From: Chlorobiota bacterium
GTDB lineage: Bacteria > Bacteroidota > Bacteroidia > Bacteroidales > JAADGE01
Assembly: GCA_013152535.1 (NCBI GenBank)
Contig: JAADGE010000066.1
Span: 1-52,759 of the forward strand
DNA: 52,759 bases
Direction: 5' to 3'
Part shown: positions 1 to 52,759 of the stretch, one piece after another
How positions within the stretch are numbered: position 1 is the stretch's first letter
How the letters are laid out: every line of letters begins with the position of its first letter
Made by a program: the position numbers and the translations under genes
Notes under the pieces: generated by a model
Seen by the model: the letters and a program-made list of their open reading frames with translations, nothing else
The model's database searches: none
Told to the model about the DNA's origin: nothing

Positions 1-599
1 AAAAAACAGAGCTCAATTGGAATAAATTAGTTTCCGATGCTTATTGGAAACGTGTAAAACTTTCGGAAAAAGGGCATTATGCCACACCCGAAATTCATTT
101 CGATAAAACAAAAGAAAAAGGACATCCGTTTGCATACCATGTTTACGGAACAGCAATTACGGTCGCAAAAGTTGATACTTTGAGAGGAACATACGAGATT
201 GAAAAAGTTAATATTGTTCACGATTTCGGAAAAAGTATGAATATTCTGCTCGACAAAGGACAAATTGAGGGTGCATTAATTCAGGGCATAGGCTGGTTGA
301 CTATAGAAGAAATCAGGCATAACGAAAAAGGACAGTTACTTGCAAATGCTCTTTCAACCTACAAAGTACCTGATATTCATTCTGTTCCGAAAGAAGTTAA
401 TATTAAAGAACTTGAAACAGAAAGCAGCAAACATGCAATATTAAAATCGAAAGCCGTAGGTGAGCCGCCTTTTATTTACGGTACCGGAAGTTTTTTTGCA
501 ATTCAAAATGCAATTAAAACATTTAATCCGCATTACAAACCGGATTATAATGCACCTATGACACATGAAAAGGTTCTGACGGGATTATATCAAAAATAA
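1..599 (+). CDS. xdhB: Xanthine dehydrogenase molybdopterin-binding subunit, C-terminal part (cut by window edge)
   Basis: This is the last ~198 codons of the large molybdenum-cofactor subunit of xanthine dehydrogenase, which oxidises hypoxanthine and xanthine to urate. The frame is open from base 3, so the gene starts left of the window; an internal TTG at 180 is not a real start. Family signatures are the stretch GHPFAYHVYGTAIT, then TLRGTYEIEKVNIVHDFGKSM, the QIEGALIQGIGWLTIEE segment, STYKVPDIHSVPKE and the VGEPPF motif near the C-terminus, which belongs to the molybdopterin-binding domain. The partner FAD/2Fe-2S subunit would be expected upstream, outside the window. No frameshift is seen. 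Confidence 0.93.
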   Translation, partial: KTELNWNKLVSDAYWKRVKLSEKGHYATPEIHFDKTKEKGHPFAYHVYGTAITVAKVDTLRGTYEIEKVNIVHDFGKSMNILLDKGQIEGALIQGIGWLTIEEIRHNEKGQLLANALSTYKVPDIHSVPKEVNIKELETESSKHAILKSKAVGEPPFIYGTGSFFAIQNAIKTFNPHYKPDYNAPMTHEKVLTGLYQK

Positions 600-647
600 C
601 TGCTTTAAAATTTCAGACAAAATTGTTTATTTTAGGAAAATAAAAAA

Positions 648-655
648 TACTTTTG
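648..655 (+). promoter_or_regulatory. Bacteroidota -7 box (TACTTTTG) for the CorA-type gene
   Basis: TACTTTTG matches the Bacteroidota -7 consensus TAnnTTTG exactly, and would give a leader of about 115 nt. No convincing -33 box is at the ideal distance; a TTG at 623-625 is slightly too far. The leader contains a 12-codon ORF (683-721, MDDTPYQKKLNY). Confidence 0.5.
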
Positions 656-763
656 CAAATTGAAATAAAAAACTAAAAAACAATGGACGACACCCCATAT
701 CAGAAGAAATTAAATTATTAACTTTCTGCAAAAGAATTTTGTTTACTTGCAGAATTAAAATGT

Positions 764-770
764 AAGGAGG
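764..770 (+). promoter_or_regulatory. Strong Shine-Dalgarno AAGGAGG
   Basis: A full AAGGAGG lies 7 nt before the ATG at 778. It fixes the start of the CorA-type gene. Such a complete site is unusual in Bacteroidota, where most genes, including the neighbours here, have only A-rich sequence before the start. Confidence 0.7.
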
Positions 771-777
771 CAAAATT

Positions 778-1707
778 ATGATTAAAATTTTTAAAACATT
801 CGGCGGCTATACCGAAATTAACGACCTGCAAAAAAACTGTTGGATAAATACTACCAATCCGACACAAGATGAAATACTGAAATTAACAGCTGATTTCAAT
901 TTACCCAATGATATTATTCTTGATATTTTAGATAAAGACGAAAGACCGCGTATTGAATTTGACGATGACCGGACATTAATCATTCTGCGAATTCCGGTTG
1001 AAACAAAAAATGACGGAGTCCCTTTTCACACCATACCGCTCGGTATTTTCATTACCGAAAATTTTATTTTAACACTTTGTTTACAAGACAATGAAGTATT
1101 ACCAATCGGACAACCGTCGCCGTTCAGAGATCAATATGAACAAATAACTGATAATATAAATTTCATTTTACGATTATTTTTACGTTCCGGGAGTTTATAT
1201 TTAAGGTATTTAAAACGAATAAATCAAATGACGGAGTTAATTGAACAAGACCTTGAAAAATCCATTAAAAATAAAGAACTCAGTAAAATGTTAAAAATGG
1301 AAAAATGTTTAGTTTATTTTATTACTTCCGTAAAAGCAAATGAACTTGTATTGGCAAAACTACGAAATTCAAAAAAAATAACTACCGAGATTAACGAAGA
1401 TCTCTGGGAAGATGCTCTGATTGAAAATAAACAGGCACTCGAAACAAGTCAAATATATTCCGATATTCAAAGCGGAATGATGGACGCATTTGCTTCAGTA
1501 ATTTCTAATAATTTAAACGTGGTAATGAAACAATTAACACTGATTTCAATTATTTTAATGATACCGACTTTAATTGCAAGTTTTTTCGGTATGAACATCC
1601 GAAATTATATGGAAGACTCACTTTGGGCAATGCCGGCTATCATATTCGGCTCCTTGGTATTATCACTTTTAGGCGTAATCATATTCAGAAAAAGACAATG
1701 GTTTTAA
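778..1707 (+). CDS. corA: CorA-family divalent cation transporter
   Basis: A 309-residue CorA-family protein, expected to form a homopentameric inner-membrane channel for Mg2+ (or Co2+/Ni2+). The N-terminal ~240 residues are the cytoplasmic alpha/beta and long-helix region. Two membrane helices follow at about 250-270 and 282-304, with the diagnostic GMN selectivity motif at 271-273 (context SFFGMNIRN) and a basic C-terminal tail (FRKRQWF). The common form is YGMN, so the preceding Phe is a small variant. The length is normal for the family. It is a single gene with its own -7 box and a very strong Shine-Dalgarno. The metal cannot be told from sequence; Zn2+ efflux (ZntB-like) is the alternative. 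Confidence 0.9.
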   Translation: MIKIFKTFGGYTEINDLQKNCWINTTNPTQDEILKLTADFNLPNDIILDILDKDERPRIEFDDDRTLIILRIPVETKNDGVPFHTIPLGIFITENFILTLCLQDNEVLPIGQPSPFRDQYEQITDNINFILRLFLRSGSLYLRYLKRINQMTELIEQDLEKSIKNKELSKMLKMEKCLVYFITSVKANELVLAKLRNSKKITTEINEDLWEDALIENKQALETSQIYSDIQSGMMDAFASVISNNLNVVMKQLTLISIILMIPTLIASFFGMNIRNYMEDSLWAMPAIIFGSLVLSLLGVIIFRKRQWF

Positions 1708-1833
1708 CAGAAAATATTAAAACACTTTTATGTTAATTGATTAAACTATCAAACAGAATTGGGTCAGAAGAATACATTGATACATAAAAATAATGATTTG
1801 GTATTATTAAAACAGTAAAATAAGAAGTTTTTA

Positions 1834-1841
1834 TAACTTTG
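1834..1841 (+). promoter_or_regulatory. Bacteroidota -7 box (TAACTTTG) for the DUF5916 gene
   Basis: TAACTTTG is an exact TAnnTTTG match, 33 nt before the ATG at 1874, a normal leader length for the phylum. I see no clear -33 element. Confidence 0.5.
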
Positions 1842-1873
1842 AAGTTCGGAAATAATTTTCAATATTCTTTAAA

Positions 1874-4027
1874 ATGAAAAAACTCCTATTCACAATTCTG
1901 CTTTTTACCGGTATTGTTATAAATACTTTTGCTCAACATTCAAATCCGGATACCGTTCGGGTAACATATACAAATCAAAAAATTATTTTTGACGGCATCC
2001 CGAATGAAGCTGTTTGGCAAACTGCACAACATATCTCCAACTTTACGCAACGCGAATTAAATTTCGGGCAACCGGCAAGCGAGAAAACGAAAGTTGCTGT
2101 TTTATATGACAAGAACAACCTGTACTTCGGCATTTGGTGTTATCAAAATCCGAAAAGTATTGTTGCCAAAAATATGGGTGTTGATTTTGATGTCGAATCG
2201 GACGATAATTTTCAAATTGTAATAAGCCCGTTTAACGACAACCGAGGCGGTTATTTTTTTGCAATAAACCCAAACGGAGCAAGAAGCGATATATTAATTG
2301 CCGGAAACGAAGAAGGAAACAAAGACTGGAACGGAGTATGGGATGCGAAAACATCCGTTACTTCCGAAGGTTGGTTTGCAGAAATTATTATTCCGTTCAG
2401 CACTTTACAATTCAAAAATGATAATAATTACGACTGGGCAATAAATTTTGAACGCGATATCGTTTCAAAAAACGAACAAGCACTTTGGCAAGGCTGGACT
2501 CGCGATAATTCGATTTTTGCCGTTGTGAATGCCGGAACAATACGCGGATTAAAAAATATTACGTATGCACAAAAATTTGAATTAAAACCGTTTACGCTGG
2601 CAGGAATTCAATATAACAGAGATGATAAAAATAATTATCCGATAAAATTCGGCGGCGATTTAAATGTAAATATAACGCCTTCGTTAAAACTTAACTTAAC
2701 CAGTTTTACGGATTTTGCACAAGTTGAATCCGACCGTATTCCGGTAAATCTTTCGCGTTTCAGTGTATATTATCCGGAAAAACGAGCTTATTTTCTGGAA
2801 GGATACGATAAATTCGGCTTCTATTTAGGCGATCGAAATATGATATTTTACACTCGAACACTCGGAACCGAAAACGAGCAAACCGTTCCGATTATAGGAG
2901 GAATTCGCCTTTTCGGAAAAATAGGAAAGCACAACATAGGACTGTTAAATTTGGAAGAAGGAAAAATCGACAGTATTTCGGCAACCAATAATACCGTTTT
3001 AAGATACAAATACGACATCGGCGAACAATCGTATATCGGCGGAATTTTCACGAATAAAATTAACAATACCGTTTCAAACCAAGTTCTCGGTCTTGACGCT
3101 TCCTATCAGAATTCACATTTCCTTAAAAATAAAAATTTAACTCTGTCGGCCAATATTGCACTGAGCGGAAAAAATTTCTCATTTTCTGATAGTGCAATGA
3201 CATACAGACTGTTCGCTGATTACCCCAACGACCTGATTGACAACTATATGAGCATTGCAAGTATGCAGAAAGATTTTAATCCTGAATTGGGATATTTGCG
3301 TAGAAGCAATTATCGATCGTACAGCTGGTATTTCCGTATCACACCTCGATTTTTTACAAAATACGGTATTAAAAAAATGATATTTAAACCGTGGGGATTT
3401 ACAGTTTATCAAACTCTGAGTTCCGGCAAACTCGAAAGTTTTTCTAACGAAACCCGTCCGCTCGGTGCTGTTTTTAAATCCGGAGAACGTTTTGAAGTAA
3501 ATTTCCAACAATCATTTGACCGTTTAGACGAAGGTTTTGAACTTACGGACAGTATTACCATTCCCGTAGGCAGCTATTGGATGTTTCGAAAAGAGCTTCA
3601 ATTTGAAACCAACAGGGCAAGACGTCTTTGGATTTCCTTATTTTACAATTGGGGAAATTTTTATACCGGAAACATTAATACCTTCGAGGGTGAAGTCGGT
3701 TTTAATATCAGCAAACATTTTAACATAAATACAAATTATACTTTTAATAAAGTTCATCTGCCTCAGGGAGATGTTTCTACACACGAAGTGGCAAGTTATA
3801 TCAATTATGCGTTTAATACGCGTCTGAACATTTCATTTTTCGGACAATGGAACAGTCTGGAAAACGTGATGTTGTATAATTTCCGACTGCATTGGATACC
3901 CAAAATAGGCTCGGATATTTACTTAGTTTTCAATACAAATTATGATGAACCGATTAAACAAATCGAAATTTTAAAACCGGAAACAAGTGCCGGTATTTTA
4001 AAATTAGTTTGGCGATTTACATTTTAA
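1874..4027 (+). CDS. Secreted CBM9-like/DUF5916 protein
   Basis: A 717-residue exported protein. A signal peptide (MKKLLFTILLFTGIVINTFA, then Q) leads into a carbohydrate-binding family 9-like domain at about 25-230 (DGIPNEAVWQTA, then VAVLYDKNNLYFGIWCYQ, the usual start of this domain). The remainder is a DUF5916 region rich in alternating aromatic strands, ending in LVWRFTF with a terminal Phe, typical of outer-membrane beta-barrels. Family members are common in Bacteroidota and their role is not established; an outer-membrane barrel with a periplasmic sugar-binding-like module fits the sequence. It lacks a T9SS sorting domain. It stands alone between the CorA-type gene and the riboswitch-controlled antiporter. 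Confidence 0.85.
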   Translation: MKKLLFTILLFTGIVINTFAQHSNPDTVRVTYTNQKIIFDGIPNEAVWQTAQHISNFTQRELNFGQPASEKTKVAVLYDKNNLYFGIWCYQNPKSIVAKNMGVDFDVESDDNFQIVISPFNDNRGGYFFAINPNGARSDILIAGNEEGNKDWNGVWDAKTSVTSEGWFAEIIIPFSTLQFKNDNNYDWAINFERDIVSKNEQALWQGWTRDNSIFAVVNAGTIRGLKNITYAQKFELKPFTLAGIQYNRDDKNNYPIKFGGDLNVNITPSLKLNLTSFTDFAQVESDRIPVNLSRFSVYYPEKRAYFLEGYDKFGFYLGDRNMIFYTRTLGTENEQTVPIIGGIRLFGKIGKHNIGLLNLEEGKIDSISATNNTVLRYKYDIGEQSYIGGIFTNKINNTVSNQVLGLDASYQNSHFLKNKNLTLSANIALSGKNFSFSDSAMTYRLFADYPNDLIDNYMSIASMQKDFNPELGYLRRSNYRSYSWYFRITPRFFTKYGIKKMIFKPWGFTVYQTLSSGKLESFSNETRPLGAVFKSGERFEVNFQQSFDRLDEGFELTDSITIPVGSYWMFRKELQFETNRARRLWISLFYNWGNFYTGNINTFEGEVGFNISKHFNINTNYTFNKVHLPQGDVSTHEVASYINYAFNTRLNISFFGQWNSLENVMLYNFRLHWIPKIGSDIYLVFNTNYDEPIKQIEILKPETSAGILKLVWRFTF

Positions 4028-4110
4028 AACGGGTAAACGCTTCGAGTTTATGTAAACTTAAAATATTTTTCTTATACATTAACTTTTAATAAAAAAATAC
4101 AGAAAAATAT

Positions 4111-4140
4111 TTTGGTATTATTAAACATTATCTATTTTTG
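4111..4140 (+). promoter_or_regulatory. Promoter of the fluoride-riboswitch transcript
   Basis: TTTG at 4111-4114 and TATTTTTG at 4133-4140 match the Bacteroidota -33 and -7 boxes with an 18-nt spacer, near the usual 19. Transcription would start near 4147, only ~8 nt before the first base of the aptamer. This spacing supports both calls. Confidence 0.65.
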
Positions 4141-4154
4141 CAAACTCAAAAATC

Positions 4155-4210
4155 GGTGATGAAGTTCACCCTAAACCGTTCCGAGTATTCTTCGGACTGA
4201 TGACTTCTGC
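4155..4210 (+). promoter_or_regulatory. Fluoride riboswitch (crcB motif)
   Basis: The fold and conserved bases of the fluoride aptamer are all present. Stem 1 is GGTG (4155-4158) with CACC (4167-4170), enclosing the loop ATGAAGTT. CTAAAC follows. Stem 2 is TCCGA (4180-4184) with TCGGA (4192-4196). The 3' strand is CTGATGACTTCTGC (4197-4210). The essential pseudoknot forms between GAAGT (4161-4165) and ACTTC (4203-4207). Compared with known crcB-motif RNAs (loop GGAGT with ACTCC), both sides have changed together, a compensated pair. The aptamer sits in the leader of the antiporter gene at 4237, with 26 nt between its end and the ATG. There is no obvious terminator, so translational control is more likely. 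Confidence 0.93.
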
Positions 4211-4236
4211 TTTTATGAACATTTAAATTTACTATT

Positions 4237-5484
4237 ATGATTGTATCATTAGCAGGATTAGTTATAGCCGGAATGCTCATTGCCTGGCTTTTCAAATTTC
4301 TTAAAGTCCCCGAATTAGTAGGTATTTTAATTCTCGGTATTGCACTGGGACCCTTTGCTTTAAATATGCTGGACCCGAGTTTAATTAACATTGCGGGACA
4401 GTTAACTTCTGCGGCATTAATTGTCATTTTACTTCGAGCCGGATTTGAATTATCTAAAGACACACTTAAAAAAGTCGGACGTCCGGCAATATTATTGTCC
4501 ATGGTTCCGGCCGCCTTTGAAGCAACGGCAATTATGTTTTTAGCCCATTATTTTTTAAATTTTACCTTACTCGAAGGAGCAATCCTCGGTTCCGTTTTGG
4601 GGGCTGTTTCTCCGGCAGTAGTCGTTCCGCTGATGATTAAGTTTATTGACGAAAAGCGCGGCACAAAAAAAGGTATTCCTACACTTGTACTTGCAGGTTC
4701 TTCAATCGACGATGTTTTTGTTATTGTAATTTACAGTATTTTAATCGGTATATACACCGGTGGGCATGTTAATGTTGCTTGGGAACTTTTCAGTATTCCT
4801 ATTTCAATTATTCTCGGTATTGTTGTCGGTTTAATTGTGGGTTTAGTGTTGTATATTCTTTTTGATAAATTCAATCCGCGTGCAACAAAACGAATGCTCA
4901 TTATTTTAGCAATTTCTGTTTTTTTGGTTCAGGCAGAACATTTACTTGATAATATAATTCCTTTTGCTTCATTACTCGCAGTTATGGCTATAGGATTTAT
5001 TATTTTAGAAAAACGAGGAAAATATGCACACGAATTATCTGAAAAACTTTCAAAACTGTGGATTTTGGCAGAAATAGTTTTGTTTACTATGGTCGGGTCT
5101 GAAGTAAACATTCATCTTGCTTTAAAAATGGGATTAATCGGTGCATTAATTATATTTATTGCATTAATTTTCAGGAGTATAGGAACTTGGGTCAGTTTAA
5201 TAGGAACAAATTTTACAAGAAAAGAAAAATTATTTATTATTATTTCATACATTCCGAAAGCAACCGTTCAGGCAGCCATAGGCGGAGCTCCGCTTGCAGC
5301 TATGCAAGCTTCCGGTATGACAACTCTGCCGGGTGAACAAATATTAGCAATGGCTGTATTAAGTATTTTATTGACTGCTCCACTCGGTGCCTGGGGAATA
5401 ACCGTTTACGGAAAAAAAGTTTTGGAAGTTGATACTGAATTAACGGTTCATACGAAACAAGAAATTTCAGAAAATAACAAATAA
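4237..5484 (+). CDS. Cation:proton antiporter under fluoride riboswitch control
   Basis: A 415-residue integral membrane protein of the CPA (NhaP/NapA-like) antiporter superfamily with about 11-12 helices. The N-terminal half has GILILGIALGPFALNML, typical of the Na_H_Exchanger domain. The ion-binding helix reads SSIDDVFVIV with a paired Asp motif at 158-159, as in electrogenic CPA2 proteins. A later half-repeat (SYIPKATVQAAIGGAPLAAM) carries the conserved Lys of the transport core. A fluoride riboswitch precedes it, so it is probably induced by fluoride and relieves ion or pH stress; this is inferred from regulation. Whether it carries Na+, K+ or another ion is not visible. The CDS converges on uvrA across a shared terminator. 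Confidence 0.9.
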   Translation: MIVSLAGLVIAGMLIAWLFKFLKVPELVGILILGIALGPFALNMLDPSLINIAGQLTSAALIVILLRAGFELSKDTLKKVGRPAILLSMVPAAFEATAIMFLAHYFLNFTLLEGAILGSVLGAVSPAVVVPLMIKFIDEKRGTKKGIPTLVLAGSSIDDVFVIVIYSILIGIYTGGHVNVAWELFSIPISIILGIVVGLIVGLVLYILFDKFNPRATKRMLIILAISVFLVQAEHLLDNIIPFASLLAVMAIGFIILEKRGKYAHELSEKLSKLWILAEIVLFTMVGSEVNIHLALKMGLIGALIIFIALIFRSIGTWVSLIGTNFTRKEKLFIIISYIPKATVQAAIGGAPLAAMQASGMTTLPGEQILAMAVLSILLTAPLGAWGITVYGKKVLEVDTELTVHTKQEISENNK

Positions 5485-5520
5485 GTATTTTTCAGAAGAT
5501 TATAAGCATATTCTTGATAT

Positions 5521-5561
5521 AATTACCTCAATTTAAATATTATGTTCATTTTGAGGTAATT
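5521..5561. terminator. Bidirectional hairpin between the antiporter gene and uvrA
   Basis: AATTACCTCAA (5521-5531) pairs perfectly with TTGAGGTAATT (5551-5561) around a 19-nt loop, followed by a T-rich run on the plus strand. It lies between two convergent genes and probably ends both transcripts. The loop is longer than usual. Confidence 0.6.
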
Positions 5562-5607
5562 TATTTTTATATTTGCGGCAAAATCACATAAAATATCAAT
5601 TGTCAAT

Positions 5608-8451
5608 TTAGAGTTTCTCTTTCAAATATTTTGCGGTATAAGATTTTTTGCATTTTGTTAATTCTTCCGGTGTGCCGGAAAATAATAAATATCCGCCTTT
5701 TTCGCCGCCTTCAAGTCCCAAATCAATTACATAATCAGCTGATTTTATAATTTCAAGATTATGCTCAATAATAATAATTGTATGTCCTCTGTCCGACAAA
5801 GCATTAAATGATTGTAATAATTTATTAATATCATGAAAATGCAAACCGGTTGTGGGTTCATCAAATATAAACAAGGTTTTTTTTTGCATTTTTTCCTTAC
5901 TTAAAAAAGATGCCAACTTAACCCTTTGACTTTCACCGCCGCTTAATGTATTTGACGATTGTCCGAGTTTAACATAGGATAAGCCGACATCAAGCAATGG
6001 TTTTATCTGCGATGCAATCTTTTCTGTTTCTTTTTTCTCATAAAAGAAGTTATAAGCTTCTTCAACCGTTAATTCCAAAATATCAAAAATATTTTTACCT
6101 CTGTATGTAACATTCAGGATTTCTTCTTTATAGCGTTTTCCTTTGCATTCTTCACATTCCAAATGCACATCAGCCATAAATTGCATTTCAACAGTAATTT
6201 CACCTTCTCCGTTACAAGTATCACAACGTCCGCCGTCCACATTAAACGAAAAATGTGAAGGTTTAAACCCGTTTATTTTCGATGCTTGTTGCGAAGCAAA
6301 TAATTTTCGAATTTCATCAAATGCTTTCAAATAAATAACAGGATTTGAACGGGATGATTTTCCTATCGGATTTTGATTTACAAATTCCACAATATCAATT
6401 TGTTTTATGTCTCCGTATAATTCTGAAAAATCTCCCGGCTTTTTTCCGAAATCATTAATTTCACGACTTATTGCAGGATATAAAACATCACGAACTAAAG
6501 ACGATTTACCCGAACCGCTTACTCCGGTAACAACCGTTATCACATTTAAAGGAAATTCAACAGAAATATTTTTCAGATTATTATGTGTTACCCCTTTCAG
6601 ACCTATAAAATGATTTGATGTTCTTCTTTTTTCAGGTAATGAAATTGAAAGTTCATTTCGTAAATATTTTGCCGTGTAAGATTTTTCAGCTAAGTGCTTT
6701 TTATTAACTAACTCGCTGTAAGAGCCTTGAAAAATAACTTCGCCGCCGCCGACACCTGCATTCGGTCCGATATCAATAATACTGTCAGCCGCTTTTATAA
6801 TATCTTCGTCGTGTTCAACAACAATAACTGTATTCCCGATATCGCGAAGTTGCTTTAATACTTTTATAAGAAGGTGCGTATCTCTCGGATGTAAACCTAT
6901 ACTCGGTTCATCCAAAATATACAAAGAACCTTCCAAACTGCTGCCGAGAGAACTTGCCAAATTTATACGTTGTGACTCACCGCCGGATAATGTTGATGAC
7001 AATCGATTCAGAGTTAAATAAGATAACCCGACATCCGACAAATATTGCAATCTGTTAGTAATTTCCGTCAATAATCGTTTTGCCGTTTTCTTCTGATATT
7101 CAGATAAGTTCAAATTTTTAAAAAAGTTTTTCAAATCACTTATCGGAATATTTACCAAATCACTTATTGATTTTCCGCTTATTTTAACATAAGAAGCTTC
7201 TTTTTTTAATCGTGTCCCTTTGCATTCGCGACAAATTGTTTTTCCTCTGAATCGAGAAAGCATTACTCGATATTGTATCTTTCTGCTTTTCTTTTCAATT
7301 TTTTTAAAAAACGAGAAAATACCGAGAACCGATTTATTCCCTTCCCATAAAAGATTTTTTTCTTTTTGCGATAATTCAAAATATGCACGATGAACAGGGA
7401 AATCAAAATCTATAACATTTTCAATAAAACGATCTTTATACCAACTCATTTTCTCGCCCCGCCAACAAGCAACAGCTCCCTGATATACCGATAAAGTTTT
7501 GTTCGGAATAACCAAATCTTCATCAATTCCCATGGTTTTACCGTAGCCCTCACATACCGGACAAGCACCCACAGGATTATTAAAATTAAACATATGAACA
7601 GAGGGGATTTCAAATTGTATTCCGTCAGATTCAAACTTATCGGAAAATTCATTAATTACAATCTCATCTCCGTTATAAACTTTTATTCTGCAAATCCCTT
7701 TTCCTTCATAAAAAGCCGTTTGCACGGAATCTGATATTCTGCTTATGGTATCTTCATCATAATTAACGGATATTCTGTCAATCACAATATTAGCAATTTT
7801 TGGTTTACTCAATTTCTTTTTCGTAATAAGTTCTTCCGTTTTAAAAACATTCCCGTCAAATTCAACACGCATAAATCCTTGTTTTAACAAAACTTGTAAA
7901 TGTTCCGAATATGTTCGGTCATTATTTACGTATAAAGGAGATAAAATTATTGCTTTTGTTCCTTCTGTAAATCCGTTAATAAAATTTACCACATCACTAA
8001 CTGAATCTTTTTTTACTTTTTTACCTGAAATCGGAGAAAAAGTCTCTCCTGCCCTTGCAAACAATAATTTCAAATAATCATACACCTCAGTAGAAGTTCC
8101 GACAGTCGAACGCGGATTTCGTGTATTTACTTTCTGCTCAACGGCAATTGCCGGAGGAATTCCTTTTATAAAATCAACTTCAGGCTTATTTAATCTTCCG
8201 AGAAACTGACGTGCATAAGACGATAAACTCTCAACATATCTCCGCTGCCCTTCGGCATACAAAGTATCAAAAGCTAAAGACGATTTTCCCGAACCCGACA
8301 AACCGGTGATAACAACTAACTTATCACGCTCAATTGATAAGTCAATATTCTTTAAATTATGAACTCTTGCACCTTTAATTTCAATATTTTCAGAAAATAA
8401 TTCATTTTCTTTATTTACTTTTAAAATATTATTCTTATTTTCTTTCGGCAC
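5608..8451 (-). CDS. uvrA: Excinuclease ABC subunit A
   Basis: UvrA (947 residues) is the damage-recognition ATPase of nucleotide excision repair; it dimerises on DNA and loads UvrB. Two ABC modules are complete. The first has Walker [13 protein letters not shown] (Lys56) and signature [20 protein letters not shown] with [11 protein letters not shown]. The second has [17 protein letters not shown] and [16 protein letters not shown] with [10 protein letters not shown]. Zinc modules are visible: CPVC and CREC in the first half, CDTC and CEEC in the second. The length is normal, with a ~20-residue N-terminal extension before the conserved [14 protein letters not shown]. It is a lone gene with a TAGATTTG -7 box at 8481-8488. 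Many Bacteroidota carry two UvrA paralogues; this one has the full zinc and UvrB-binding regions expected of the repair protein. Confidence 0.95.
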
Positions 8452-8480
8452 GAAAATTGTTTTTTTAAATTAATAATCTG

Positions 8481-8488
8481 CAAATCTA
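8481..8488 (-). promoter_or_regulatory. Bacteroidota -7 box (TAGATTTG) for uvrA
   Basis: On the minus strand TAGATTTG matches TAnnTTTG exactly, about 30 nt upstream of the uvrA ATG. Confidence 0.55.
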
Positions 8489-8646
8489 ATGATATGCTTT
8501 TATCAAAAAATATTTTTTTTTTTCAAAATTTATTTCATATTTGCATTGTTGTTTATTAAACCTGAACTTTATTTTATTTTTTAACTTAAAAATCGCAGCC
8601 TATTAGCAAATTTCTACTTTTATTTTAATCAAAATAGAAGAATGCT

Positions 8647-9237
8647 ATGAAAACTAAACTCAAAGACAAAGAGCTTGTAATGAATTTTATGAGCGGAGAC
8701 AGGATTGCAATAGAGACACTCATCAACCGACACAAAGAACGCGTTTACACTTACATTTTATTTATCGTAAAAAATGAAAAATTAGCCGAAGATATTTTTC
8801 AGGACACATTTATTAAAGTAATCAAATCCTTACAAAAAGGAAAATATAATGAACAGGGCATTTTTGTATCTTGGGTTATCAGAATTGCACATAACCTAAC
8901 AATTGATCATTTCAGAAAAAAATCACGAATGCCTACTTATTCTAATGATGAAAATCCGGATATTGATATTTTTAATTCTCAAAAATTTGCCGATGCTACA
9001 ATTGAAGATGAGTTGATAAAAGATCAAATTGCTGCTGAAATTCGTCAATTAGTTGACATTTTGCCGCATGAACAAAGAGAAGTTGTACTTTTAAGACACT
9101 TCGGAAATTTAAGTTTTAAAGAAATTGCAGAGCAAACAGACGTAAGTATAAACACAGCGTTGGGAAGAATGCGATACGCATTGATAAATTTAAGAAAATT
9201 AGTAGGAGAAAAAAAACTGAATCTTTTATTAATGTAA
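8647..9237 (+). CDS. ECF-family RNA polymerase sigma-70 factor
   Basis: A 196-residue extracytoplasmic-function sigma factor. Sigma region 2 is at about 18-85 (LINRHKERVYTYILFIVKNEKLAEDIFQDTFIKV, with the -10-binding WVIRIAHNLTIDHFRKK). Sigma region 4 is at about 130-185, with the HTH LRHFGNLSFKEIAEQTDVSI followed by NTALGRMRYALINLRK. The length is typical. No anti-sigma gene is adjacent: the next gene is a multi-helix membrane protein with no anti-sigma signature, so control of activity is not evident. A strong terminator follows directly, so it is a monocistron. The leader is AT-rich with a near-match -7 box, CATATTTG, at 8536-8543. Confidence 0.9.
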   Translation: MKTKLKDKELVMNFMSGDRIAIETLINRHKERVYTYILFIVKNEKLAEDIFQDTFIKVIKSLQKGKYNEQGIFVSWVIRIAHNLTIDHFRKKSRMPTYSNDENPDIDIFNSQKFADATIEDELIKDQIAAEIRQLVDILPHEQREVVLLRHFGNLSFKEIAEQTDVSINTALGRMRYALINLRKLVGEKKLNLLLM

Positions 9238-9258
9238 AATAAAAAAACCATTCTTAAG

Positions 9259-9288
9259 ATGCTTGTTTTAATTACAAGCATTTTTTTT
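9259..9288 (+). terminator. Rho-independent terminator after the sigma factor gene
   Basis: ATGCTTGT (9259-9266) pairs with ACAAGCAT (9274-9281) around a 7-nt loop, followed by seven more T residues. Confidence 0.85.
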
Positions 9289-9354
9289 GCAATAAAACAC
9301 CATTTTCCGATGATAATATTTATTTTTGTTGATTATGAATTATAATTCTTATTT

Positions 9355-10068
9355 ATGAAACGAATATCACTTGTTCAATATTCTGCCGTCGGGTTAATAC
9401 TCTTGTCATTGTTAATGTATTATGTTTATTATAATCAAACAGGAAATTTTAATTCACCAATCATTGAGTTTGAATTTGTAAAAAATCAACAAGATGTTAA
9501 AAATATTTTTTTAGAAAATAATGAAATAAAGCATAACATTGTAAAAGGGGTAAAAGATCAAAATATTGTTGATTATGCTTATATGTTTTTTTATGCTTCA
9601 CTGTTATTCTTTGCCTTCAGAAAATTATCTTTAGGCGAAAAAAAGAAAATTTATTATATCGGAATTGCTTTTTCAATTATTGCTCTTATCAGTGATATTA
9701 TCGAAAACATTCAACTTTTTCAAATTTCGGAGCTGCTTATAAACAGAATTGATTTTTCAAAACCGGTAAAAATACTTTTTATAATTACTCGTTTGAAATG
9801 GTTAAGTTTGGCATTTGCTTTTATCATCCTTTCGGTCCATTATTATAAATATAAATTCTTGGGAAAACTGTTTGCATTAATTTCAATTCTCCCGTTGTTA
9901 AGTGTTTTGACATTTATTATTTTCGGGAATTCTAATAACAGTTTTTATAACATTTTTACCGGTTTTATAATGCTTGCTTTTGTTATTTTGATGATTTGGA
10001 TTTTTATTCCGCATAAAAATAATAAAGAGAATATAAATTTTTATAATTCCGTAAAAAACACTTTATAA
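9355..10068 (+). CDS. Hypothetical polytopic membrane protein
   Basis: A 237-residue protein I do not recognise. It has an N-terminal helix (about 8-26), a polar extracytoplasmic-like stretch (27-72), then five hydrophobic helices at about 73-91, 100-118, 142-162, 170-190 and 197-217. The tail is polar (PHKNNKENINFYNSVKNTL). No catalytic motif is evident. It ends 8 nt before the LysM gene and is co-directional, so the two are probably one transcript, separated from the sigma factor by a terminator. The codon and base composition are like the neighbours'. Confidence 0.7.
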   Translation: MKRISLVQYSAVGLILLSLLMYYVYYNQTGNFNSPIIEFEFVKNQQDVKNIFLENNEIKHNIVKGVKDQNIVDYAYMFFYASLLFFAFRKLSLGEKKKIYYIGIAFSIIALISDIIENIQLFQISELLINRIDFSKPVKILFIITRLKWLSLAFAFIILSVHYYKYKFLGKLFALISILPLLSVLTFIIFGNSNNSFYNIFTGFIMLAFVILMIWIFIPHKNNKENINFYNSVKNTL

Positions 10069-10076
10069 GATTACAA

Positions 10077-11975
10077 ATGAAAAAAATAGTTCTATTACTT
10101 TTTTTTAGTATCGAAATTATACAATTCGGGTTCTCACAAGTTCCGGTAAAGATTTCAGATCAAACCGTTATTCTGAATAATAAGAAATTTTATCTTCATA
10201 AAGTTAAAAAAGGACAAACTTTATATTCATTAAGCAAAGCTTATAAAGTTGACCAACAGGAAATTATAAGAATCAACAAACTCAGTAATTTTGAAATAAA
10301 ATCCGGACAACTTTTAAAAATACCTTATTCCAAAGAATACAATAATGATACTTCACCTGATTTTTTTTACCACAAAGTAATTCAAGGCGAAACATTATTT
10401 TCTCTTTCTCAGAAATATTATGTCGGTGTTGAAGAAATAATTGAGACAAATCCTGTTGTAAAATACGGTTTAAAAACCGGACAAATTCTGAAAATTCCTA
10501 ATAGTTTTAAGAAAAAAAGAGAAACTGAAAACAAAAAATATCTATTGTACACTGTTGAGAAAGGAAATACTTTATTTTCAATTGCCAAAAGATACAATGT
10601 CTCTGTTGACGAATTAATAAAACTTAATCCTGAAGCAGCAAACGGTATTAAACCGGATCAAGTTCTGAAAATTCCGAAAACATACCATAATAATAAAGAA
10701 CAAATTAACGACAGCATTCCGATTGACACAATTAATAAGCTGCAAAAAGGATTAAACGACCCCTTATATTTTACGGAAGAAGGAATTACACCGTGTAATC
10801 AATTTGAATATTCTAAAAACAAAACTTTCGAAGTTGTTTTATTATTACCTCTTTTTATAGAAAATAATCTGCATTACATAAGCAGCTATTATAAAGAAAA
10901 AGACCCGATGTTCTACAAAAACACAAAACGATTCATTGAATTATATGAAGGTTTTTTATTTGCACTGCAAAAACTTAAACAACAAGGATTATCCGTAAAT
11001 TTAAAAGTATATGACACAGAAAACGACAGTATAAAAACGGAAAGCATTATGCAATCTTTAAATTATCCGAATATTGATTTAATTATAGGTCCTGTTTATT
11101 CGAAGAATATTAGAATTGCATCAAAATATGCAACAAAACATCATATAAATTTAGTTTCACCTCTTTCAAAAAACTTATCTTTGCTAAAAAACAATCCTTT
11201 TGTATTTCAAGTTATTCCTTCAACAGAGGCTCGCATTAACAATATTTCAAAATATTTGAGTAAACATAACGACAGCACAAATCTTGTTATAATTTATAAA
11301 AATTCCGGAGAACAATTAAAGTGGGTTAACAAATTTAAAGAAGATTATACACTTTATGACAGTCTGCATTTACAACCGGATACATCTATTTTTAAAATCA
11401 TTCAATATGATACGGATATTAAAGTTGCGAATGAACAACAAGAAAAAATTAATCGTGCATTAAAACAAAAATATAAAAATATTATTTACATTCCTTCTGA
11501 TAATGAAGTATTTGTAACACAGGTAATTGACAAACTTTTTGCTGCCAATGACAGTTTAGACCTTGAAATTATCGGATCCGACAAATGGATAAATTTTCAA
11601 AATATTAATTCAGCTGTTTTTAACAGAATTTCATTTAATTTTATATCACCGCTCTTTGTGAATTATAATTCCCCCGATGTTAAAAAGTTTATCGTCAATT
11701 TCAGAACTGTTTATAAAACAGAACCCTCTTTTTTCGCATTTCAAGGATATGATATTGCTTATTATTTTTTAAATACTTTAAGAAAATACGGCAGAATTTT
11801 CCAATTTTGTGTATCAGCAAAAGATGCTTTTCCGAATCACCGCGGATTAATTTCGAATTTTAATTTTGAAAGAATTAATACAACAGGCGGTTTTGAAAAT
11901 AAAAGTTCATTTATTCTGAAATTTAATGATACTTTTCAACTGGAAAACAAAACTTTAAATGAAAAAACAGAATAA
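10077..11975 (+). CDS. Triple LysM protein with type 1 periplasmic-binding fold
   Basis: A 632-residue exported protein. After a signal peptide (ending near GFSQ, residue 21) come three LysM repeats at about 39-84, 97-141 and 155-200, each with the pattern V.KG.TL.S[LI]...Y.V...E[LI]I..N...-G-...Q.LKIP. The rest, about 245-620, resembles a type 1 periplasmic-binding (amino-acid-receptor-like) domain: VVLLLPLF near its start, then LIIGPVYSKNIRIASKYA and VSPLSKNLSLL. LysM binds the GlcNAc backbone of peptidoglycan, so the protein probably sits on the cell wall in the periplasm. The combination is seen in Bacteroidota, where its ligand is unknown. It could be structural rather than a solute receptor. 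Confidence 0.85.
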   Translation: MKKIVLLLFFSIEIIQFGFSQVPVKISDQTVILNNKKFYLHKVKKGQTLYSLSKAYKVDQQEIIRINKLSNFEIKSGQLLKIPYSKEYNNDTSPDFFYHKVIQGETLFSLSQKYYVGVEEIIETNPVVKYGLKTGQILKIPNSFKKKRETENKKYLLYTVEKGNTLFSIAKRYNVSVDELIKLNPEAANGIKPDQVLKIPKTYHNNKEQINDSIPIDTINKLQKGLNDPLYFTEEGITPCNQFEYSKNKTFEVVLLLPLFIENNLHYISSYYKEKDPMFYKNTKRFIELYEGFLFALQKLKQQGLSVNLKVYDTENDSIKTESIMQSLNYPNIDLIIGPVYSKNIRIASKYATKHHINLVSPLSKNLSLLKNNPFVFQVIPSTEARINNISKYLSKHNDSTNLVIIYKNSGEQLKWVNKFKEDYTLYDSLHLQPDTSIFKIIQYDTDIKVANEQQEKINRALKQKYKNIIYIPSDNEVFVTQVIDKLFAANDSLDLEIIGSDKWINFQNINSAVFNRISFNFISPLFVNYNSPDVKKFIVNFRTVYKTEPSFFAFQGYDIAYYFLNTLRKYGRIFQFCVSAKDAFPNHRGLISNFNFERINTTGGFENKSSFILKFNDTFQLENKTLNEKTE

Positions 11976-12036
11976 CAAAAAAGAAAATTGAAAATAATTA
12001 TTATTTTTGATAATTCATTTTTAAATATATAAAATT

Positions 12037-13707
12037 TTGAAAACAAAGTTCAGATTTAATATTTTAACAAAGCTTTTATTTGGCTTCGGCATATTGTTAG
12101 TTGCTTTTTTTATTGCATACACATCAATATACAAAATGCTCAAAGACAATGAAAAATTGGCCGTAAATGTTAACGAAAATATCGTTCCGTCAATGTCTGC
12201 TCTTAATAAATTTTCATTTCAGATATTTGAATCAAAACATTTATTAACAAACTGGATTTTGTTTGAAAAAGAAAGCAACACACCTAAAAAACTCAGATTA
12301 ACAGAAATCATACAAAACGGATATCCTCAAATAAAGTATGAGATTAAACAACAGGCAAAACAGTGGAATAAAACCGAACAATTAAAATTAAATCAAATTT
12401 TTAATTTAACCGACAGCTATTTTTCTCAGGTTACAAATATAATAAACGGGCTTAATAACATTGAAGCTTACAATGCTCCTGATTTTGAATCTCGTTATGT
12501 CAGTATTATTAAAGAGGGAAATCCGCTCCCGGAATTAGCTGATAATATAAAATCTCAGATTGATGAAATGTATGAGAACAAAAATGACATATTACTTTCG
12601 TACAATATAAAAATTGAAAAATCTTTTAAAATATTCAGTAATAGAATTTTTGTTTCCGGAATCGTATTGCTTTTTACAGTAATAATAATTGCATTATTAA
12701 TGGCAAATGCTACAATATTTCCTATAAAATACATTAAAACCATTATTCAAAAAATGTCATTCGGAGAACTGCCGTCACAATCTATAAAAACTTCAACCGA
12801 TGAAATCGGAGAAATGGGTAAAGCCCTCAGTAATTTAATAGCAAATCTTAAACAGAAAGTTGAATTTGCAAAAGAGATAGAAAGAGGTAATTTCAGAAGT
12901 TTTTTTGAAATAAGCGGAGAGCATGATATTTTAGGAAGTTCATTACTTTCAATGAGAGACAGCCTGTCCGAAGCCTATAAATATGAAGAAATAAGGAGAA
13001 AAGAAAACGAAGAAAGAAGTTGGGCTGCACAAGGATTGTCCGAGTTTAACGATTTAATACGTGAACACAGCAAAACACTTGAAGAATTTGCACTTGTAAG
13101 CATTAACAAATTAACACGATACACAGAATCACAAATCGGCGGAATATATATACTGAATGAAGAAAATATAACAGATCGTTTTTTAGAATTGGTAGGATTT
13201 TATGCGTATGACAGACATAAATTTTTTGAAGAAAAAATATATCCGGGAGAAAATCTTATCGGACAGTGTTTTCTCGAAAAAGATACTATTTTTATTACTG
13301 ATGTTCCTGAAAATTATATTAAAATTTCTTCCGGTTTAGGAAAAGAAAACCCGAAAAGTATTTTAATTGTGCCTTTAATTTTAAATCAAAAAGTATATGG
13401 AGTTATTGAATTGGCTTCTGTTCAGGTTTTTATAAAATATAAGATTGAATTTGTTGAAAAGATTGCCGAACTTTTAGCTTCAACAGTTGCAAGCATTCAA
13501 ATCAATATTCAACGTACAAAATTAATTGAAGAAACAAAAGATAAATCGGAAACAGAAGAACAAGAAAAACAAGAACTTCAAAAAAAGATTATTAAACTTG
13601 AAAATGAATTGAAAATAAAATCGGAAGGACAAGAAAAATTAATAAGTCAAATACAACAATTACAAGCATCTTTATCGGAGGGTAAAAAAAATAATGATGA
13701 TACCTAA
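12037..13707 (+). CDS. HAMP-GAF membrane receptor without an output domain
   Basis: A 556-residue signalling protein starting at TTG (12037). This start gives the expected basic N-terminus (MKTKFRFNILTKLL) before a first membrane helix. Order of parts: TM1 at about 10-32; a periplasmic four-helix-bundle-like sensor (33-200); TM2 (203-224); HAMP (225-275) with a second HAMP-like segment to about 315; a GAF domain (345-492); and a C-terminal coiled coil (495-550). There is no histidine kinase, cyclase, GGDEF or methyl-accepting signalling domain. It must act through a partner, perhaps a kinase encoded elsewhere. It lies 61 nt after the LysM gene and may share its transcript. The tail reads KKNNDDT and is followed by a normal stop, so truncation is not obvious. 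Confidence 0.82.
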   Translation: MKTKFRFNILTKLLFGFGILLVAFFIAYTSIYKMLKDNEKLAVNVNENIVPSMSALNKFSFQIFESKHLLTNWILFEKESNTPKKLRLTEIIQNGYPQIKYEIKQQAKQWNKTEQLKLNQIFNLTDSYFSQVTNIINGLNNIEAYNAPDFESRYVSIIKEGNPLPELADNIKSQIDEMYENKNDILLSYNIKIEKSFKIFSNRIFVSGIVLLFTVIIIALLMANATIFPIKYIKTIIQKMSFGELPSQSIKTSTDEIGEMGKALSNLIANLKQKVEFAKEIERGNFRSFFEISGEHDILGSSLLSMRDSLSEAYKYEEIRRKENEERSWAAQGLSEFNDLIREHSKTLEEFALVSINKLTRYTESQIGGIYILNEENITDRFLELVGFYAYDRHKFFEEKIYPGENLIGQCFLEKDTIFITDVPENYIKISSGLGKENPKSILIVPLILNQKVYGVIELASVQVFIKYKIEFVEKIAELLASTVASIQINIQRTKLIEETKDKSETEEQEKQELQKKIIKLENELKIKSEGQEKLISQIQQLQASLSEGKKNNDDT

Positions 13708-13727
13708 TACCTGTTCCGTAAATTATC

Positions 13728-14684
13728 TTAAATTTTTGTTCTTACAAAAAAATAAGTTCCGACTGTACCCGGTACTGCCAAATTAATTATCCACAAAACA
13801 GCAGTTGCCGATAAAATACCCGGAATATCAGTTGAAAACATGCCGAGAAAAAAAACTGCCGCCATTCCTCTTATCCCTATTTCCAAAAATGTTAATACCG
13901 GTATAAGTGAACTGATAAAATAAGTTAATGCAATTCCGATAAAAGCCTGTGCAACAGTAATTTCTGTTTTAAAAACATATAAAAGAAGGACAAATTGCAC
14001 AGAAAATATGACATATCTTAAAAGACTTAAACATAATACAATAATTATATCTTTCGAAGAATAAACTGTCAGCGGTTTTATATATTGAATAAATTTTACA
14101 TTAACTTTCAATTTTTCGGCAACAGGAACAAGATATTTAAAATTAAAAAGTACTAAAAACCCGAAAACTATTATTGATATTGATATAATTTTAAAAAAGA
14201 ATAAATTTTGAGAATTTATTCCGGTTAACTTCTCAGGATAAAAATAAAGCAATAAAATTCCGGCAATTGAACCAAAAACCATCGTTATCATCATCTGACT
14301 TAAACTCCCGGCAGCAGTTACAAAAACGGCTTTTTCTCGATTTTCATTTTTTAATACAAATACTCTTCCTGCTAATTCGCCTATTCGATTCGGTGAAATA
14401 AGTGCAAATGAAATTCCGGATAAAACAGCTCTAAATGCAAGTTTTAAATTTATTATTTGAATTTTTTTCAGCAAAAATTTCCACTTATAAGATTCAATCA
14501 GCCAATTAACCGGCATTAATACAATTACAATTGTAATAAATAAAAAGGACCGGAAGTTGAAAACGGGAAAGGAAAAATCAGACAGATTAAAATTTTTTAT
14601 TTTTACCCAAATATACCAAAATGCAAAAAATACAATCGTAATTTTTAAAATGAATATAAGAATCTTTTTAACTGATTTTCTCAA
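13728..14684 (-). CDS. Flippase-like membrane protein (lysylphosphatidylglycerol synthase TM domain, UPF0104)
   Basis: A 318-residue integral membrane protein with about 8-9 helices, of the family named for the membrane half of MprF. Family-like stretches are SYKWKFLLKK near residue 65, SGISFALISPNRIGELAGR and ISSLIPVLTFLEIGIRGM toward the C-terminus. Homologues flip lipids or provide the membrane part of lipid-modifying enzymes; there is no soluble synthase domain here. It is transcribed after recJ with a 56-nt gap and converges on the HAMP-GAF gene. The substrate is unknown. Confidence 0.8.
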   Translation of the reverse strand: MRKSVKKILIFILKITIVFFAFWYIWVKIKNFNLSDFSFPVFNFRSFLFITIVIVLMPVNWLIESYKWKFLLKKIQIINLKLAFRAVLSGISFALISPNRIGELAGRVFVLKNENREKAVFVTAAGSLSQMMITMVFGSIAGILLLYFYPEKLTGINSQNLFFFKIISISIIVFGFLVLFNFKYLVPVAEKLKVNVKFIQYIKPLTVYSSKDIIIVLCLSLLRYVIFSVQFVLLLYVFKTEITVAQAFIGIALTYFISSLIPVLTFLEIGIRGMAAVFFLGMFSTDIPGILSATAVLWIINLAVPGTVGTYFFVRTKI

Positions 14685-14740
14685 TGCGTATATTTTAAAA
14701 ATGCGAAATAAAAACAGGAAACATTAATATTGAAAACATT

Positions 14741-16462
14741 TCAATCTTTAAAAATAATTTCTTTAATCATTAATTGTAAACTCTTTTTTCCTCTGAATTC
14801 ATTTTCGTTTATAGAATAACAAATATCAAATTTAGTTTTGGGTTCTGCCGATATTCTTTCGTAGTATTCAGGTTCAAATGAAAAACCGATTCCGGGCATT
14901 ATAATTCCCTCTTCATCAATAACTTCCAATTTTAAATGTTCTTTATTTGATCCGACTTTTCTTGAATTTCCGGTATTCTGAACATTTCTTGTAATAAAAA
15001 CAGGCGACATATTTCCCGGACCGAAAGGTGCCATTTGCATCATAATACGAAAAAATTTTTCGTCAATATCGGAGAATTTTATTTCAGTATCTACATGAAT
15101 AACGGGTATTAATTGTTCGTCGGAAATTGTTTCGGACACATACTTTTCGAAACATTGCGAAAATGCCGATACATTTTCCACTTTTAAAGTTAAACCGGCA
15201 GCAAATTTATGCCCTCCGAAATTCTCTAATAACCCGTTGCATGCATCAATTGCCTCATAAATATTATAATCGGATACCGAACGAGCAGAGCCGGTAGCCA
15301 ATCCGCCGGATTCACCTAAGACGACAGTCGGTCTGTAATAAGTTTCCGTTAAGCGAGATGCCACAATTCCCACAACACCTTTATGCCAATCTTTATGAAA
15401 AACCACAGTTGATTTTCTGTTTCTTAAATCAATATCGTTTCCTATTGCTCGTAAGGCATCATGAGTAATAGTTCGGTCTAATTCTTTTCTTTCTGTATTA
15501 AAAGCATCAATAGCTTTCGCAAATCCGTGAGCATCTTTTGAATTATCAGAAATCAACAACTCTACGGCAGACATTCCGGATTCGATTCTTCCGGCAGCAT
15601 TAATTCTCGGACCGATTTTAAAAACACAGTCAGAAATTGTTAATTGTTTATTTTTTACTCCGGCTATTTTTTTAATTGTTTTAATACCGGTAACAGGGTT
15701 TTTATTTAATTTTTGTAATCCGTAAAATGCTAAAATCCTGTTTTCTCCGGTAACGGGAACAATATCAGAAGCAATACTAACTGCTGTCAAATCAATATAT
15801 TGTTTTAATTCCTCGAAGGGAATATTATTTTTTTCGGCAAATCCCTGCATTAATTTAAATCCGACTCCGCAACCTGAAAGATTTTTATCCGGATAGTTAC
15901 AAGCCGATATTTTGGGGTCTAAAACAGCAACTGCATCCGGAATTTTGTCTCCGGGCGTATGGTGGTCGCAAATTATAAAATCTATATTTCTTTGATTGGC
16001 ATATTCAATTTTATCAACGGCTTTAATGCCGCAATCAAGGGCTATTACCAGAGAATAATTATTTTTTTCGGCAAAATCAATTCCTTTGTATGATATGCCG
16101 TAACCTTCGTCGTAGCGATCGGGAATATAATAATCAATTTTTTCAAAATACTTTTTTAAGAATGAATAAACTAATGCAACAGAAGTTGTTCCGTCAACAT
16201 CGTAATCGCCGTAAATAAGTATTTTTTCATTTTTTAGTAAGGCTTTCTCTATACGAGCAACTGCCTTATCCATATCTTTCATTAAAAACGGATTATACAA
16301 ATTATCCAAAGACGGTCTGAAAAATGTTTTTGCTTCTTCAAAAGTTGAAATACCTCTTTGAACCAATAAATTCGCTAAAACTTCACTTATTGTTAATTCA
16401 TTTTGAAGATGCTTAATAACAACGATATCTGCTTTATCTTTTATGACCACTTTTTTATTCAT
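14741..16462 (-). CDS. recJ: Single-stranded-DNA-specific exonuclease RecJ
   Basis: RecJ (573 residues) degrades single-stranded DNA 5' to 3' in recombination and mismatch/base-excision repair. The DHH phosphoesterase motifs are intact: YGDYDVDG (84-91), the DCG motif (ALDCGIKAVD), CDHHTPGD (His167-His168) and a later DIVPVTGENR segment. The DHHA1 domain has FGGHKFAAGL, and a C-terminal OB-fold is expected at about 460-573. The length is normal for the family. It follows the metallophosphoesterase gene (24-nt gap) on the same strand. Confidence 0.95.
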   Translation of the reverse strand: MNKKVVIKDKADIVVIKHLQNELTISEVLANLLVQRGISTFEEAKTFFRPSLDNLYNPFLMKDMDKAVARIEKALLKNEKILIYGDYDVDGTTSVALVYSFLKKYFEKIDYYIPDRYDEGYGISYKGIDFAEKNNYSLVIALDCGIKAVDKIEYANQRNIDFIICDHHTPGDKIPDAVAVLDPKISACNYPDKNLSGCGVGFKLMQGFAEKNNIPFEELKQYIDLTAVSIASDIVPVTGENRILAFYGLQKLNKNPVTGIKTIKKIAGVKNKQLTISDCVFKIGPRINAAGRIESGMSAVELLISDNSKDAHGFAKAIDAFNTERKELDRTITHDALRAIGNDIDLRNRKSTVVFHKDWHKGVVGIVASRLTETYYRPTVVLGESGGLATGSARSVSDYNIYEAIDACNGLLENFGGHKFAAGLTLKVENVSAFSQCFEKYVSETISDEQLIPVIHVDTEIKFSDIDEKFFRIMMQMAPFGPGNMSPVFITRNVQNTGNSRKVGSNKEHLKLEVIDEEGIIMPGIGFSFEPEYYERISAEPKTKFDICYSINENEFRGKKSLQLMIKEIIFKD

Positions 16463-16485
16463 TCGGCAATCTCAAGTAACATTAA

Positions 16486-18375
16486 TTATCTTAAATCATA
16501 TTCATCAAATATATCCAGAGTTTCAGGATTTAAAACTTTTACCGAAACTTTTTTACCGTTAACATAAATCAAAACCAAAGCATTTTGTGTTGTAAAACCG
16601 CTTACGGCATCAGTCCACGGAACTGATTTATCTTGAGCATAATACGGAGCACCCGCAGCACCGTTGTTAATTTGCCAAATTGTTCTTTTCCGTTTTAATT
16701 TTTCAAGTTTCCAAGCATCAGGATAAATATTTACATCAGGACTCAACTTTAATTTATTATAATTATGTTCGTCACCGGTTAATAATGAAATAACTTTTGT
16801 ACTTTTATTAATTAAAATATTGAGGTATTCATCGCGTCGTTCAATTATGCCTTTATCAACAGCTTTTCCGGCAATGTAAGGTCTGTATTTATTTTTTCCT
16901 TTATACCACATATCATCACCCGTATGTCCGCCGTCCGGAAAGGCAGGTGTATGTTGTGTAACAAAAATATGGTCAATATCTTTATCTTTTTCTAATTTTT
17001 CAATAGTTTTATCAAGCCATTTTAATTGATTATCCATAATATAACCGTGTAAATTTCCGCTTGTTCCGGTATTATATTTTAGCGAAGGACAGTACCAATA
17101 ATCTGAGTTTAAAACAATTACTGCAACATTATCATAGGTATAATAAAAAACGGTTTCATCATACGGCGGAAAATCCGTTTTATCCGGATTGGGGTCATAT
17201 TTTGAACCGTCTTCACTTTTAAGACTGCTGTGAGGATTGACAAAATTACTTGCAAAAACTGCCGATGAAGATTCTGTTTTAAAAGGGAATCTTACAACGG
17301 AGCCTCTTCGTTTTCCTTTTTTATTCACAAACTGAAAACCTACAAATTCGTGATTTCCCTGAGCTGCCACAAAAGGAAAATAATGGGTAAAAGGTTCCGC
17401 AGAACGTTTCCAGTTAGCATATTGCAAATTAATTTTCTCTTTGTTTGAAACATACCCGTTTACCAAATCACCTGTAAACTGAACAAATGCAACATCCTTG
17501 CAACTTGCGGCAGCAGCAATTTTTCGCATTTCATAAAAATTTACTCCGTAAACATTATGCTCTCCCCCGCCCTGTCCTTGTCTGGAATCACTGGCATAAG
17601 CAAATACAAAAGGTTTACGTTCACCTTTTTTATGAGCTGTTTTAAAACTGTATTTTTGAGATAATTTACCGTATTTTACTTCGTAAGAATATTTCGTATC
17701 GGATTTTAAACCGTCAATTTTAATCTCATGATGAAACGCCGCTGAATTATCGGTATATTTTTTTCCGTTAACAAAAATATTTGCACCGGCTTTTTTATTA
17801 AGGTCAAAAGAAATAACAACACTTTTCGGAGCTAACAAATTCACAAACGGACCTTCTGTTATAGTTTCGGCAATTTTAAATATTTTATTTTCAAAATAAA
17901 ATGAAACGATACCGTCATACAGTATATTACCTTTATTATCAGTTACTCTGTATGACAAAGTCCCTTTTCCGCTTTTTTCCCAATTACTCATATCATACCT
18001 GCCGGATAAGTTCTTTTTTATATTTATTGCGGCTTTTCCGTTTTTAATTTCAGACGTTTTCTTAAACCAAACAGGTAAGGGATTTTTTGCATCTTCATAA
18101 TTAATTAATCCGTATATCAGTTTGCCGGATAAATCTTTTATTCCAAAATCAAAACTAATACCGTCAGCATAAGCTTGAGGATTTCCTTTCATTTGATTTA
18201 GTGTATAAAATCCTTCTTTTTCGTCGGCATAAAATTTCTTTCCTAACAAAGTATAATATAAATTACCGTCCTTATCTGTTTGAATATCTGAATATACCTG
18301 AGGTACGACAAGTTGAGCATAAAAAACCTGTCCGAAAAACAGCATAATAATTATTAATAAATTCCTTTTCATCAT
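16486..18375 (-). CDS. Secreted calcineurin-like metallophosphoesterase
   Basis: A 629-residue exported phosphoesterase. A signal peptide (MMKRNLLIIIMLFFGQVFYA) precedes a beta-rich N-terminal region including a fibronectin III-like segment (about 160-255, DGLKSDTKYSYEVKYG). The metallophosphoesterase domain then has the binuclear-metal motifs in order: SDSRQGQ, FTGDLVNG, AQGNHEF, a VTQHTP histidine and TGDEHNYNK. The FnIII-plus-phosphatase layout resembles purple acid phosphatases and PhoD/PhoX-like secreted enzymes, so phosphate scavenging is plausible. There is no T9SS sorting domain; it is probably periplasmic or lipid-free extracellular. It heads the minus-strand run with recJ. The first of two adjacent ATGs was used. 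Confidence 0.85.
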   Translation of the reverse strand: MMKRNLLIIIMLFFGQVFYAQLVVPQVYSDIQTDKDGNLYYTLLGKKFYADEKEGFYTLNQMKGNPQAYADGISFDFGIKDLSGKLIYGLINYEDAKNPLPVWFKKTSEIKNGKAAINIKKNLSGRYDMSNWEKSGKGTLSYRVTDNKGNILYDGIVSFYFENKIFKIAETITEGPFVNLLAPKSVVISFDLNKKAGANIFVNGKKYTDNSAAFHHEIKIDGLKSDTKYSYEVKYGKLSQKYSFKTAHKKGERKPFVFAYASDSRQGQGGGEHNVYGVNFYEMRKIAAAASCKDVAFVQFTGDLVNGYVSNKEKINLQYANWKRSAEPFTHYFPFVAAQGNHEFVGFQFVNKKGKRRGSVVRFPFKTESSSAVFASNFVNPHSSLKSEDGSKYDPNPDKTDFPPYDETVFYYTYDNVAVIVLNSDYWYCPSLKYNTGTSGNLHGYIMDNQLKWLDKTIEKLEKDKDIDHIFVTQHTPAFPDGGHTGDDMWYKGKNKYRPYIAGKAVDKGIIERRDEYLNILINKSTKVISLLTGDEHNYNKLKLSPDVNIYPDAWKLEKLKRKRTIWQINNGAAGAPYYAQDKSVPWTDAVSGFTTQNALVLIYVNGKKVSVKVLNPETLDIFDEYDLR

Positions 18376-18813
18376 TCTGAATTTTAAGATATATAATTTG
18401 TAAAGATAAGAATTAAGATAAAAGAATGTTATTTTTAAAGATGAAATTTCCGAATAATAATGTTGAATTATAACACACGAAAATCCTGAAAAAACAATTT
18501 ATTTGCTTTAAACAATTTACCTGATAAGGGTATTTGTAAAAATTCTGATATTGACATAAATCTAAAAAGTTGAAAGATCAGAAAAACTTGAATTTCATTG
18601 CAATTTAAAGCATTGTACATCAATTAATTACATTTCATTACTTTAACTATGCTTTCCGAAAACTCTGTTTTCGGAAAAGACTCAATATTAAAATATTTCA
18701 TTCTGCATTTCAATATTTATTTATAAACTGAATTATCATTTTTTGCCGTAAATACACAATATTTTTTAAAAAATGCGTTTAAAAATATAACTTTACCGGA
18801 TAAAAAAAATATA
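18376..18813. other. Intergenic region with one hairpin, between divergent genes
   Basis: 438 bp between the metallophosphoesterase gene (minus) and sprE (plus). The only clear structure is a hairpin, TTTCCGAAAA (18653-18662) with TTTTCGGAAA (18668-18677), loop 5 nt. It should hold promoters for both genes: TATCTTTA, near 18401-18408 on the minus strand, is a 7/8 match to the -7 box. No coding signal is seen. Confidence 0.5.
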
Positions 18814-21432
18814 TTGAAAAAACTAATCCTGATAATTACCGGTTTTCTGTTTGTAACAATTCTGTTTTTTTCTTGCTCTACAGAAAAAAATACGGCATTA
18901 AGCAGATTTTATCATAATACGACCGCATATTTCAATATTTATTTCAACGGAAATGAAAGCTTGAAAAAAGGAATTGAAACTATTGAGAATACTCCCGAAG
19001 ATTATACACAACTTCTGCCTGTTTATAAAGCTGAAAGAAAAGACATTCAAAGTGCTGTTTCTTCCGATATGGATAATGCAATAAAAAAAGCCGTTAAAAT
19101 GATAAAAATGCATTCCATAACGGCAAAACCAAAACGCAAAGAACCAAAAAAAGGAAAAAGAGCATACGGATTAACTGCTAAAGAAAAAGCATTTTATGCA
19201 AAAACCGAATATAATAAATATGTTGACGATGCCTATCTTTTAATAGGAAAAGCACATTATTATAAAGGAGATTATGTCGGCGGATTAAAATCGTTGCACC
19301 TGATAATTAATAAATTCCGAAATGAAGAAATAAAATTTGATGCACTTTATTGGATTGCAAGAATAAAAAGTGCCGACGGGAATTACAGCGAAGCCGTAAA
19401 TTATTTAAAATTAATATCCGATGACACAAAACATCCTGCAAGATTAAATCTTGAAATTGATAAATGTTATGCAAATATTTTCGTAAAACAAAAAAAATAC
19501 CCGGAAGCCATTGAAAAACTGGATTTTATTATTTCCAAAACAAAAAAGAAAAAAGATAAAGCACGTTTAAAATACATTACGGCACAACTCAACCAAAAAA
19601 TTAATAACGGCGATAAAGCCATAAAGCTTTTTTCGGAAGTCGTAAAAATGAATCCTCCGTATGAAATGGCTTTTAATGCTAAAATTAATATGGCTAAAGC
19701 ATTTTTAAACAGTTCCGAAGGTTCTGCAAAAATCAGAAAGATTTTAAATAAAATGCTGAATGACGATAAAAATATTGATTTTCAAGACCAAATATATTAT
19801 GTCCTTGCCGGAATTGAACAAAAAGAAAACAAGGAACAATCTGCAATTGAATATTATAAAATGTCTGTCAAAAAAAGCATATCTAACGATAACCAAAAAG
19901 CACTCTCGTATTTAGCTTTGGCAGAAATTTATTTTAAAAACAGAAAATATCTTCCTGCAGGTAATTATTTCGACAGCACAATGACTGTGTTAAAAAAAGA
20001 TTATCCGGACTATGCCGTTATTTCAAAAAAAGCAAAAAATATTAAAGAACTGACTGATAATTTAAAACTTATTTCTTATGAAGACAGTGTTCAACGAGTT
20101 GCGGCAATGGATTCCTCGAACCGTATTGCTTATATTGAGGCAATTATTGCCAAATTAAAATCAGATGAACTTGCCGAAAAAAATGTCGGTATGTCAAGGT
20201 ACAGAAGTAATGAATTTATACAAGGTGATTATTCTCAAAGTCCTTCAGCAGGGAAATGGTATTTTTACAATCCGCAAGCCATAAGTATCGGAAAATCAGA
20301 ATTTTTAAAAATATGGGGAAAAAGAAAACTTGAAGACCATTGGCGAAGAAAAAATAAACAAGTCATTATTTCGGAAAACGAAGAAGAGGAGACATCAAAA
20401 AAAGATTCCGGAAGAGTTACCGATAACAAAAAAGTTGAATATTATCTTCAGGATTTACCTTTAACAGATTCATTAATAAATGTTTCAAACCAACGAATTG
20501 CAAAAGCATACTATAATGCAGGTATTGTTTATGAACGTAAAATGAATGACTATCCGGAAGCAAAAAAATCTTATAAAACTTTAATCAAACTTTTCCCGAA
20601 AAATGAATTAACCTTAGAGGCCTATTTTAATCTTTACTTACTGAATTACAAAATATTAAACAACAAATCACAAGCAGAAAAATATCGAACCATAATTTTA
20701 AAAAACTATCCTTACAGCAAATATGCACAAATTCTTTCCGATCCGAATTATCTTGTAAAACTTAAACAAAACAAAAAAACTATTGATAATTTATATGAAG
20801 AAGCATATACTGCCTATAAAAAAGAAAAATACAACGATGTTATCAGTAAAACAAAAGAGGCATTCAAAATATCAGAAGAAAATTATTTAGCTCCTAAATT
20901 TTTATTTCTTGAAGGTATGGCAGAAGGAAGTATGGGGAAGCAAAGTGAAATGAAAAGTTTACTTGAAGAATTATTAAAGAAATATCCGAATGATGAAATA
21001 AGCCCGAGAGCTCAAAATGTTGTAAATTTACTGAACAGCGGAAAATATGACCCGAATTATTATTCCGACAAACCCGATTCAGCATACTTTTATATTATAA
21101 TCACTGCCAAAAATGATTCAACAAAAAATATTATTAAATATCTGTTAACAACTTTTAATGCTCGAACATTTCCAAAAGGAAAAATATTAACAGAACTTAT
21201 TGATTTAAATGATAATCAGTCTGTTATAGTTGTAAAAACTTTTACTGATTATGAAAGTTCATTATCTTATATGAACAAAATAGCTGACTCGGGTAAATTA
21301 TCAAAAGTTCCTGCAAGCAGTTATATTCCGCTTATTATTTCATCACAAAACTTTAAAAAACTCAAAAAACTTCCCATCACAACAAAATACATAAAATTTT
21401 ATAACAACCGCTATTCTAAAAATTACAATTAA
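18814..21432 (+). CDS. sprE: T9SS-associated lipoprotein SprE/PorW (TPR protein)
   Basis: An 872-residue TPR-rich lipoprotein of the SprE/PorW family, which is needed for type IX secretion (and gliding in flavobacteria) and helps join the PorK/N ring to the translocon in the periplasm. The TTG start at 18814 gives a proper lipoprotein signal (MKKLILIITGFLFVTILFFS, then Cys21). The family hallmark follows at once: LSRFYHNTTAYFNIYFNGNE. Tetratricopeptide-like helices fill much of 100-400 and 500-740 (for example YVDDAYLLIGKAHYYKGDY, the classic SprE motif). The C-terminal ~90 residues form a small SPOR-like alpha/beta piece. The stop overlaps the ATG of the next gene (TAATG), so the pair is translationally coupled. 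Confidence 0.88.
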   Translation: MKKLILIITGFLFVTILFFSCSTEKNTALSRFYHNTTAYFNIYFNGNESLKKGIETIENTPEDYTQLLPVYKAERKDIQSAVSSDMDNAIKKAVKMIKMHSITAKPKRKEPKKGKRAYGLTAKEKAFYAKTEYNKYVDDAYLLIGKAHYYKGDYVGGLKSLHLIINKFRNEEIKFDALYWIARIKSADGNYSEAVNYLKLISDDTKHPARLNLEIDKCYANIFVKQKKYPEAIEKLDFIISKTKKKKDKARLKYITAQLNQKINNGDKAIKLFSEVVKMNPPYEMAFNAKINMAKAFLNSSEGSAKIRKILNKMLNDDKNIDFQDQIYYVLAGIEQKENKEQSAIEYYKMSVKKSISNDNQKALSYLALAEIYFKNRKYLPAGNYFDSTMTVLKKDYPDYAVISKKAKNIKELTDNLKLISYEDSVQRVAAMDSSNRIAYIEAIIAKLKSDELAEKNVGMSRYRSNEFIQGDYSQSPSAGKWYFYNPQAISIGKSEFLKIWGKRKLEDHWRRKNKQVIISENEEEETSKKDSGRVTDNKKVEYYLQDLPLTDSLINVSNQRIAKAYYNAGIVYERKMNDYPEAKKSYKTLIKLFPKNELTLEAYFNLYLLNYKILNNKSQAEKYRTIILKNYPYSKYAQILSDPNYLVKLKQNKKTIDNLYEEAYTAYKKEKYNDVISKTKEAFKISEENYLAPKFLFLEGMAEGSMGKQSEMKSLLEELLKKYPNDEISPRAQNVVNLLNSGKYDPNYYSDKPDSAYFYIIITAKNDSTKNIIKYLLTTFNARTFPKGKILTELIDLNDNQSVIVVKTFTDYESSLSYMNKIADSGKLSKVPASSYIPLIISSQNFKKLKKLPITTKYIKFYNNRYSKNYN

Positions 21433-22121
21433 TGATTCTCATCGCCGTTGCCCTTGCCCCTGTAATTGTCCTTTTGATGTATATTAATTACAGAGATAAG
21501 TATGAAAAAGAACCTCGCCGTTTATTGGCAAAAGCATTTATTTTCGGTATTATTTCAGTAATTCCGGTCTATTTTATCGAAACCGGACTAACGAACTATT
21601 GGCATACAAAATATGCTTTGCCGAATATGCCTTTAAAAACAGCTGCTTTTGATGCCTTTGCTGTTGCAGCTTTTACCGAAGAATTTTTTAAAATTCTTGT
21701 TTTCTTCATTTTAATTTGGAAAAATAAAAACTTTAATGAAAAATTCGACGGTATTATTTATGCCGTATTCATTTCAATGGGGTTTGCCGCAACGGAAAAC
21801 CTCATGTATGTTCTCAGTTCCGGTTTCACAACAGGATTAATCAGAGCATTTACGGCTGTTCCTGCTCATGCAATTTTTGCCGTTTCCTCGGGATATTTTT
21901 TAGCTTTTGCAAAATTCAAACCTTCCGGAAAATTCCTTTATCTTATCCTTGCACTTCTTGTTCCGGTTTTACTTCACGGAATTTACGACTTTATTCTTTT
22001 GTCAAAAAATGACTTATTGCTTCTGATTTTTGCTCCCTATGTTATTTTTATTTTAATTATAGCCTTGAAAGGAATAAAAAGGCATTCGAATGCATCAAGA
22101 TTTAAACCGAATATAGAATAA
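21432..22121 (+). CDS. PrsW-type intramembrane metalloprotease family protein
   Basis: A 229-residue membrane protein of the PrsW family (CPBP/Abi-related intramembrane proteases; PrsW of Bacillus cleaves an anti-sigma factor). The conserved motifs are present: EEFFK (Glu83-Glu84), AATEN (Glu122-Asn123), an AHA His at 146 and HGIYDF (His182, Asp186), all within predicted helices. About seven membrane segments. It overlaps the sprE stop by one base, so it is co-translated with a T9SS component. A role in envelope signalling is plausible; the ECF sigma factor at 8.6 kb has no visible anti-sigma, but any link is speculation. Confidence 0.85.
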   Translation: MILIAVALAPVIVLLMYINYRDKYEKEPRRLLAKAFIFGIISVIPVYFIETGLTNYWHTKYALPNMPLKTAAFDAFAVAAFTEEFFKILVFFILIWKNKNFNEKFDGIIYAVFISMGFAATENLMYVLSSGFTTGLIRAFTAVPAHAIFAVSSGYFLAFAKFKPSGKFLYLILALLVPVLLHGIYDFILLSKNDLLLLIFAPYVIFILIIALKGIKRHSNASRFKPNIE

Positions 22122-22157
22122 AAGATTTTAATCGGCATTTGTAAATCAAAAGATAAA

Positions 22158-23048
22158 TTACAAACCTCTCTCCCGCTCTTCTCGCAAATTTGCATATTGC
22201 GGTTTTCTTAATACTTCATTAATTTTGTTTAAAAGCATTTCTTTATCTTTTGACAAAACACCCTTTAAAACAAGATAATTTGAAGCGTGGTCGCTTCTGA
22301 AAATTGTTTGTTTCAATTTAGTATGTTTGAGAAAGACACCCATTTCTTCAATTAATTCAAATGTATTCAGCATTGTAAATTTTCCGTTATGTCGGTTCTT
22401 AAAATGTTGCTCGCCGAACGGAAAACTCAAAACTAATGTTGACAGATATTCAGGTTGTATGTCATTTAAGACTTTTGCGGAATTTATCGCATGTTGCCGA
22501 CTTAATTCTTTTCCGCCCAAACCGTTTAAAATCATTACAGAAAGCTTAATTCCGGCTTCTTTTGCTTTCAACAAACCCTCAACAGTTGTTTTTTGAGTTT
22601 CACCTTTGTTTACGTTTTTAAGCACTTTATCATCACCCGATTCTATACCTACATACGCCAATTTCAATCCTGCCGATTTTAATTCTTTCAGCTCCGGTAA
22701 AGATTTATTTAAAAAATCCGACGGTCGGGCATATATTGAAATCCGTCTGACTCTTTGAAATGTATTGTTTATTTCATTCAAAATCTGCAATAATTTTCCG
22801 GAAGATAAAACCATTGCATCGCCGTCAGCCAGAAAAACTTTATTAAAATTTAAGCCCGAACCGGCAATTTGCTTTATTTCTTGCCGAACAATATCAAAGG
22901 GCTTTATTTTAAAAGCTTTAGAACTGTACATTTCGCAAAAAACACACTTATTCCAAGAACATCCGGAAGTTACCTGTAAAATTAAAGACCGTGCTTCAGA
23001 CGGCGGTCGAAATAGAGGTTGTTCGTATTCAATCGGGAAGTTGTACAT
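22158..23048 (-). CDS. Radical SAM protein, CX4CX2C cluster
   Basis: A 296-residue radical SAM protein. The cluster site TSGCSWNKCVFCEMYSS is C-x4-C-x2-C (Cys30, Cys35, Cys38) instead of the classical C-x3-C-x2-C, a spacing shared by a specific family (GCSxNxCxFCxMY). Further radical SAM features: VFLADGDAMVLSS (metal/SAM-binding strand), ISIYARPSDFLNKS and LAYVGIESGDDKVLKNVNKGE. There is no B12-binding domain or second cluster. Substrate unknown. The first ATG is supported by the usual N-terminus (IEYEQPLFRPPSEARSLILQ). Confidence 0.83.
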   Translation of the reverse strand: MYNFPIEYEQPLFRPPSEARSLILQVTSGCSWNKCVFCEMYSSKAFKIKPFDIVRQEIKQIAGSGLNFNKVFLADGDAMVLSSGKLLQILNEINNTFQRVRRISIYARPSDFLNKSLPELKELKSAGLKLAYVGIESGDDKVLKNVNKGETQKTTVEGLLKAKEAGIKLSVMILNGLGGKELSRQHAINSAKVLNDIQPEYLSTLVLSFPFGEQHFKNRHNGKFTMLNTFELIEEMGVFLKHTKLKQTIFRSDHASNYLVLKGVLSKDKEMLLNKINEVLRKPQYANLREERERGL

Positions 23049-23073
23049 ATTTTTTGGTTATTATACTTATTAT

Positions 23074-23099
23074 CCGTGCCACGCTGCAGCGTGGCACGG
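23074..23099. repeat. 26-bp dispersed palindrome, copy 1 (perfect)
   Basis: A perfect 26-bp inverted repeat with arms CCGTGCCACGCTG and CAGCGTGGCACGG. It is GC-rich in an AT-rich genome, preceded by TTAT, and lies between the radical SAM start and the tRNA-His terminator. Two imperfect copies are at 48993 and 50282. REP-like. Confidence 0.85.
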
Positions 23100-23136
23100 T
23101 ATTTAAAAGTTGTACATTTTATTCAAATTTAAACAT

Positions 23137-23169
23137 AAAAAAAATCCCGACAAAATTTGCCGAGATTTT
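23137..23169 (-). terminator. Rho-independent terminator of tRNA-His
   Basis: Read on the minus strand, AAAATCTCG pairs with CGGGATTTT (one G-U pair) around a short loop, followed by a run of eight T residues in total. It starts 4 nt after the tRNA. Confidence 0.75.
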
Positions 23170-23173
23170 AAAG

Positions 23174-23248
23174 GGTGGAAGATGGGACTCGAACCCACGA
23201 CCCTCTGAACCACAATCAGATGTTCTAACCAACTGAACTACAACCACC
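23174..23248 (-). tRNA. tRNA-His (anticodon GTG)
   Basis: A 74-nt cloverleaf (23247 down to 23174) with an encoded G-1 at 23248 and C73, the identity pair of tRNA-His. D-arm GTTC/GAAC, anticodon stem TCTGA/TCAGA, anticodon GTG at 23213-23211, T-arm GTGGG/CCCAT with loop TTCGAGT. CCA is not encoded. The acceptor stem is odd: GTGGTTG faces CTTCCAC, leaving two adjacent U-U mismatches at 5-68 and 6-67. Confidence 0.95.
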
Positions 23249-23328
23249 ATTTTAAGAGTTTGCAAATATCATATTATTTCATTGATTATGCAAACAAATT
23301 TATGTTTTTTATAATAATTATCCGTAAA

Positions 23329-23748
23329 TTAATTTTGAATCTCTTTTTTAAAAACTATTGTAGTTTCTTTATCTTTTATATCAAAATTATTAAATCGTAT
23401 TTTCGGATTATTAAAATCTATTCTAAATTTAAATTCAGTATCAGAAATAAATTTAATAATTCCTTTTGCTCTTTCACTGTCATCATTTGTATATAACGGA
23501 ATTAAATCAAACCAAACAGGATTTTTCGAGTAATTTATTTTATATTTAAAAAAAATTAAAGTTTCCTTCTCTTGTCCTTGTTCAGTATGAAAAATTGAAA
23601 ATTTAACAATATCATTTTTATTAAAAAACAAACAAACTTGAGCACATTCTGTTTCTCCGCACCATTTTCCGTTAAGGTTATATTTTTTTGTACAACTATT
23701 TTCTGTTAAAAGAAAAAGAAATAATATGAAAAAATATTTAATATTCAT
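23329..23748 (-). CDS. Small exported hypothetical protein
   Basis: I do not recognise a family. The better start is the ATG at 23748 (MNIKYFFILFLFLLTENSCTKK), 139 residues; an upstream ATG at 23772 would overlap the nitroreductase gene and spoil the signal peptide. The signal ends in a Cys preceded by ENS, a poor lipobox, so lipoprotein status is uncertain. The mature part is beta-rich and has the pattern LNGKWCGETECAQVCLFFN, like small lipocalin-type lipoproteins that begin with a GxW motif. It follows the nitroreductase gene by 11 nt on the same strand. Confidence 0.65.
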   Translation of the reverse strand: MNIKYFFILFLFLLTENSCTKKYNLNGKWCGETECAQVCLFFNKNDIVKFSIFHTEQGQEKETLIFFKYKINYSKNPVWFDLIPLYTNDDSERAKGIIKFISDTEFKFRIDFNNPKIRFNNFDIKDKETTIVFKKEIQN

Positions 23749-23759
23749 TTTAAAAAATT

Positions 23760-24506
23760 TTACTGATTCCAAAAACCCTGTTTTTTCACAACTTTTAATA
23801 AGGATTTGGAAAAAGCAATATTATTTTCTTTTGTGTATCTCTTATCCGTAAATACTTGTGCCAAATTCTCGGTTTCGTTTTCTTCAATTAATTGTTTTGT
23901 AAAATCCGAATTTTCGAGTTCGTTATAAAGCTCATCAATATCTTCATCCGAAAAATCTTTATATGTTTCATAATGGACAACTGCTTTTGCAGGTAAACGG
24001 TCAGTTAAATACGGTGTTTCATCCGGATAACCGACAGTTAAAGTCGTAACCGGAATAACTCCTTTCGGAAGTTTTAATACATCAATAATTTTTTCCGCCG
24101 TATAATTGGTTGTTCCCATATAGCAAATTCCGAGTCCTTCGGCTTCGGCAGCCAAAGCACAATTTTGAGCGGTAATAACGGCATCAATGCTTGCTGTGTA
24201 AAACCACAAGAAATTATCGTAAGCCGGCTTTGCATTTCGCAATTTACACCACTTGGAAAAGCGATTTAAATCTGCACAAAAAGTCAAAATCAAAGGTGCT
24301 TGTTTCACGGCTTCTTGATTAAAATGCAAAGGCAAAAGCTTATTTTTCATTTCTTCGTCTTGCGTAACTATAATACTGTATGCCTGCATATTTCCGGTAT
24401 TCGAAGCTCTTATTCCGGCATCTAAAATTACATTTAATGTTTCTTTCGGAATTTCATCCTCCTTATACTTTCGTATAGATCTGTGATTCAATAATATATC
24501 TGTCAT
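23760..24506 (-). CDS. Nitroreductase family protein (NfsA-like)
   Basis: A 248-residue FMN-dependent oxidoreductase of the nitroreductase superfamily. The N-terminus LLNHRSIRKYKEDEIP with Arg-Ser-Ile-Arg-Lys is the FMN-phosphate-binding motif. RASNTGNMQAYSIIV and AEAEGLGICYMGTTNY are the other FMN contacts and the conserved GLG region. LPKGVIPVTTLTVGYPDE is the typical late motif. The length fits the NfsA/FRase I group, which reduces nitroaromatics and quinones with NAD(P)H; the native substrate is unknown. It sits between a Sua5-like gene (41 nt upstream) and a small exported protein, all minus strand. Confidence 0.88.
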   Translation of the reverse strand: MTDILLNHRSIRKYKEDEIPKETLNVILDAGIRASNTGNMQAYSIIVTQDEEMKNKLLPLHFNQEAVKQAPLILTFCADLNRFSKWCKLRNAKPAYDNFLWFYTASIDAVITAQNCALAAEAEGLGICYMGTTNYTAEKIIDVLKLPKGVIPVTTLTVGYPDETPYLTDRLPAKAVVHYETYKDFSDEDIDELYNELENSDFTKQLIEENETENLAQVFTDKRYTKENNIAFSKSLLKVVKKQGFWNQ

Positions 24507-24547
24507 TTTATTTATATTTTATAAACTTTCTGATTACGACTTTCAAC

Positions 24548-25162
24548 TTAATACCTCAAAGTATCAATGCCTTCACGAATTATTTTAATAACATCACCGG
24601 TGCAATCAGCAATCGTTGATGCCTCAATTTTTCCGTAACCTCCGTCAATTACGGCTTCAACTGAATTGTGATATTTTTCATAAATTAAAGACGGATCTGT
24701 CATATATTCTCTTACTTCGTCATCGGCATGTACCGAAGTAGATAAAATCGGATTTCCCAATTCTTTTACAATTATCATAACAATCTCATTATCAGGAATT
24801 CTGACTCCGATGGTTTTTTTACTTTTCCTGAAAAAATTCGGAATGTTATTATTTGCATCCAGAATAAAAGTAAACGGTCCCGGTAAGTTCTTCTTTATAA
24901 CTTTAAAAATATGATTACTCATCGGTTTTGTATATTCCGATACCGAACTTAAATCATCGAAAATAAATGAAAAATCTGCATCTTTTAGTTTTACGCCTTT
25001 CAAATTTGCTAATTTTTCAACCGCCTTACGATTATTAATATCACAGGCAATTCCGTAAACAGAATCCGTAGGTATTATTACAAGTGAACCATTCTTAAGC
25101 AATTCAATAATTTTCCGGATTTGCTTCATATCCGGATTTTTATCATAAATTTTTATAAACAT
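24548..25162 (-). CDS. YciO/Sua5/YrdC family protein (threonylcarbamoyl-AMP synthase-like)
   Basis: A 204-residue protein with the YrdC fold. The nucleotide-binding segment GSLVIIPTDSVYGIACDI and the KGVKLKDADFSFI stretch are present, with GVRIPDNEI and GNPILSTSVH near the active cleft. The core family makes threonylcarbamoyl-AMP for the t6A37 tRNA modification. The KxKDADFSFI form in place of KxRP is typical of the YciO branch, whose role in t6A synthesis is less certain. A perfect -7 box lies just upstream, so it probably leads a three-gene transcript with the nitroreductase and the small exported protein. Confidence 0.87.
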   Translation of the reverse strand: MFIKIYDKNPDMKQIRKIIELLKNGSLVIIPTDSVYGIACDINNRKAVEKLANLKGVKLKDADFSFIFDDLSSVSEYTKPMSNHIFKVIKKNLPGPFTFILDANNNIPNFFRKSKKTIGVRIPDNEIVMIIVKELGNPILSTSVHADDEVREYMTDPSLIYEKYHNSVEAVIDGGYGKIEASTIADCTGDVIKIIREGIDTLRY

Positions 25163-25446
25163 CTTCGATTTTATTTCTTATTATCAATCTGCAAAGATAA
25201 CAATCTTAATTATCTAAAAATATGTCGTATAATTTTCTCATTATTAATACTTGCCGGGTCATAAATATATTTTTTTATGTTCACTTTTCATTGAAATAAA
25301 AGAAGATACCAACATAGTTCAAATTTAAGAAAAAGTTTTATTTTTCAAGTTCCCCCACATTACGTATAGTCTTTTTTGGGGATATGTGCAATTTGCAGCA
25401 AAAAGAGTTCCTTGTTTTTTTTGGGAATTTTAAAAGTTTATCCAAA
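25163..25446. other. Intergenic region, mostly unexplained
   Basis: Between the YciO/Sua5 gene and the amtB terminator. Apart from the -7 box it holds a C/G-run pair (CCCCCA near 25353, TGGGG near 25377) around ATTACGTATAGTC, which contains the CGTATA half-site found upstream of the porin gene. No ORF is credible and no known RNA was recognised. Confidence 0.35.
25192..25199 (-). promoter_or_regulatory. Bacteroidota -7 box (TATCTTTG)
   Basis: Exact TAnnTTTG match on the minus strand, ~30 nt before the ATG of the YciO/Sua5 gene at 25162. Probably drives that gene and the two after it. Confidence 0.6.
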
Positions 25447-25477
25447 AAGAATCCTAATGCAAAACATTAGGATTCTT
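25447..25477 (-). terminator. Terminator hairpin after amtB
   Basis: A perfect 13-bp stem, AAGAATCCTAATG with CATTAGGATTCTT, loop 5 nt, followed by T residues on the minus strand. It lies 48 nt beyond the amtB stop and closes the porin-amtB transcript. Confidence 0.85.
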
Positions 25478-25525
25478 AAGTAAATATTTAAAATTTGAAA
25501 TTAATCAAAATTCAATATATTTTTT

Positions 25526-26746
25526 TTACAAAGCACCTTCATCATAGGCTTTTTCTCCGAGTAAAGCGGCATCAAGTCCCATATCTTCAACTTCTTTTGA
25601 TACTTTTACTTTAGTAATCAGATTTATTACTATAAGCATTACATATGTAAAAACAAAAGCATAAGCAGCAGCTGCAATAACGGCAATAGTTTCTTTCATA
25701 AAGAAACCGAAGTTACCTTCTATTAAACCGGATTGTCCGTTAATAGTTGTTGAGGCAAATATTCCTAACATAATTGTTCCGAAAACGCCACCCATACCGT
25801 GTACGCCCCATACATCTAAAGCATCATCCCATCCCCATTTATTTTTGAACTGTACTGCTACAAAACAAAGTGAACCGGCTACAAGACCTATAACAATAGC
25901 TGCCCATAAAGGGACATAGCCTGCTGCGGGAGTAATGGTAGCCAAACCTGCAACAAAACCTGTTAATAAACCTACAAACTTTGGTCGCCCTTCTTTAATC
26001 CATTCTATTACTAACCAAGTTATACCTGCCACTGAAGCAGCAACATCAGTATTTAAAAATGCAGTTGTTGTAACAGCATCAACTTTTAACTCGCTACCGG
26101 CATTAAAACCGTACCAGCCAAACCAAAGTAAACCTGTTCCGATAGCTACTAACGGAATACTGTTTGGCGGTGATTTGGTATCTTTTCTTTTTCCGACATA
26201 AATAACAGATGCTAATGCTGCAAAACCTGCTATTGCGTGGACAACAATACCTCCTGCAAAATCAAGAACACCCCATTCTGCTAACAATCCGCCACCCCAA
26301 ACCATATGAACGAACGGATAATAAACAAAAATTTGCCAAGCTACTAAGAAAATTAAATAAGCTTTAAATGTAATTCTGTTTACAAATGCTCCTGTGATAA
26401 GGGTAGGAGTAATTACGGCAAACATCATCTGGTACGCTATAAAAATATATGTCGGATATTTCCCATTGGCTCCGGAATATGCTTGGTCAAATGGTATTCC
26501 ATTTAAGAATGCCCAATCAAAATTACCGAAAATAGCACCTTCTCCGCCACTAAAACAAAGAGAATATCCGAATCCTATCCATAAAATTGTAGTAATCCCT
26601 AATGACACAAATGTTTGCATCATTATTCCCAATATGTTTCTTTTACCGGCCAATCCGCCGTAAAAGAATGCCAGTCCGGGGGTCATTAACATTACAAGAC
26701 TCGTGCTGAGAATCATAAATGTTGTAGTTCCTGTATCAAAACCCAT
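25526..26746 (-). CDS. amtB: Ammonium transporter
   Basis: AmtB (406 residues) is a trimeric inner-membrane ammonium channel. The conserved pore residues are visible: the DFAGGIVVH motif with Asp162 and His170 (twin-His 1), VHGMGGVFGT with His316 (twin-His 2), the recruitment-site region AYQMMFAVITP (Phe109) and the WFGWYGFNAGS helix. The cytoplasmic tail (KEVEDMGLDAALLGEKAYDE) is the GlnK-interaction tail of the family. No glnK/P-II gene is adjacent, although amtB and glnK are paired in most bacteria. It follows the porin gene by 43 nt on the same strand, so the two are probably co-transcribed and may answer to the two-component system just upstream. Confidence 0.96.
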   Translation of the reverse strand: MGFDTGTTTFMILSTSLVMLMTPGLAFFYGGLAGKRNILGIMMQTFVSLGITTILWIGFGYSLCFSGGEGAIFGNFDWAFLNGIPFDQAYSGANGKYPTYIFIAYQMMFAVITPTLITGAFVNRITFKAYLIFLVAWQIFVYYPFVHMVWGGGLLAEWGVLDFAGGIVVHAIAGFAALASVIYVGKRKDTKSPPNSIPLVAIGTGLLWFGWYGFNAGSELKVDAVTTTAFLNTDVAASVAGITWLVIEWIKEGRPKFVGLLTGFVAGLATITPAAGYVPLWAAIVIGLVAGSLCFVAVQFKNKWGWDDALDVWGVHGMGGVFGTIMLGIFASTTINGQSGLIEGNFGFFMKETIAVIAAAAYAFVFTYVMLIVINLITKVKVSKEVEDMGLDAALLGEKAYDEGAL

Positions 26747-26789
26747 AATTATAAATTTTAGTTATTATTAAATTTAAAAAATTGTGTTC

Positions 26790-27536
26790 CTAAAATGAAA
26801 ATCCGGCTACAAAATATATTTTTTCTGCTTGCGGATTTGTTATTACCGATAACGTTAACGGAAGCTTATAATCTTTTGTTATTTTAATTTTTTTAGTTGC
26901 TGTGATACCCATATTTACTACACCTAAATAATTGCCATAATATCCCGTTTCGCCTTTATCTGCATCTACTTGGGTTAGATTTGCCCCTATAAAAGCATCA
27001 AAATATTTAAATGAATAAGTTAATTCCGCATAAGTTGAGAATTGATTTTTTCCCGTTGTTCCGTCATCATTTATTTTTTTGGCATCTGCTCCATATACAT
27101 TAGTTGCAATCATAGCAGATAAAGGAAATTTTTCTGTTCTGTTAAATGTTAGCGATGCTTCAAAAACATGACCGGTAGTTTCTTTTTTATAATCAAAATA
27201 ATTTTGATTAACTAAATCGTTTTGAAAATAATAATCGGTTATCATTACCGTAAACATTTCTTTGTAAAAAGTATATCCAAGGTATAAATCGGACTCTTGA
27301 TAACCTTGAAATTTAACAGCATATGCACCCCAAGCACCTGCTGCAAAACCTGATTTGCTGTACTCAATACCCGGCTGAATGCATGGTGATGCACCAAAAT
27401 CAGAACCTCTCCATACATATCTACTCATTAATTCGCAACTAATACTAATTGGGTTATCTTCTTTGCCGGTTTCTTCTTGTGCATATAAGTTACTAAATAC
27501 TATTGCCAATAATACAATAAAACTATATTTCTTCAT
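26790..27536 (-). CDS. TorF-like outer-membrane porin (Gcw_chp family)
   Basis: A 248-residue outer-membrane beta-barrel. A signal peptide (MKKYSFIVLLAIVFSNLYA) precedes ISISCELMSRYVWRGSDFGA, a close match to the start of the Gcw_chp/TorF putative porins (VxxxYxWRG). The remainder is alternating strands ending in KIYFVAGFSF with terminal Phe, as expected for BAM substrates. Members often sit next to amtB and P-II genes in other phyla. Here it is immediately upstream of amtB and probably lets ammonium or small amines cross the outer membrane; that role is inferred from position. Confidence 0.82.
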   Translation of the reverse strand: MKKYSFIVLLAIVFSNLYAQEETGKEDNPISISCELMSRYVWRGSDFGASPCIQPGIEYSKSGFAAGAWGAYAVKFQGYQESDLYLGYTFYKEMFTVMITDYYFQNDLVNQNYFDYKKETTGHVFEASLTFNRTEKFPLSAMIATNVYGADAKKINDDGTTGKNQFSTYAELTYSFKYFDAFIGANLTQVDADKGETGYYGNYLGVVNMGITATKKIKITKDYKLPLTLSVITNPQAEKIYFVAGFSF

Positions 27537-27563
27537 CCCTTTTACTGTTTAAAAAATAACAAA

Positions 27564-27595
27564 GCAAAAATGTAAGAAATATTATTTTTATACAA
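27564..27595 (-). promoter_or_regulatory. Promoter of the porin-amtB operon
   Basis: On the minus strand, TTG (27595-27593) and TACATTTTTGC (27574-27564) resemble the -33 and -7 boxes with an 18-nt spacer; the -7 box is a 7/8 match. Transcription would start near 27558, ~20 nt before the porin ATG. Confidence 0.45.
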
Positions 27596-27606
27596 TTGTG
27601 TGATTG

Positions 27607-27622
27607 CGTATAATAATATACG
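27607..27622. promoter_or_regulatory. CGTATA palindrome upstream of the porin promoter (candidate operator)
   Basis: CGTATA-ATAA-TATACG is a perfect 16-bp dyad. Its centre is about 57 nt upstream of the predicted start of the porin-amtB transcript, a typical activator position. LuxR/NarL-type regulators bind short dyads of this kind, and such a regulator is encoded next door. The link is inferred. Confidence 0.5.
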
Positions 27623-27636
27623 TGTTTTACGTAGTT

Positions 27637-28296
27637 TTACAATTCAATTATATTATTTTTAATGGCAAACTTTACTAAATCAACTGTGCCGTTTAAATTG
27701 AGTTTATGCATTATGTTAGTTTTATGTGTTTCTACTGTCCGGATACTGATGTATAATTTTTCTGCAATATCCTTATTATGTAAACCCTCTACTACATAAA
27801 GTAAAATTTCGTTTTCTCTTTTAGTCAATTTACACAATTTATCATCGGAAACATTGTTGCCGTATTTTGCACTTTTAAGATAGCTTTTCAGAATAGTATC
27901 CGATATGGTTTTGCTAAAATATTCACGCCCTTCAGAAACTTCGTTTATTGCCTGTAAAAGTTCGTTGCGAGTGATATTTTTGGGTAAATAACCGTTTACT
28001 CCCGATTTAATTGCATTGAAAATAAAATCTTCAGAAGTGTACATAGATAACATCAGCTTCTTGATTTTGGGAAAATCTGACGAGAGTATTTTTGAAACTT
28101 CAATACCTGACATAGTCGGCAAAGAAACATCTAACAAAACAATATCAGGAATTTGTGTTTTGAGTAAATCAAAAAGTTCGTAAGCACTTTTGACCTCTCC
28201 GATAACTTTAATGTTAAGACTATCTGACAAAAGAGCTTTTATACCGTCTCTTACAATTTGATGGTCATCAACCAAAATAATTTTTATTTCACTCAT
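27637..28296 (-). CDS. Response regulator, NarL/LuxR type
   Basis: A 219-residue DNA-binding response regulator. The receiver domain has the acidic pair in VDDH (Asp9-Asp10), phospho-acceptor Asp56 (VLLDVSLPTMSG), Thr/Ser in LMLSMYTS and a Lys in YLPKNITR. The LuxR-type HTH is at about 152-215 (KLTKRENEILLYVVEGLHNKDIAEKLYIS, then VETHKTNIMHKLNLNG). Its start overlaps the kinase stop by 4 bases, so kinase and regulator are coupled. The next genes on the strand are the porin and amtB; control of ammonium uptake is the likely job. Confidence 0.94.
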   Translation of the reverse strand: MSEIKIILVDDHQIVRDGIKALLSDSLNIKVIGEVKSAYELFDLLKTQIPDIVLLDVSLPTMSGIEVSKILSSDFPKIKKLMLSMYTSEDFIFNAIKSGVNGYLPKNITRNELLQAINEVSEGREYFSKTISDTILKSYLKSAKYGNNVSDDKLCKLTKRENEILLYVVEGLHNKDIAEKLYISIRTVETHKTNIMHKLNLNGTVDLVKFAIKNNIIEL

Positions 28297-30065
28297 TTTC
28301 TCTTTTTGTTAAACGGGATTTTAATAATAATTTTTGTTCCTTTTCGGATTTTAGAAATTATTTCAAGTTTACCTGACAATAATGCGACTCTGTCTTTTAT
28401 ATTATTGAGTCCGTTTGATTTTACATTTTTGTTTTCAGACAGGTCAAAACCGCATCCGTCGTCTTCTATTTTAATAGTAACTATATCGTTTTTAAATGAA
28501 AGACAGATACTTGCATTTTTTGCATCAGCGTGTTTAATTATGTTTGTCAAGGCTTCTTGAATGATTCTGAAAAGGTATATTTTTACTTCTAAATCAATAT
28601 CATTACCCGAGCCTTCCGTTTCATATTTTACAGTAATTTCTGTTGTTTCCGTAATTTCGTTACAAATATTTCTGACAGAGGTTGCTAAGCCAAATTCAGA
28701 CAAAGCCGCCGGCATTAAATTATTGGATATTCTGCGGGTTTCTTCAATTGTTTTATCAAAAAGTAAACTCAATTCTGAAAAACTATTCGATTTGAGCTTT
28801 GATTGATTCAGGGAACTTTCGTATTTCAATTTAAGCCCGATTAGTAATTGCCCCAAACTATCGTGCAACTCTCTGGATAATCTCTGCCTTTCGGTTTCTT
28901 GACCATCAAATAAAGAACGTAAACTTTTGGATTTCTCGATTTCTAACTCTTTGGTTTGTTTTTTTAGCTTAACAATCATTTGATTAAAAGTTTCGGTCAA
29001 TTCCCCGATTTCATCGTCTGAATTATTATGTATTTCAATATCCAAATTTCCCGTTCCAACCTCGTGGGCAGCTTGATTTAGTTTTTGAATCGGGTAGGTT
29101 ATTTTTTTTGAAAGCACTATAATTACAATCAAAACTATTAGAAAAATAAAAATACTGATAAAGATTATTTCACTTCGTATTTTATAAATCGGAACGGTAA
29201 CTTCTTCAAAATCAATCTCTACGATAACAGCCCAATTAAGATTGGGTATTTTTATTTTGCTATATGAGCTCAACACTTTAATTCCTCGGTAATCATCAAT
29301 GACTTTTGTGCCCGGTTTATTATCAAATATAGAATCAACTGCTTCTGTTTTTACAAGAGTATTTAATATGGAATTAGTTTGAAATCGCGAAGAACTTCGC
29401 ATTAAATAATCCGGTCCTACCAAATACGATTCCCCCGATGCTCCCAATCCGTTGGCAGGTTCATTATTGAGCATTATGGTATCAATGGCATCCTGTAGTA
29501 TTTCAAATACAATCAGACCGATAGGATTATTTAACGAATCGGTTATCTTTGAACTTATGGTAAGAAACTTACTTAAACGCTCTGTTTTGGAAAAATCGTT
29601 AAAAAGAACAGATTTACTTGCAATGTTTTTGTTCCATAACAAATTATAGTTAATCGTCTTTTTACTGTTTAATTTAACAGGATATACAAGTTTGTTCCGC
29701 CCTACAATATAGATATTATGATAGTATTCTTTTGATATTTTATTTACAAACAGGTTATTTGTTTTAAAGATATGACGATTGATTATTGTAAAATCAGGGG
29801 TACCGTTTAAGTTGTTAATTTTATTTACAATATTCTGAATATCAGACGATACAGCGGCTAACTGAATATCTTTTTTACAATTATAAAAGAAACTTTCTAA
29901 CAAGTTGGTTTTTATTACCCGAACCGAATTTATCTGGTCAAAAGATCTGTCTAAAATAGCAATCTTGGCTTTATAAAATGAAAATGATGCTACAATAACG
30001 ATAATGATAATGCTTAATAGAAATGCTGCTATTATTAACTTATCGGTTATTGAAAATCGTCTCAT
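28293..30065 (-). CDS. Sensor histidine kinase with dCache-like sensor, HAMP and HisKA_3
   Basis: A 590-residue membrane kinase. TM1 at 10-31; a large extracytoplasmic region (32-298) with dCache-like features (IYIVGRNKLVYPV, ASGESYLVGPDYLMRSSSRF, NLNWAVIVEID); TM2 at about 300-320; HAMP at 321-373. The HisKA_3 dimerisation domain follows, with phospho-acceptor His401 (RQRLSRELHDSLGQLLIGL). The HATPase domain includes LFRIIQEALTNIIKHADA (N box) and IEDDGCGFD (G1). Cache domains bind small amines and amino acids in many kinases, which fits the ammonium genes downstream, but the ligand cannot be read from sequence. A -7 box lies at 30146-30153. Confidence 0.93.
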   Translation of the reverse strand: MRRFSITDKLIIAAFLLSIIIIVIVASFSFYKAKIAILDRSFDQINSVRVIKTNLLESFFYNCKKDIQLAAVSSDIQNIVNKINNLNGTPDFTIINRHIFKTNNLFVNKISKEYYHNIYIVGRNKLVYPVKLNSKKTINYNLLWNKNIASKSVLFNDFSKTERLSKFLTISSKITDSLNNPIGLIVFEILQDAIDTIMLNNEPANGLGASGESYLVGPDYLMRSSSRFQTNSILNTLVKTEAVDSIFDNKPGTKVIDDYRGIKVLSSYSKIKIPNLNWAVIVEIDFEEVTVPIYKIRSEIIFISIFIFLIVLIVIIVLSKKITYPIQKLNQAAHEVGTGNLDIEIHNNSDDEIGELTETFNQMIVKLKKQTKELEIEKSKSLRSLFDGQETERQRLSRELHDSLGQLLIGLKLKYESSLNQSKLKSNSFSELSLLFDKTIEETRRISNNLMPAALSEFGLATSVRNICNEITETTEITVKYETEGSGNDIDLEVKIYLFRIIQEALTNIIKHADAKNASICLSFKNDIVTIKIEDDGCGFDLSENKNVKSNGLNNIKDRVALLSGKLEIISKIRKGTKIIIKIPFNKKRK

Positions 30066-30145
30066 TTTAATTATTTGTTGATAAAAATTATTTTATGATT
30101 TTTATGTATTTAAGTTGTCTTCATAGTCTATGTTCTATTTAATTA

Positions 30146-30153
30146 CAAAATTA
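30146..30153 (-). promoter_or_regulatory. Bacteroidota -7 box (TAATTTTG) for the two-component system
   Basis: Exact TAnnTTTG match on the minus strand, about 80 nt upstream of the kinase ATG. Confidence 0.5.
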
Positions 30154-30221
30154 GTATAAATTCTTATGTACAGAAATACAATTCTTTTGGACTTTTTGAT
30201 TTAAAATTGTATGAATATTAA

Positions 30222-30236
30222 GCGTACTATTGCGTA
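30222..30236. promoter_or_regulatory. GCGTA direct repeat upstream of the kinase
   Basis: GCGTA occurs twice (30222-30226, 30232-30236) with 10-bp periodicity, one helical turn, about 85-95 nt upstream of the predicted kinase transcript start. It resembles the CGTATA half-sites before the porin gene and could be an autoregulatory site. Weak evidence. Confidence 0.25.
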
Positions 30237-30283
30237 ATGAACATCTATTATTTTATTCTTGTTCATTTTTCTGTGTTATCAAA

Positions 30284-30593
30284 GATATTGCAAATACAGC
30301 ATCAGCAGGTGGTGTTGCACCTTTTACAAGATAAACAACAAAAATTATTCAAATCTGTTGATACTTGCGGAGTTACAAACCTCCACGGACTTCCCGGATT
30401 ATTCGGATTATTCGGCGGATTGGCAGCAATATTTGTCGTTGATAATTTAAGTGCCGCAAACCAACTTTCAGGTATTGGTATTACAATTGTAATTGCAGCT
30501 GTTTCAGGTTTTGTTGCAGGAAAAATTGTTTCTCTTTTCGGAAGAAGAAAAGTTCCGTATATTGATGCAGAAGAATTCGAAGACGCAGAATAA
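30284..30593 (+). pseudogene. Remnant of an Rh-type ammonium transporter (C-terminal end)
   Basis: Two pieces of an Amt/Rh-type transporter remain in different frames. DIANTASAGGVA (from 30284), matching the conserved NxxxAGGVA helix, ends at a TAA at 30332. In another frame, KQQKLFKSVDTCGVTNLHGL (from 30333) continues as PGLFGLFGGLAAIFV and on to EEFEDAE at 30593. DTCGVxNLHGxPG is the Rh-family counterpart of the second twin-His motif. Normally ~50 residues separate the two motifs; here about 15 codons do, so roughly 35 residues are deleted and the frame is shifted. All upstream transmembrane helices are missing. The first ATG of the open frame (30237) lies in unrelated sequence, so it is not an intact gene. 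The decayed piece sits beside the live amtB regulon, on the opposite strand. Confidence 0.75.
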
Positions 30594-30640
30594 TTTCACA
30601 AAAAAGTATATGATAACAGTCAGTTTTTCAGCCGACTTTT

Positions 30641-31354
30641 TTATTGTGCCTGCAAAACAAAAACAGTCGGACGCTTATTAATTTGCGGTTTTTGTTTTTT
30701 CCATTCCGAAATTGTTTTGGTTTTTATATATTCTGAAGATAAAGTTATGTCGGCAGCAACACAAAATAAAGTGTTATTTCGACAGGTTTTCAAAACAGCA
30801 TCAAGCATTTTTGTATTTCGAAAAGGTGTTTCCATAAATATTTGTGATTGATTTTCCGATTTAGATTTTCTTTCTAATTCCTGAATTTTCTTGATACGTT
30901 CATTGTCTTTTATTGGTAAATATCCGTTAAATGCAAAATTTTGTCCGTTCATTCCGGAAGAAATTAACGCCAGTAAAATTGAAGACGGACCGACTAACGG
31001 AACAACTTCAATATTTTGTTGATGTGCCGATTTCACAACAACGGCACCGGGATCTGCTATTCCGGGATTTCCGGCTTCAGAAATTATACCGATTGAATTT
31101 CCTTGAGAACAAGGGTTTAAATAAGTACTTATTTCAGAAATATCCGTATGTTTGTTAAGTTCAAAAAAAGTAATTTTATCAATATTTTTCGTTGCCGATA
31201 CTTTTCTGATATATCGCCTTGCAGTTCGAATATTTTCAACAATAAAATAATTAAGATTTTCGATTACGTCAACAACATTTGAGGGAATTACAGAACTTAT
31301 TTCACTGTCGCCCAACGTCGTAGGAATTAAATATATCTTACCTTTTTTGCTCAT
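30641..31354 (-). CDS. RsmI-like tetrapyrrole-methylase-fold SAM methyltransferase
   Basis: A 237-residue methyltransferase with the tetrapyrrole methylase fold. It is related to RsmI, which 2'-O-methylates C1402 of 16S rRNA. Signatures: IYLIPTTLGD at the N-terminus, ENIRTARRYI, the SAM-binding GIISEAGNPGIADPGAVVV and VVPLVGPSSILLALISSGMNG. It is shorter than E. coli RsmI (286) and lacks its C-terminal extension; this short form is widespread in Bacteroidota beside a longer RsmI. The target is therefore uncertain. It ends close to the transporter remnant and follows the protease gene by 8 nt. Confidence 0.85.
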   Translation of the reverse strand: MSKKGKIYLIPTTLGDSEISSVIPSNVVDVIENLNYFIVENIRTARRYIRKVSATKNIDKITFFELNKHTDISEISTYLNPCSQGNSIGIISEAGNPGIADPGAVVVKSAHQQNIEVVPLVGPSSILLALISSGMNGQNFAFNGYLPIKDNERIKKIQELERKSKSENQSQIFMETPFRNTKMLDAVLKTCRNNTLFCVAADITLSSEYIKTKTISEWKKQKPQINKRPTVFVLQAQ

Positions 31355-31362
31355 TTTATAAT

Positions 31363-33873
31363 TTATTTTTCGGGCATTAATATCAATTTACCGGAAAATT
31401 CATTAGTATCGGATTTAATTCTGACAACAAACATTCCAGTATTATTTTTTCTTAAATCAATTTTTATCAATTGCTTGTCGTAAGTTGAAGTTTCAATAGT
31501 TTTAATTTCTTCGGCAGTAAAATATTTTTGATATACGATTTTTCCCGACAAATCCGAAACAATAACATCGGCAAAATTAAGTATATCAGTGTTCAAAAAT
31601 TCAACATAAAAATAGTTATTTCCCGGATTCGGATATATAGAAATTTTATTTTCGGGAATTTCGGGTGTTGCAATTTCGGTTCCGGAAACCATAAAATCGT
31701 CAATATTCCAACCGCAATATTGATCGGCATGGTCAGTCGGACCCAAAGAAAAGCGAATTAATATTTTTTTCCTGTCGGCATACGATGCAATATCAAAACT
31801 TTGTTTTGTCCAACATGTATCTGATATTACAGTATTGTAATTTCGCCAAATTGTTTGCCAACCGGTAGTATCATTCTTAATTTGAATAGCAGCTTGGTCA
31901 AATTTATGTTTATCAACTCCGAGTTGTCTTTGAAAAGACAGTAAAATATTTTCATAATTTCGGCAGTCAATCATTGGTGAAACGGCAAATTCTTTATCAT
32001 AACCGATATTATTTTCATAATCGCCGGGATGTTGCCCCAGTCCACTTAAATCTGTTCCCAATATTTGAGTTCCGGAAAAAGCATCTGCGGGGTCAGGATT
32101 TCCTTTTTCTCCGCCTAGTCCCTGCGGACTTGCTATTTGAAATTCTCCGGTTAGTTCCCAAGTATTTCCGTTTTCAAAATCATCTTCAAATACAGTTTCG
32201 TACAAATAGAAAGTTTTTTGCAAAGTATCGTTATAAAGATACTCATCCTGAGTTCCGTTCGGCATTTCTGTCCATACTTTAAGCGTATGTTTTGCAAATG
32301 ATAAAGTAATTTCATCAAAATTAATATCTGCTATTTCACCTGTTCCGAGGTTTCCGGTCCATTGTTTGGTTTTTACACCTGAATTATCAATACGGTATGA
32401 AACAACTGCTGATGTTAAAGTTTGATTTCCTCTGTTTCTTATTTTAAAAGAAGGTACCAATGAATTTACTCCGAAAGAATACTTTTCAGGAGTAATAATC
32501 TGAAGCATTTGAGCATCATTATCTGCCAGAGGAATATTCGGGTCGTATCCTTCAAAACTTGTTATCCCTATATTCAAAGGATCTAACCAATCTTTTAATC
32601 GTGTTTCGGGAATTGCTCCGGTATTCCACGACCACGAAAATTTACCGAACCAATCCGGCTCATCAAGATTGGAACAAGACGCATAGCCTCCGTGTAACTG
32701 ACCAATAATTCTTCCGTTTTGATTAAAAAGCGGTGAACCGGAAGAACCTCCTTCTGTTGTAGTATTACGATTCCAAACAACTTTCCAATGCGATTCGGCA
32801 TCACTTGAATTTCCGAGATAATAATCAGAAACAGGAGCATCATCGTCATAAGATATTTTTTTTATGTCGGCACTCGGATGATGAATGCAAACCGAAGTTG
32901 CAGCAGAGACATCTTCGTTATTCCAACCGGCATAATACACATTATACGTATATGGCGGAATATCGTTCAATTCAAATAAACAAAAATCCGATTCATAATC
33001 TCGTGCACGTAAAACTGCTCCGGATAAATCATCATGAGAAGGTGAAATTGAGGGATTTGCACAAGTCGCACTTTGCCAATTAAACCAAAAAACCATATCC
33101 GAAGGATCTTCGTAACAATGGTTTGCTGTTAAAATATACGGTTTCCCGTCTAATTGCGTATTATTAATTAACGAAGCAGAGCAAAAACCCGAACCGCCTG
33201 TTACTAACATACACACGGAACGTATTTCATCAGAATAGGTTCCGTCATCGCAGGCAACATTTAAATTGCAATCCCCTGAATTACCGAAACTTTTACTCAT
33301 ATCCTCTACTCCTCTGAAACCATGTGTAACTCTGTCGATTATCAGTTCGCCTGAAAACACGGCATCATTCGGTTCGTAATATTCAAGAATAATTTTATCT
33401 CCTTTTAGCAAACTTGTAGCAAAAATACCGTTTTGTTGATTATTAGCTGATGTAAATCCTCCCAAAAGAGCAGTTTTCTCATAATTATAAAGATACAACA
33501 CAGCACCGTCAGGAACCATATATTTCTTAAACCTAAAATTTAATGTAATAGCATTTTTAGAAATAATCGTTAATCGATATAATGTCCCTTTCGGCAATTT
33601 ATCAGTAAGTGCTGATTTTTTTAAATTGATATTAACAGAAATATTTTTTCCGAATTGCCATGGTTTGTCTTTTGTTTCGTGAGCTTCTGCATCATTTTTC
33701 AACTTTTTATTGTTTAATATCGGAAGTATAAAAATTTCAGGAATTTTGATTTGCGATTTTAGGTTTAGCTCGAGATTAAAACTTTTCGGTTTTCCGTTGA
33801 TATTAAGTTGTGCAGATAAAAATTGAAAATCTGCCAAAATTAAAATTACAACTATTATCTTATTAAATCTCAT
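31363..33873 (-). CDS. Secreted trypsin-like serine protease with T9SS sorting domain
   Basis: An 836-residue secreted protease. Signal peptide (MRFNKIIVVILILADFQFLSA), propeptide-like region (22-195), then an S1-type catalytic domain at about 200-430 similar to lysyl endopeptidases. The triad is visible: His252 (ILTANHC), Asp296 (ESDFCLF) and Ser378 (EGGSSGSP). Many Cys residues suggest disulfides. After it come a CARDB-like beta domain (about 455-555), a MAM/jelly-roll-like domain (565-760, WNIDDFMVSG) and a type A T9SS sorting domain (767-836: ISIYPNPGNNYFYVEF, ending SGKLILMPEK). It is exported by the Sec pathway and then through T9SS to the surface or medium. Specificity for Lys is possible by homology, not shown. 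Confidence 0.92.
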   Translation of the reverse strand: MRFNKIIVVILILADFQFLSAQLNINGKPKSFNLELNLKSQIKIPEIFILPILNNKKLKNDAEAHETKDKPWQFGKNISVNINLKKSALTDKLPKGTLYRLTIISKNAITLNFRFKKYMVPDGAVLYLYNYEKTALLGGFTSANNQQNGIFATSLLKGDKIILEYYEPNDAVFSGELIIDRVTHGFRGVEDMSKSFGNSGDCNLNVACDDGTYSDEIRSVCMLVTGGSGFCSASLINNTQLDGKPYILTANHCYEDPSDMVFWFNWQSATCANPSISPSHDDLSGAVLRARDYESDFCLFELNDIPPYTYNVYYAGWNNEDVSAATSVCIHHPSADIKKISYDDDAPVSDYYLGNSSDAESHWKVVWNRNTTTEGGSSGSPLFNQNGRIIGQLHGGYASCSNLDEPDWFGKFSWSWNTGAIPETRLKDWLDPLNIGITSFEGYDPNIPLADNDAQMLQIITPEKYSFGVNSLVPSFKIRNRGNQTLTSAVVSYRIDNSGVKTKQWTGNLGTGEIADINFDEITLSFAKHTLKVWTEMPNGTQDEYLYNDTLQKTFYLYETVFEDDFENGNTWELTGEFQIASPQGLGGEKGNPDPADAFSGTQILGTDLSGLGQHPGDYENNIGYDKEFAVSPMIDCRNYENILLSFQRQLGVDKHKFDQAAIQIKNDTTGWQTIWRNYNTVISDTCWTKQSFDIASYADRKKILIRFSLGPTDHADQYCGWNIDDFMVSGTEIATPEIPENKISIYPNPGNNYFYVEFLNTDILNFADVIVSDLSGKIVYQKYFTAEEIKTIETSTYDKQLIKIDLRKNNTGMFVVRIKSDTNEFSGKLILMPEK

Positions 33874-33956
33874 AATATAAAATTCATTTTGCTTTGCAAA
33901 GATTGTTATAATTTATAATTTTACATGATTTTTTTTATAAAATAACTGTAAATATC

Positions 33957-34727
33957 TTGAAAATAACATTTCTCGGAACCGGAACTTCACAAGGTGTACC
34001 TATGATCGGCTGTGATTGTGAGGTATGTCGCTCAAAAAATCCAAAAGAAAAACGCTTAAGAAGTTCTGTTCTTATTCAGGTAAACGGAAAAAATATTGTT
34101 ATTGATGCCGGACCTGATTTTCGACAGCAAATGTTGCGGGAGAATGTTCATCGTTTGGATGCTGTAATATTGACACACGAACATAAAGATCATGTCGGCG
34201 GATTGGATGATGTTCGAGCATTCAATTACATCCAAAAAAAGCCGATGGATATTTATGCCGAAGAAAGAGTTTGCAATATCCTGCAAACAAGAGATTTTGC
34301 TTATGTTGAAGAACGTAAAAATTATCCGGGCATTCCGAAAATAAATTTTAATATTATTGAAAATAAAACATTTTTTATCGACAACATTATTAAGATAATT
34401 CCCATAAGAGGTATGCATATGAAGTTGCCGGTTTTCGGATATCGTATAAAAAATTTTGCCTATATTACTGATATGAATTATATAAGTTTTGAGGAAAAAG
34501 AGAAGTTAAAAAAACTTGATTTGCTTGTTATTAATGCTTTACGAAAGAAAAAACATGTTTCGCATTTTAATTTGGAAGAAGCATTACAAATAATTGATGA
34601 AGTAAAACCGAAACAAGCATTTTTAACACATATCAGTCATAAGTTAAGTTTTGAACACGAAGACATTAAAGCATTACCCGAAAATATAAATTTAGCTTAT
34701 GACGGACTTTCAATAAGTAATAATTGA
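33957..34727 (+). CDS. MBL-fold metal-dependent hydrolase (PhnP-like)
   Basis: A 256-residue metallo-beta-lactamase-fold enzyme. The start is TTG (33957), which gives the canonical MKITFLGTGTSQGVPMIGC; no ATG fits. CDCEVCRSKNPKEKRLRSS is the Cys-rich segment of the PhnP group, a structural zinc site. The catalytic site is THEHKDHVGGLDD (HxHxDH), with Asp in DAGPDF, RGMHMKLPVFGYRI and ITDMNYIS downstream, and LTHISH near the end. PhnP is a cyclic phosphodiesterase; in Bacteroidota this protein is a general family member of unknown substrate. It is divergent from the protease gene. Confidence 0.88.
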   Translation: MKITFLGTGTSQGVPMIGCDCEVCRSKNPKEKRLRSSVLIQVNGKNIVIDAGPDFRQQMLRENVHRLDAVILTHEHKDHVGGLDDVRAFNYIQKKPMDIYAEERVCNILQTRDFAYVEERKNYPGIPKINFNIIENKTFFIDNIIKIIPIRGMHMKLPVFGYRIKNFAYITDMNYISFEEKEKLKKLDLLVINALRKKKHVSHFNLEEALQIIDEVKPKQAFLTHISHKLSFEHEDIKALPENINLAYDGLSISNN

Positions 34728-34797
34728 CAATTTAATATTGATTTAAAAAAATATAAACTCAAAATTACAATTACCAAATAAGCAGTACTTTTATTGT

Positions 34798-34805
34798 TAT
34801 ATTTG
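34798..34805 (+). promoter_or_regulatory. Bacteroidota -7 box (TATATTTG) for the DUF4301 gene
   Basis: Exact TAnnTTTG match, 37 nt before the ATG at 34843. No clear -33 box. Confidence 0.55.
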
Positions 34806-34842
34806 CAAAACTCACATTTTCAACTTTATACATCTGCAAAAT

Positions 34843-36348
34843 ATGTTTACGGAAAAAGATATTAAGCAATTTAAAGAAAAAAATATTACGGAAGAGCAGA
34901 TTAAAACCCAAATTAAACAATTCGAAAAAGGTTTTAAATTTATGAATATTATTGCTCCGTCAACTGTCGGAAAAGGAGTTTTAAAACCGAGTGAAAAAGA
35001 AATTAACAGATATATAAGCAAATACGAAAAAATTCAAGATAATATAAAAATAGTAAAATTTGTTCCGGCTTCGGGTGCCGCAAGTCGAATGTTTAAAGAA
35101 TTATTTTCTGTTTTAAACGATAAAATTGAGATAAACGAAGATAAAAGTTTTAATTCAGCATATATTTTCATCCAAAATATTGAAAAATTTGCTTTTTTCG
35201 AAGACTTAAAAAATACTTGCGGCAATATTACGAATTTCAAAACCGAATACAAAAAAGTATTTGCTTGTCTGTTAACAGAAAACGGATTAAATTACGGAAA
35301 TTTACCGAAAGGTTTATTAAAATTCCATAAATATAATAAAGATGAAAATCGCACACCGGTTCAGGAGCATCTGGCAGAAGGTGCAAAATATGCCTCATCA
35401 AAAAATAACGTTTTTATTCATTTTACGGTTTCTCCGGAACATAAGCATTTATTTGAAAAACATATCGAACAAATAAAAGAAAAATACGAAATATTTCTTA
35501 ACACAAAATTTGAAATAAGTTATTCCGTACAAAAACCTTCTACCGATACAGTTGCCGTTGATATGCAAAACAAAGCTTTCAGAAATGAAGACGGCACAAT
35601 TCTTTTCCGACCGGGAGGTCACGGTGCTCTGATTGAAAACCTGAATGATATTGAAGCCGATATTATTTTTGTGAAAAACATTGACAATGTGGTTCCGGAC
35701 AAATTAAAAAGCGATACGATTTCCTACAAAAAAGTTCTTGCGGGAATATTAACAGAAACTATAAACAAAATTTATTCTTATATTAAAAAACTCTACAAAT
35801 CATCTGATATTGAAATAATTAACGAAATTAAAGATTTTCTGAAAACAGAACTTTTCATTACACTCGATAAAACTTTTGATACAAAAAGCAACGCAGAAAA
35901 AGCAAAATATCTCAGAAGAAAACTTAATCGACCGTTGAGAGTTTGCGGAATGGTAAAAAATGAAGGCGAACCGGGCGGAGGTCCGTTTTTTGTTCAAAAA
36001 CCAAGCGGTTTCGTATCATTACAAATTGTTGAAAGTGCTCAAATTGATATGCAAAACCCCGAAAAAGCCGAAATCGTAAGAAATGCCACACATTTTAATC
36101 CGGTCGATTTGGTTTTGAGTGTAAAAGATTATAAAGGTAAAAAGTTTAATTTGAAAAAATTTATTGACCCCGAAACCGGATTCATTTCACACAAATACAA
36201 AGACGGAAAAGACCTGAAAGCACTTGAATTACCCGGGCTGTGGAACGGAGCCATGGCAAATTGGAATACCCTGTTTATCGAAGTCCCGATTTCAACTTTT
36301 AATCCGGTAAAAACTGTTAATGATTTATTACGGAATACGCATCAATAA
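34843..36348 (+). CDS. DUF4301 protein
   Basis: A 501-residue cytoplasmic protein of the DUF4301 family, conserved in Bacteroidota. The recognisable segments are FVPASGAASRMFKELF (near residue 75, reminiscent of a nucleotidyltransferase P-loop-like GxASRM), HFTVSPEHKHLFEKHI, TILFRPGGHGALIENLND, RVCGMVKNEGEPGGGPFFV and THFNPVDLVLSVKDY. The GAASRM and FRPGGHGALIENLN motifs resemble sugar-nucleotidyltransferases, so an activated-sugar role is possible but unproven. Length and ends are normal. It precedes the T9SS plug gene by 66 nt. Confidence 0.85.
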   Translation: MFTEKDIKQFKEKNITEEQIKTQIKQFEKGFKFMNIIAPSTVGKGVLKPSEKEINRYISKYEKIQDNIKIVKFVPASGAASRMFKELFSVLNDKIEINEDKSFNSAYIFIQNIEKFAFFEDLKNTCGNITNFKTEYKKVFACLLTENGLNYGNLPKGLLKFHKYNKDENRTPVQEHLAEGAKYASSKNNVFIHFTVSPEHKHLFEKHIEQIKEKYEIFLNTKFEISYSVQKPSTDTVAVDMQNKAFRNEDGTILFRPGGHGALIENLNDIEADIIFVKNIDNVVPDKLKSDTISYKKVLAGILTETINKIYSYIKKLYKSSDIEIINEIKDFLKTELFITLDKTFDTKSNAEKAKYLRRKLNRPLRVCGMVKNEGEPGGGPFFVQKPSGFVSLQIVESAQIDMQNPEKAEIVRNATHFNPVDLVLSVKDYKGKKFNLKKFIDPETGFISHKYKDGKDLKALELPGLWNGAMANWNTLFIEVPISTFNPVKTVNDLLRNTHQ

Positions 36349-36414
36349 AAAAAACAAAAACCGATAAATTAATCGAAGAAACAATGAAATAAGAAACATT
36401 AACGTTAATTTTAT

Positions 36415-37692
36415 ATGAACCATAAAAAAACATTACTTCTCGGCATTTTTCTTTTGCTTGTATCTTTGTCATTCTCGCAAGATATTCTTCAATACAGAGA
36501 TAAAATATACAAGAAAAATATTAAAACCGTACTTTTTTACAGAGCCGGTTGGGAATTTACATATCCGGTTTTCGAACTTAATTCCGGCAAGCAGTTAATT
36601 CTTGAATTTGACGACTTAAACCCCTCAACGACTGATTATTATTACACAATTATCCATTGCTCTTCCGATTGGCATCCGTCTGATTTAAACCCGATTGAAT
36701 ATATTTCAGGCTATGAAGAAAATCAAATAGATGATTTTGAAAATTCTTTCGGAACTTTGATACAATACACACATTATTACTTAACTTTTCCGAATGAAAA
36801 TATGAAACCGCTCATTTCCGGAAATTACTTGCTTTTAGTATATGAAGATTATGATCGAACAAAACCGGTACTGACAAGACGTTTTTATGTTGTTGATAAT
36901 AAACTGAAAACAGAAGCAACCGTAAAACGATCAACTCAAGTAAATGTAATGAATACTTCACAAGAATTGAGAGTCATTGTGAGCGACAATCAAAATTATA
37001 TTACTAATCCGCAAGATGATTTCTCAATGACTATCGCACAAAATAACAGTCAGGATATTATTCTTTCCGGGTTGAAACCGGATTTTATCAAAGGCAATGT
37101 TTATGAATTTTACAACCCGCATATATTAAAATTCCTCGGAGGTAACGAATTTCGATATGTTAATTTAAAAAGTGTTAAATTTGTAAACGACCGCATCCAA
37201 TCCATTCAATTTAACCGTCCGTATTATATTTTTGAAATAGTACCTGATGCTTTTCAAAAAATAAAAAGCTATTCTTATTTTCAGGATATTGACGGAGAAT
37301 TACTGGTTACGGCAGAGCATGTTCAAAATCCGACTCTTGAAGCCGATTATGTTTTAGCAGACTTTTCTTTACAGTATAATAAAATTTTACCCGAAGGTAA
37401 TTTATATGTTTACGGAGCAATTTCAGATTGGAATTGCAATGAAACTAACAAAATGACTTACGATAACAGCAGCAAAGAATATAAATTAAGAATGCTTTTA
37501 AAACAAGGATTTTACAATTATGAATATGTTTTTTGCAAAAAAGGAAGTACTGTTCCGGATTTGAGTTTTACGGAAGGCAATTATTATCAAACCGAAAATA
37601 ATTATGCAATTTTTTTATATAACAGACCGCAAGGAGGACAATATGACGAACTCATAGGGTATAAAATCATTAATTCATTAAAACATTTGTAA
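36415..37692 (+). CDS. Type IX secretion system plug protein (DUF5103)
   Basis: A 425-residue exported protein of the DUF5103 family, identified as the plug that closes the periplasmic side of the SprA translocon pore in T9SS. Signal peptide [20 protein letters not shown]. The mature part starts with an immunoglobulin-like domain ([40 protein letters not shown] is the family hallmark). A second domain contains [16 protein letters not shown] and a C-terminal carbohydrate-binding-like fold ([11 protein letters not shown]). It ends 7 nt before hemD. With sprE at 18.8 kb and the cargo protease at 31.4 kb, T9SS genes are dispersed across this window. Confidence 0.88.
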
Positions 37693-37699
37693 AATATTA

Positions 37700-38467
37700 A
37701 TGCAAAAGAAAAAAATCATCATTACTGCTCCAGAAATCTACGGAAACAAATTAAAAACAGTTTTAAGCAAATACAATTTTAATGTTATTCAATTTCCGAC
37801 TATTGAAACCGTTTTATCAGATAATTCTGAATTTAAAACTCTTTTCAGTGAAATTCTGACATTTGATTACATTATTTTACCCAGCAGAAATGCAATTAAT
37901 AGTTTCATTAAACAAGCAAAGAAATATCATATTACAAATAAAACTCTGCAAAGTCTAAAATATGTAACGATAGGCAAAGACACAGAACTATTAAGGAATT
38001 TCAATTTACATCCCGAATTAAAAATTAAAGAAGCAAGCACAAAAGGAATATTTGAAGCCTTAAAAAAAATAAATCATATTAAAAAACTTGCCGTTATAAC
38101 ACCAAAAGTTAAAATAATTAATGAACCGGATATTATTCCTGATTTTATTAAAATGCTGCAATCACTTGCAAAAGTTTATCGCATTGACGGATACATTACA
38201 CAACCGGTATTAAATTACGAACAAAAAACTCATAAAATAATTTCACAATCAAACTATGATTTAATTGCATTTACAAGCGGTGCCGAAACCGAAGCATTAC
38301 AATACATTTTAAAAGACGATACAATATTTTCAAACTTAAAAGTTGCCTGTTTCGGTCCGTACACAGCTTCTTCCGCCGTTAAAATCGGATTAAATCCGAA
38401 AATAATCGGAAGAAATTTTAATTCATTTGAAGGTTTTGCCGAAGTTATTATACGTTATTTCGGATAA
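37700..38467 (+). CDS. hemD: Uroporphyrinogen-III synthase
   Basis: A 255-residue HemD, which closes and rearranges hydroxymethylbilane to uroporphyrinogen III. The family is poorly conserved, but the two-domain pattern is clear: FDYIILPSRNAINSFIKQ in domain 1, VITPKVKI in the linker, YDLIAFTSGAETEALQYIL and KVACFGPYTASSAVKIGLNP in domain 2, ending with FEGFAEVIIRYFG. The length is normal. It converges, 3 nt apart, on hemG of the minus-strand run that also has hemN. So three late or middle heme steps are clustered here, although hemD is on the opposite strand. Confidence 0.85.
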   Translation: MQKKKIIITAPEIYGNKLKTVLSKYNFNVIQFPTIETVLSDNSEFKTLFSEILTFDYIILPSRNAINSFIKQAKKYHITNKTLQSLKYVTIGKDTELLRNFNLHPELKIKEASTKGIFEALKKINHIKKLAVITPKVKIINEPDIIPDFIKMLQSLAKVYRIDGYITQPVLNYEQKTHKIISQSNYDLIAFTSGAETEALQYILKDDTIFSNLKVACFGPYTASSAVKIGLNPKIIGRNFNSFEGFAEVIIRYFG

Positions 38468-38470
38468 AAC

Positions 38471-39814
38471 TTAACTGTTACTTTTTATAATTATTTCGGC
38501 TAATTCCGTACCCTGTTTAATTCTGTCTGCCAAACTGATACCATCACGCATACTGCCTGCTAAAAATAAATTTTTATTCTCTTTTTCCAACCTTTCAATT
38601 GCCTGCAAACGTTTTTTGCTGTCTGCACCGTATTGGGCTATGGCTTTTTTATGATAAAATATTTTTATCAAATCAGGATTAAATGTTTTTAATACGAGCA
38701 ATTCCTGCAATTCAGGTTTAACAAGTTTTAAAAGCTCATCATCAGGCATTTCAGAAAGTTTATTATTTTTTATTCCTCCTACAAATGTTGTCAGTAATGC
38801 ACCTTTTTCCGGAGCTCGATTTTTAAATATTGACGACATAAACAAAATTCCTAATAAGTTTTTCCTTTCTTTTGAAGGTATCAATCCGCCGAAAGCATCC
38901 AAATCAATTCCTTTCCATTCCTTAAATCCGATTGCAATTTCAGCTACTTGTGCATAAACTAAATTTGAAATATCTTTTAAATATTCTTTATGCAGAAAAG
39001 GAAATAAACTGCTTAATTCCCCGGCATTTGCCGTATTAACGACATGAGAGAAAACTTCATTCTCAACATTGTAAAACCTGTCGTTTTTTTTCACTTCAAT
39101 TTTTGAATTCAATATAATATTTTCTTCCCCGATATATTTTACAAGTGCATTTACAATTTTAGATAAGCCGCCTTGTGCCGAAAATATTTTTTTAGTTACC
39201 TTTTTATCCTGCTCCGATTTCGGCTCCTTTGATTTTTTTATTGCTCCGCCAATAAAACTGCCGTATTGTTGTTCTAATTTATACAATTTAGGTAATGCAT
39301 ATTTGGTAACCAAATAATTAGTATCACCTGCATAAATTCCTGAAATAAAAGGATCAACAGCATAATCTAAAAATGAATTTCCCATACGCCTTATTACCAA
39401 TTCGGAAATTGTTTCAAACGGATTATTTCCCGATTTTCTGAACGGTTCTGCCAAAAGTCTAAATTTATCCTTTACGTTAAACAAAGGTGTTGAAATACCG
39501 GAAAATAATCCCGAAGGCAAGGCATACCATTTATTATTTTTCAGTATTAAACGTTTTTTTGCTGTCTCATCAGCTGTTTCAAGTTCAAAATTACCGGCAA
39601 GATACTCAAACAATTCAACAGTTTCAATATTTGATAAAGTTCCCGAATTAGGTCCTGTTTCAAACACAAAACCATTTTCTGACACAGTATTAATTACACC
39701 ACCAAAATGATTTGTTTTTTCAAATATTTTAAACTTAATACCTGTTTTTTTTAAATAAAATGCTGTTGTCAATCCGGTAATTCCGCTTCCTATTATTGCT
39801 GTATTTTTTTCCAT
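38471..39814 (-). CDS. hemG: Protoporphyrinogen oxidase (HemY type)
   Basis: A 447-residue FAD-dependent oxidase that converts protoporphyrinogen IX to protoporphyrin IX. The dinucleotide-binding motif IIGSGITGLTTAFYL starts at residue 7. The FAD/substrate region FETGPNSGTL, then the middle FISGIYAGDTNYLVTKYALP and the C-terminal FLAGSMRDGISLADRIKQG are characteristic of the HemY-type enzyme (often named hemG in Bacteroidota). It is the last gene of the run, 3 nt after hemN. HemY-type enzymes normally use O2, whereas HemN is oxygen-independent. The pair is common in Bacteroidota. Confidence 0.92.
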   Translation of the reverse strand: MEKNTAIIGSGITGLTTAFYLKKTGIKFKIFEKTNHFGGVINTVSENGFVFETGPNSGTLSNIETVELFEYLAGNFELETADETAKKRLILKNNKWYALPSGLFSGISTPLFNVKDKFRLLAEPFRKSGNNPFETISELVIRRMGNSFLDYAVDPFISGIYAGDTNYLVTKYALPKLYKLEQQYGSFIGGAIKKSKEPKSEQDKKVTKKIFSAQGGLSKIVNALVKYIGEENIILNSKIEVKKNDRFYNVENEVFSHVVNTANAGELSSLFPFLHKEYLKDISNLVYAQVAEIAIGFKEWKGIDLDAFGGLIPSKERKNLLGILFMSSIFKNRAPEKGALLTTFVGGIKNNKLSEMPDDELLKLVKPELQELLVLKTFNPDLIKIFYHKKAIAQYGADSKKRLQAIERLEKENKNLFLAGSMRDGISLADRIKQGTELAEIIIKSNS

Positions 39815-39817
39815 TTT

Positions 39818-41191
39818 TTATAAAGATTTTGAGAATTTCTTTTCTGTATTTTTAAACAAAGGATCGAATAAAGCCGCAATATTTCTTAAAAAGAACATAC
39901 CCTTATGAGTTACGAAAATTTCCTTACCGGTTAAAAAAACAAGTCCTTCATTCTCAAACTCTTTCAGTTTGTCAATATTTAATTCAGTAATTGAAAGAAT
40001 TTCATCATACAAAATATTAAAACGCTTTTCAACAGTATTAAAAGAAATATATCGATTACTCATAATTTCCGTTATTATATAACCTATAATTTTTTCATTT
40101 TTATTCAAAAAATATACTTTTTCAAAAGGAAAAATTCCTTTTTCAATTTGGCTTTTGTAAACAGTTAAATCTTTTGTATTTTGCAAATAAACATTGCTTA
40201 ACTGACTTATTCCACTGATACCCAATGCGTAAACCTGTCCGGTTGTTCGGCGTGTGCAGTAGCCCTGAAAATTTCTGCTCAACATTTTATTTTCAGATGC
40301 TTGTGAGAGTTCATCTTCCGGCTTTGCAAAATGATCTAAACCTATTGAGATATAACCGTTTTCGGTTAATATTTTATAAGCTTCATCGAATAATTTTGTT
40401 TTCAATTCGGCATCGGGCAGATTATAACGTTCGAGTATTTTTTGATGTGTTTTCACCCAAGGAACATGTGCATAAGAAAATAATGCCAATCTGTCAGGAG
40501 AAATATCCGCAGCTTTTTGAATAGTGTGTCTGAAACTTTCAAGTGTTTGTCCGGGCAGTCCGTATACAAAATCCAAATTTACCGAAATACCTTTATTGTG
40601 CAAAAAAGACACTAAATCTTCAACAGGCAGATTCGGCAAAGCTCTGTTTACATTATTCAAAACATCCTCACTAAAATCTTGAATTCCGATACTCAAACGA
40701 TTAAATCCTAAATCTGCCGACAAATTCATAAAATCATAGGTTAAATGTGCAGGATGGCATTCCATTGCAATTTCCGGATTTTCAATAAAATTGAAATTCT
40801 CGTAAAAGACCTGTATAATATCCTTTATTTGACTGATATCCAAATAATCAGGAGTTCCTCCGCCCCAATGTATCTGAGAAATTTTTCTGTCGGCAGATAA
40901 ATGTTCTTTATACAGTAAAATTTCTTTTTTAAGAACTTCAACATAATCCGAAATTATATTCTTATCTTTTGTTATAACAGTATTACAACCACAGTAATAA
41001 CAGAGTTGTGAACAAAAGGGAATATGCAAATAAAAAGAAATATTCTCCGGAATTTCTTCATTTGATTTATTTACTGCTTCAATTGCCTTATAATAATCAA
41101 AATCGAAAGTAAAGAAATTTGCCGGCGGATAACTTGTGTATCGCGGTGTAGGAACATTATATTTTTTTAATAATTTATTATCGTTTATCAT
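39818..41191 (-). CDS. hemN: Oxygen-independent coproporphyrinogen III oxidase
   Basis: HemN (457 residues) is a radical SAM enzyme that decarboxylates coproporphyrinogen III to protoporphyrinogen IX. The ATG at 41191 was preferred (MINDNKLLKKYNVPTPRYTS, the family start); an ATG at 41248 would lie inside the MFS gene. FYLHIPFCSQLCYYCGC gives the cluster Cys60, Cys64, Cys67, with the extra Cys69 typical of true HemN and not HemW. GGGTPDYL, ECHPAHLTYDF, RLSIGIQDFSEDVLNNVNR and NLDFVYGLPGQT follow. The HemN C-terminal domain is at about 360-440. It overlaps the end of the MFS gene by 14 bases and lies 3 nt before hemG, so translational coupling is likely. Confidence 0.94.
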   Translation of the reverse strand: MINDNKLLKKYNVPTPRYTSYPPANFFTFDFDYYKAIEAVNKSNEEIPENISFYLHIPFCSQLCYYCGCNTVITKDKNIISDYVEVLKKEILLYKEHLSADRKISQIHWGGGTPDYLDISQIKDIIQVFYENFNFIENPEIAMECHPAHLTYDFMNLSADLGFNRLSIGIQDFSEDVLNNVNRALPNLPVEDLVSFLHNKGISVNLDFVYGLPGQTLESFRHTIQKAADISPDRLALFSYAHVPWVKTHQKILERYNLPDAELKTKLFDEAYKILTENGYISIGLDHFAKPEDELSQASENKMLSRNFQGYCTRRTTGQVYALGISGISQLSNVYLQNTKDLTVYKSQIEKGIFPFEKVYFLNKNEKIIGYIITEIMSNRYISFNTVEKRFNILYDEILSITELNIDKLKEFENEGLVFLTGKEIFVTHKGMFFLRNIAALFDPLFKNTEKKFSKSL

Positions 41192-42389
41192 TTGTTTCAG
41201 AATTAAATGTATATAAGACAGGAAAGAAAATAAAAACAAAAATTGCAAAAATTAATTCTACCGTAAATAAGCCTCTATATCCGAAATTATATGCCAATTT
41301 ACCGCTCATAATCGCCAAAAATAAACTCCCGAGGTGTGTTAAAACAATTTGTATTGTAAAATCAGTTCCTTCCCTGCCCGTTCGCACATTGTCCATAGCC
41401 AAAGTATATACAGCAACGGAATTTGCTCCGTAAACACCCCAGATAAGTAATAAAGCAAGGATAATCAATGCTGTTGAAAGCGTTAGATAACTGATAATTA
41501 CAAAATATGCAGTAACTAAAATAGTTAAGAACATAAAAATACGAACAGATTTTCTTCTTCCGATTTTTCTCATCAGCCAACCGGCAAAAAGTGCCGATAA
41601 AAATCCTGCCGATGCACCGTAAATTCCGGAATAAATTCCTATTTCTTTAATATTATAACCCAAATCAACAAGCCAGGGTTTTACCATTGTTAAAATACCT
41701 ACGATGCCGGAATAGAAGAAAAAAAGCAAAAGAACATGTTTCAAAATTCCTTTTTGAGTAAAAAACAGATATAAATCTTTTCCGGAAATTTTCTTAAATT
41801 TTTCTTCCGTTCTTATTTTTTGTTTTTTGAAAAATAAAAGAGGAATGAGAGCAATAAAAACGAAACCTGCAAGTCCGAGCATCAAAAATTTCCAACCATA
41901 AAAAGAATATATAATCAGGAGTACACCGCTGCCGATAACAGTTCCGAGAAAACTGCCGCCTGATTGCATTGAATTTCCTATACTCCTGTCTTCTTTTTTG
42001 AGGATTAAAATTGCAAAAGCATCGGTTGCAATATCCTGCGTAGCAGATGCCGTAAATGCAAAAAGTAACAATATAATAATCAAATTAAAATCAATTTGCA
42101 AATTCAAGAATCCAATGGCAACAATTAAAACAGCATAAACGATTTCAGATGAAAAAATCCATTTTTTAAAATCAATTGTTCGTTTTGAAGATCCGTCAAC
42201 CAAAGGTGCCCATAAAAACTTTAAAATCCACGGTAATTTTACAAGTTGTAACAGGCCTATTGAAGTCAAAGAGTATTGTTCCTGCCTCATAATAACCGGC
42301 ATAACCGTTGAAAAAAAAGTCATCGGAACAGATTGGGCAATATATAAACTAAACAGAGTGAAAAAATTATATGCTTTTTTCTCTTTCAT
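41178..42389 (-). CDS. MFS transporter (AmpG/PAT-like)
   Basis: A 403-residue twelve-helix major facilitator protein. The N-terminal YIAQSVPMTFFSTVMPVIMR and LLQLVKLPWILKFLWAPLVDG are typical of the AmpG/PAT branch (muropeptide and acetyl-CoA transporters). AFTASATQDIATDAFAILIL and RSIGNSMQSGGSFLGTVIGS are conserved in that branch. It is encoded between a TonB-dependent receptor (78 nt upstream) and hemN, whose start overlaps its stop by 14 bases. The place in the run suggests it imports what the receptor delivers, perhaps a siderophore or tetrapyrrole; no residue proves this. Confidence 0.82.
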   Translation of the reverse strand: MKEKKAYNFFTLFSLYIAQSVPMTFFSTVMPVIMRQEQYSLTSIGLLQLVKLPWILKFLWAPLVDGSSKRTIDFKKWIFSSEIVYAVLIVAIGFLNLQIDFNLIIILLLFAFTASATQDIATDAFAILILKKEDRSIGNSMQSGGSFLGTVIGSGVLLIIYSFYGWKFLMLGLAGFVFIALIPLLFFKKQKIRTEEKFKKISGKDLYLFFTQKGILKHVLLLFFFYSGIVGILTMVKPWLVDLGYNIKEIGIYSGIYGASAGFLSALFAGWLMRKIGRRKSVRIFMFLTILVTAYFVIISYLTLSTALIILALLLIWGVYGANSVAVYTLAMDNVRTGREGTDFTIQIVLTHLGSLFLAIMSGKLAYNFGYRGLFTVELIFAIFVFIFFPVLYTFNSETNDKR

Positions 42390-42467
42390 ATATTTTTATT
42401 AAAATAGTGAAAATTTCCGGTCAAAAGCCTGCACCGTTAACCGAAAATTTCAAACCTTTGTTCTATA

Positions 42468-44558
42468 TTAAAAATATAATTTAACAAAGGCATTTATTTG
42501 CATAGGATTACCAAGTTGCACATAAGAATTACCCAAAGCCTCAAAAAAATAAGAATTATAATCGGCATTTAATAAATTCTTTCCGAATACACCAAATTGT
42601 ATGTGTTTATTCGTATTAACAGAAATATTTGCATTTAACAAACCGTATGAATTTTGATATGCCGTATTTGCATCATTCCAGTAAAATTTTCCAATATACT
42701 GATAATCAACTAAGAACATAACAGATTTAAAAAATGAACCCGACAAAGGTAAATTGTAACTAAAACCAATATTTCCGGTATATTGGGGAATATAAGGAAT
42801 AATATTTCCGCTGTAATCCGTATTTTCATCTTTTACATAATCTAAATAACGAACATCATTATATCCTGTATTAAACCAAATTTGAATATTTCTTACCGGT
42901 AAGGCTTTAATTTCTGCTTCAATTCCTTTACTTACTGAATGACCGGCATTTTTTAACATTGCACCGTGTCCGCTCGGAACGGGTTGATAAACTTGCTGGT
43001 CTTTCCAATCAATGTAAAAAATATCTGCATTTGCTGAAAATTTACCGTTCATAAGGCGGGTTTTTACACCCAATTCATAATTGTAACTGAATTCAGGATT
43101 AAAACTGATATCTTCATCTCTCTCAAAAGTCGAATTAAATCCGCCGGTTTTATAACCTTTAGCAATACTGAAATAAGTGTTTATACCATCATTTATCTTG
43201 TATGTCAATGTCACTTTAGGCAAAATTTGATAAAACGTATTAAAAGTATCAGCATCCTGAATTTGTGTTAAATTATCATTTAACATTCTGTCATAATTGT
43301 ATTTCAAATTATCTTTTTCATAATCAGCTCTGATACCTGCCGACAAACTAAAATTGTAAAAAGGAATACTGATTTGGCCGTAAGCAGCAGCTCCTTGAGT
43401 CGGCTGATTATAGTTTTTCAATTTAATAATAGGACCCGGCAAATGATAAGCAGCAACGGCATCTTTACCATAATAAACATTTACATTTTTATCTTTCAAT
43501 TGCTTAAAACCGAACAAACCGGCTACCCATTTAATTTTAGAAACAGATAATGATTTAAGCGTAAATTCCTGAACAAATGTTTGATGCTCTCTGTTTTGAT
43601 CCACAAAAAACAAATCCTTGGGTGTAAAATCCTGGTCAATTCTTTGAGTGTCAGTTAAAAATTGAAAACTTGAAGCACTGTTTAATTCAAATTTACCCGC
43701 TTTATAATTTATATTCAATCCCGAAGAAAGCAAGTCTCTGTGATAAGTGCTTAATTGATTGTAATTAACATCTGAAGCTGTCTGATTTGTAGTATCATAA
43801 ACTGCATAAGGATAACCGTTTTCAAGATTTCTTTCATAACTTACATTCAAATTAATTTTCAATTTTGAAGTCGGAATATATCGAAACTTTAACCTTCCCG
43901 AATAGGTATTGAAAGCATCGGCAGAGTTATTTAAAAATATATTTTTAAAGAAACCGTCAGAATGTGTGTATGCACCGTCCAAAGCAAAAATTATTTTATC
44001 GGAAAGCGATTGATTATAATGCACAACCGATTTAATCCGATTGTAATTTCCGTAATCAGTTTGTAAAGAAATTTCTTGTTTTTCTGACAGTTCAGCAGAA
44101 TAAACAGAAATTAATCCGCCCATAGTATTTCTTCCGTATAAAGTACCTTGCGGTCCGCGAAGAACCTCAATTTTACTTAAATTATAAAGCTCAAAATTAA
44201 AAGAACCGAGCTCAAAATACGGAATATTATCAACATAAAGTCCTACCGCTTGAGAATTAATTCGTGAACCGATACCTCTTATATAAATCGGACTTGTTAA
44301 TCGTGATCCGTGTTCGGGAATAAATAAATTAGGAATTCGAGCATTCAATTCTTCAATATTATTGATACGCATCATTTCCAAAGATTCTTTTTTTAATAAA
44401 GAAGCAGAAACAGGTGATTGATGTTCGGATAAATTAATTTTGGTTGCCTGTATTACAACTTCATCAATAGTTTGTGATTTAATACTATCGTTTTTTTGAG
44501 CAATTATTTCCGCAAAAGAAATGAATGTAATCAAAATTGTCAAAATAATATTTTTCAT
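42468..44558 (-). CDS. TonB-dependent outer-membrane receptor
   Basis: A 696-residue receptor, starting at the ATG at 44558 (signal MKNIILTILITFISFAEIIA). A longer frame to 44624 adds a poor leader. The TonB box is probably IDEVVIQATK, followed by the plug domain (SLLKKESLEMMRINNIEELN, YIRGIGSRINSQAVGLYVDN, IEVLRGPQGTLYGRNTMGG). The barrel has SIAKGYKTGGFNS and FNPEFSYNYELGVKTR, and ends in INAFVKLYF with a terminal Phe. There is no CarboxypepD-like domain and no SusD partner, so it belongs to the iron/siderophore/vitamin type and not to the glycan-uptake type. Coexpression with MFS-hemN-hemG suggests iron or a tetrapyrrole as ligand, inferred. Confidence 0.92.
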   Translation of the reverse strand: MKNIILTILITFISFAEIIAQKNDSIKSQTIDEVVIQATKINLSEHQSPVSASLLKKESLEMMRINNIEELNARIPNLFIPEHGSRLTSPIYIRGIGSRINSQAVGLYVDNIPYFELGSFNFELYNLSKIEVLRGPQGTLYGRNTMGGLISVYSAELSEKQEISLQTDYGNYNRIKSVVHYNQSLSDKIIFALDGAYTHSDGFFKNIFLNNSADAFNTYSGRLKFRYIPTSKLKINLNVSYERNLENGYPYAVYDTTNQTASDVNYNQLSTYHRDLLSSGLNINYKAGKFELNSASSFQFLTDTQRIDQDFTPKDLFFVDQNREHQTFVQEFTLKSLSVSKIKWVAGLFGFKQLKDKNVNVYYGKDAVAAYHLPGPIIKLKNYNQPTQGAAAYGQISIPFYNFSLSAGIRADYEKDNLKYNYDRMLNDNLTQIQDADTFNTFYQILPKVTLTYKINDGINTYFSIAKGYKTGGFNSTFERDEDISFNPEFSYNYELGVKTRLMNGKFSANADIFYIDWKDQQVYQPVPSGHGAMLKNAGHSVSKGIEAEIKALPVRNIQIWFNTGYNDVRYLDYVKDENTDYSGNIIPYIPQYTGNIGFSYNLPLSGSFFKSVMFLVDYQYIGKFYWNDANTAYQNSYGLLNANISVNTNKHIQFGVFGKNLLNADYNSYFFEALGNSYVQLGNPMQINAFVKLYF

Positions 44559-44657
44559 TTTTATTTTTTTGTAGTTTAATAAATTATATGTATCATATTG
44601 TTGGATTATGATTAAAAATAACAAAGCGTTCTACATTACCTAACCGGTTCTGACCGC

Positions 44658-44843
44658 TTAAAGCAGCTTGAATACGTTTGTTTTAACAGTTTGTACCACA
44701 TAAAAGCTTACTGCTTGTGCAAAAAACACAATTATTCCGAACCAAAGCCTATTAAGAGTATAATCAACTGATACAATATTAGTTAAAGCATATCTGAGAA
44801 CTTCGGTATCTTTTAAAAAAGATACCGACTGACAGAAAAATAA
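44658..44843 (-). pseudogene. Small membrane protein, probably frameshifted
   Basis: A frame open from 44843 to a TAA at 44658 reads FLKDTEVLRYALTNIVSVDY and continues TLNRLWFGIIVFFAQAVSFY to VVQTVKTNVFKLL. It looks genuinely coding (a polar helix then a ~20-residue hydrophobic segment) but has no start codon. In another frame, ATG at 44848 gives MIIFLSVGIFFK up to a T6A4 run (about 44810-44820). One base fewer or more there would join the two into a ~62-residue protein. The run sits in a hairpin (CGGTATC with GATACCG), a place prone to slippage. It could be a pseudogene, a sequencing error or programmed frameshifting. No family recognised. Confidence 0.45.
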
Positions 44844-44891
44844 TCATTCTGTTCAGATAAAAATCTCCGGTAAATTATATAAACAATAAAA

Positions 44892-45248
44892 TTATACGAG
44901 CGGAGGTGCCCTGGGAATTAAATGTGTTGTATTAAGTATTAATTTTGAAGAAATTTTATACTTAAAAAATACATTAACCTTCGAAATAAATGTATTAAGT
45001 TCCGAATTGTCAGAAAGAAGATTAAATAAATTTGAGCCGGAATGTAAATTTTTTGTTTTGGACTTTCCTACTTTAATTTTATGTGAAGAATTTGTTTTAC
45101 TGTATGGATTATGAGCAGCATATAAATCAATTTTATAAATTACCTTCAAGTGTATCTCAATAAGATCACTTACGGAAAATATAAAGAAAATGAATAAGAA
45201 AAACCCATTCAGAAATTTCTTAAATTTATATATACTTCTTAAATTCAA
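44892..45248 (-). CDS. Small exported protein with PRAPP tail
   Basis: A 118-residue protein with an N-terminal hydrophobic helix (FLNGFFLFIFFIFSVSDLI) and a polar mature part. The C-terminus THLIPRAPPLV is striking; small proteins with a PR(A/G)PP-type end occur near TonB-dependent receptors and metal genes in Bacteroidota, to my recollection, with no known function. The middle is rich in Lys, Ser and Asn (NPYSKTNSSHKIKVGKSK). It is 4 nt after the second DUF4491 gene and about 330 nt upstream of the TonB receptor, with the frameshifted small membrane ORF between. Confidence 0.6.
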   Translation of the reverse strand: MNLRSIYKFKKFLNGFFLFIFFIFSVSDLIEIHLKVIYKIDLYAAHNPYSKTNSSHKIKVGKSKTKNLHSGSNLFNLLSDNSELNTFISKVNVFFKYKISSKLILNTTHLIPRAPPLV

Positions 45249-45252
45249 ATTC

Positions 45253-45558
45253 TTATTCTCTTTTTTTCTTAAACCAACCTTTTTTTACTCGTTCTTCCTG
45301 TTCAATTGTTTCATGTATTCCCCAAAGAAAGATAAAACCGAATGCGGATATTGCTGATGAGAGTATTAAATTATCAAAGAATAATGAAACAGAAAGACCT
45401 GCAATTCCGACAAGCAAAAATACAATCCAAAAAAATTTTGTAAAATGATATTCACCCCAAATACATAACCTGCGAGCAAAAATAATTACTAAAAAAACAA
45501 ATAATCCGACAATTAAACCGGAAAAATTAATCGTTATATTTAAAAAGTCAATACTCAT
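45253..45558 (-). CDS. DUF4491 family membrane protein (second copy)
   Basis: A 101-residue protein with three or four hydrophobic helices. Family features are INFSGLIVGLFVFLVIIFARRL at the start and FGFIFLWGIHETIEQEERVKKGWFKKK at the end; EQEERVKKGWF is the most conserved stretch of DUF4491. Function unknown. It overlaps the first copy by 4 bases (45555-45558) and leads into the PRAPP-tailed gene. Confidence 0.8.
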   Translation of the reverse strand: MSIDFLNITINFSGLIVGLFVFLVIIFARRLCIWGEYHFTKFFWIVFLLVGIAGLSVSLFFDNLILSSAISAFGFIFLWGIHETIEQEERVKKGWFKKKRE

Positions 45559-45845
45559 TTTTCATATATTCTGTTCGGATTTCTTTCTGCTTGCCCTTTT
45601 ATCACACGCTTATGTTGTTTGAAAATTTCAATTGTACTCCAAAACAAAGCAAAAGAAATTATTCCGAAAATAATTGAAAGAATATCATTAAATAAAAATG
45701 ACAATATTAAAAAAAATACTCCGCCGAGTAAAAGTATCCACCAACTTTTTTTTCCTTTATAATATTCTAATTTTGCAACTAAAGGATGACATAAGCCTAT
45801 AATTAAAACTGCTGCAAAACCCAATATTAATCCTTGCCAATTCAT
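45555..45845 (-). CDS. DUF4491 family membrane protein (first copy)
   Basis: A 96-residue protein with three or four hydrophobic helices and the DUF4491 layout: NWQGLILGFAAVLIIGLCHPLVAKLEYYKGKKSWW at the N-terminus and SFALFWSTIEIFKQHKRVIKGQAERNP at the end. It heads the minus-strand run. The second gene is a diverged tandem copy. A near -7 box (CATCTTTG) lies about 25 nt upstream. Confidence 0.8.
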   Translation of the reverse strand: MNWQGLILGFAAVLIIGLCHPLVAKLEYYKGKKSWWILLLGGVFFLILSFLFNDILSIIFGIISFALFWSTIEIFKQHKRVIKGQAERNPNRIYEK

Positions 45846-46261
45846 AATTATTATTAAATTTTGTACAAAGATGTAGTTTTCTTTTTAAATAACATATGTT
45901 TTATAATAGAAATTGATTATTCAAAAATTATAATACTTAAGAAAAAGAAGTCTTTATAAGATATTCAATCAAATAGAGATATCTCAATAATTAATGTTAT
46001 AAAACACACAACACTTAATGATAAATTTAATTTATTTTTTGTCAGTAATTTTAATAACAGATTGTCTGTCTTTGTTTACAATAAATTTTGTAATATCAAC
46101 ACAAGAATAATGTACTGCGGTATTTGTATTCATTTTATATTCTTTCTTTAAAATTATTAAAATATAAGAAAACAGAAATTTTATGACAATAAATTCTATA
46201 TTTTTAAAAATCTTTGTATTATCAATAAATTACATTATATTTCGTTTTAAAATCGAAACAA
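45846..46261. other. Intergenic region between DUF4491 and recQ
   Basis: 416 bp, very AT-rich, between divergent genes. It should hold promoters for both; AATCTTTG near 46211 is a 7/8 match to the -7 box for recQ. One short minus-strand ORF is listed separately. I saw no repeat or RNA. Confidence 0.4.
46032..46133 (-). CDS. Possible 33-residue small protein
   Basis: An ATG ORF reading MNTNTAVHYSCVDITKFIVN then KDRQSVIKITDKK, preceded by the A-rich AAAGAAAGAATATAAA. The residue mix is protein-like, with GC-richer codons than the surrounding spacer. It has no recognised family and could be chance or a gene remnant. Confidence 0.25.
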   Translation of the reverse strand: MNTNTAVHYSCVDITKFIVNKDRQSVIKITDKK

Positions 46262-48169
46262 TTGAGTACTTACAAGCAAATATTGACCAAATATTGGGGA
46301 CACACAAAATTTCGACCTTTGCAGGAAGAAATTATTACTGCATTTGCCGATGAAGGAAAAGATGTTTTAGGATTGTTCCCTACCGGCGGCGGGAAATCCG
46401 TTATTTTTCAGGTTCCTGCACTCGCAAAAGAAGGTTTGTGTTTGGTAATAACCCCTCTGATTGCTTTAATGAAAGATCAGGTCGAAAACCTTATATCAAA
46501 AGGAATAAAAGCAGCAGCAGTGTATTCGGGTATGTCAAAAGACGAAATTGATATTGTCTTAAACAATGCTGTCTTTGGTGCGTATAAATTCTTGTACCTC
46601 TCACCTGAACGCCTGGCAACACAATTATTTTTAACCCGTTTTCCGGATATGAACATAAATTTCATTGCCGTTGACGAAGCACATTGCATTTCTCAATGGG
46701 GCTACGATTTCAGACCTTCATATTTGAATATTGCAAACATTCGAAAAATAAAACCCGATGTTCCGTTTATTGCCCTTACTGCTACGGCAACACCCGAAGT
46801 TGCAACAGATATTCAAGATAAACTTCTGTTTAAAAAACACAATCTTTTTCAGAAAAGTTTTGAACGAAAAAATTTAATCTACATCGTACGCGAAGTTGAA
46901 GACAAATTAAAATACCTGCTGAAAATTGTCGTAAAAGAAACCGGAACGGGGATAGTTTATGTCAGAAGCCGGAAAAAAACTGTTGAAATTTCAAAATATT
47001 TACACAGTAAAGGTATCAATGCCGATTATTATCATGCCGGAATTGATGCTAAAATAAAAGACATTAAACAAAAACATTGGAAAACCGGACAAATTCGTGT
47101 AATTGTAGCTACAAACGCATTCGGAATGGGTATTGATAAACACAATGTCAGATTTGTTGTTCACGTAGATTTACCCGATTCGCCCGAAGCTTATTTTCAG
47201 GAAGCCGGAAGAGCGGGACGAGATGAAAAAACCGCATACGCTGTCTTACTGTATCACAAAGCAGATAAATTGAATATCGAAAAACGTATTCAATCAAATT
47301 TCCCGGAAATTTCCGAAATAAAACATATTTATTCCGCTTTATGCAATTATTACCAAATTCCGGAAACTTCGGGAAAAGGGATGATAAAAGCATTCAGCAT
47401 ACGTGATTTTGTCAGTAAATTTAAACTGCCGATTCAACTTGTTCTAAGCAGTCTTAAAATATTGCAAAGTGAAGGATATCTTGACTTTACAGAAGATGAT
47501 TTCACTCCTTCAAAAGTATTGTTTACAGTTGACAGAGAAGATTTATATCGTTATCAGGTTGCCAATAAAAATTTTGACAGTTTTATAAAACTGATTTTAA
47601 GAAGTTATACCGGATTATTTTCAAATTTCACGTCAATTGACGAAGAATATTTAGCAAAAAAAGCTCATTCAAAATCCGAAATAATATACGGTTATCTTGA
47701 AAAATTAGCCGAACATCAAATCATAAAATACATTCCGCAAAGGAAGATGCCTTTTATCATTTTCACTTCGGAAAGATTAAACGAAAAGAATTTACTTATT
47801 TCAAAAGAAAATTATCGCAAGCGAAAAGAAAGATACGTAAAACGTGCCGAAGCAATGTTGCACTACGCTGAGAGTAAAGCAAAATGTCGCAGTCAGATAT
47901 TATTAAGTTATTTCGGCGAAAAAAATGCTTACCGCTGCGGAGAATGTGATGTTTGCAGAAGACGTAATAAGCTAAATATCAGTAATTATGAATTTGACCT
48001 CATCAATAACAAAATAAAAAAGATATTAAAAGAAATACCGGTTAATGTTGAAAAATTGATCGATGCAATTGATTGCGAAGAAGAAAAAACATTAAAAGTA
48101 ATACAATGGCTTTTAGAATCTGAAAAAATTGAATATACTATTGATCAACGAATTACTTGGAAAAAATAA
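46262..48169 (+). CDS. recQ: ATP-dependent DNA helicase RecQ
   Basis: A 635-residue RecQ, a 3' to 5' helicase in recombination and fork repair. The start is TTG (46262), which gives the family N-terminus MSTYKQILTKYWGHTKFRPLQ. Helicase motifs: FPTGGGKS (Lys45), VDEAHCISQWGYDFRPSY (Asp138-His141), ALTATATPEV, VYVRSRKKT, VATNAFGMGIDKHNVRFVVH and QEAGRAGRDE. The zinc subdomain has Cys in CRSQILLSYFG and CGECDVC. A winged-helix RQC follows; the HRDC domain is absent, replaced by a short C-terminal segment (EKIEYTIDQRITWKK), as in many short RecQ proteins. Confidence 0.94.
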   Translation: MSTYKQILTKYWGHTKFRPLQEEIITAFADEGKDVLGLFPTGGGKSVIFQVPALAKEGLCLVITPLIALMKDQVENLISKGIKAAAVYSGMSKDEIDIVLNNAVFGAYKFLYLSPERLATQLFLTRFPDMNINFIAVDEAHCISQWGYDFRPSYLNIANIRKIKPDVPFIALTATATPEVATDIQDKLLFKKHNLFQKSFERKNLIYIVREVEDKLKYLLKIVVKETGTGIVYVRSRKKTVEISKYLHSKGINADYYHAGIDAKIKDIKQKHWKTGQIRVIVATNAFGMGIDKHNVRFVVHVDLPDSPEAYFQEAGRAGRDEKTAYAVLLYHKADKLNIEKRIQSNFPEISEIKHIYSALCNYYQIPETSGKGMIKAFSIRDFVSKFKLPIQLVLSSLKILQSEGYLDFTEDDFTPSKVLFTVDREDLYRYQVANKNFDSFIKLILRSYTGLFSNFTSIDEEYLAKKAHSKSEIIYGYLEKLAEHQIIKYIPQRKMPFIIFTSERLNEKNLLISKENYRKRKERYVKRAEAMLHYAESKAKCRSQILLSYFGEKNAYRCGECDVCRRRNKLNISNYEFDLINNKIKKILKEIPVNVEKLIDAIDCEEEKTLKVIQWLLESEKIEYTIDQRITWKK

Positions 48170-48308
48170 TAATAAGATTCCGTAAAATTTATCTTTTGCA
48201 ATTTCCTACTTTCAATTTTCAATTTATTCCCAAATATTTATTTTCAGAATTCATTAAAAATATAAAACTTCGCAGCCTGAATACTCAAAGAGAATAAAAA
48301 GATTTTGA

Positions 48309-48929
48309 ATGAAAGACATTTTTGAAAACGGAAAAAAATTACCCTTAATACAAGAGTTTTATACTTTACAGGGTGAAGGTTATCACACGGGCAAAGCAGC
48401 CTATTTTATACGAATAGGCGGTTGTGATATCGGTTGCAGTTGGTGCGACACAAAAGTTTCGTGGAATGCCGATATACATTCTTTGGCAAAAACTGATGAT
48501 ATTATTGAAAAAGCATTTTTGTCCGAGGCCAAATCAATTGTTGTAACAGGCGGTGAACCTTTGAGTTATGATTTAGATTATTTATGCAAAAAAGCCGATG
48601 AAAAAAATTTACAAACTTTTATTGAAACTTCCGGAGCTTATCCGATGTCCGGAAAATGGGATTGGGTTTGTTTGTCTCCGAAAAAACAAAAACCGCCTTT
48701 AAAAGAAAATTATCTTGCCGCCGACGAGCTTAAAGTTATTATTTTTAATGATGATGATATCCTTTGGGCAGAAAAATGTTCCGAAAAAGTTTCCGAAAAT
48801 TGTATTTTATATCTGCAACCGGAATGGAGTACAAGAAAAGAAAATACTCCGAAAATTATTGAATACATTAAAAAAAATCCGAAATGGAATTTATCGGTTC
48901 AATTGCATAAATATTTGAGAATTCCGTAA
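48309..48929 (+). CDS. queE: 7-carboxy-7-deazaguanine synthase
   Basis: QueE (206 residues) is a radical SAM enzyme that turns 6-carboxytetrahydropterin into 7-carboxy-7-deazaguanine for queuosine. LIQEFYTLQGEGYHTGKAAYFIRIGGC is the family opening. The cluster CDIGCSWCD is Cys39, Cys43, Cys46 (C-x3-C-x2-C). VVTGGEPL and FIETSGAYP follow. The usual VSLSPK segment reads WVCLSPKKQKPP. No preQ1 riboswitch was found in the 139-bp leader, and no other queuosine gene is adjacent. It ends just before the accessory spot. Confidence 0.94.
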   Translation: MKDIFENGKKLPLIQEFYTLQGEGYHTGKAAYFIRIGGCDIGCSWCDTKVSWNADIHSLAKTDDIIEKAFLSEAKSIVVTGGEPLSYDLDYLCKKADEKNLQTFIETSGAYPMSGKWDWVCLSPKKQKPPLKENYLAADELKVIIFNDDDILWAEKCSEKVSENCILYLQPEWSTRKENTPKIIEYIKKNPKWNLSVQLHKYLRIP

Positions 48930-48992
48930 AAATTAAGTTTTTTTTTGCTGCCGAATATAAAGGATTTTTCAAAATTAATTGTTTTTCGTTAT

Positions 48993-49018
48993 CCGTGCCA
49001 CGCCGGAGTGTGGCACGG
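48993..49018. repeat. 26-bp dispersed palindrome, copy 2 (imperfect)
   Basis: Arms CCGTGCCAC and GTGGCACGG enclose a diverged centre. The upstream flank TTTTTCGTTAT is shared with copy 3. REP-like, 64 nt after the queE stop. Confidence 0.8.
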
Positions 49019-49096
49019 GAAGTCTTGATTTGCTGAAAGAGGAACACAATTTATGTTTTTTTTAATGCTTATTTTATGTATTTATCAATAAAAATA

Positions 49097-49125
49097 CCGC
49101 CTTGTTCCTATCGGAACTAAGGAGG
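49097..49125. repeat. Strong hairpin of unknown class
   Basis: CCTTGTTCC (49100-49108) pairs with GGAAC and AAGG (49113-49122, one T bulged) around TATC; CC and GG extend it across one mismatch. The 3' arm contains AAGGAGG, followed by AT-rich sequence and a short ATG ORF (MRKEIFTL). It may be a small palindromic element or a terminator. Confidence 0.5.
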
Positions 49126-49152
49126 ATTTAATATATATGAGGAAAGAAATTT

Positions 49153-49245
49153 TTACTCTTTAATTATTTTTCAGTAAAAATTATCTGTTTCAATTTTTAT
49201 GAAATAAATTCCGTTTGCAAATTCTCTTTTTTTAAGCTCATAAAG
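49153..49245 (-). pseudogene. Remnant of a T9SS C-terminal sorting domain
   Basis: On the minus strand the sequence reads LYELKKREFANGIYFIKIET then DNFY, a TGA (49171-49173), and KIIKE with a TAA. NGIYFIKIETD...KIIKE is the end of a type A T9SS sorting domain (usually ...GIYFIKIETDNxxxTKKIIKE). It is cut by a stop upstream and by the in-frame TGA, so it is a degraded piece of a secreted protein gene. No other part of the gene was found. Confidence 0.55.
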
Positions 49246-49421
49246 TTAATACTTTTAGCTCAAATAATAAAATTAATGAGCTGTATTTTTTTTCTAACTG
49301 AGCTGCAACGTTTGCATAAGTAAAGCAGCAAAATCTTTGCGAGGCTTATTGCTTTTTGCTGATTATCAGATTTATAATTTATCCTTATTTTTTACGATGT
49401 TGACGACTGTGTTTCAATTTG

Positions 49422-49736
49422 TTATACAAGTTCAAAGTGAGAATCAGAATTAAAATCAATACTCATTTTAACTGTTGCTTTTAATGCAGAAAAAACTCTC
49501 ATTATAGTAGAAAATCTAACATCTTTTGTGTTATTTTCAATTTTTGATATTTGAGCTTTTTGAACTCCGATAAGTTTGCCCAACTCTTCCTGTGTAAGAT
49601 TCTTCTCTTTCCTTGCTTTTTTAATCATTTCACCAAGTATGTCAGTTTTCAACTCAAATTCAAAAAGTTCTCGCTCATTTGAACCTTTTTCCCCGATATA
49701 TTTATCTGTCAATTCTTCTAATGAATACGTTTTCAT
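49422..49736 (-). CDS. higA: HigA-type antitoxin (XRE family HTH)
   Basis: A 104-residue XRE-type antitoxin. The start ATG at 49736 (MKTYSLEELTDKYIG) was preferred over one at 49772 inside the toxin gene; GGAGG (minus strand, near 49746) supports it. The HTH domain spans about 36-90 (ILGEMIKKARKEKNLTQEELGKLIGVQKAQISKIEN). It follows the toxin stop by one base, so the order is toxin then antitoxin, as in higBA systems. It would bind and neutralise the toxin and repress the shared promoter. Confidence 0.88.
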   Translation of the reverse strand: MKTYSLEELTDKYIGEKGSNERELFEFELKTDILGEMIKKARKEKNLTQEELGKLIGVQKAQISKIENNTKDVRFSTIMRVFSALKATVKMSIDFNSDSHFELV

Positions 49737-49737
49737 A

Positions 49738-50082
49738 TTATTTTTCCTCCTTTTTTTGTTCAAAATAATCATTCCTTATTTGTTCTGCTCTCTCAATTTC
49801 TCCTTTGGGTGTTTTTTTAGTCTTTTTTATAAATCCGTTTGATGATATTACCAAAGTTTTTGTTTTATCTGTTTTGTCCCAAAATGCTAAGAGTCTAATT
49901 TGCTTTGATAAATACTTTGTCCTAAATTCCCAAATTTCATCAGTCAATTTTTTAAATAATTCCGGGTCATTTACTTTTTTAGATTTCCAAATATTAAAAA
50001 TTACTTTTTTTCTTGTTTTTTCATCAAGTCCGTCAAGAAATAATTTTGCTTGTTCCAAAAATATCACACCATATTTATCCAT
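49738..50082 (-). CDS. higB: HigB-type toxin (RelE/Gp49-like)
   Basis: A 114-residue toxin of the HigB/RelE superfamily (phage Gp49-like). Family features are FLDGLDEKTRKKVIFNIWKSKK, IWEFRTKYLSKQIRLLAFWDK and KTLVISSNGFIKKTKKTPKGEIERAEQIRNDYF; the lengths and the positions of the basic residues fit an mRNA interferase active on the ribosome. It is the first gene of a two-gene operon with higA. The promoter and a dyad lie directly upstream. The pair is inside the accessory spot with the IS110 remnant and AIPR gene. Confidence 0.88.
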   Translation of the reverse strand: MDKYGVIFLEQAKLFLDGLDEKTRKKVIFNIWKSKKVNDPELFKKLTDEIWEFRTKYLSKQIRLLAFWDKTDKTKTLVISSNGFIKKTKKTPKGEIERAEQIRNDYFEQKKEEK

Positions 50083-50099
50083 TCAATTCTTTTTTAATG

Positions 50100-50130
50100 C
50101 AAAGATAATGTAAATTTCCTTAAAGGGAAA
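50100..50130 (-). promoter_or_regulatory. higBA promoter and candidate operator
   Basis: On the minus strand TATCTTTG (50107-50100) is an exact -7 box about 18 nt before the higB ATG. Just upstream is a dyad, TTTCC and GGAAA (50115-50130), between the -7 and -33 regions: a natural place for repression by HigA. Confidence 0.5.
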
Positions 50131-50281
50131 CAAAATATAGTTTTATTTCGGTTTTTTTAGTCCGAATTGCCGGCAATATATATCAGAAACTAACCGGTTA
50201 TAACAGTTATTATCTTTTATAAAAACACTAAACAGGTTTCGTTAAACAATAAAATTTATAAATTCTTAAATTTTTCGTTAT

Positions 50282-50307
50282 CCGTGCCAAGCTGGTGCGT
50301 GGCACGG
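50282..50307. repeat. 26-bp dispersed palindrome, copy 3 (imperfect), abutting the IS110 remnant
   Basis: Arms CCGTGCCA and TGGCACGG with a diverged centre. The flank TTTTTCGTTAT is identical to that of copy 2. The transposase remnant begins within ~20 nt of the right arm. Confidence 0.8.
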
Positions 50308-50496
50308 TATGCCTTTTGTGTAGTTTTACAGCATCGCAAACCAATTTACAGTGTATTAAGAATTGTAGCAAAAGGGAAGTCTAAAAAACTTGCATTAATA
50401 GCTGTTTGCAATAAATTATTGAAGCAAGCGTTTGCTGTCACAAAATCAGGAATACCATACGATCCGTATTATAAATCGTGTATTCCTTCATTATAA
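50308..50496 (+). pseudogene. 3' remnant of an IS110-family transposase
   Basis: A 63-codon open stretch ending at a TAA. YSVLRIVAKGKSKKLALIAV and CNKLLKQAFAVTKSGIPYDP match the C-terminal end of IS110-family transposases (Transposase_20 domain: Y..L..KGK.KK.ALIAV..KLL). The catalytic DEDD N-terminal domain and the rest of the element are gone; the sequence upstream is the 26-bp palindrome and unrelated DNA. The fragment cannot be active. The open frame starts inside the palindrome (ATG at 50309 is not in this frame), so it is not a gene. Confidence 0.8.
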
Positions 50497-50547
50497 TTTT
50501 TCTTTTTGAATCTGCCTCCGTAAAAAAAGGCAGTTCGAAAAGAAAAA
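50497..50547. terminator. Long inverted repeat after the IS110 remnant and the AIPR gene
   Basis: A ~19-bp imperfect stem: TTTTTCTTTTTGAATCTGCC (50497-50516) with GGCAGTTCGAAAAGAAAAA (50529-50547), loop 12 nt. It starts 1 nt after the transposase stop and lies ~50 nt beyond the AIPR stop on the other strand. T-runs flank both sides, so it may end either transcript or be the structured end of the old IS element. Confidence 0.6.
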
Positions 50548-50597
50548 TTTATTGAAATTTATTTGGTTTTTAGCTTAGTTCTTTGTTGTACTCCGTT

Positions 50598-52463
50598 CTA
50601 TTTATTATATTGCTCTTTGAATTTATTTATCATTTTTAAAGTACCTTCTTCAGTGTAGTAACTCTTGAGTATTATTTTTGGTTTACCAGAATTATTGGTT
50701 ATGAAAAAGTCCATATTTTTTATTGCAATTTCGCATATTTTTATTGCAGTTTTTTCGAATTCTTTTTTATTTTTAACTAAAGCTAAAGCTTTTTTATAAA
50801 CCTCTTCAGGAAGTTTGGTTTTATACATATTACATTTCTCAATAAAATCATTATCAAGAGAGATGAAAAGTAAAAGAAGAAAATGATGTCTTAAACTAAT
50901 TAGTGAAGGGTACTTTGACCTAATATATCTTTCTAGATAATTGAATAAAATAGCAGAAATATGATATGTTTTAATATCATACTTTGATTGACCATTATTT
51001 TTTGTCCCCAAGAAATCCTTTCTTTTTAACATTTCTCTCTCAAATCCTCCATAACCTACAGTTAATTTATGAGGAGATTTGCCGAAACTAGAATAAAATG
51101 CTCTAAAAATGTCTGTTGTGAGTAGTTTAAATGATTTCCCTACATCTGGATATTGATTGGAAAGTCTTTCATAATATAATTTTTCAGTATTTCTAATTTC
51201 AGAACTAAATAATACTTGCAAGTTTTTAGCTTCATCAGAAACTGCAATTAATTGTATTGTTTTTACTTCATTTTGCGAGTTTGCCGTTTCAGTTACTTTG
51301 GCTCTCAAGTCATTATTACTTGAAATAATAAGCTTAACAGGGATATTTATTTTTTGAATAAATTCATCACTCTTATCCTCATTTTTTATCCATTCCCAAA
51401 TAATATTTGATGTTTGGCATCCATTTATTATTGAAAAAGCTTTTATTTCCAAATTCCCATTTTGAGGATTAAAATGTTTAGAATGGGCAGTAATTGTAAT
51501 CCCATTATGTAACAAATGAAATATATCTTTATTATCATCCAAACTTTTGTATATTTTACTATTAACACTATCAGAAGTTCCCATACCTTCAAAATATCTT
51601 ATATTATCAAAAAAAACATCATCCAAATGCCCTCCATCACTTGTTAATAGAGTTTTTAATTCTTTTAAATTTAAATAACCTAAATAACACGTTGCTTGTT
51701 CATTGGTTATTTCAATAAATCTATCTTTCAGGTTTTCAATAGGGAAATTTCTTTGATTAGGAGATAATATTGCTTCTAATTCCTCTTGATAGTCTTGTCC
51801 TGACTTAATTTCAATATTTACATTTGAAAATATTGTAGATTTTAATTCTTTTTTTTGTTTCTCAATTGCACTTTTCCAATCAGAATTGGAAGTAAGTTTT
51901 GTCAATGTTCGAGAGTCTTTATGAATAGCACAAAGTTTTAATGTCAAGTTAATTGCATGATTCTTTTTACTAATTTCGCTAAATACATATTTAATAGTTT
52001 CTACTTGTAAATTAGCAGACAAATCTGATTCTTCATTGCTAAATGTATCATATACAGCATCACAAAACCCTTTAAACTTATCTAAATCTGTTCTAGATGA
52101 TTTTGATTGAATAAATATGAATTCTGCATCAATGTGCTTCACTTTTTCTATAGATTCATTAAAGGACTCTTTCCAGTCTGCGTAAAAATCCGTTATTTCT
52201 TTAGTGGGTAAATAGAAAAATTGATTATTTAATAATAAATAACAACCATCTATACCTCTCATATCCCCTGTTGATATTTGTTTTATAGATTCTGTATTGA
52301 TTTCTTTTTGAGATGTGTAAAATTCAATTGAATTCACAAAATATTCATAATTTAAAGCTTTTTTGTGTTGTTCCTTTTCTTGATTTGCTCCTAAAATGGA
52401 ATAGTCAATATCAGGGAAATGTTTATCAATAAACGCGTGTATTTTTTGTTCTAAACTTGCCAT
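50598..52463 (-). CDS. AIPR-family phage-resistance protein with nuclease-like N-terminus
   Basis: A 621-residue cytoplasmic protein of the AIPR (abortive-infection phage resistance) family. The AIPR core is at about 240-500, with LLHNGITITA (Asn320-Gly321), IINGCQTSN (346-353), ETANSQNEVK (392-401) and VGYGGFEREM. The N-terminal ~200 residues carry a PD-(D/E)XK-like pattern: STGDMRGIDGCYLLL with Asp72, then FIFIQSKSS with Gln119 and Lys121. This suggests a nuclease joined to the AIPR core, acting as a one-gene defence system. Restriction of DNA or RNA is inferred, not shown. It is alone between two terminators, beside a toxin-antitoxin pair and an IS remnant. Its codon use looks poorer in CG-containing codons than that of the core genes, consistent with recent gain. 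Confidence 0.85.
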   Translation of the reverse strand: MASLEQKIHAFIDKHFPDIDYSILGANQEKEQHKKALNYEYFVNSIEFYTSQKEINTESIKQISTGDMRGIDGCYLLLNNQFFYLPTKEITDFYADWKESFNESIEKVKHIDAEFIFIQSKSSRTDLDKFKGFCDAVYDTFSNEESDLSANLQVETIKYVFSEISKKNHAINLTLKLCAIHKDSRTLTKLTSNSDWKSAIEKQKKELKSTIFSNVNIEIKSGQDYQEELEAILSPNQRNFPIENLKDRFIEITNEQATCYLGYLNLKELKTLLTSDGGHLDDVFFDNIRYFEGMGTSDSVNSKIYKSLDDNKDIFHLLHNGITITAHSKHFNPQNGNLEIKAFSIINGCQTSNIIWEWIKNEDKSDEFIQKINIPVKLIISSNNDLRAKVTETANSQNEVKTIQLIAVSDEAKNLQVLFSSEIRNTEKLYYERLSNQYPDVGKSFKLLTTDIFRAFYSSFGKSPHKLTVGYGGFEREMLKRKDFLGTKNNGQSKYDIKTYHISAILFNYLERYIRSKYPSLISLRHHFLLLLFISLDNDFIEKCNMYKTKLPEEVYKKALALVKNKKEFEKTAIKICEIAIKNMDFFITNNSGKPKIILKSYYTEEGTLKMINKFKEQYNK

Positions 52464-52497
52464 ATTTTTTAACTATTTAGGGACTTTCAGGAAATAC

Positions 52498-52533
52498 AAA
52501 AATCAGCTCATTTTGCCGAGCTGATTTTTTTTT
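52498..52533. terminator. Terminator hairpin upstream of the AIPR gene
   Basis: AAAAATCAGCTC (52498-52509) pairs perfectly with GAGCTGATTTTT (52518-52529), loop 8 nt, with nine T residues on the plus strand and a shorter T-run on the minus. It insulates the AIPR gene from the minus-strand ORF to its right. Confidence 0.8.
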
Positions 52534-52546
52534 ATTTTTGATTGAA

Positions 52547-52584
52547 AATTTTATCGGATTAATTCAATTTTATCGGATTAATTC
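52547..52584 (+). repeat. 19-bp perfect tandem duplication
   Basis: AATTTTATCGGATTAATTC occurs twice with no gap (52547-52565, 52566-52584). Confidence 0.9.
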
Positions 52585-52670
52585 AAATACACATAGAAGT
52601 AAAGTATAGTTTACTTTTATGTAATGTTAAGACATAGTTCTCCCTGTCAAAAAAGATGTTTATTAAAAAA

Positions 52671-52757
52671 TTATGCTCTTTGCGGGATTTCTTTTGCTTG
52701 TTTTATTCTTTTTCCTATTTCAACGGCATTGCCCGTGTGTATTCCGAAAAATATCCA
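52671..52757 (-). CDS. C-terminal tail of an unidentified protein (cut by window edge)
   Basis: A frame open from the right edge reads WIFFGIHTGNAVEIGKRIKQ then AKEIPQRA and a TAA. HTGNAVEIGKRIK recalls the IGNAVPxxLAxxI end of DNA cytosine methyltransferases, but the match is too short to name. It points the same way as the AIPR gene and is separated from it by a terminator. Only the right-hand neighbour sequence can settle it. Confidence 0.35.
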   Translation of the reverse strand, partial: WIFFGIHTGNAVEIGKRIKQAKEIPQRA

Positions 52758-52759
52758 TA

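Follow-up and report, generated by a model that had tools for sequence, protein, structure and literature searches.

An NHA-type antiporter gene behind a fluoride riboswitch and its mutual exclusion with known fluoride exporters in two genome samples

The analysis of two genome samples, one of Spirochaetota and one of the order to which the DNA studied here belongs, revealed a mutual exclusion between the gene of an NHA-type cation/proton antiporter and the known fluoride exporters. In the window, i.e. the whole analysed stretch of 52,759 nucleotides, this gene lies behind a fluoride riboswitch. The exclusion, which includes a swap within a genus, is evidence for a stand-alone fluoride-defence transporter, and we consider it probable that the NHA-type antiporter takes the place of Fluc/CLC-F as a fluoride defence of its own.

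The riboswitch, its leader and the antiporter

The features of the window are as follows:

4133-4140, forward strand: candidate Bacteroidota-type -7 promoter element (TAnnTTTG), TATTTTTG
4146-4216, forward strand: fluoride riboswitch aptamer (crcB motif), RF01734 score above the cut-off
4155-4170, forward strand: P1 hairpin (4155-4158 with 4167-4170) from the Rfam alignment, 98.6% of cells paired in 18 relatives
4161-4165, forward strand: pseudoknot 5' strand GAAGU, partner 4203-4207, 100% paired in 18 sequences
4203-4207, forward strand: pseudoknot 3' strand ACUUC, from the same 18-sequence pairing count
4183-4278, forward strand: possible fluoride-free alternative helix, predicted (MFE -36.8 kcal/mol, z -3.06)
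4237-5484 (stop included), forward strand: NHA-type (SLC9B2-like) CPA cation/proton antiporter of 415 aa, PF00999 E 9e-45
4708-4713, forward strand: ion-site aspartates D158-D159 (D278-D279 of NHA2), from the alignment to NHA2

The sequence-only reading of this DNA had recognised a complete crcB aptamer in the leader and proposed a search with the Rfam model. Indeed, cmscan over the whole window returned RF01734 at 4146-4216 of the forward strand, over the full model (1-64), with 49.9 bits (E 6.4e-11) against a gathering cut-off of 34 bits, and P1, the pseudoknot, the CUGAUG core and, in the Rfam alignment, the second hairpin are all present; the sole correction needed concerns the beginning of the aptamer, which lies at about 4146 and not at 4155. 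The pseudoknot GAAGU/ACUUC represents a compensated change with respect to GGAGU/ACUCC. Covariation was counted over P1 and the pseudoknot of 18 aptamers located 5' of NHA-type antiporters: 99.4% of the cells are paired, and 29 cells carry double changes versus 7.1 (sd 3.2) in shuffles, these changes falling at two of the four P1 pairs and at three of the five pseudoknot pairs, with nothing comparable once the partner strand is slid. Both the covariance score and this covariation place the element in RF01734, of which no second copy was found in a search of the genome (a 3.3-Mb assembly, 98.2% complete).

Twenty bases separate the end of the aptamer from the start of the antiporter ORF, and no terminator is visible in this 20-base leader; the start region of the antiporter may be masked instead. 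In the predicted alternative fold, the 3' half of the aptamer (4183-4211) would pair with codons near the 5' end of the gene (4251-4278), with the start codon enclosed between the two strands, and similar folds are predicted in three relatives (L033-L035; z -1.28, -1.94 and -2.13). This helix displayed 0 double changes and 88% of paired cells, no better than shuffles, and locking the aptamer in the model, which leaves the pseudoknot outside, did not free the start codon: the window AUG is unpaired at 0.93/0.19/0.12 versus 0.92/0.19/0.11 in this comparison, that is, unchanged. Because of the missing covariation and of the AUG not being freed by locking, regulation by the alternative helix is put forward as a proposal. 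In some other members (e.g. L182, L183, L220 and L222), terminator-like hairpins overlapping the 3' strand of the aptamer were seen by eye.

Upstream of the aptamer, the candidate -7 element at 4133-4140 matches the Bacteroidota-type consensus TAnnTTTG, so that the transcript would begin close to the aptamer's first nucleotide. By eye, L033, L034 and L035 have a similar element in nearly the same position; in the window as a whole the pattern occurs 101 times versus 94.7 expected, i.e. not more commonly than by chance. Scanning for sigma-70 promoters gave one promoter-like site on each strand (two in all, versus a mean of 1.3 in shuffles), and the terminator scan gave a single candidate, located on the minus strand; neither outcome was used. 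A small upstream ORF of three codons (ATG at 4215) was rejected as a regulatory part, since L033 and L034 do not share its ATG. The long ORF that comes next after the antiporter (5608-8451) is a minus-strand one; thus, the switch seems to control no other gene than the antiporter. Genes for a CorA-type Mg2+ transporter and a DUF5916 protein are located upstream on the same strand (778-1707 and 1874-4027).

The product had been recognised from the letters as a CPA antiporter with a paired-Asp motif, and the domain search agrees with this: PF00999 is its sole Pfam match, so the protein is neither Fluc/CrcB nor a CLC such as CLC-F. Its closest solved protein by sequence is human NHA2/SLC9B2 (E 1e-41), which is also the best fold match (TM 0.85) of an AlphaFold2 model built from 12 sequences (pLDDT 82, pTM 0.79); the Na_H_Exchanger domain and the fold nearest NHA2 thus assign it to the NHA branch, as does the ion site, where E95, D158, D159, R313 and K341 align with E215, D278, D279, R432 and K460 of NHA2, residues whose roles are described in excerpts of PMC12072577. 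In a 60-row protein alignment, from which five of 64 relatives shorter than 350 aa were left out (L039, L041, L191, L218 and L255), E95, D159, R313 and K341 are invariant in 39 of 39 riboswitch-linked members and D158 is kept in 37, while D159 varies in four of the 21 members for which no riboswitch was found. This conservation suggests that the riboswitch-linked members keep the cation/proton exchange site. The same genome encodes two more antiporters, both distant (28 and 26 bits).

A survey of Bacteroidota gave 52 riboswitch places above the cut-off which, by comparison of the first ORF, precede CLC-F (21), Fluc (17), CPA antiporters (two, the window and L028) or other and unassigned genes (12). 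Further genes were noticed behind fluoride riboswitches. In Bacteroidota and Spirochaetota, ORFs of the dynamin-family GTPases lie directly 3' of some of them (L026 and L091, matching PF00350), those of L058, L093 and L095 being alike by look, and a literature search for fluoride riboswitch and dynamin found no paper. Three Spirochaetota loci (L084, L096 and L109) harbor genes of about 215-230 aa, that of L084 matching DUF6062, and a 402-aa ORF with the look of a multi-pass transporter starts 9 bases behind the riboswitch at L104 (G597). A stretch of about 450 bases at L115 (G510:C42:37800-42121) holds three fluoride riboswitches, of which two form a tandem that precedes a KefC/NapA-like antiporter, the third lying on the other strand.

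Distribution of the antiporter and of known exporters

The sequence-only reading had also suggested looking for crcB/fluc or CLC-F in the same genome, and the answer was surprising, since neither was found in the 98.2% complete assembly. A six-frame search for Fluc (PF02537) gave 0 matches, 10 of 14 control genomes being positive, and neither of the two CLC proteins encoded there has any of the three CLC-F signatures, i.e. GNNLI/GMGLI, GREGT/V and GEVTP as listed in excerpts of PMC11139923. The last letters of GNNLI were allowed to vary; read in this way, GNN, GREGT and GEVTP are present in 21 of 21 riboswitch-linked CLC-Fs of the Bacteroidota survey. Three near relatives, with antiporters 92-96% identical, agree in that no exporter was found. 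The link of the protein with fluoride stress stands; of the two roles then envisaged, the finding of no exporter weakens that of a pH helper of an exporter and favors the "more direct part".

A single scan of genome contigs yielded nine related loci, in genomes of Bacteroidota, Spirochaetota, Kiritimatiellae, Rickettsiales and a Bacillota MAG. A riboswitch above the cut-off precedes the gene at six of the nine; none was found at two and one is cut by the contig end. Fluc above the cut-off occurs in 0 of ten genomes (these nine and G337, which carries a second antiporter type), one match below it being present in G403 (20.6 bits), and no CLC-F signature was seen among their seven CLCs where read, the L046 sequence not extending over the place of the first signature. 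NHA-type relatives behind a fluoride riboswitch were found in Bacteroidota, Spirochaetota, a Rickettsiales MAG, Clostridia, Fusobacteriota and Cyanobacteriota. Among plasmid and second-replicon records 798 matched, of which 11 cover at least 80% of the query among the matches listed; all six inspected of these 11 (Peptoclostridium, Acetoanaerobium, Ilyobacter, Cetobacterium, Picosynechococcus and Leptolyngbya) have a riboswitch above the cut-off upstream, with a CBS-domain gene sitting between riboswitch and antiporter in Peptoclostridium. Twenty-eight plasmid records among the matches listed (H13-H40), mainly of Escherichia and Klebsiella, contain a part of an NHA-type gene that encodes the C-terminal half of the antiporter (query 208-415, at 45% identity).

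The sample of 198 Spirochaetota genomes was searched for the riboswitch, Fluc, CLC-F and the NHA-type antiporter. The riboswitch was found in 43 genomes at E <= 0.001 (28 above the cut-off), Fluc above the cut-off in 75, signature CLC-F nine times (three with the GREGV/GELTP variant) and the NHA-type antiporter in 37, with a clean score gap from 122 to 64 bits. Fluc or a signature CLC-F is present in 0 of the 37 carriers versus 83 of the 161 non-carriers (Fisher 1.6e-10, a value which, like the one for the order below, is overstated because the genomes are related). In the control, exporters occur in 35 of 68 genomes harboring only other antiporters versus 48 of 93 without a detectable relative; thus, the effect belongs to the NHA-type branch. 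CLC-F signatures were read in 29 hits (L130-L143, L145-L159), in the 18 CLCs of the riboswitch-antiporter genomes (L160-L177) and in two pieces of G495, and lower-scoring CLC hits, their signatures unread, were assumed to be no CLC-F. Also counted outside CLC-F was an intermediate CLC group (GKEGP, GKEAP or GREAP), found among the NHA carriers in G429 and G495; counting it as exporters would bring the carriers with an exporter to two of 37.

As for regulation, a riboswitch match lies upstream of 23 of the 37 Spirochaetota genes, six above the cut-off and 17 below (19.9-31.9 bits); none was found upstream of the other 14, of which L205 has only 63 bases upstream, and these 14 genomes are also without exporters. 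An exporter occurs in 0 of the 21 genomes whose riboswitch was traced to an antiporter, and likewise in none of 12 further riboswitch-positive genomes: in five of them (G468, G511, G526, G531 and G558) the NHA gene stands behind a weak riboswitch match, G448 has an NHA gene without a traced riboswitch, and the remaining six have no NHA gene. In an AT-rich group (L105, L108, L110-L112, L122-L127 and many of L188-L209), the riboswitches that precede the NHA gene are divergent and mostly score low (about 20-45 bits); there, GCUGAUGACUUCUGC comes ahead of a complementary UUUGCAGA.

The second antiporter type, nearest KefC and NapA, stands behind a riboswitch in seven genomes of Spirochaetota and in one of Bacteroidota (L028, G337), and neither Fluc nor CLC-F was found in these eight. 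Its count covers just the cases reached from a riboswitch and, taken alone in Spirochaetota (0 of seven with an exporter, p 0.04), it gives a weaker result.

In the window's order, 13 of 295 genomes carry the NHA-type gene and 169 Fluc above the cut-off. Fluc, to which the exclusion in this sample refers (CLC-F was looked for just in the window's genome), occurs in one of the 13 carriers versus 168 of the 282 non-carriers (Fisher 2.2e-4). The one genome with both, G238, has a riboswitch before an enolase gene followed by Fluc, and no riboswitch was detected upstream of its NHA gene. Two genomes of the window's genus (G703 and G801) and one of its family (G884) are without the NHA-type gene and with Fluc, and gene-less mates with Fluc also occur in families f87 (G743), f151 (G794) and f74 (G618), while the mates examined in f85, f65 and f161 are without both genes. 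Among 12 further relatives of the order, a riboswitch above the cut-off precedes the gene in five and none was found in seven.

As regards INDEPENDENCE, related genomes are not independent, and the gene lists for the Fisher tests were compiled by hand from the search results. Of the 37 Spirochaetota NHA genes, 35 are of sufficient length for alignment and, at 70% identity, form 12 clusters; all 12 would be without exporters by chance with a rough probability of about 2e-4 if clusters are treated as independent; for the order, one or fewer of ten families with Fluc would occur at about 2e-3, again roughly and with families treated as independent.

Possible roles of the antiporter

The explanation that we place first is a tentative one, to which we would assign a little short of an even chance: a fluoride ON-switch drives a stand-alone NHA-type antiporter, which protects the cell by removing its pH gradient. 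We infer the mechanism of regulation, the direction of transport and the protection as follows. Mg2+-bound fluoride would stabilise the aptamer pseudoknot, whose formation would disrupt the alternative helix that covers the start region, and translation would be turned on; the antiporter would export Na+ (or Li+/K+) and import H+. In a cell without an exporter, HF would enter and F- would be trapped along the pH gradient, whereas proton import would cancel the gradient and end the trapping, and F- would leave as HF. Excerpts of PMC11077948 report that F- accumulation tracks the pH gradient in exporter-less cells, and if F- follows the gradient there, then an exchange of internal Na+ for external protons would put an end to the trapping. 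The retained cation site and the occurrence of two CPA branches seem to favor this pH-gradient reading; indeed, a second CPA branch behind the riboswitch in genomes without exporters speaks for a shared H+/cation chemistry rather than for a special F- site.

Several points count against it. The 14 of 37 Spirochaetota and seven of 12 order genes for which no riboswitch was found do so, as does the small benefit to be expected near neutral or alkaline pH, which favors direct F- transport. E. coli has other Na+/H+ antiporters, and its sensitivity to fluoride without Fluc in spite of them also weighs against a pH-gradient mechanism. Without Fluc, its fluoride MIC falls from 200 mM to about 1 mM (table of PMC11139923, an excerpt).

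A direct export of F- (or HF) by the NHA-type antiporter, which would then be a third class of prokaryotic exporter beside Fluc and CLC-F, seems to us unlikely. The mutual exclusion with the known exporters, seen among genomes from two phyla and within one genus, the relatives behind a fluoride riboswitch across several phyla, and the little protection that a pH-gradient mechanism affords near neutral pH would all fit such a direct export; yet the complete NHA2 cation site is conserved, we know of no anion site in this branch of the fold, and the KefC/NapA-like branch fills the same slot, so that a F- site would have to arise twice. The broader suggestion that NHA-type and KefC/NapA-like antiporters together form a third stand-alone class replacing Fluc/CLC-F, possibly carrying fluoride, appears rather doubtful.

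According to the published view, riboswitch-linked antiporters are helpers in pH homeostasis (section 13 of PMC11139923, in excerpt), so that the protein would only restore cytoplasmic pH and Na+/K+ balance beside an exporter under HF stress. An operon of C. difficile in which a NhaP-type antiporter shares the riboswitch with a CLC-type exporter (PMC11477304, in excerpt) fits this helper role and counts against the stand-alone reading. However, no known exporter was found in the window's genome or in any of the 37 Spirochaetota carriers, and no Fluc in 12 of the 13 order carriers (Fluc only, CLC-F having been sought just in the window's genome); the published reading fits these genomes least, and we regard it as improbable here. 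Finally, it is very improbable that the gene merely sits in lineages with lost Fluc or unrecognised exporters, with no functional replacement, an idea that would suit the 12 Spirochaetota protein clusters (one holding 21 aligned members) and the families whose mates lack both genes, and that is countered by the contrast within genus and family (G000 versus G703, G801 and G884), by the Fluc-bearing, gene-less mates in three further families and by the other antiporters showing no exclusion effect.

If the NHA-type antiporter does replace the exporters, then some "exporter-less" bacteria have an unrecognised fluoride defence, and the family of human NHA2 gains bacterial relatives with a known inducing signal; the question would be directly testable in a laboratory strain without crcB.

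Comparison with known systems

The presence of antiporters among fluoride-riboswitch genes, which the sequence-only reading had mentioned, is in print: excerpts of PMC11139923 rank Na+/H+ antiporters as the next most common riboswitch-linked genes after the exporters, of which two bacterial kinds are counted, and PMC11477304 describes the C. difficile case. Our literature search, with the key 2012 papers and supplements outside it, found no paper reporting the exclusion or a CPA protein as a fluoride exporter. Thus, the pairing of riboswitch and antiporter was already known, and what is new is the exclusion with known exporters. The riboswitch-linked Na+/H+ antiporters of Baker et al. (2012), as relayed by the excerpts of PMC11139923, show the same pairing as the window; they differ in being read in terms of pH homeostasis, with the exclusion with Fluc/CLC-F unmentioned in those excerpts.

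The riboswitch of the window resembles the other members of RF01734 in having P1, the pseudoknot and the CUGAUG core and in preceding a transporter gene, whereas the gene it controls is a lone antiporter, neither Fluc nor CLC-F. With these two exporters the antiporter shares the riboswitch and, as we propose, the cellular role; the proteins are unrelated to it, and neither was found in the window's genome. In sequence, fold and the E/D/D/R/K ion site it is close to human NHA2/SLC9B2, from which it differs in being bacterial, in having no extended N-terminal region and in standing under a fluoride riboswitch.
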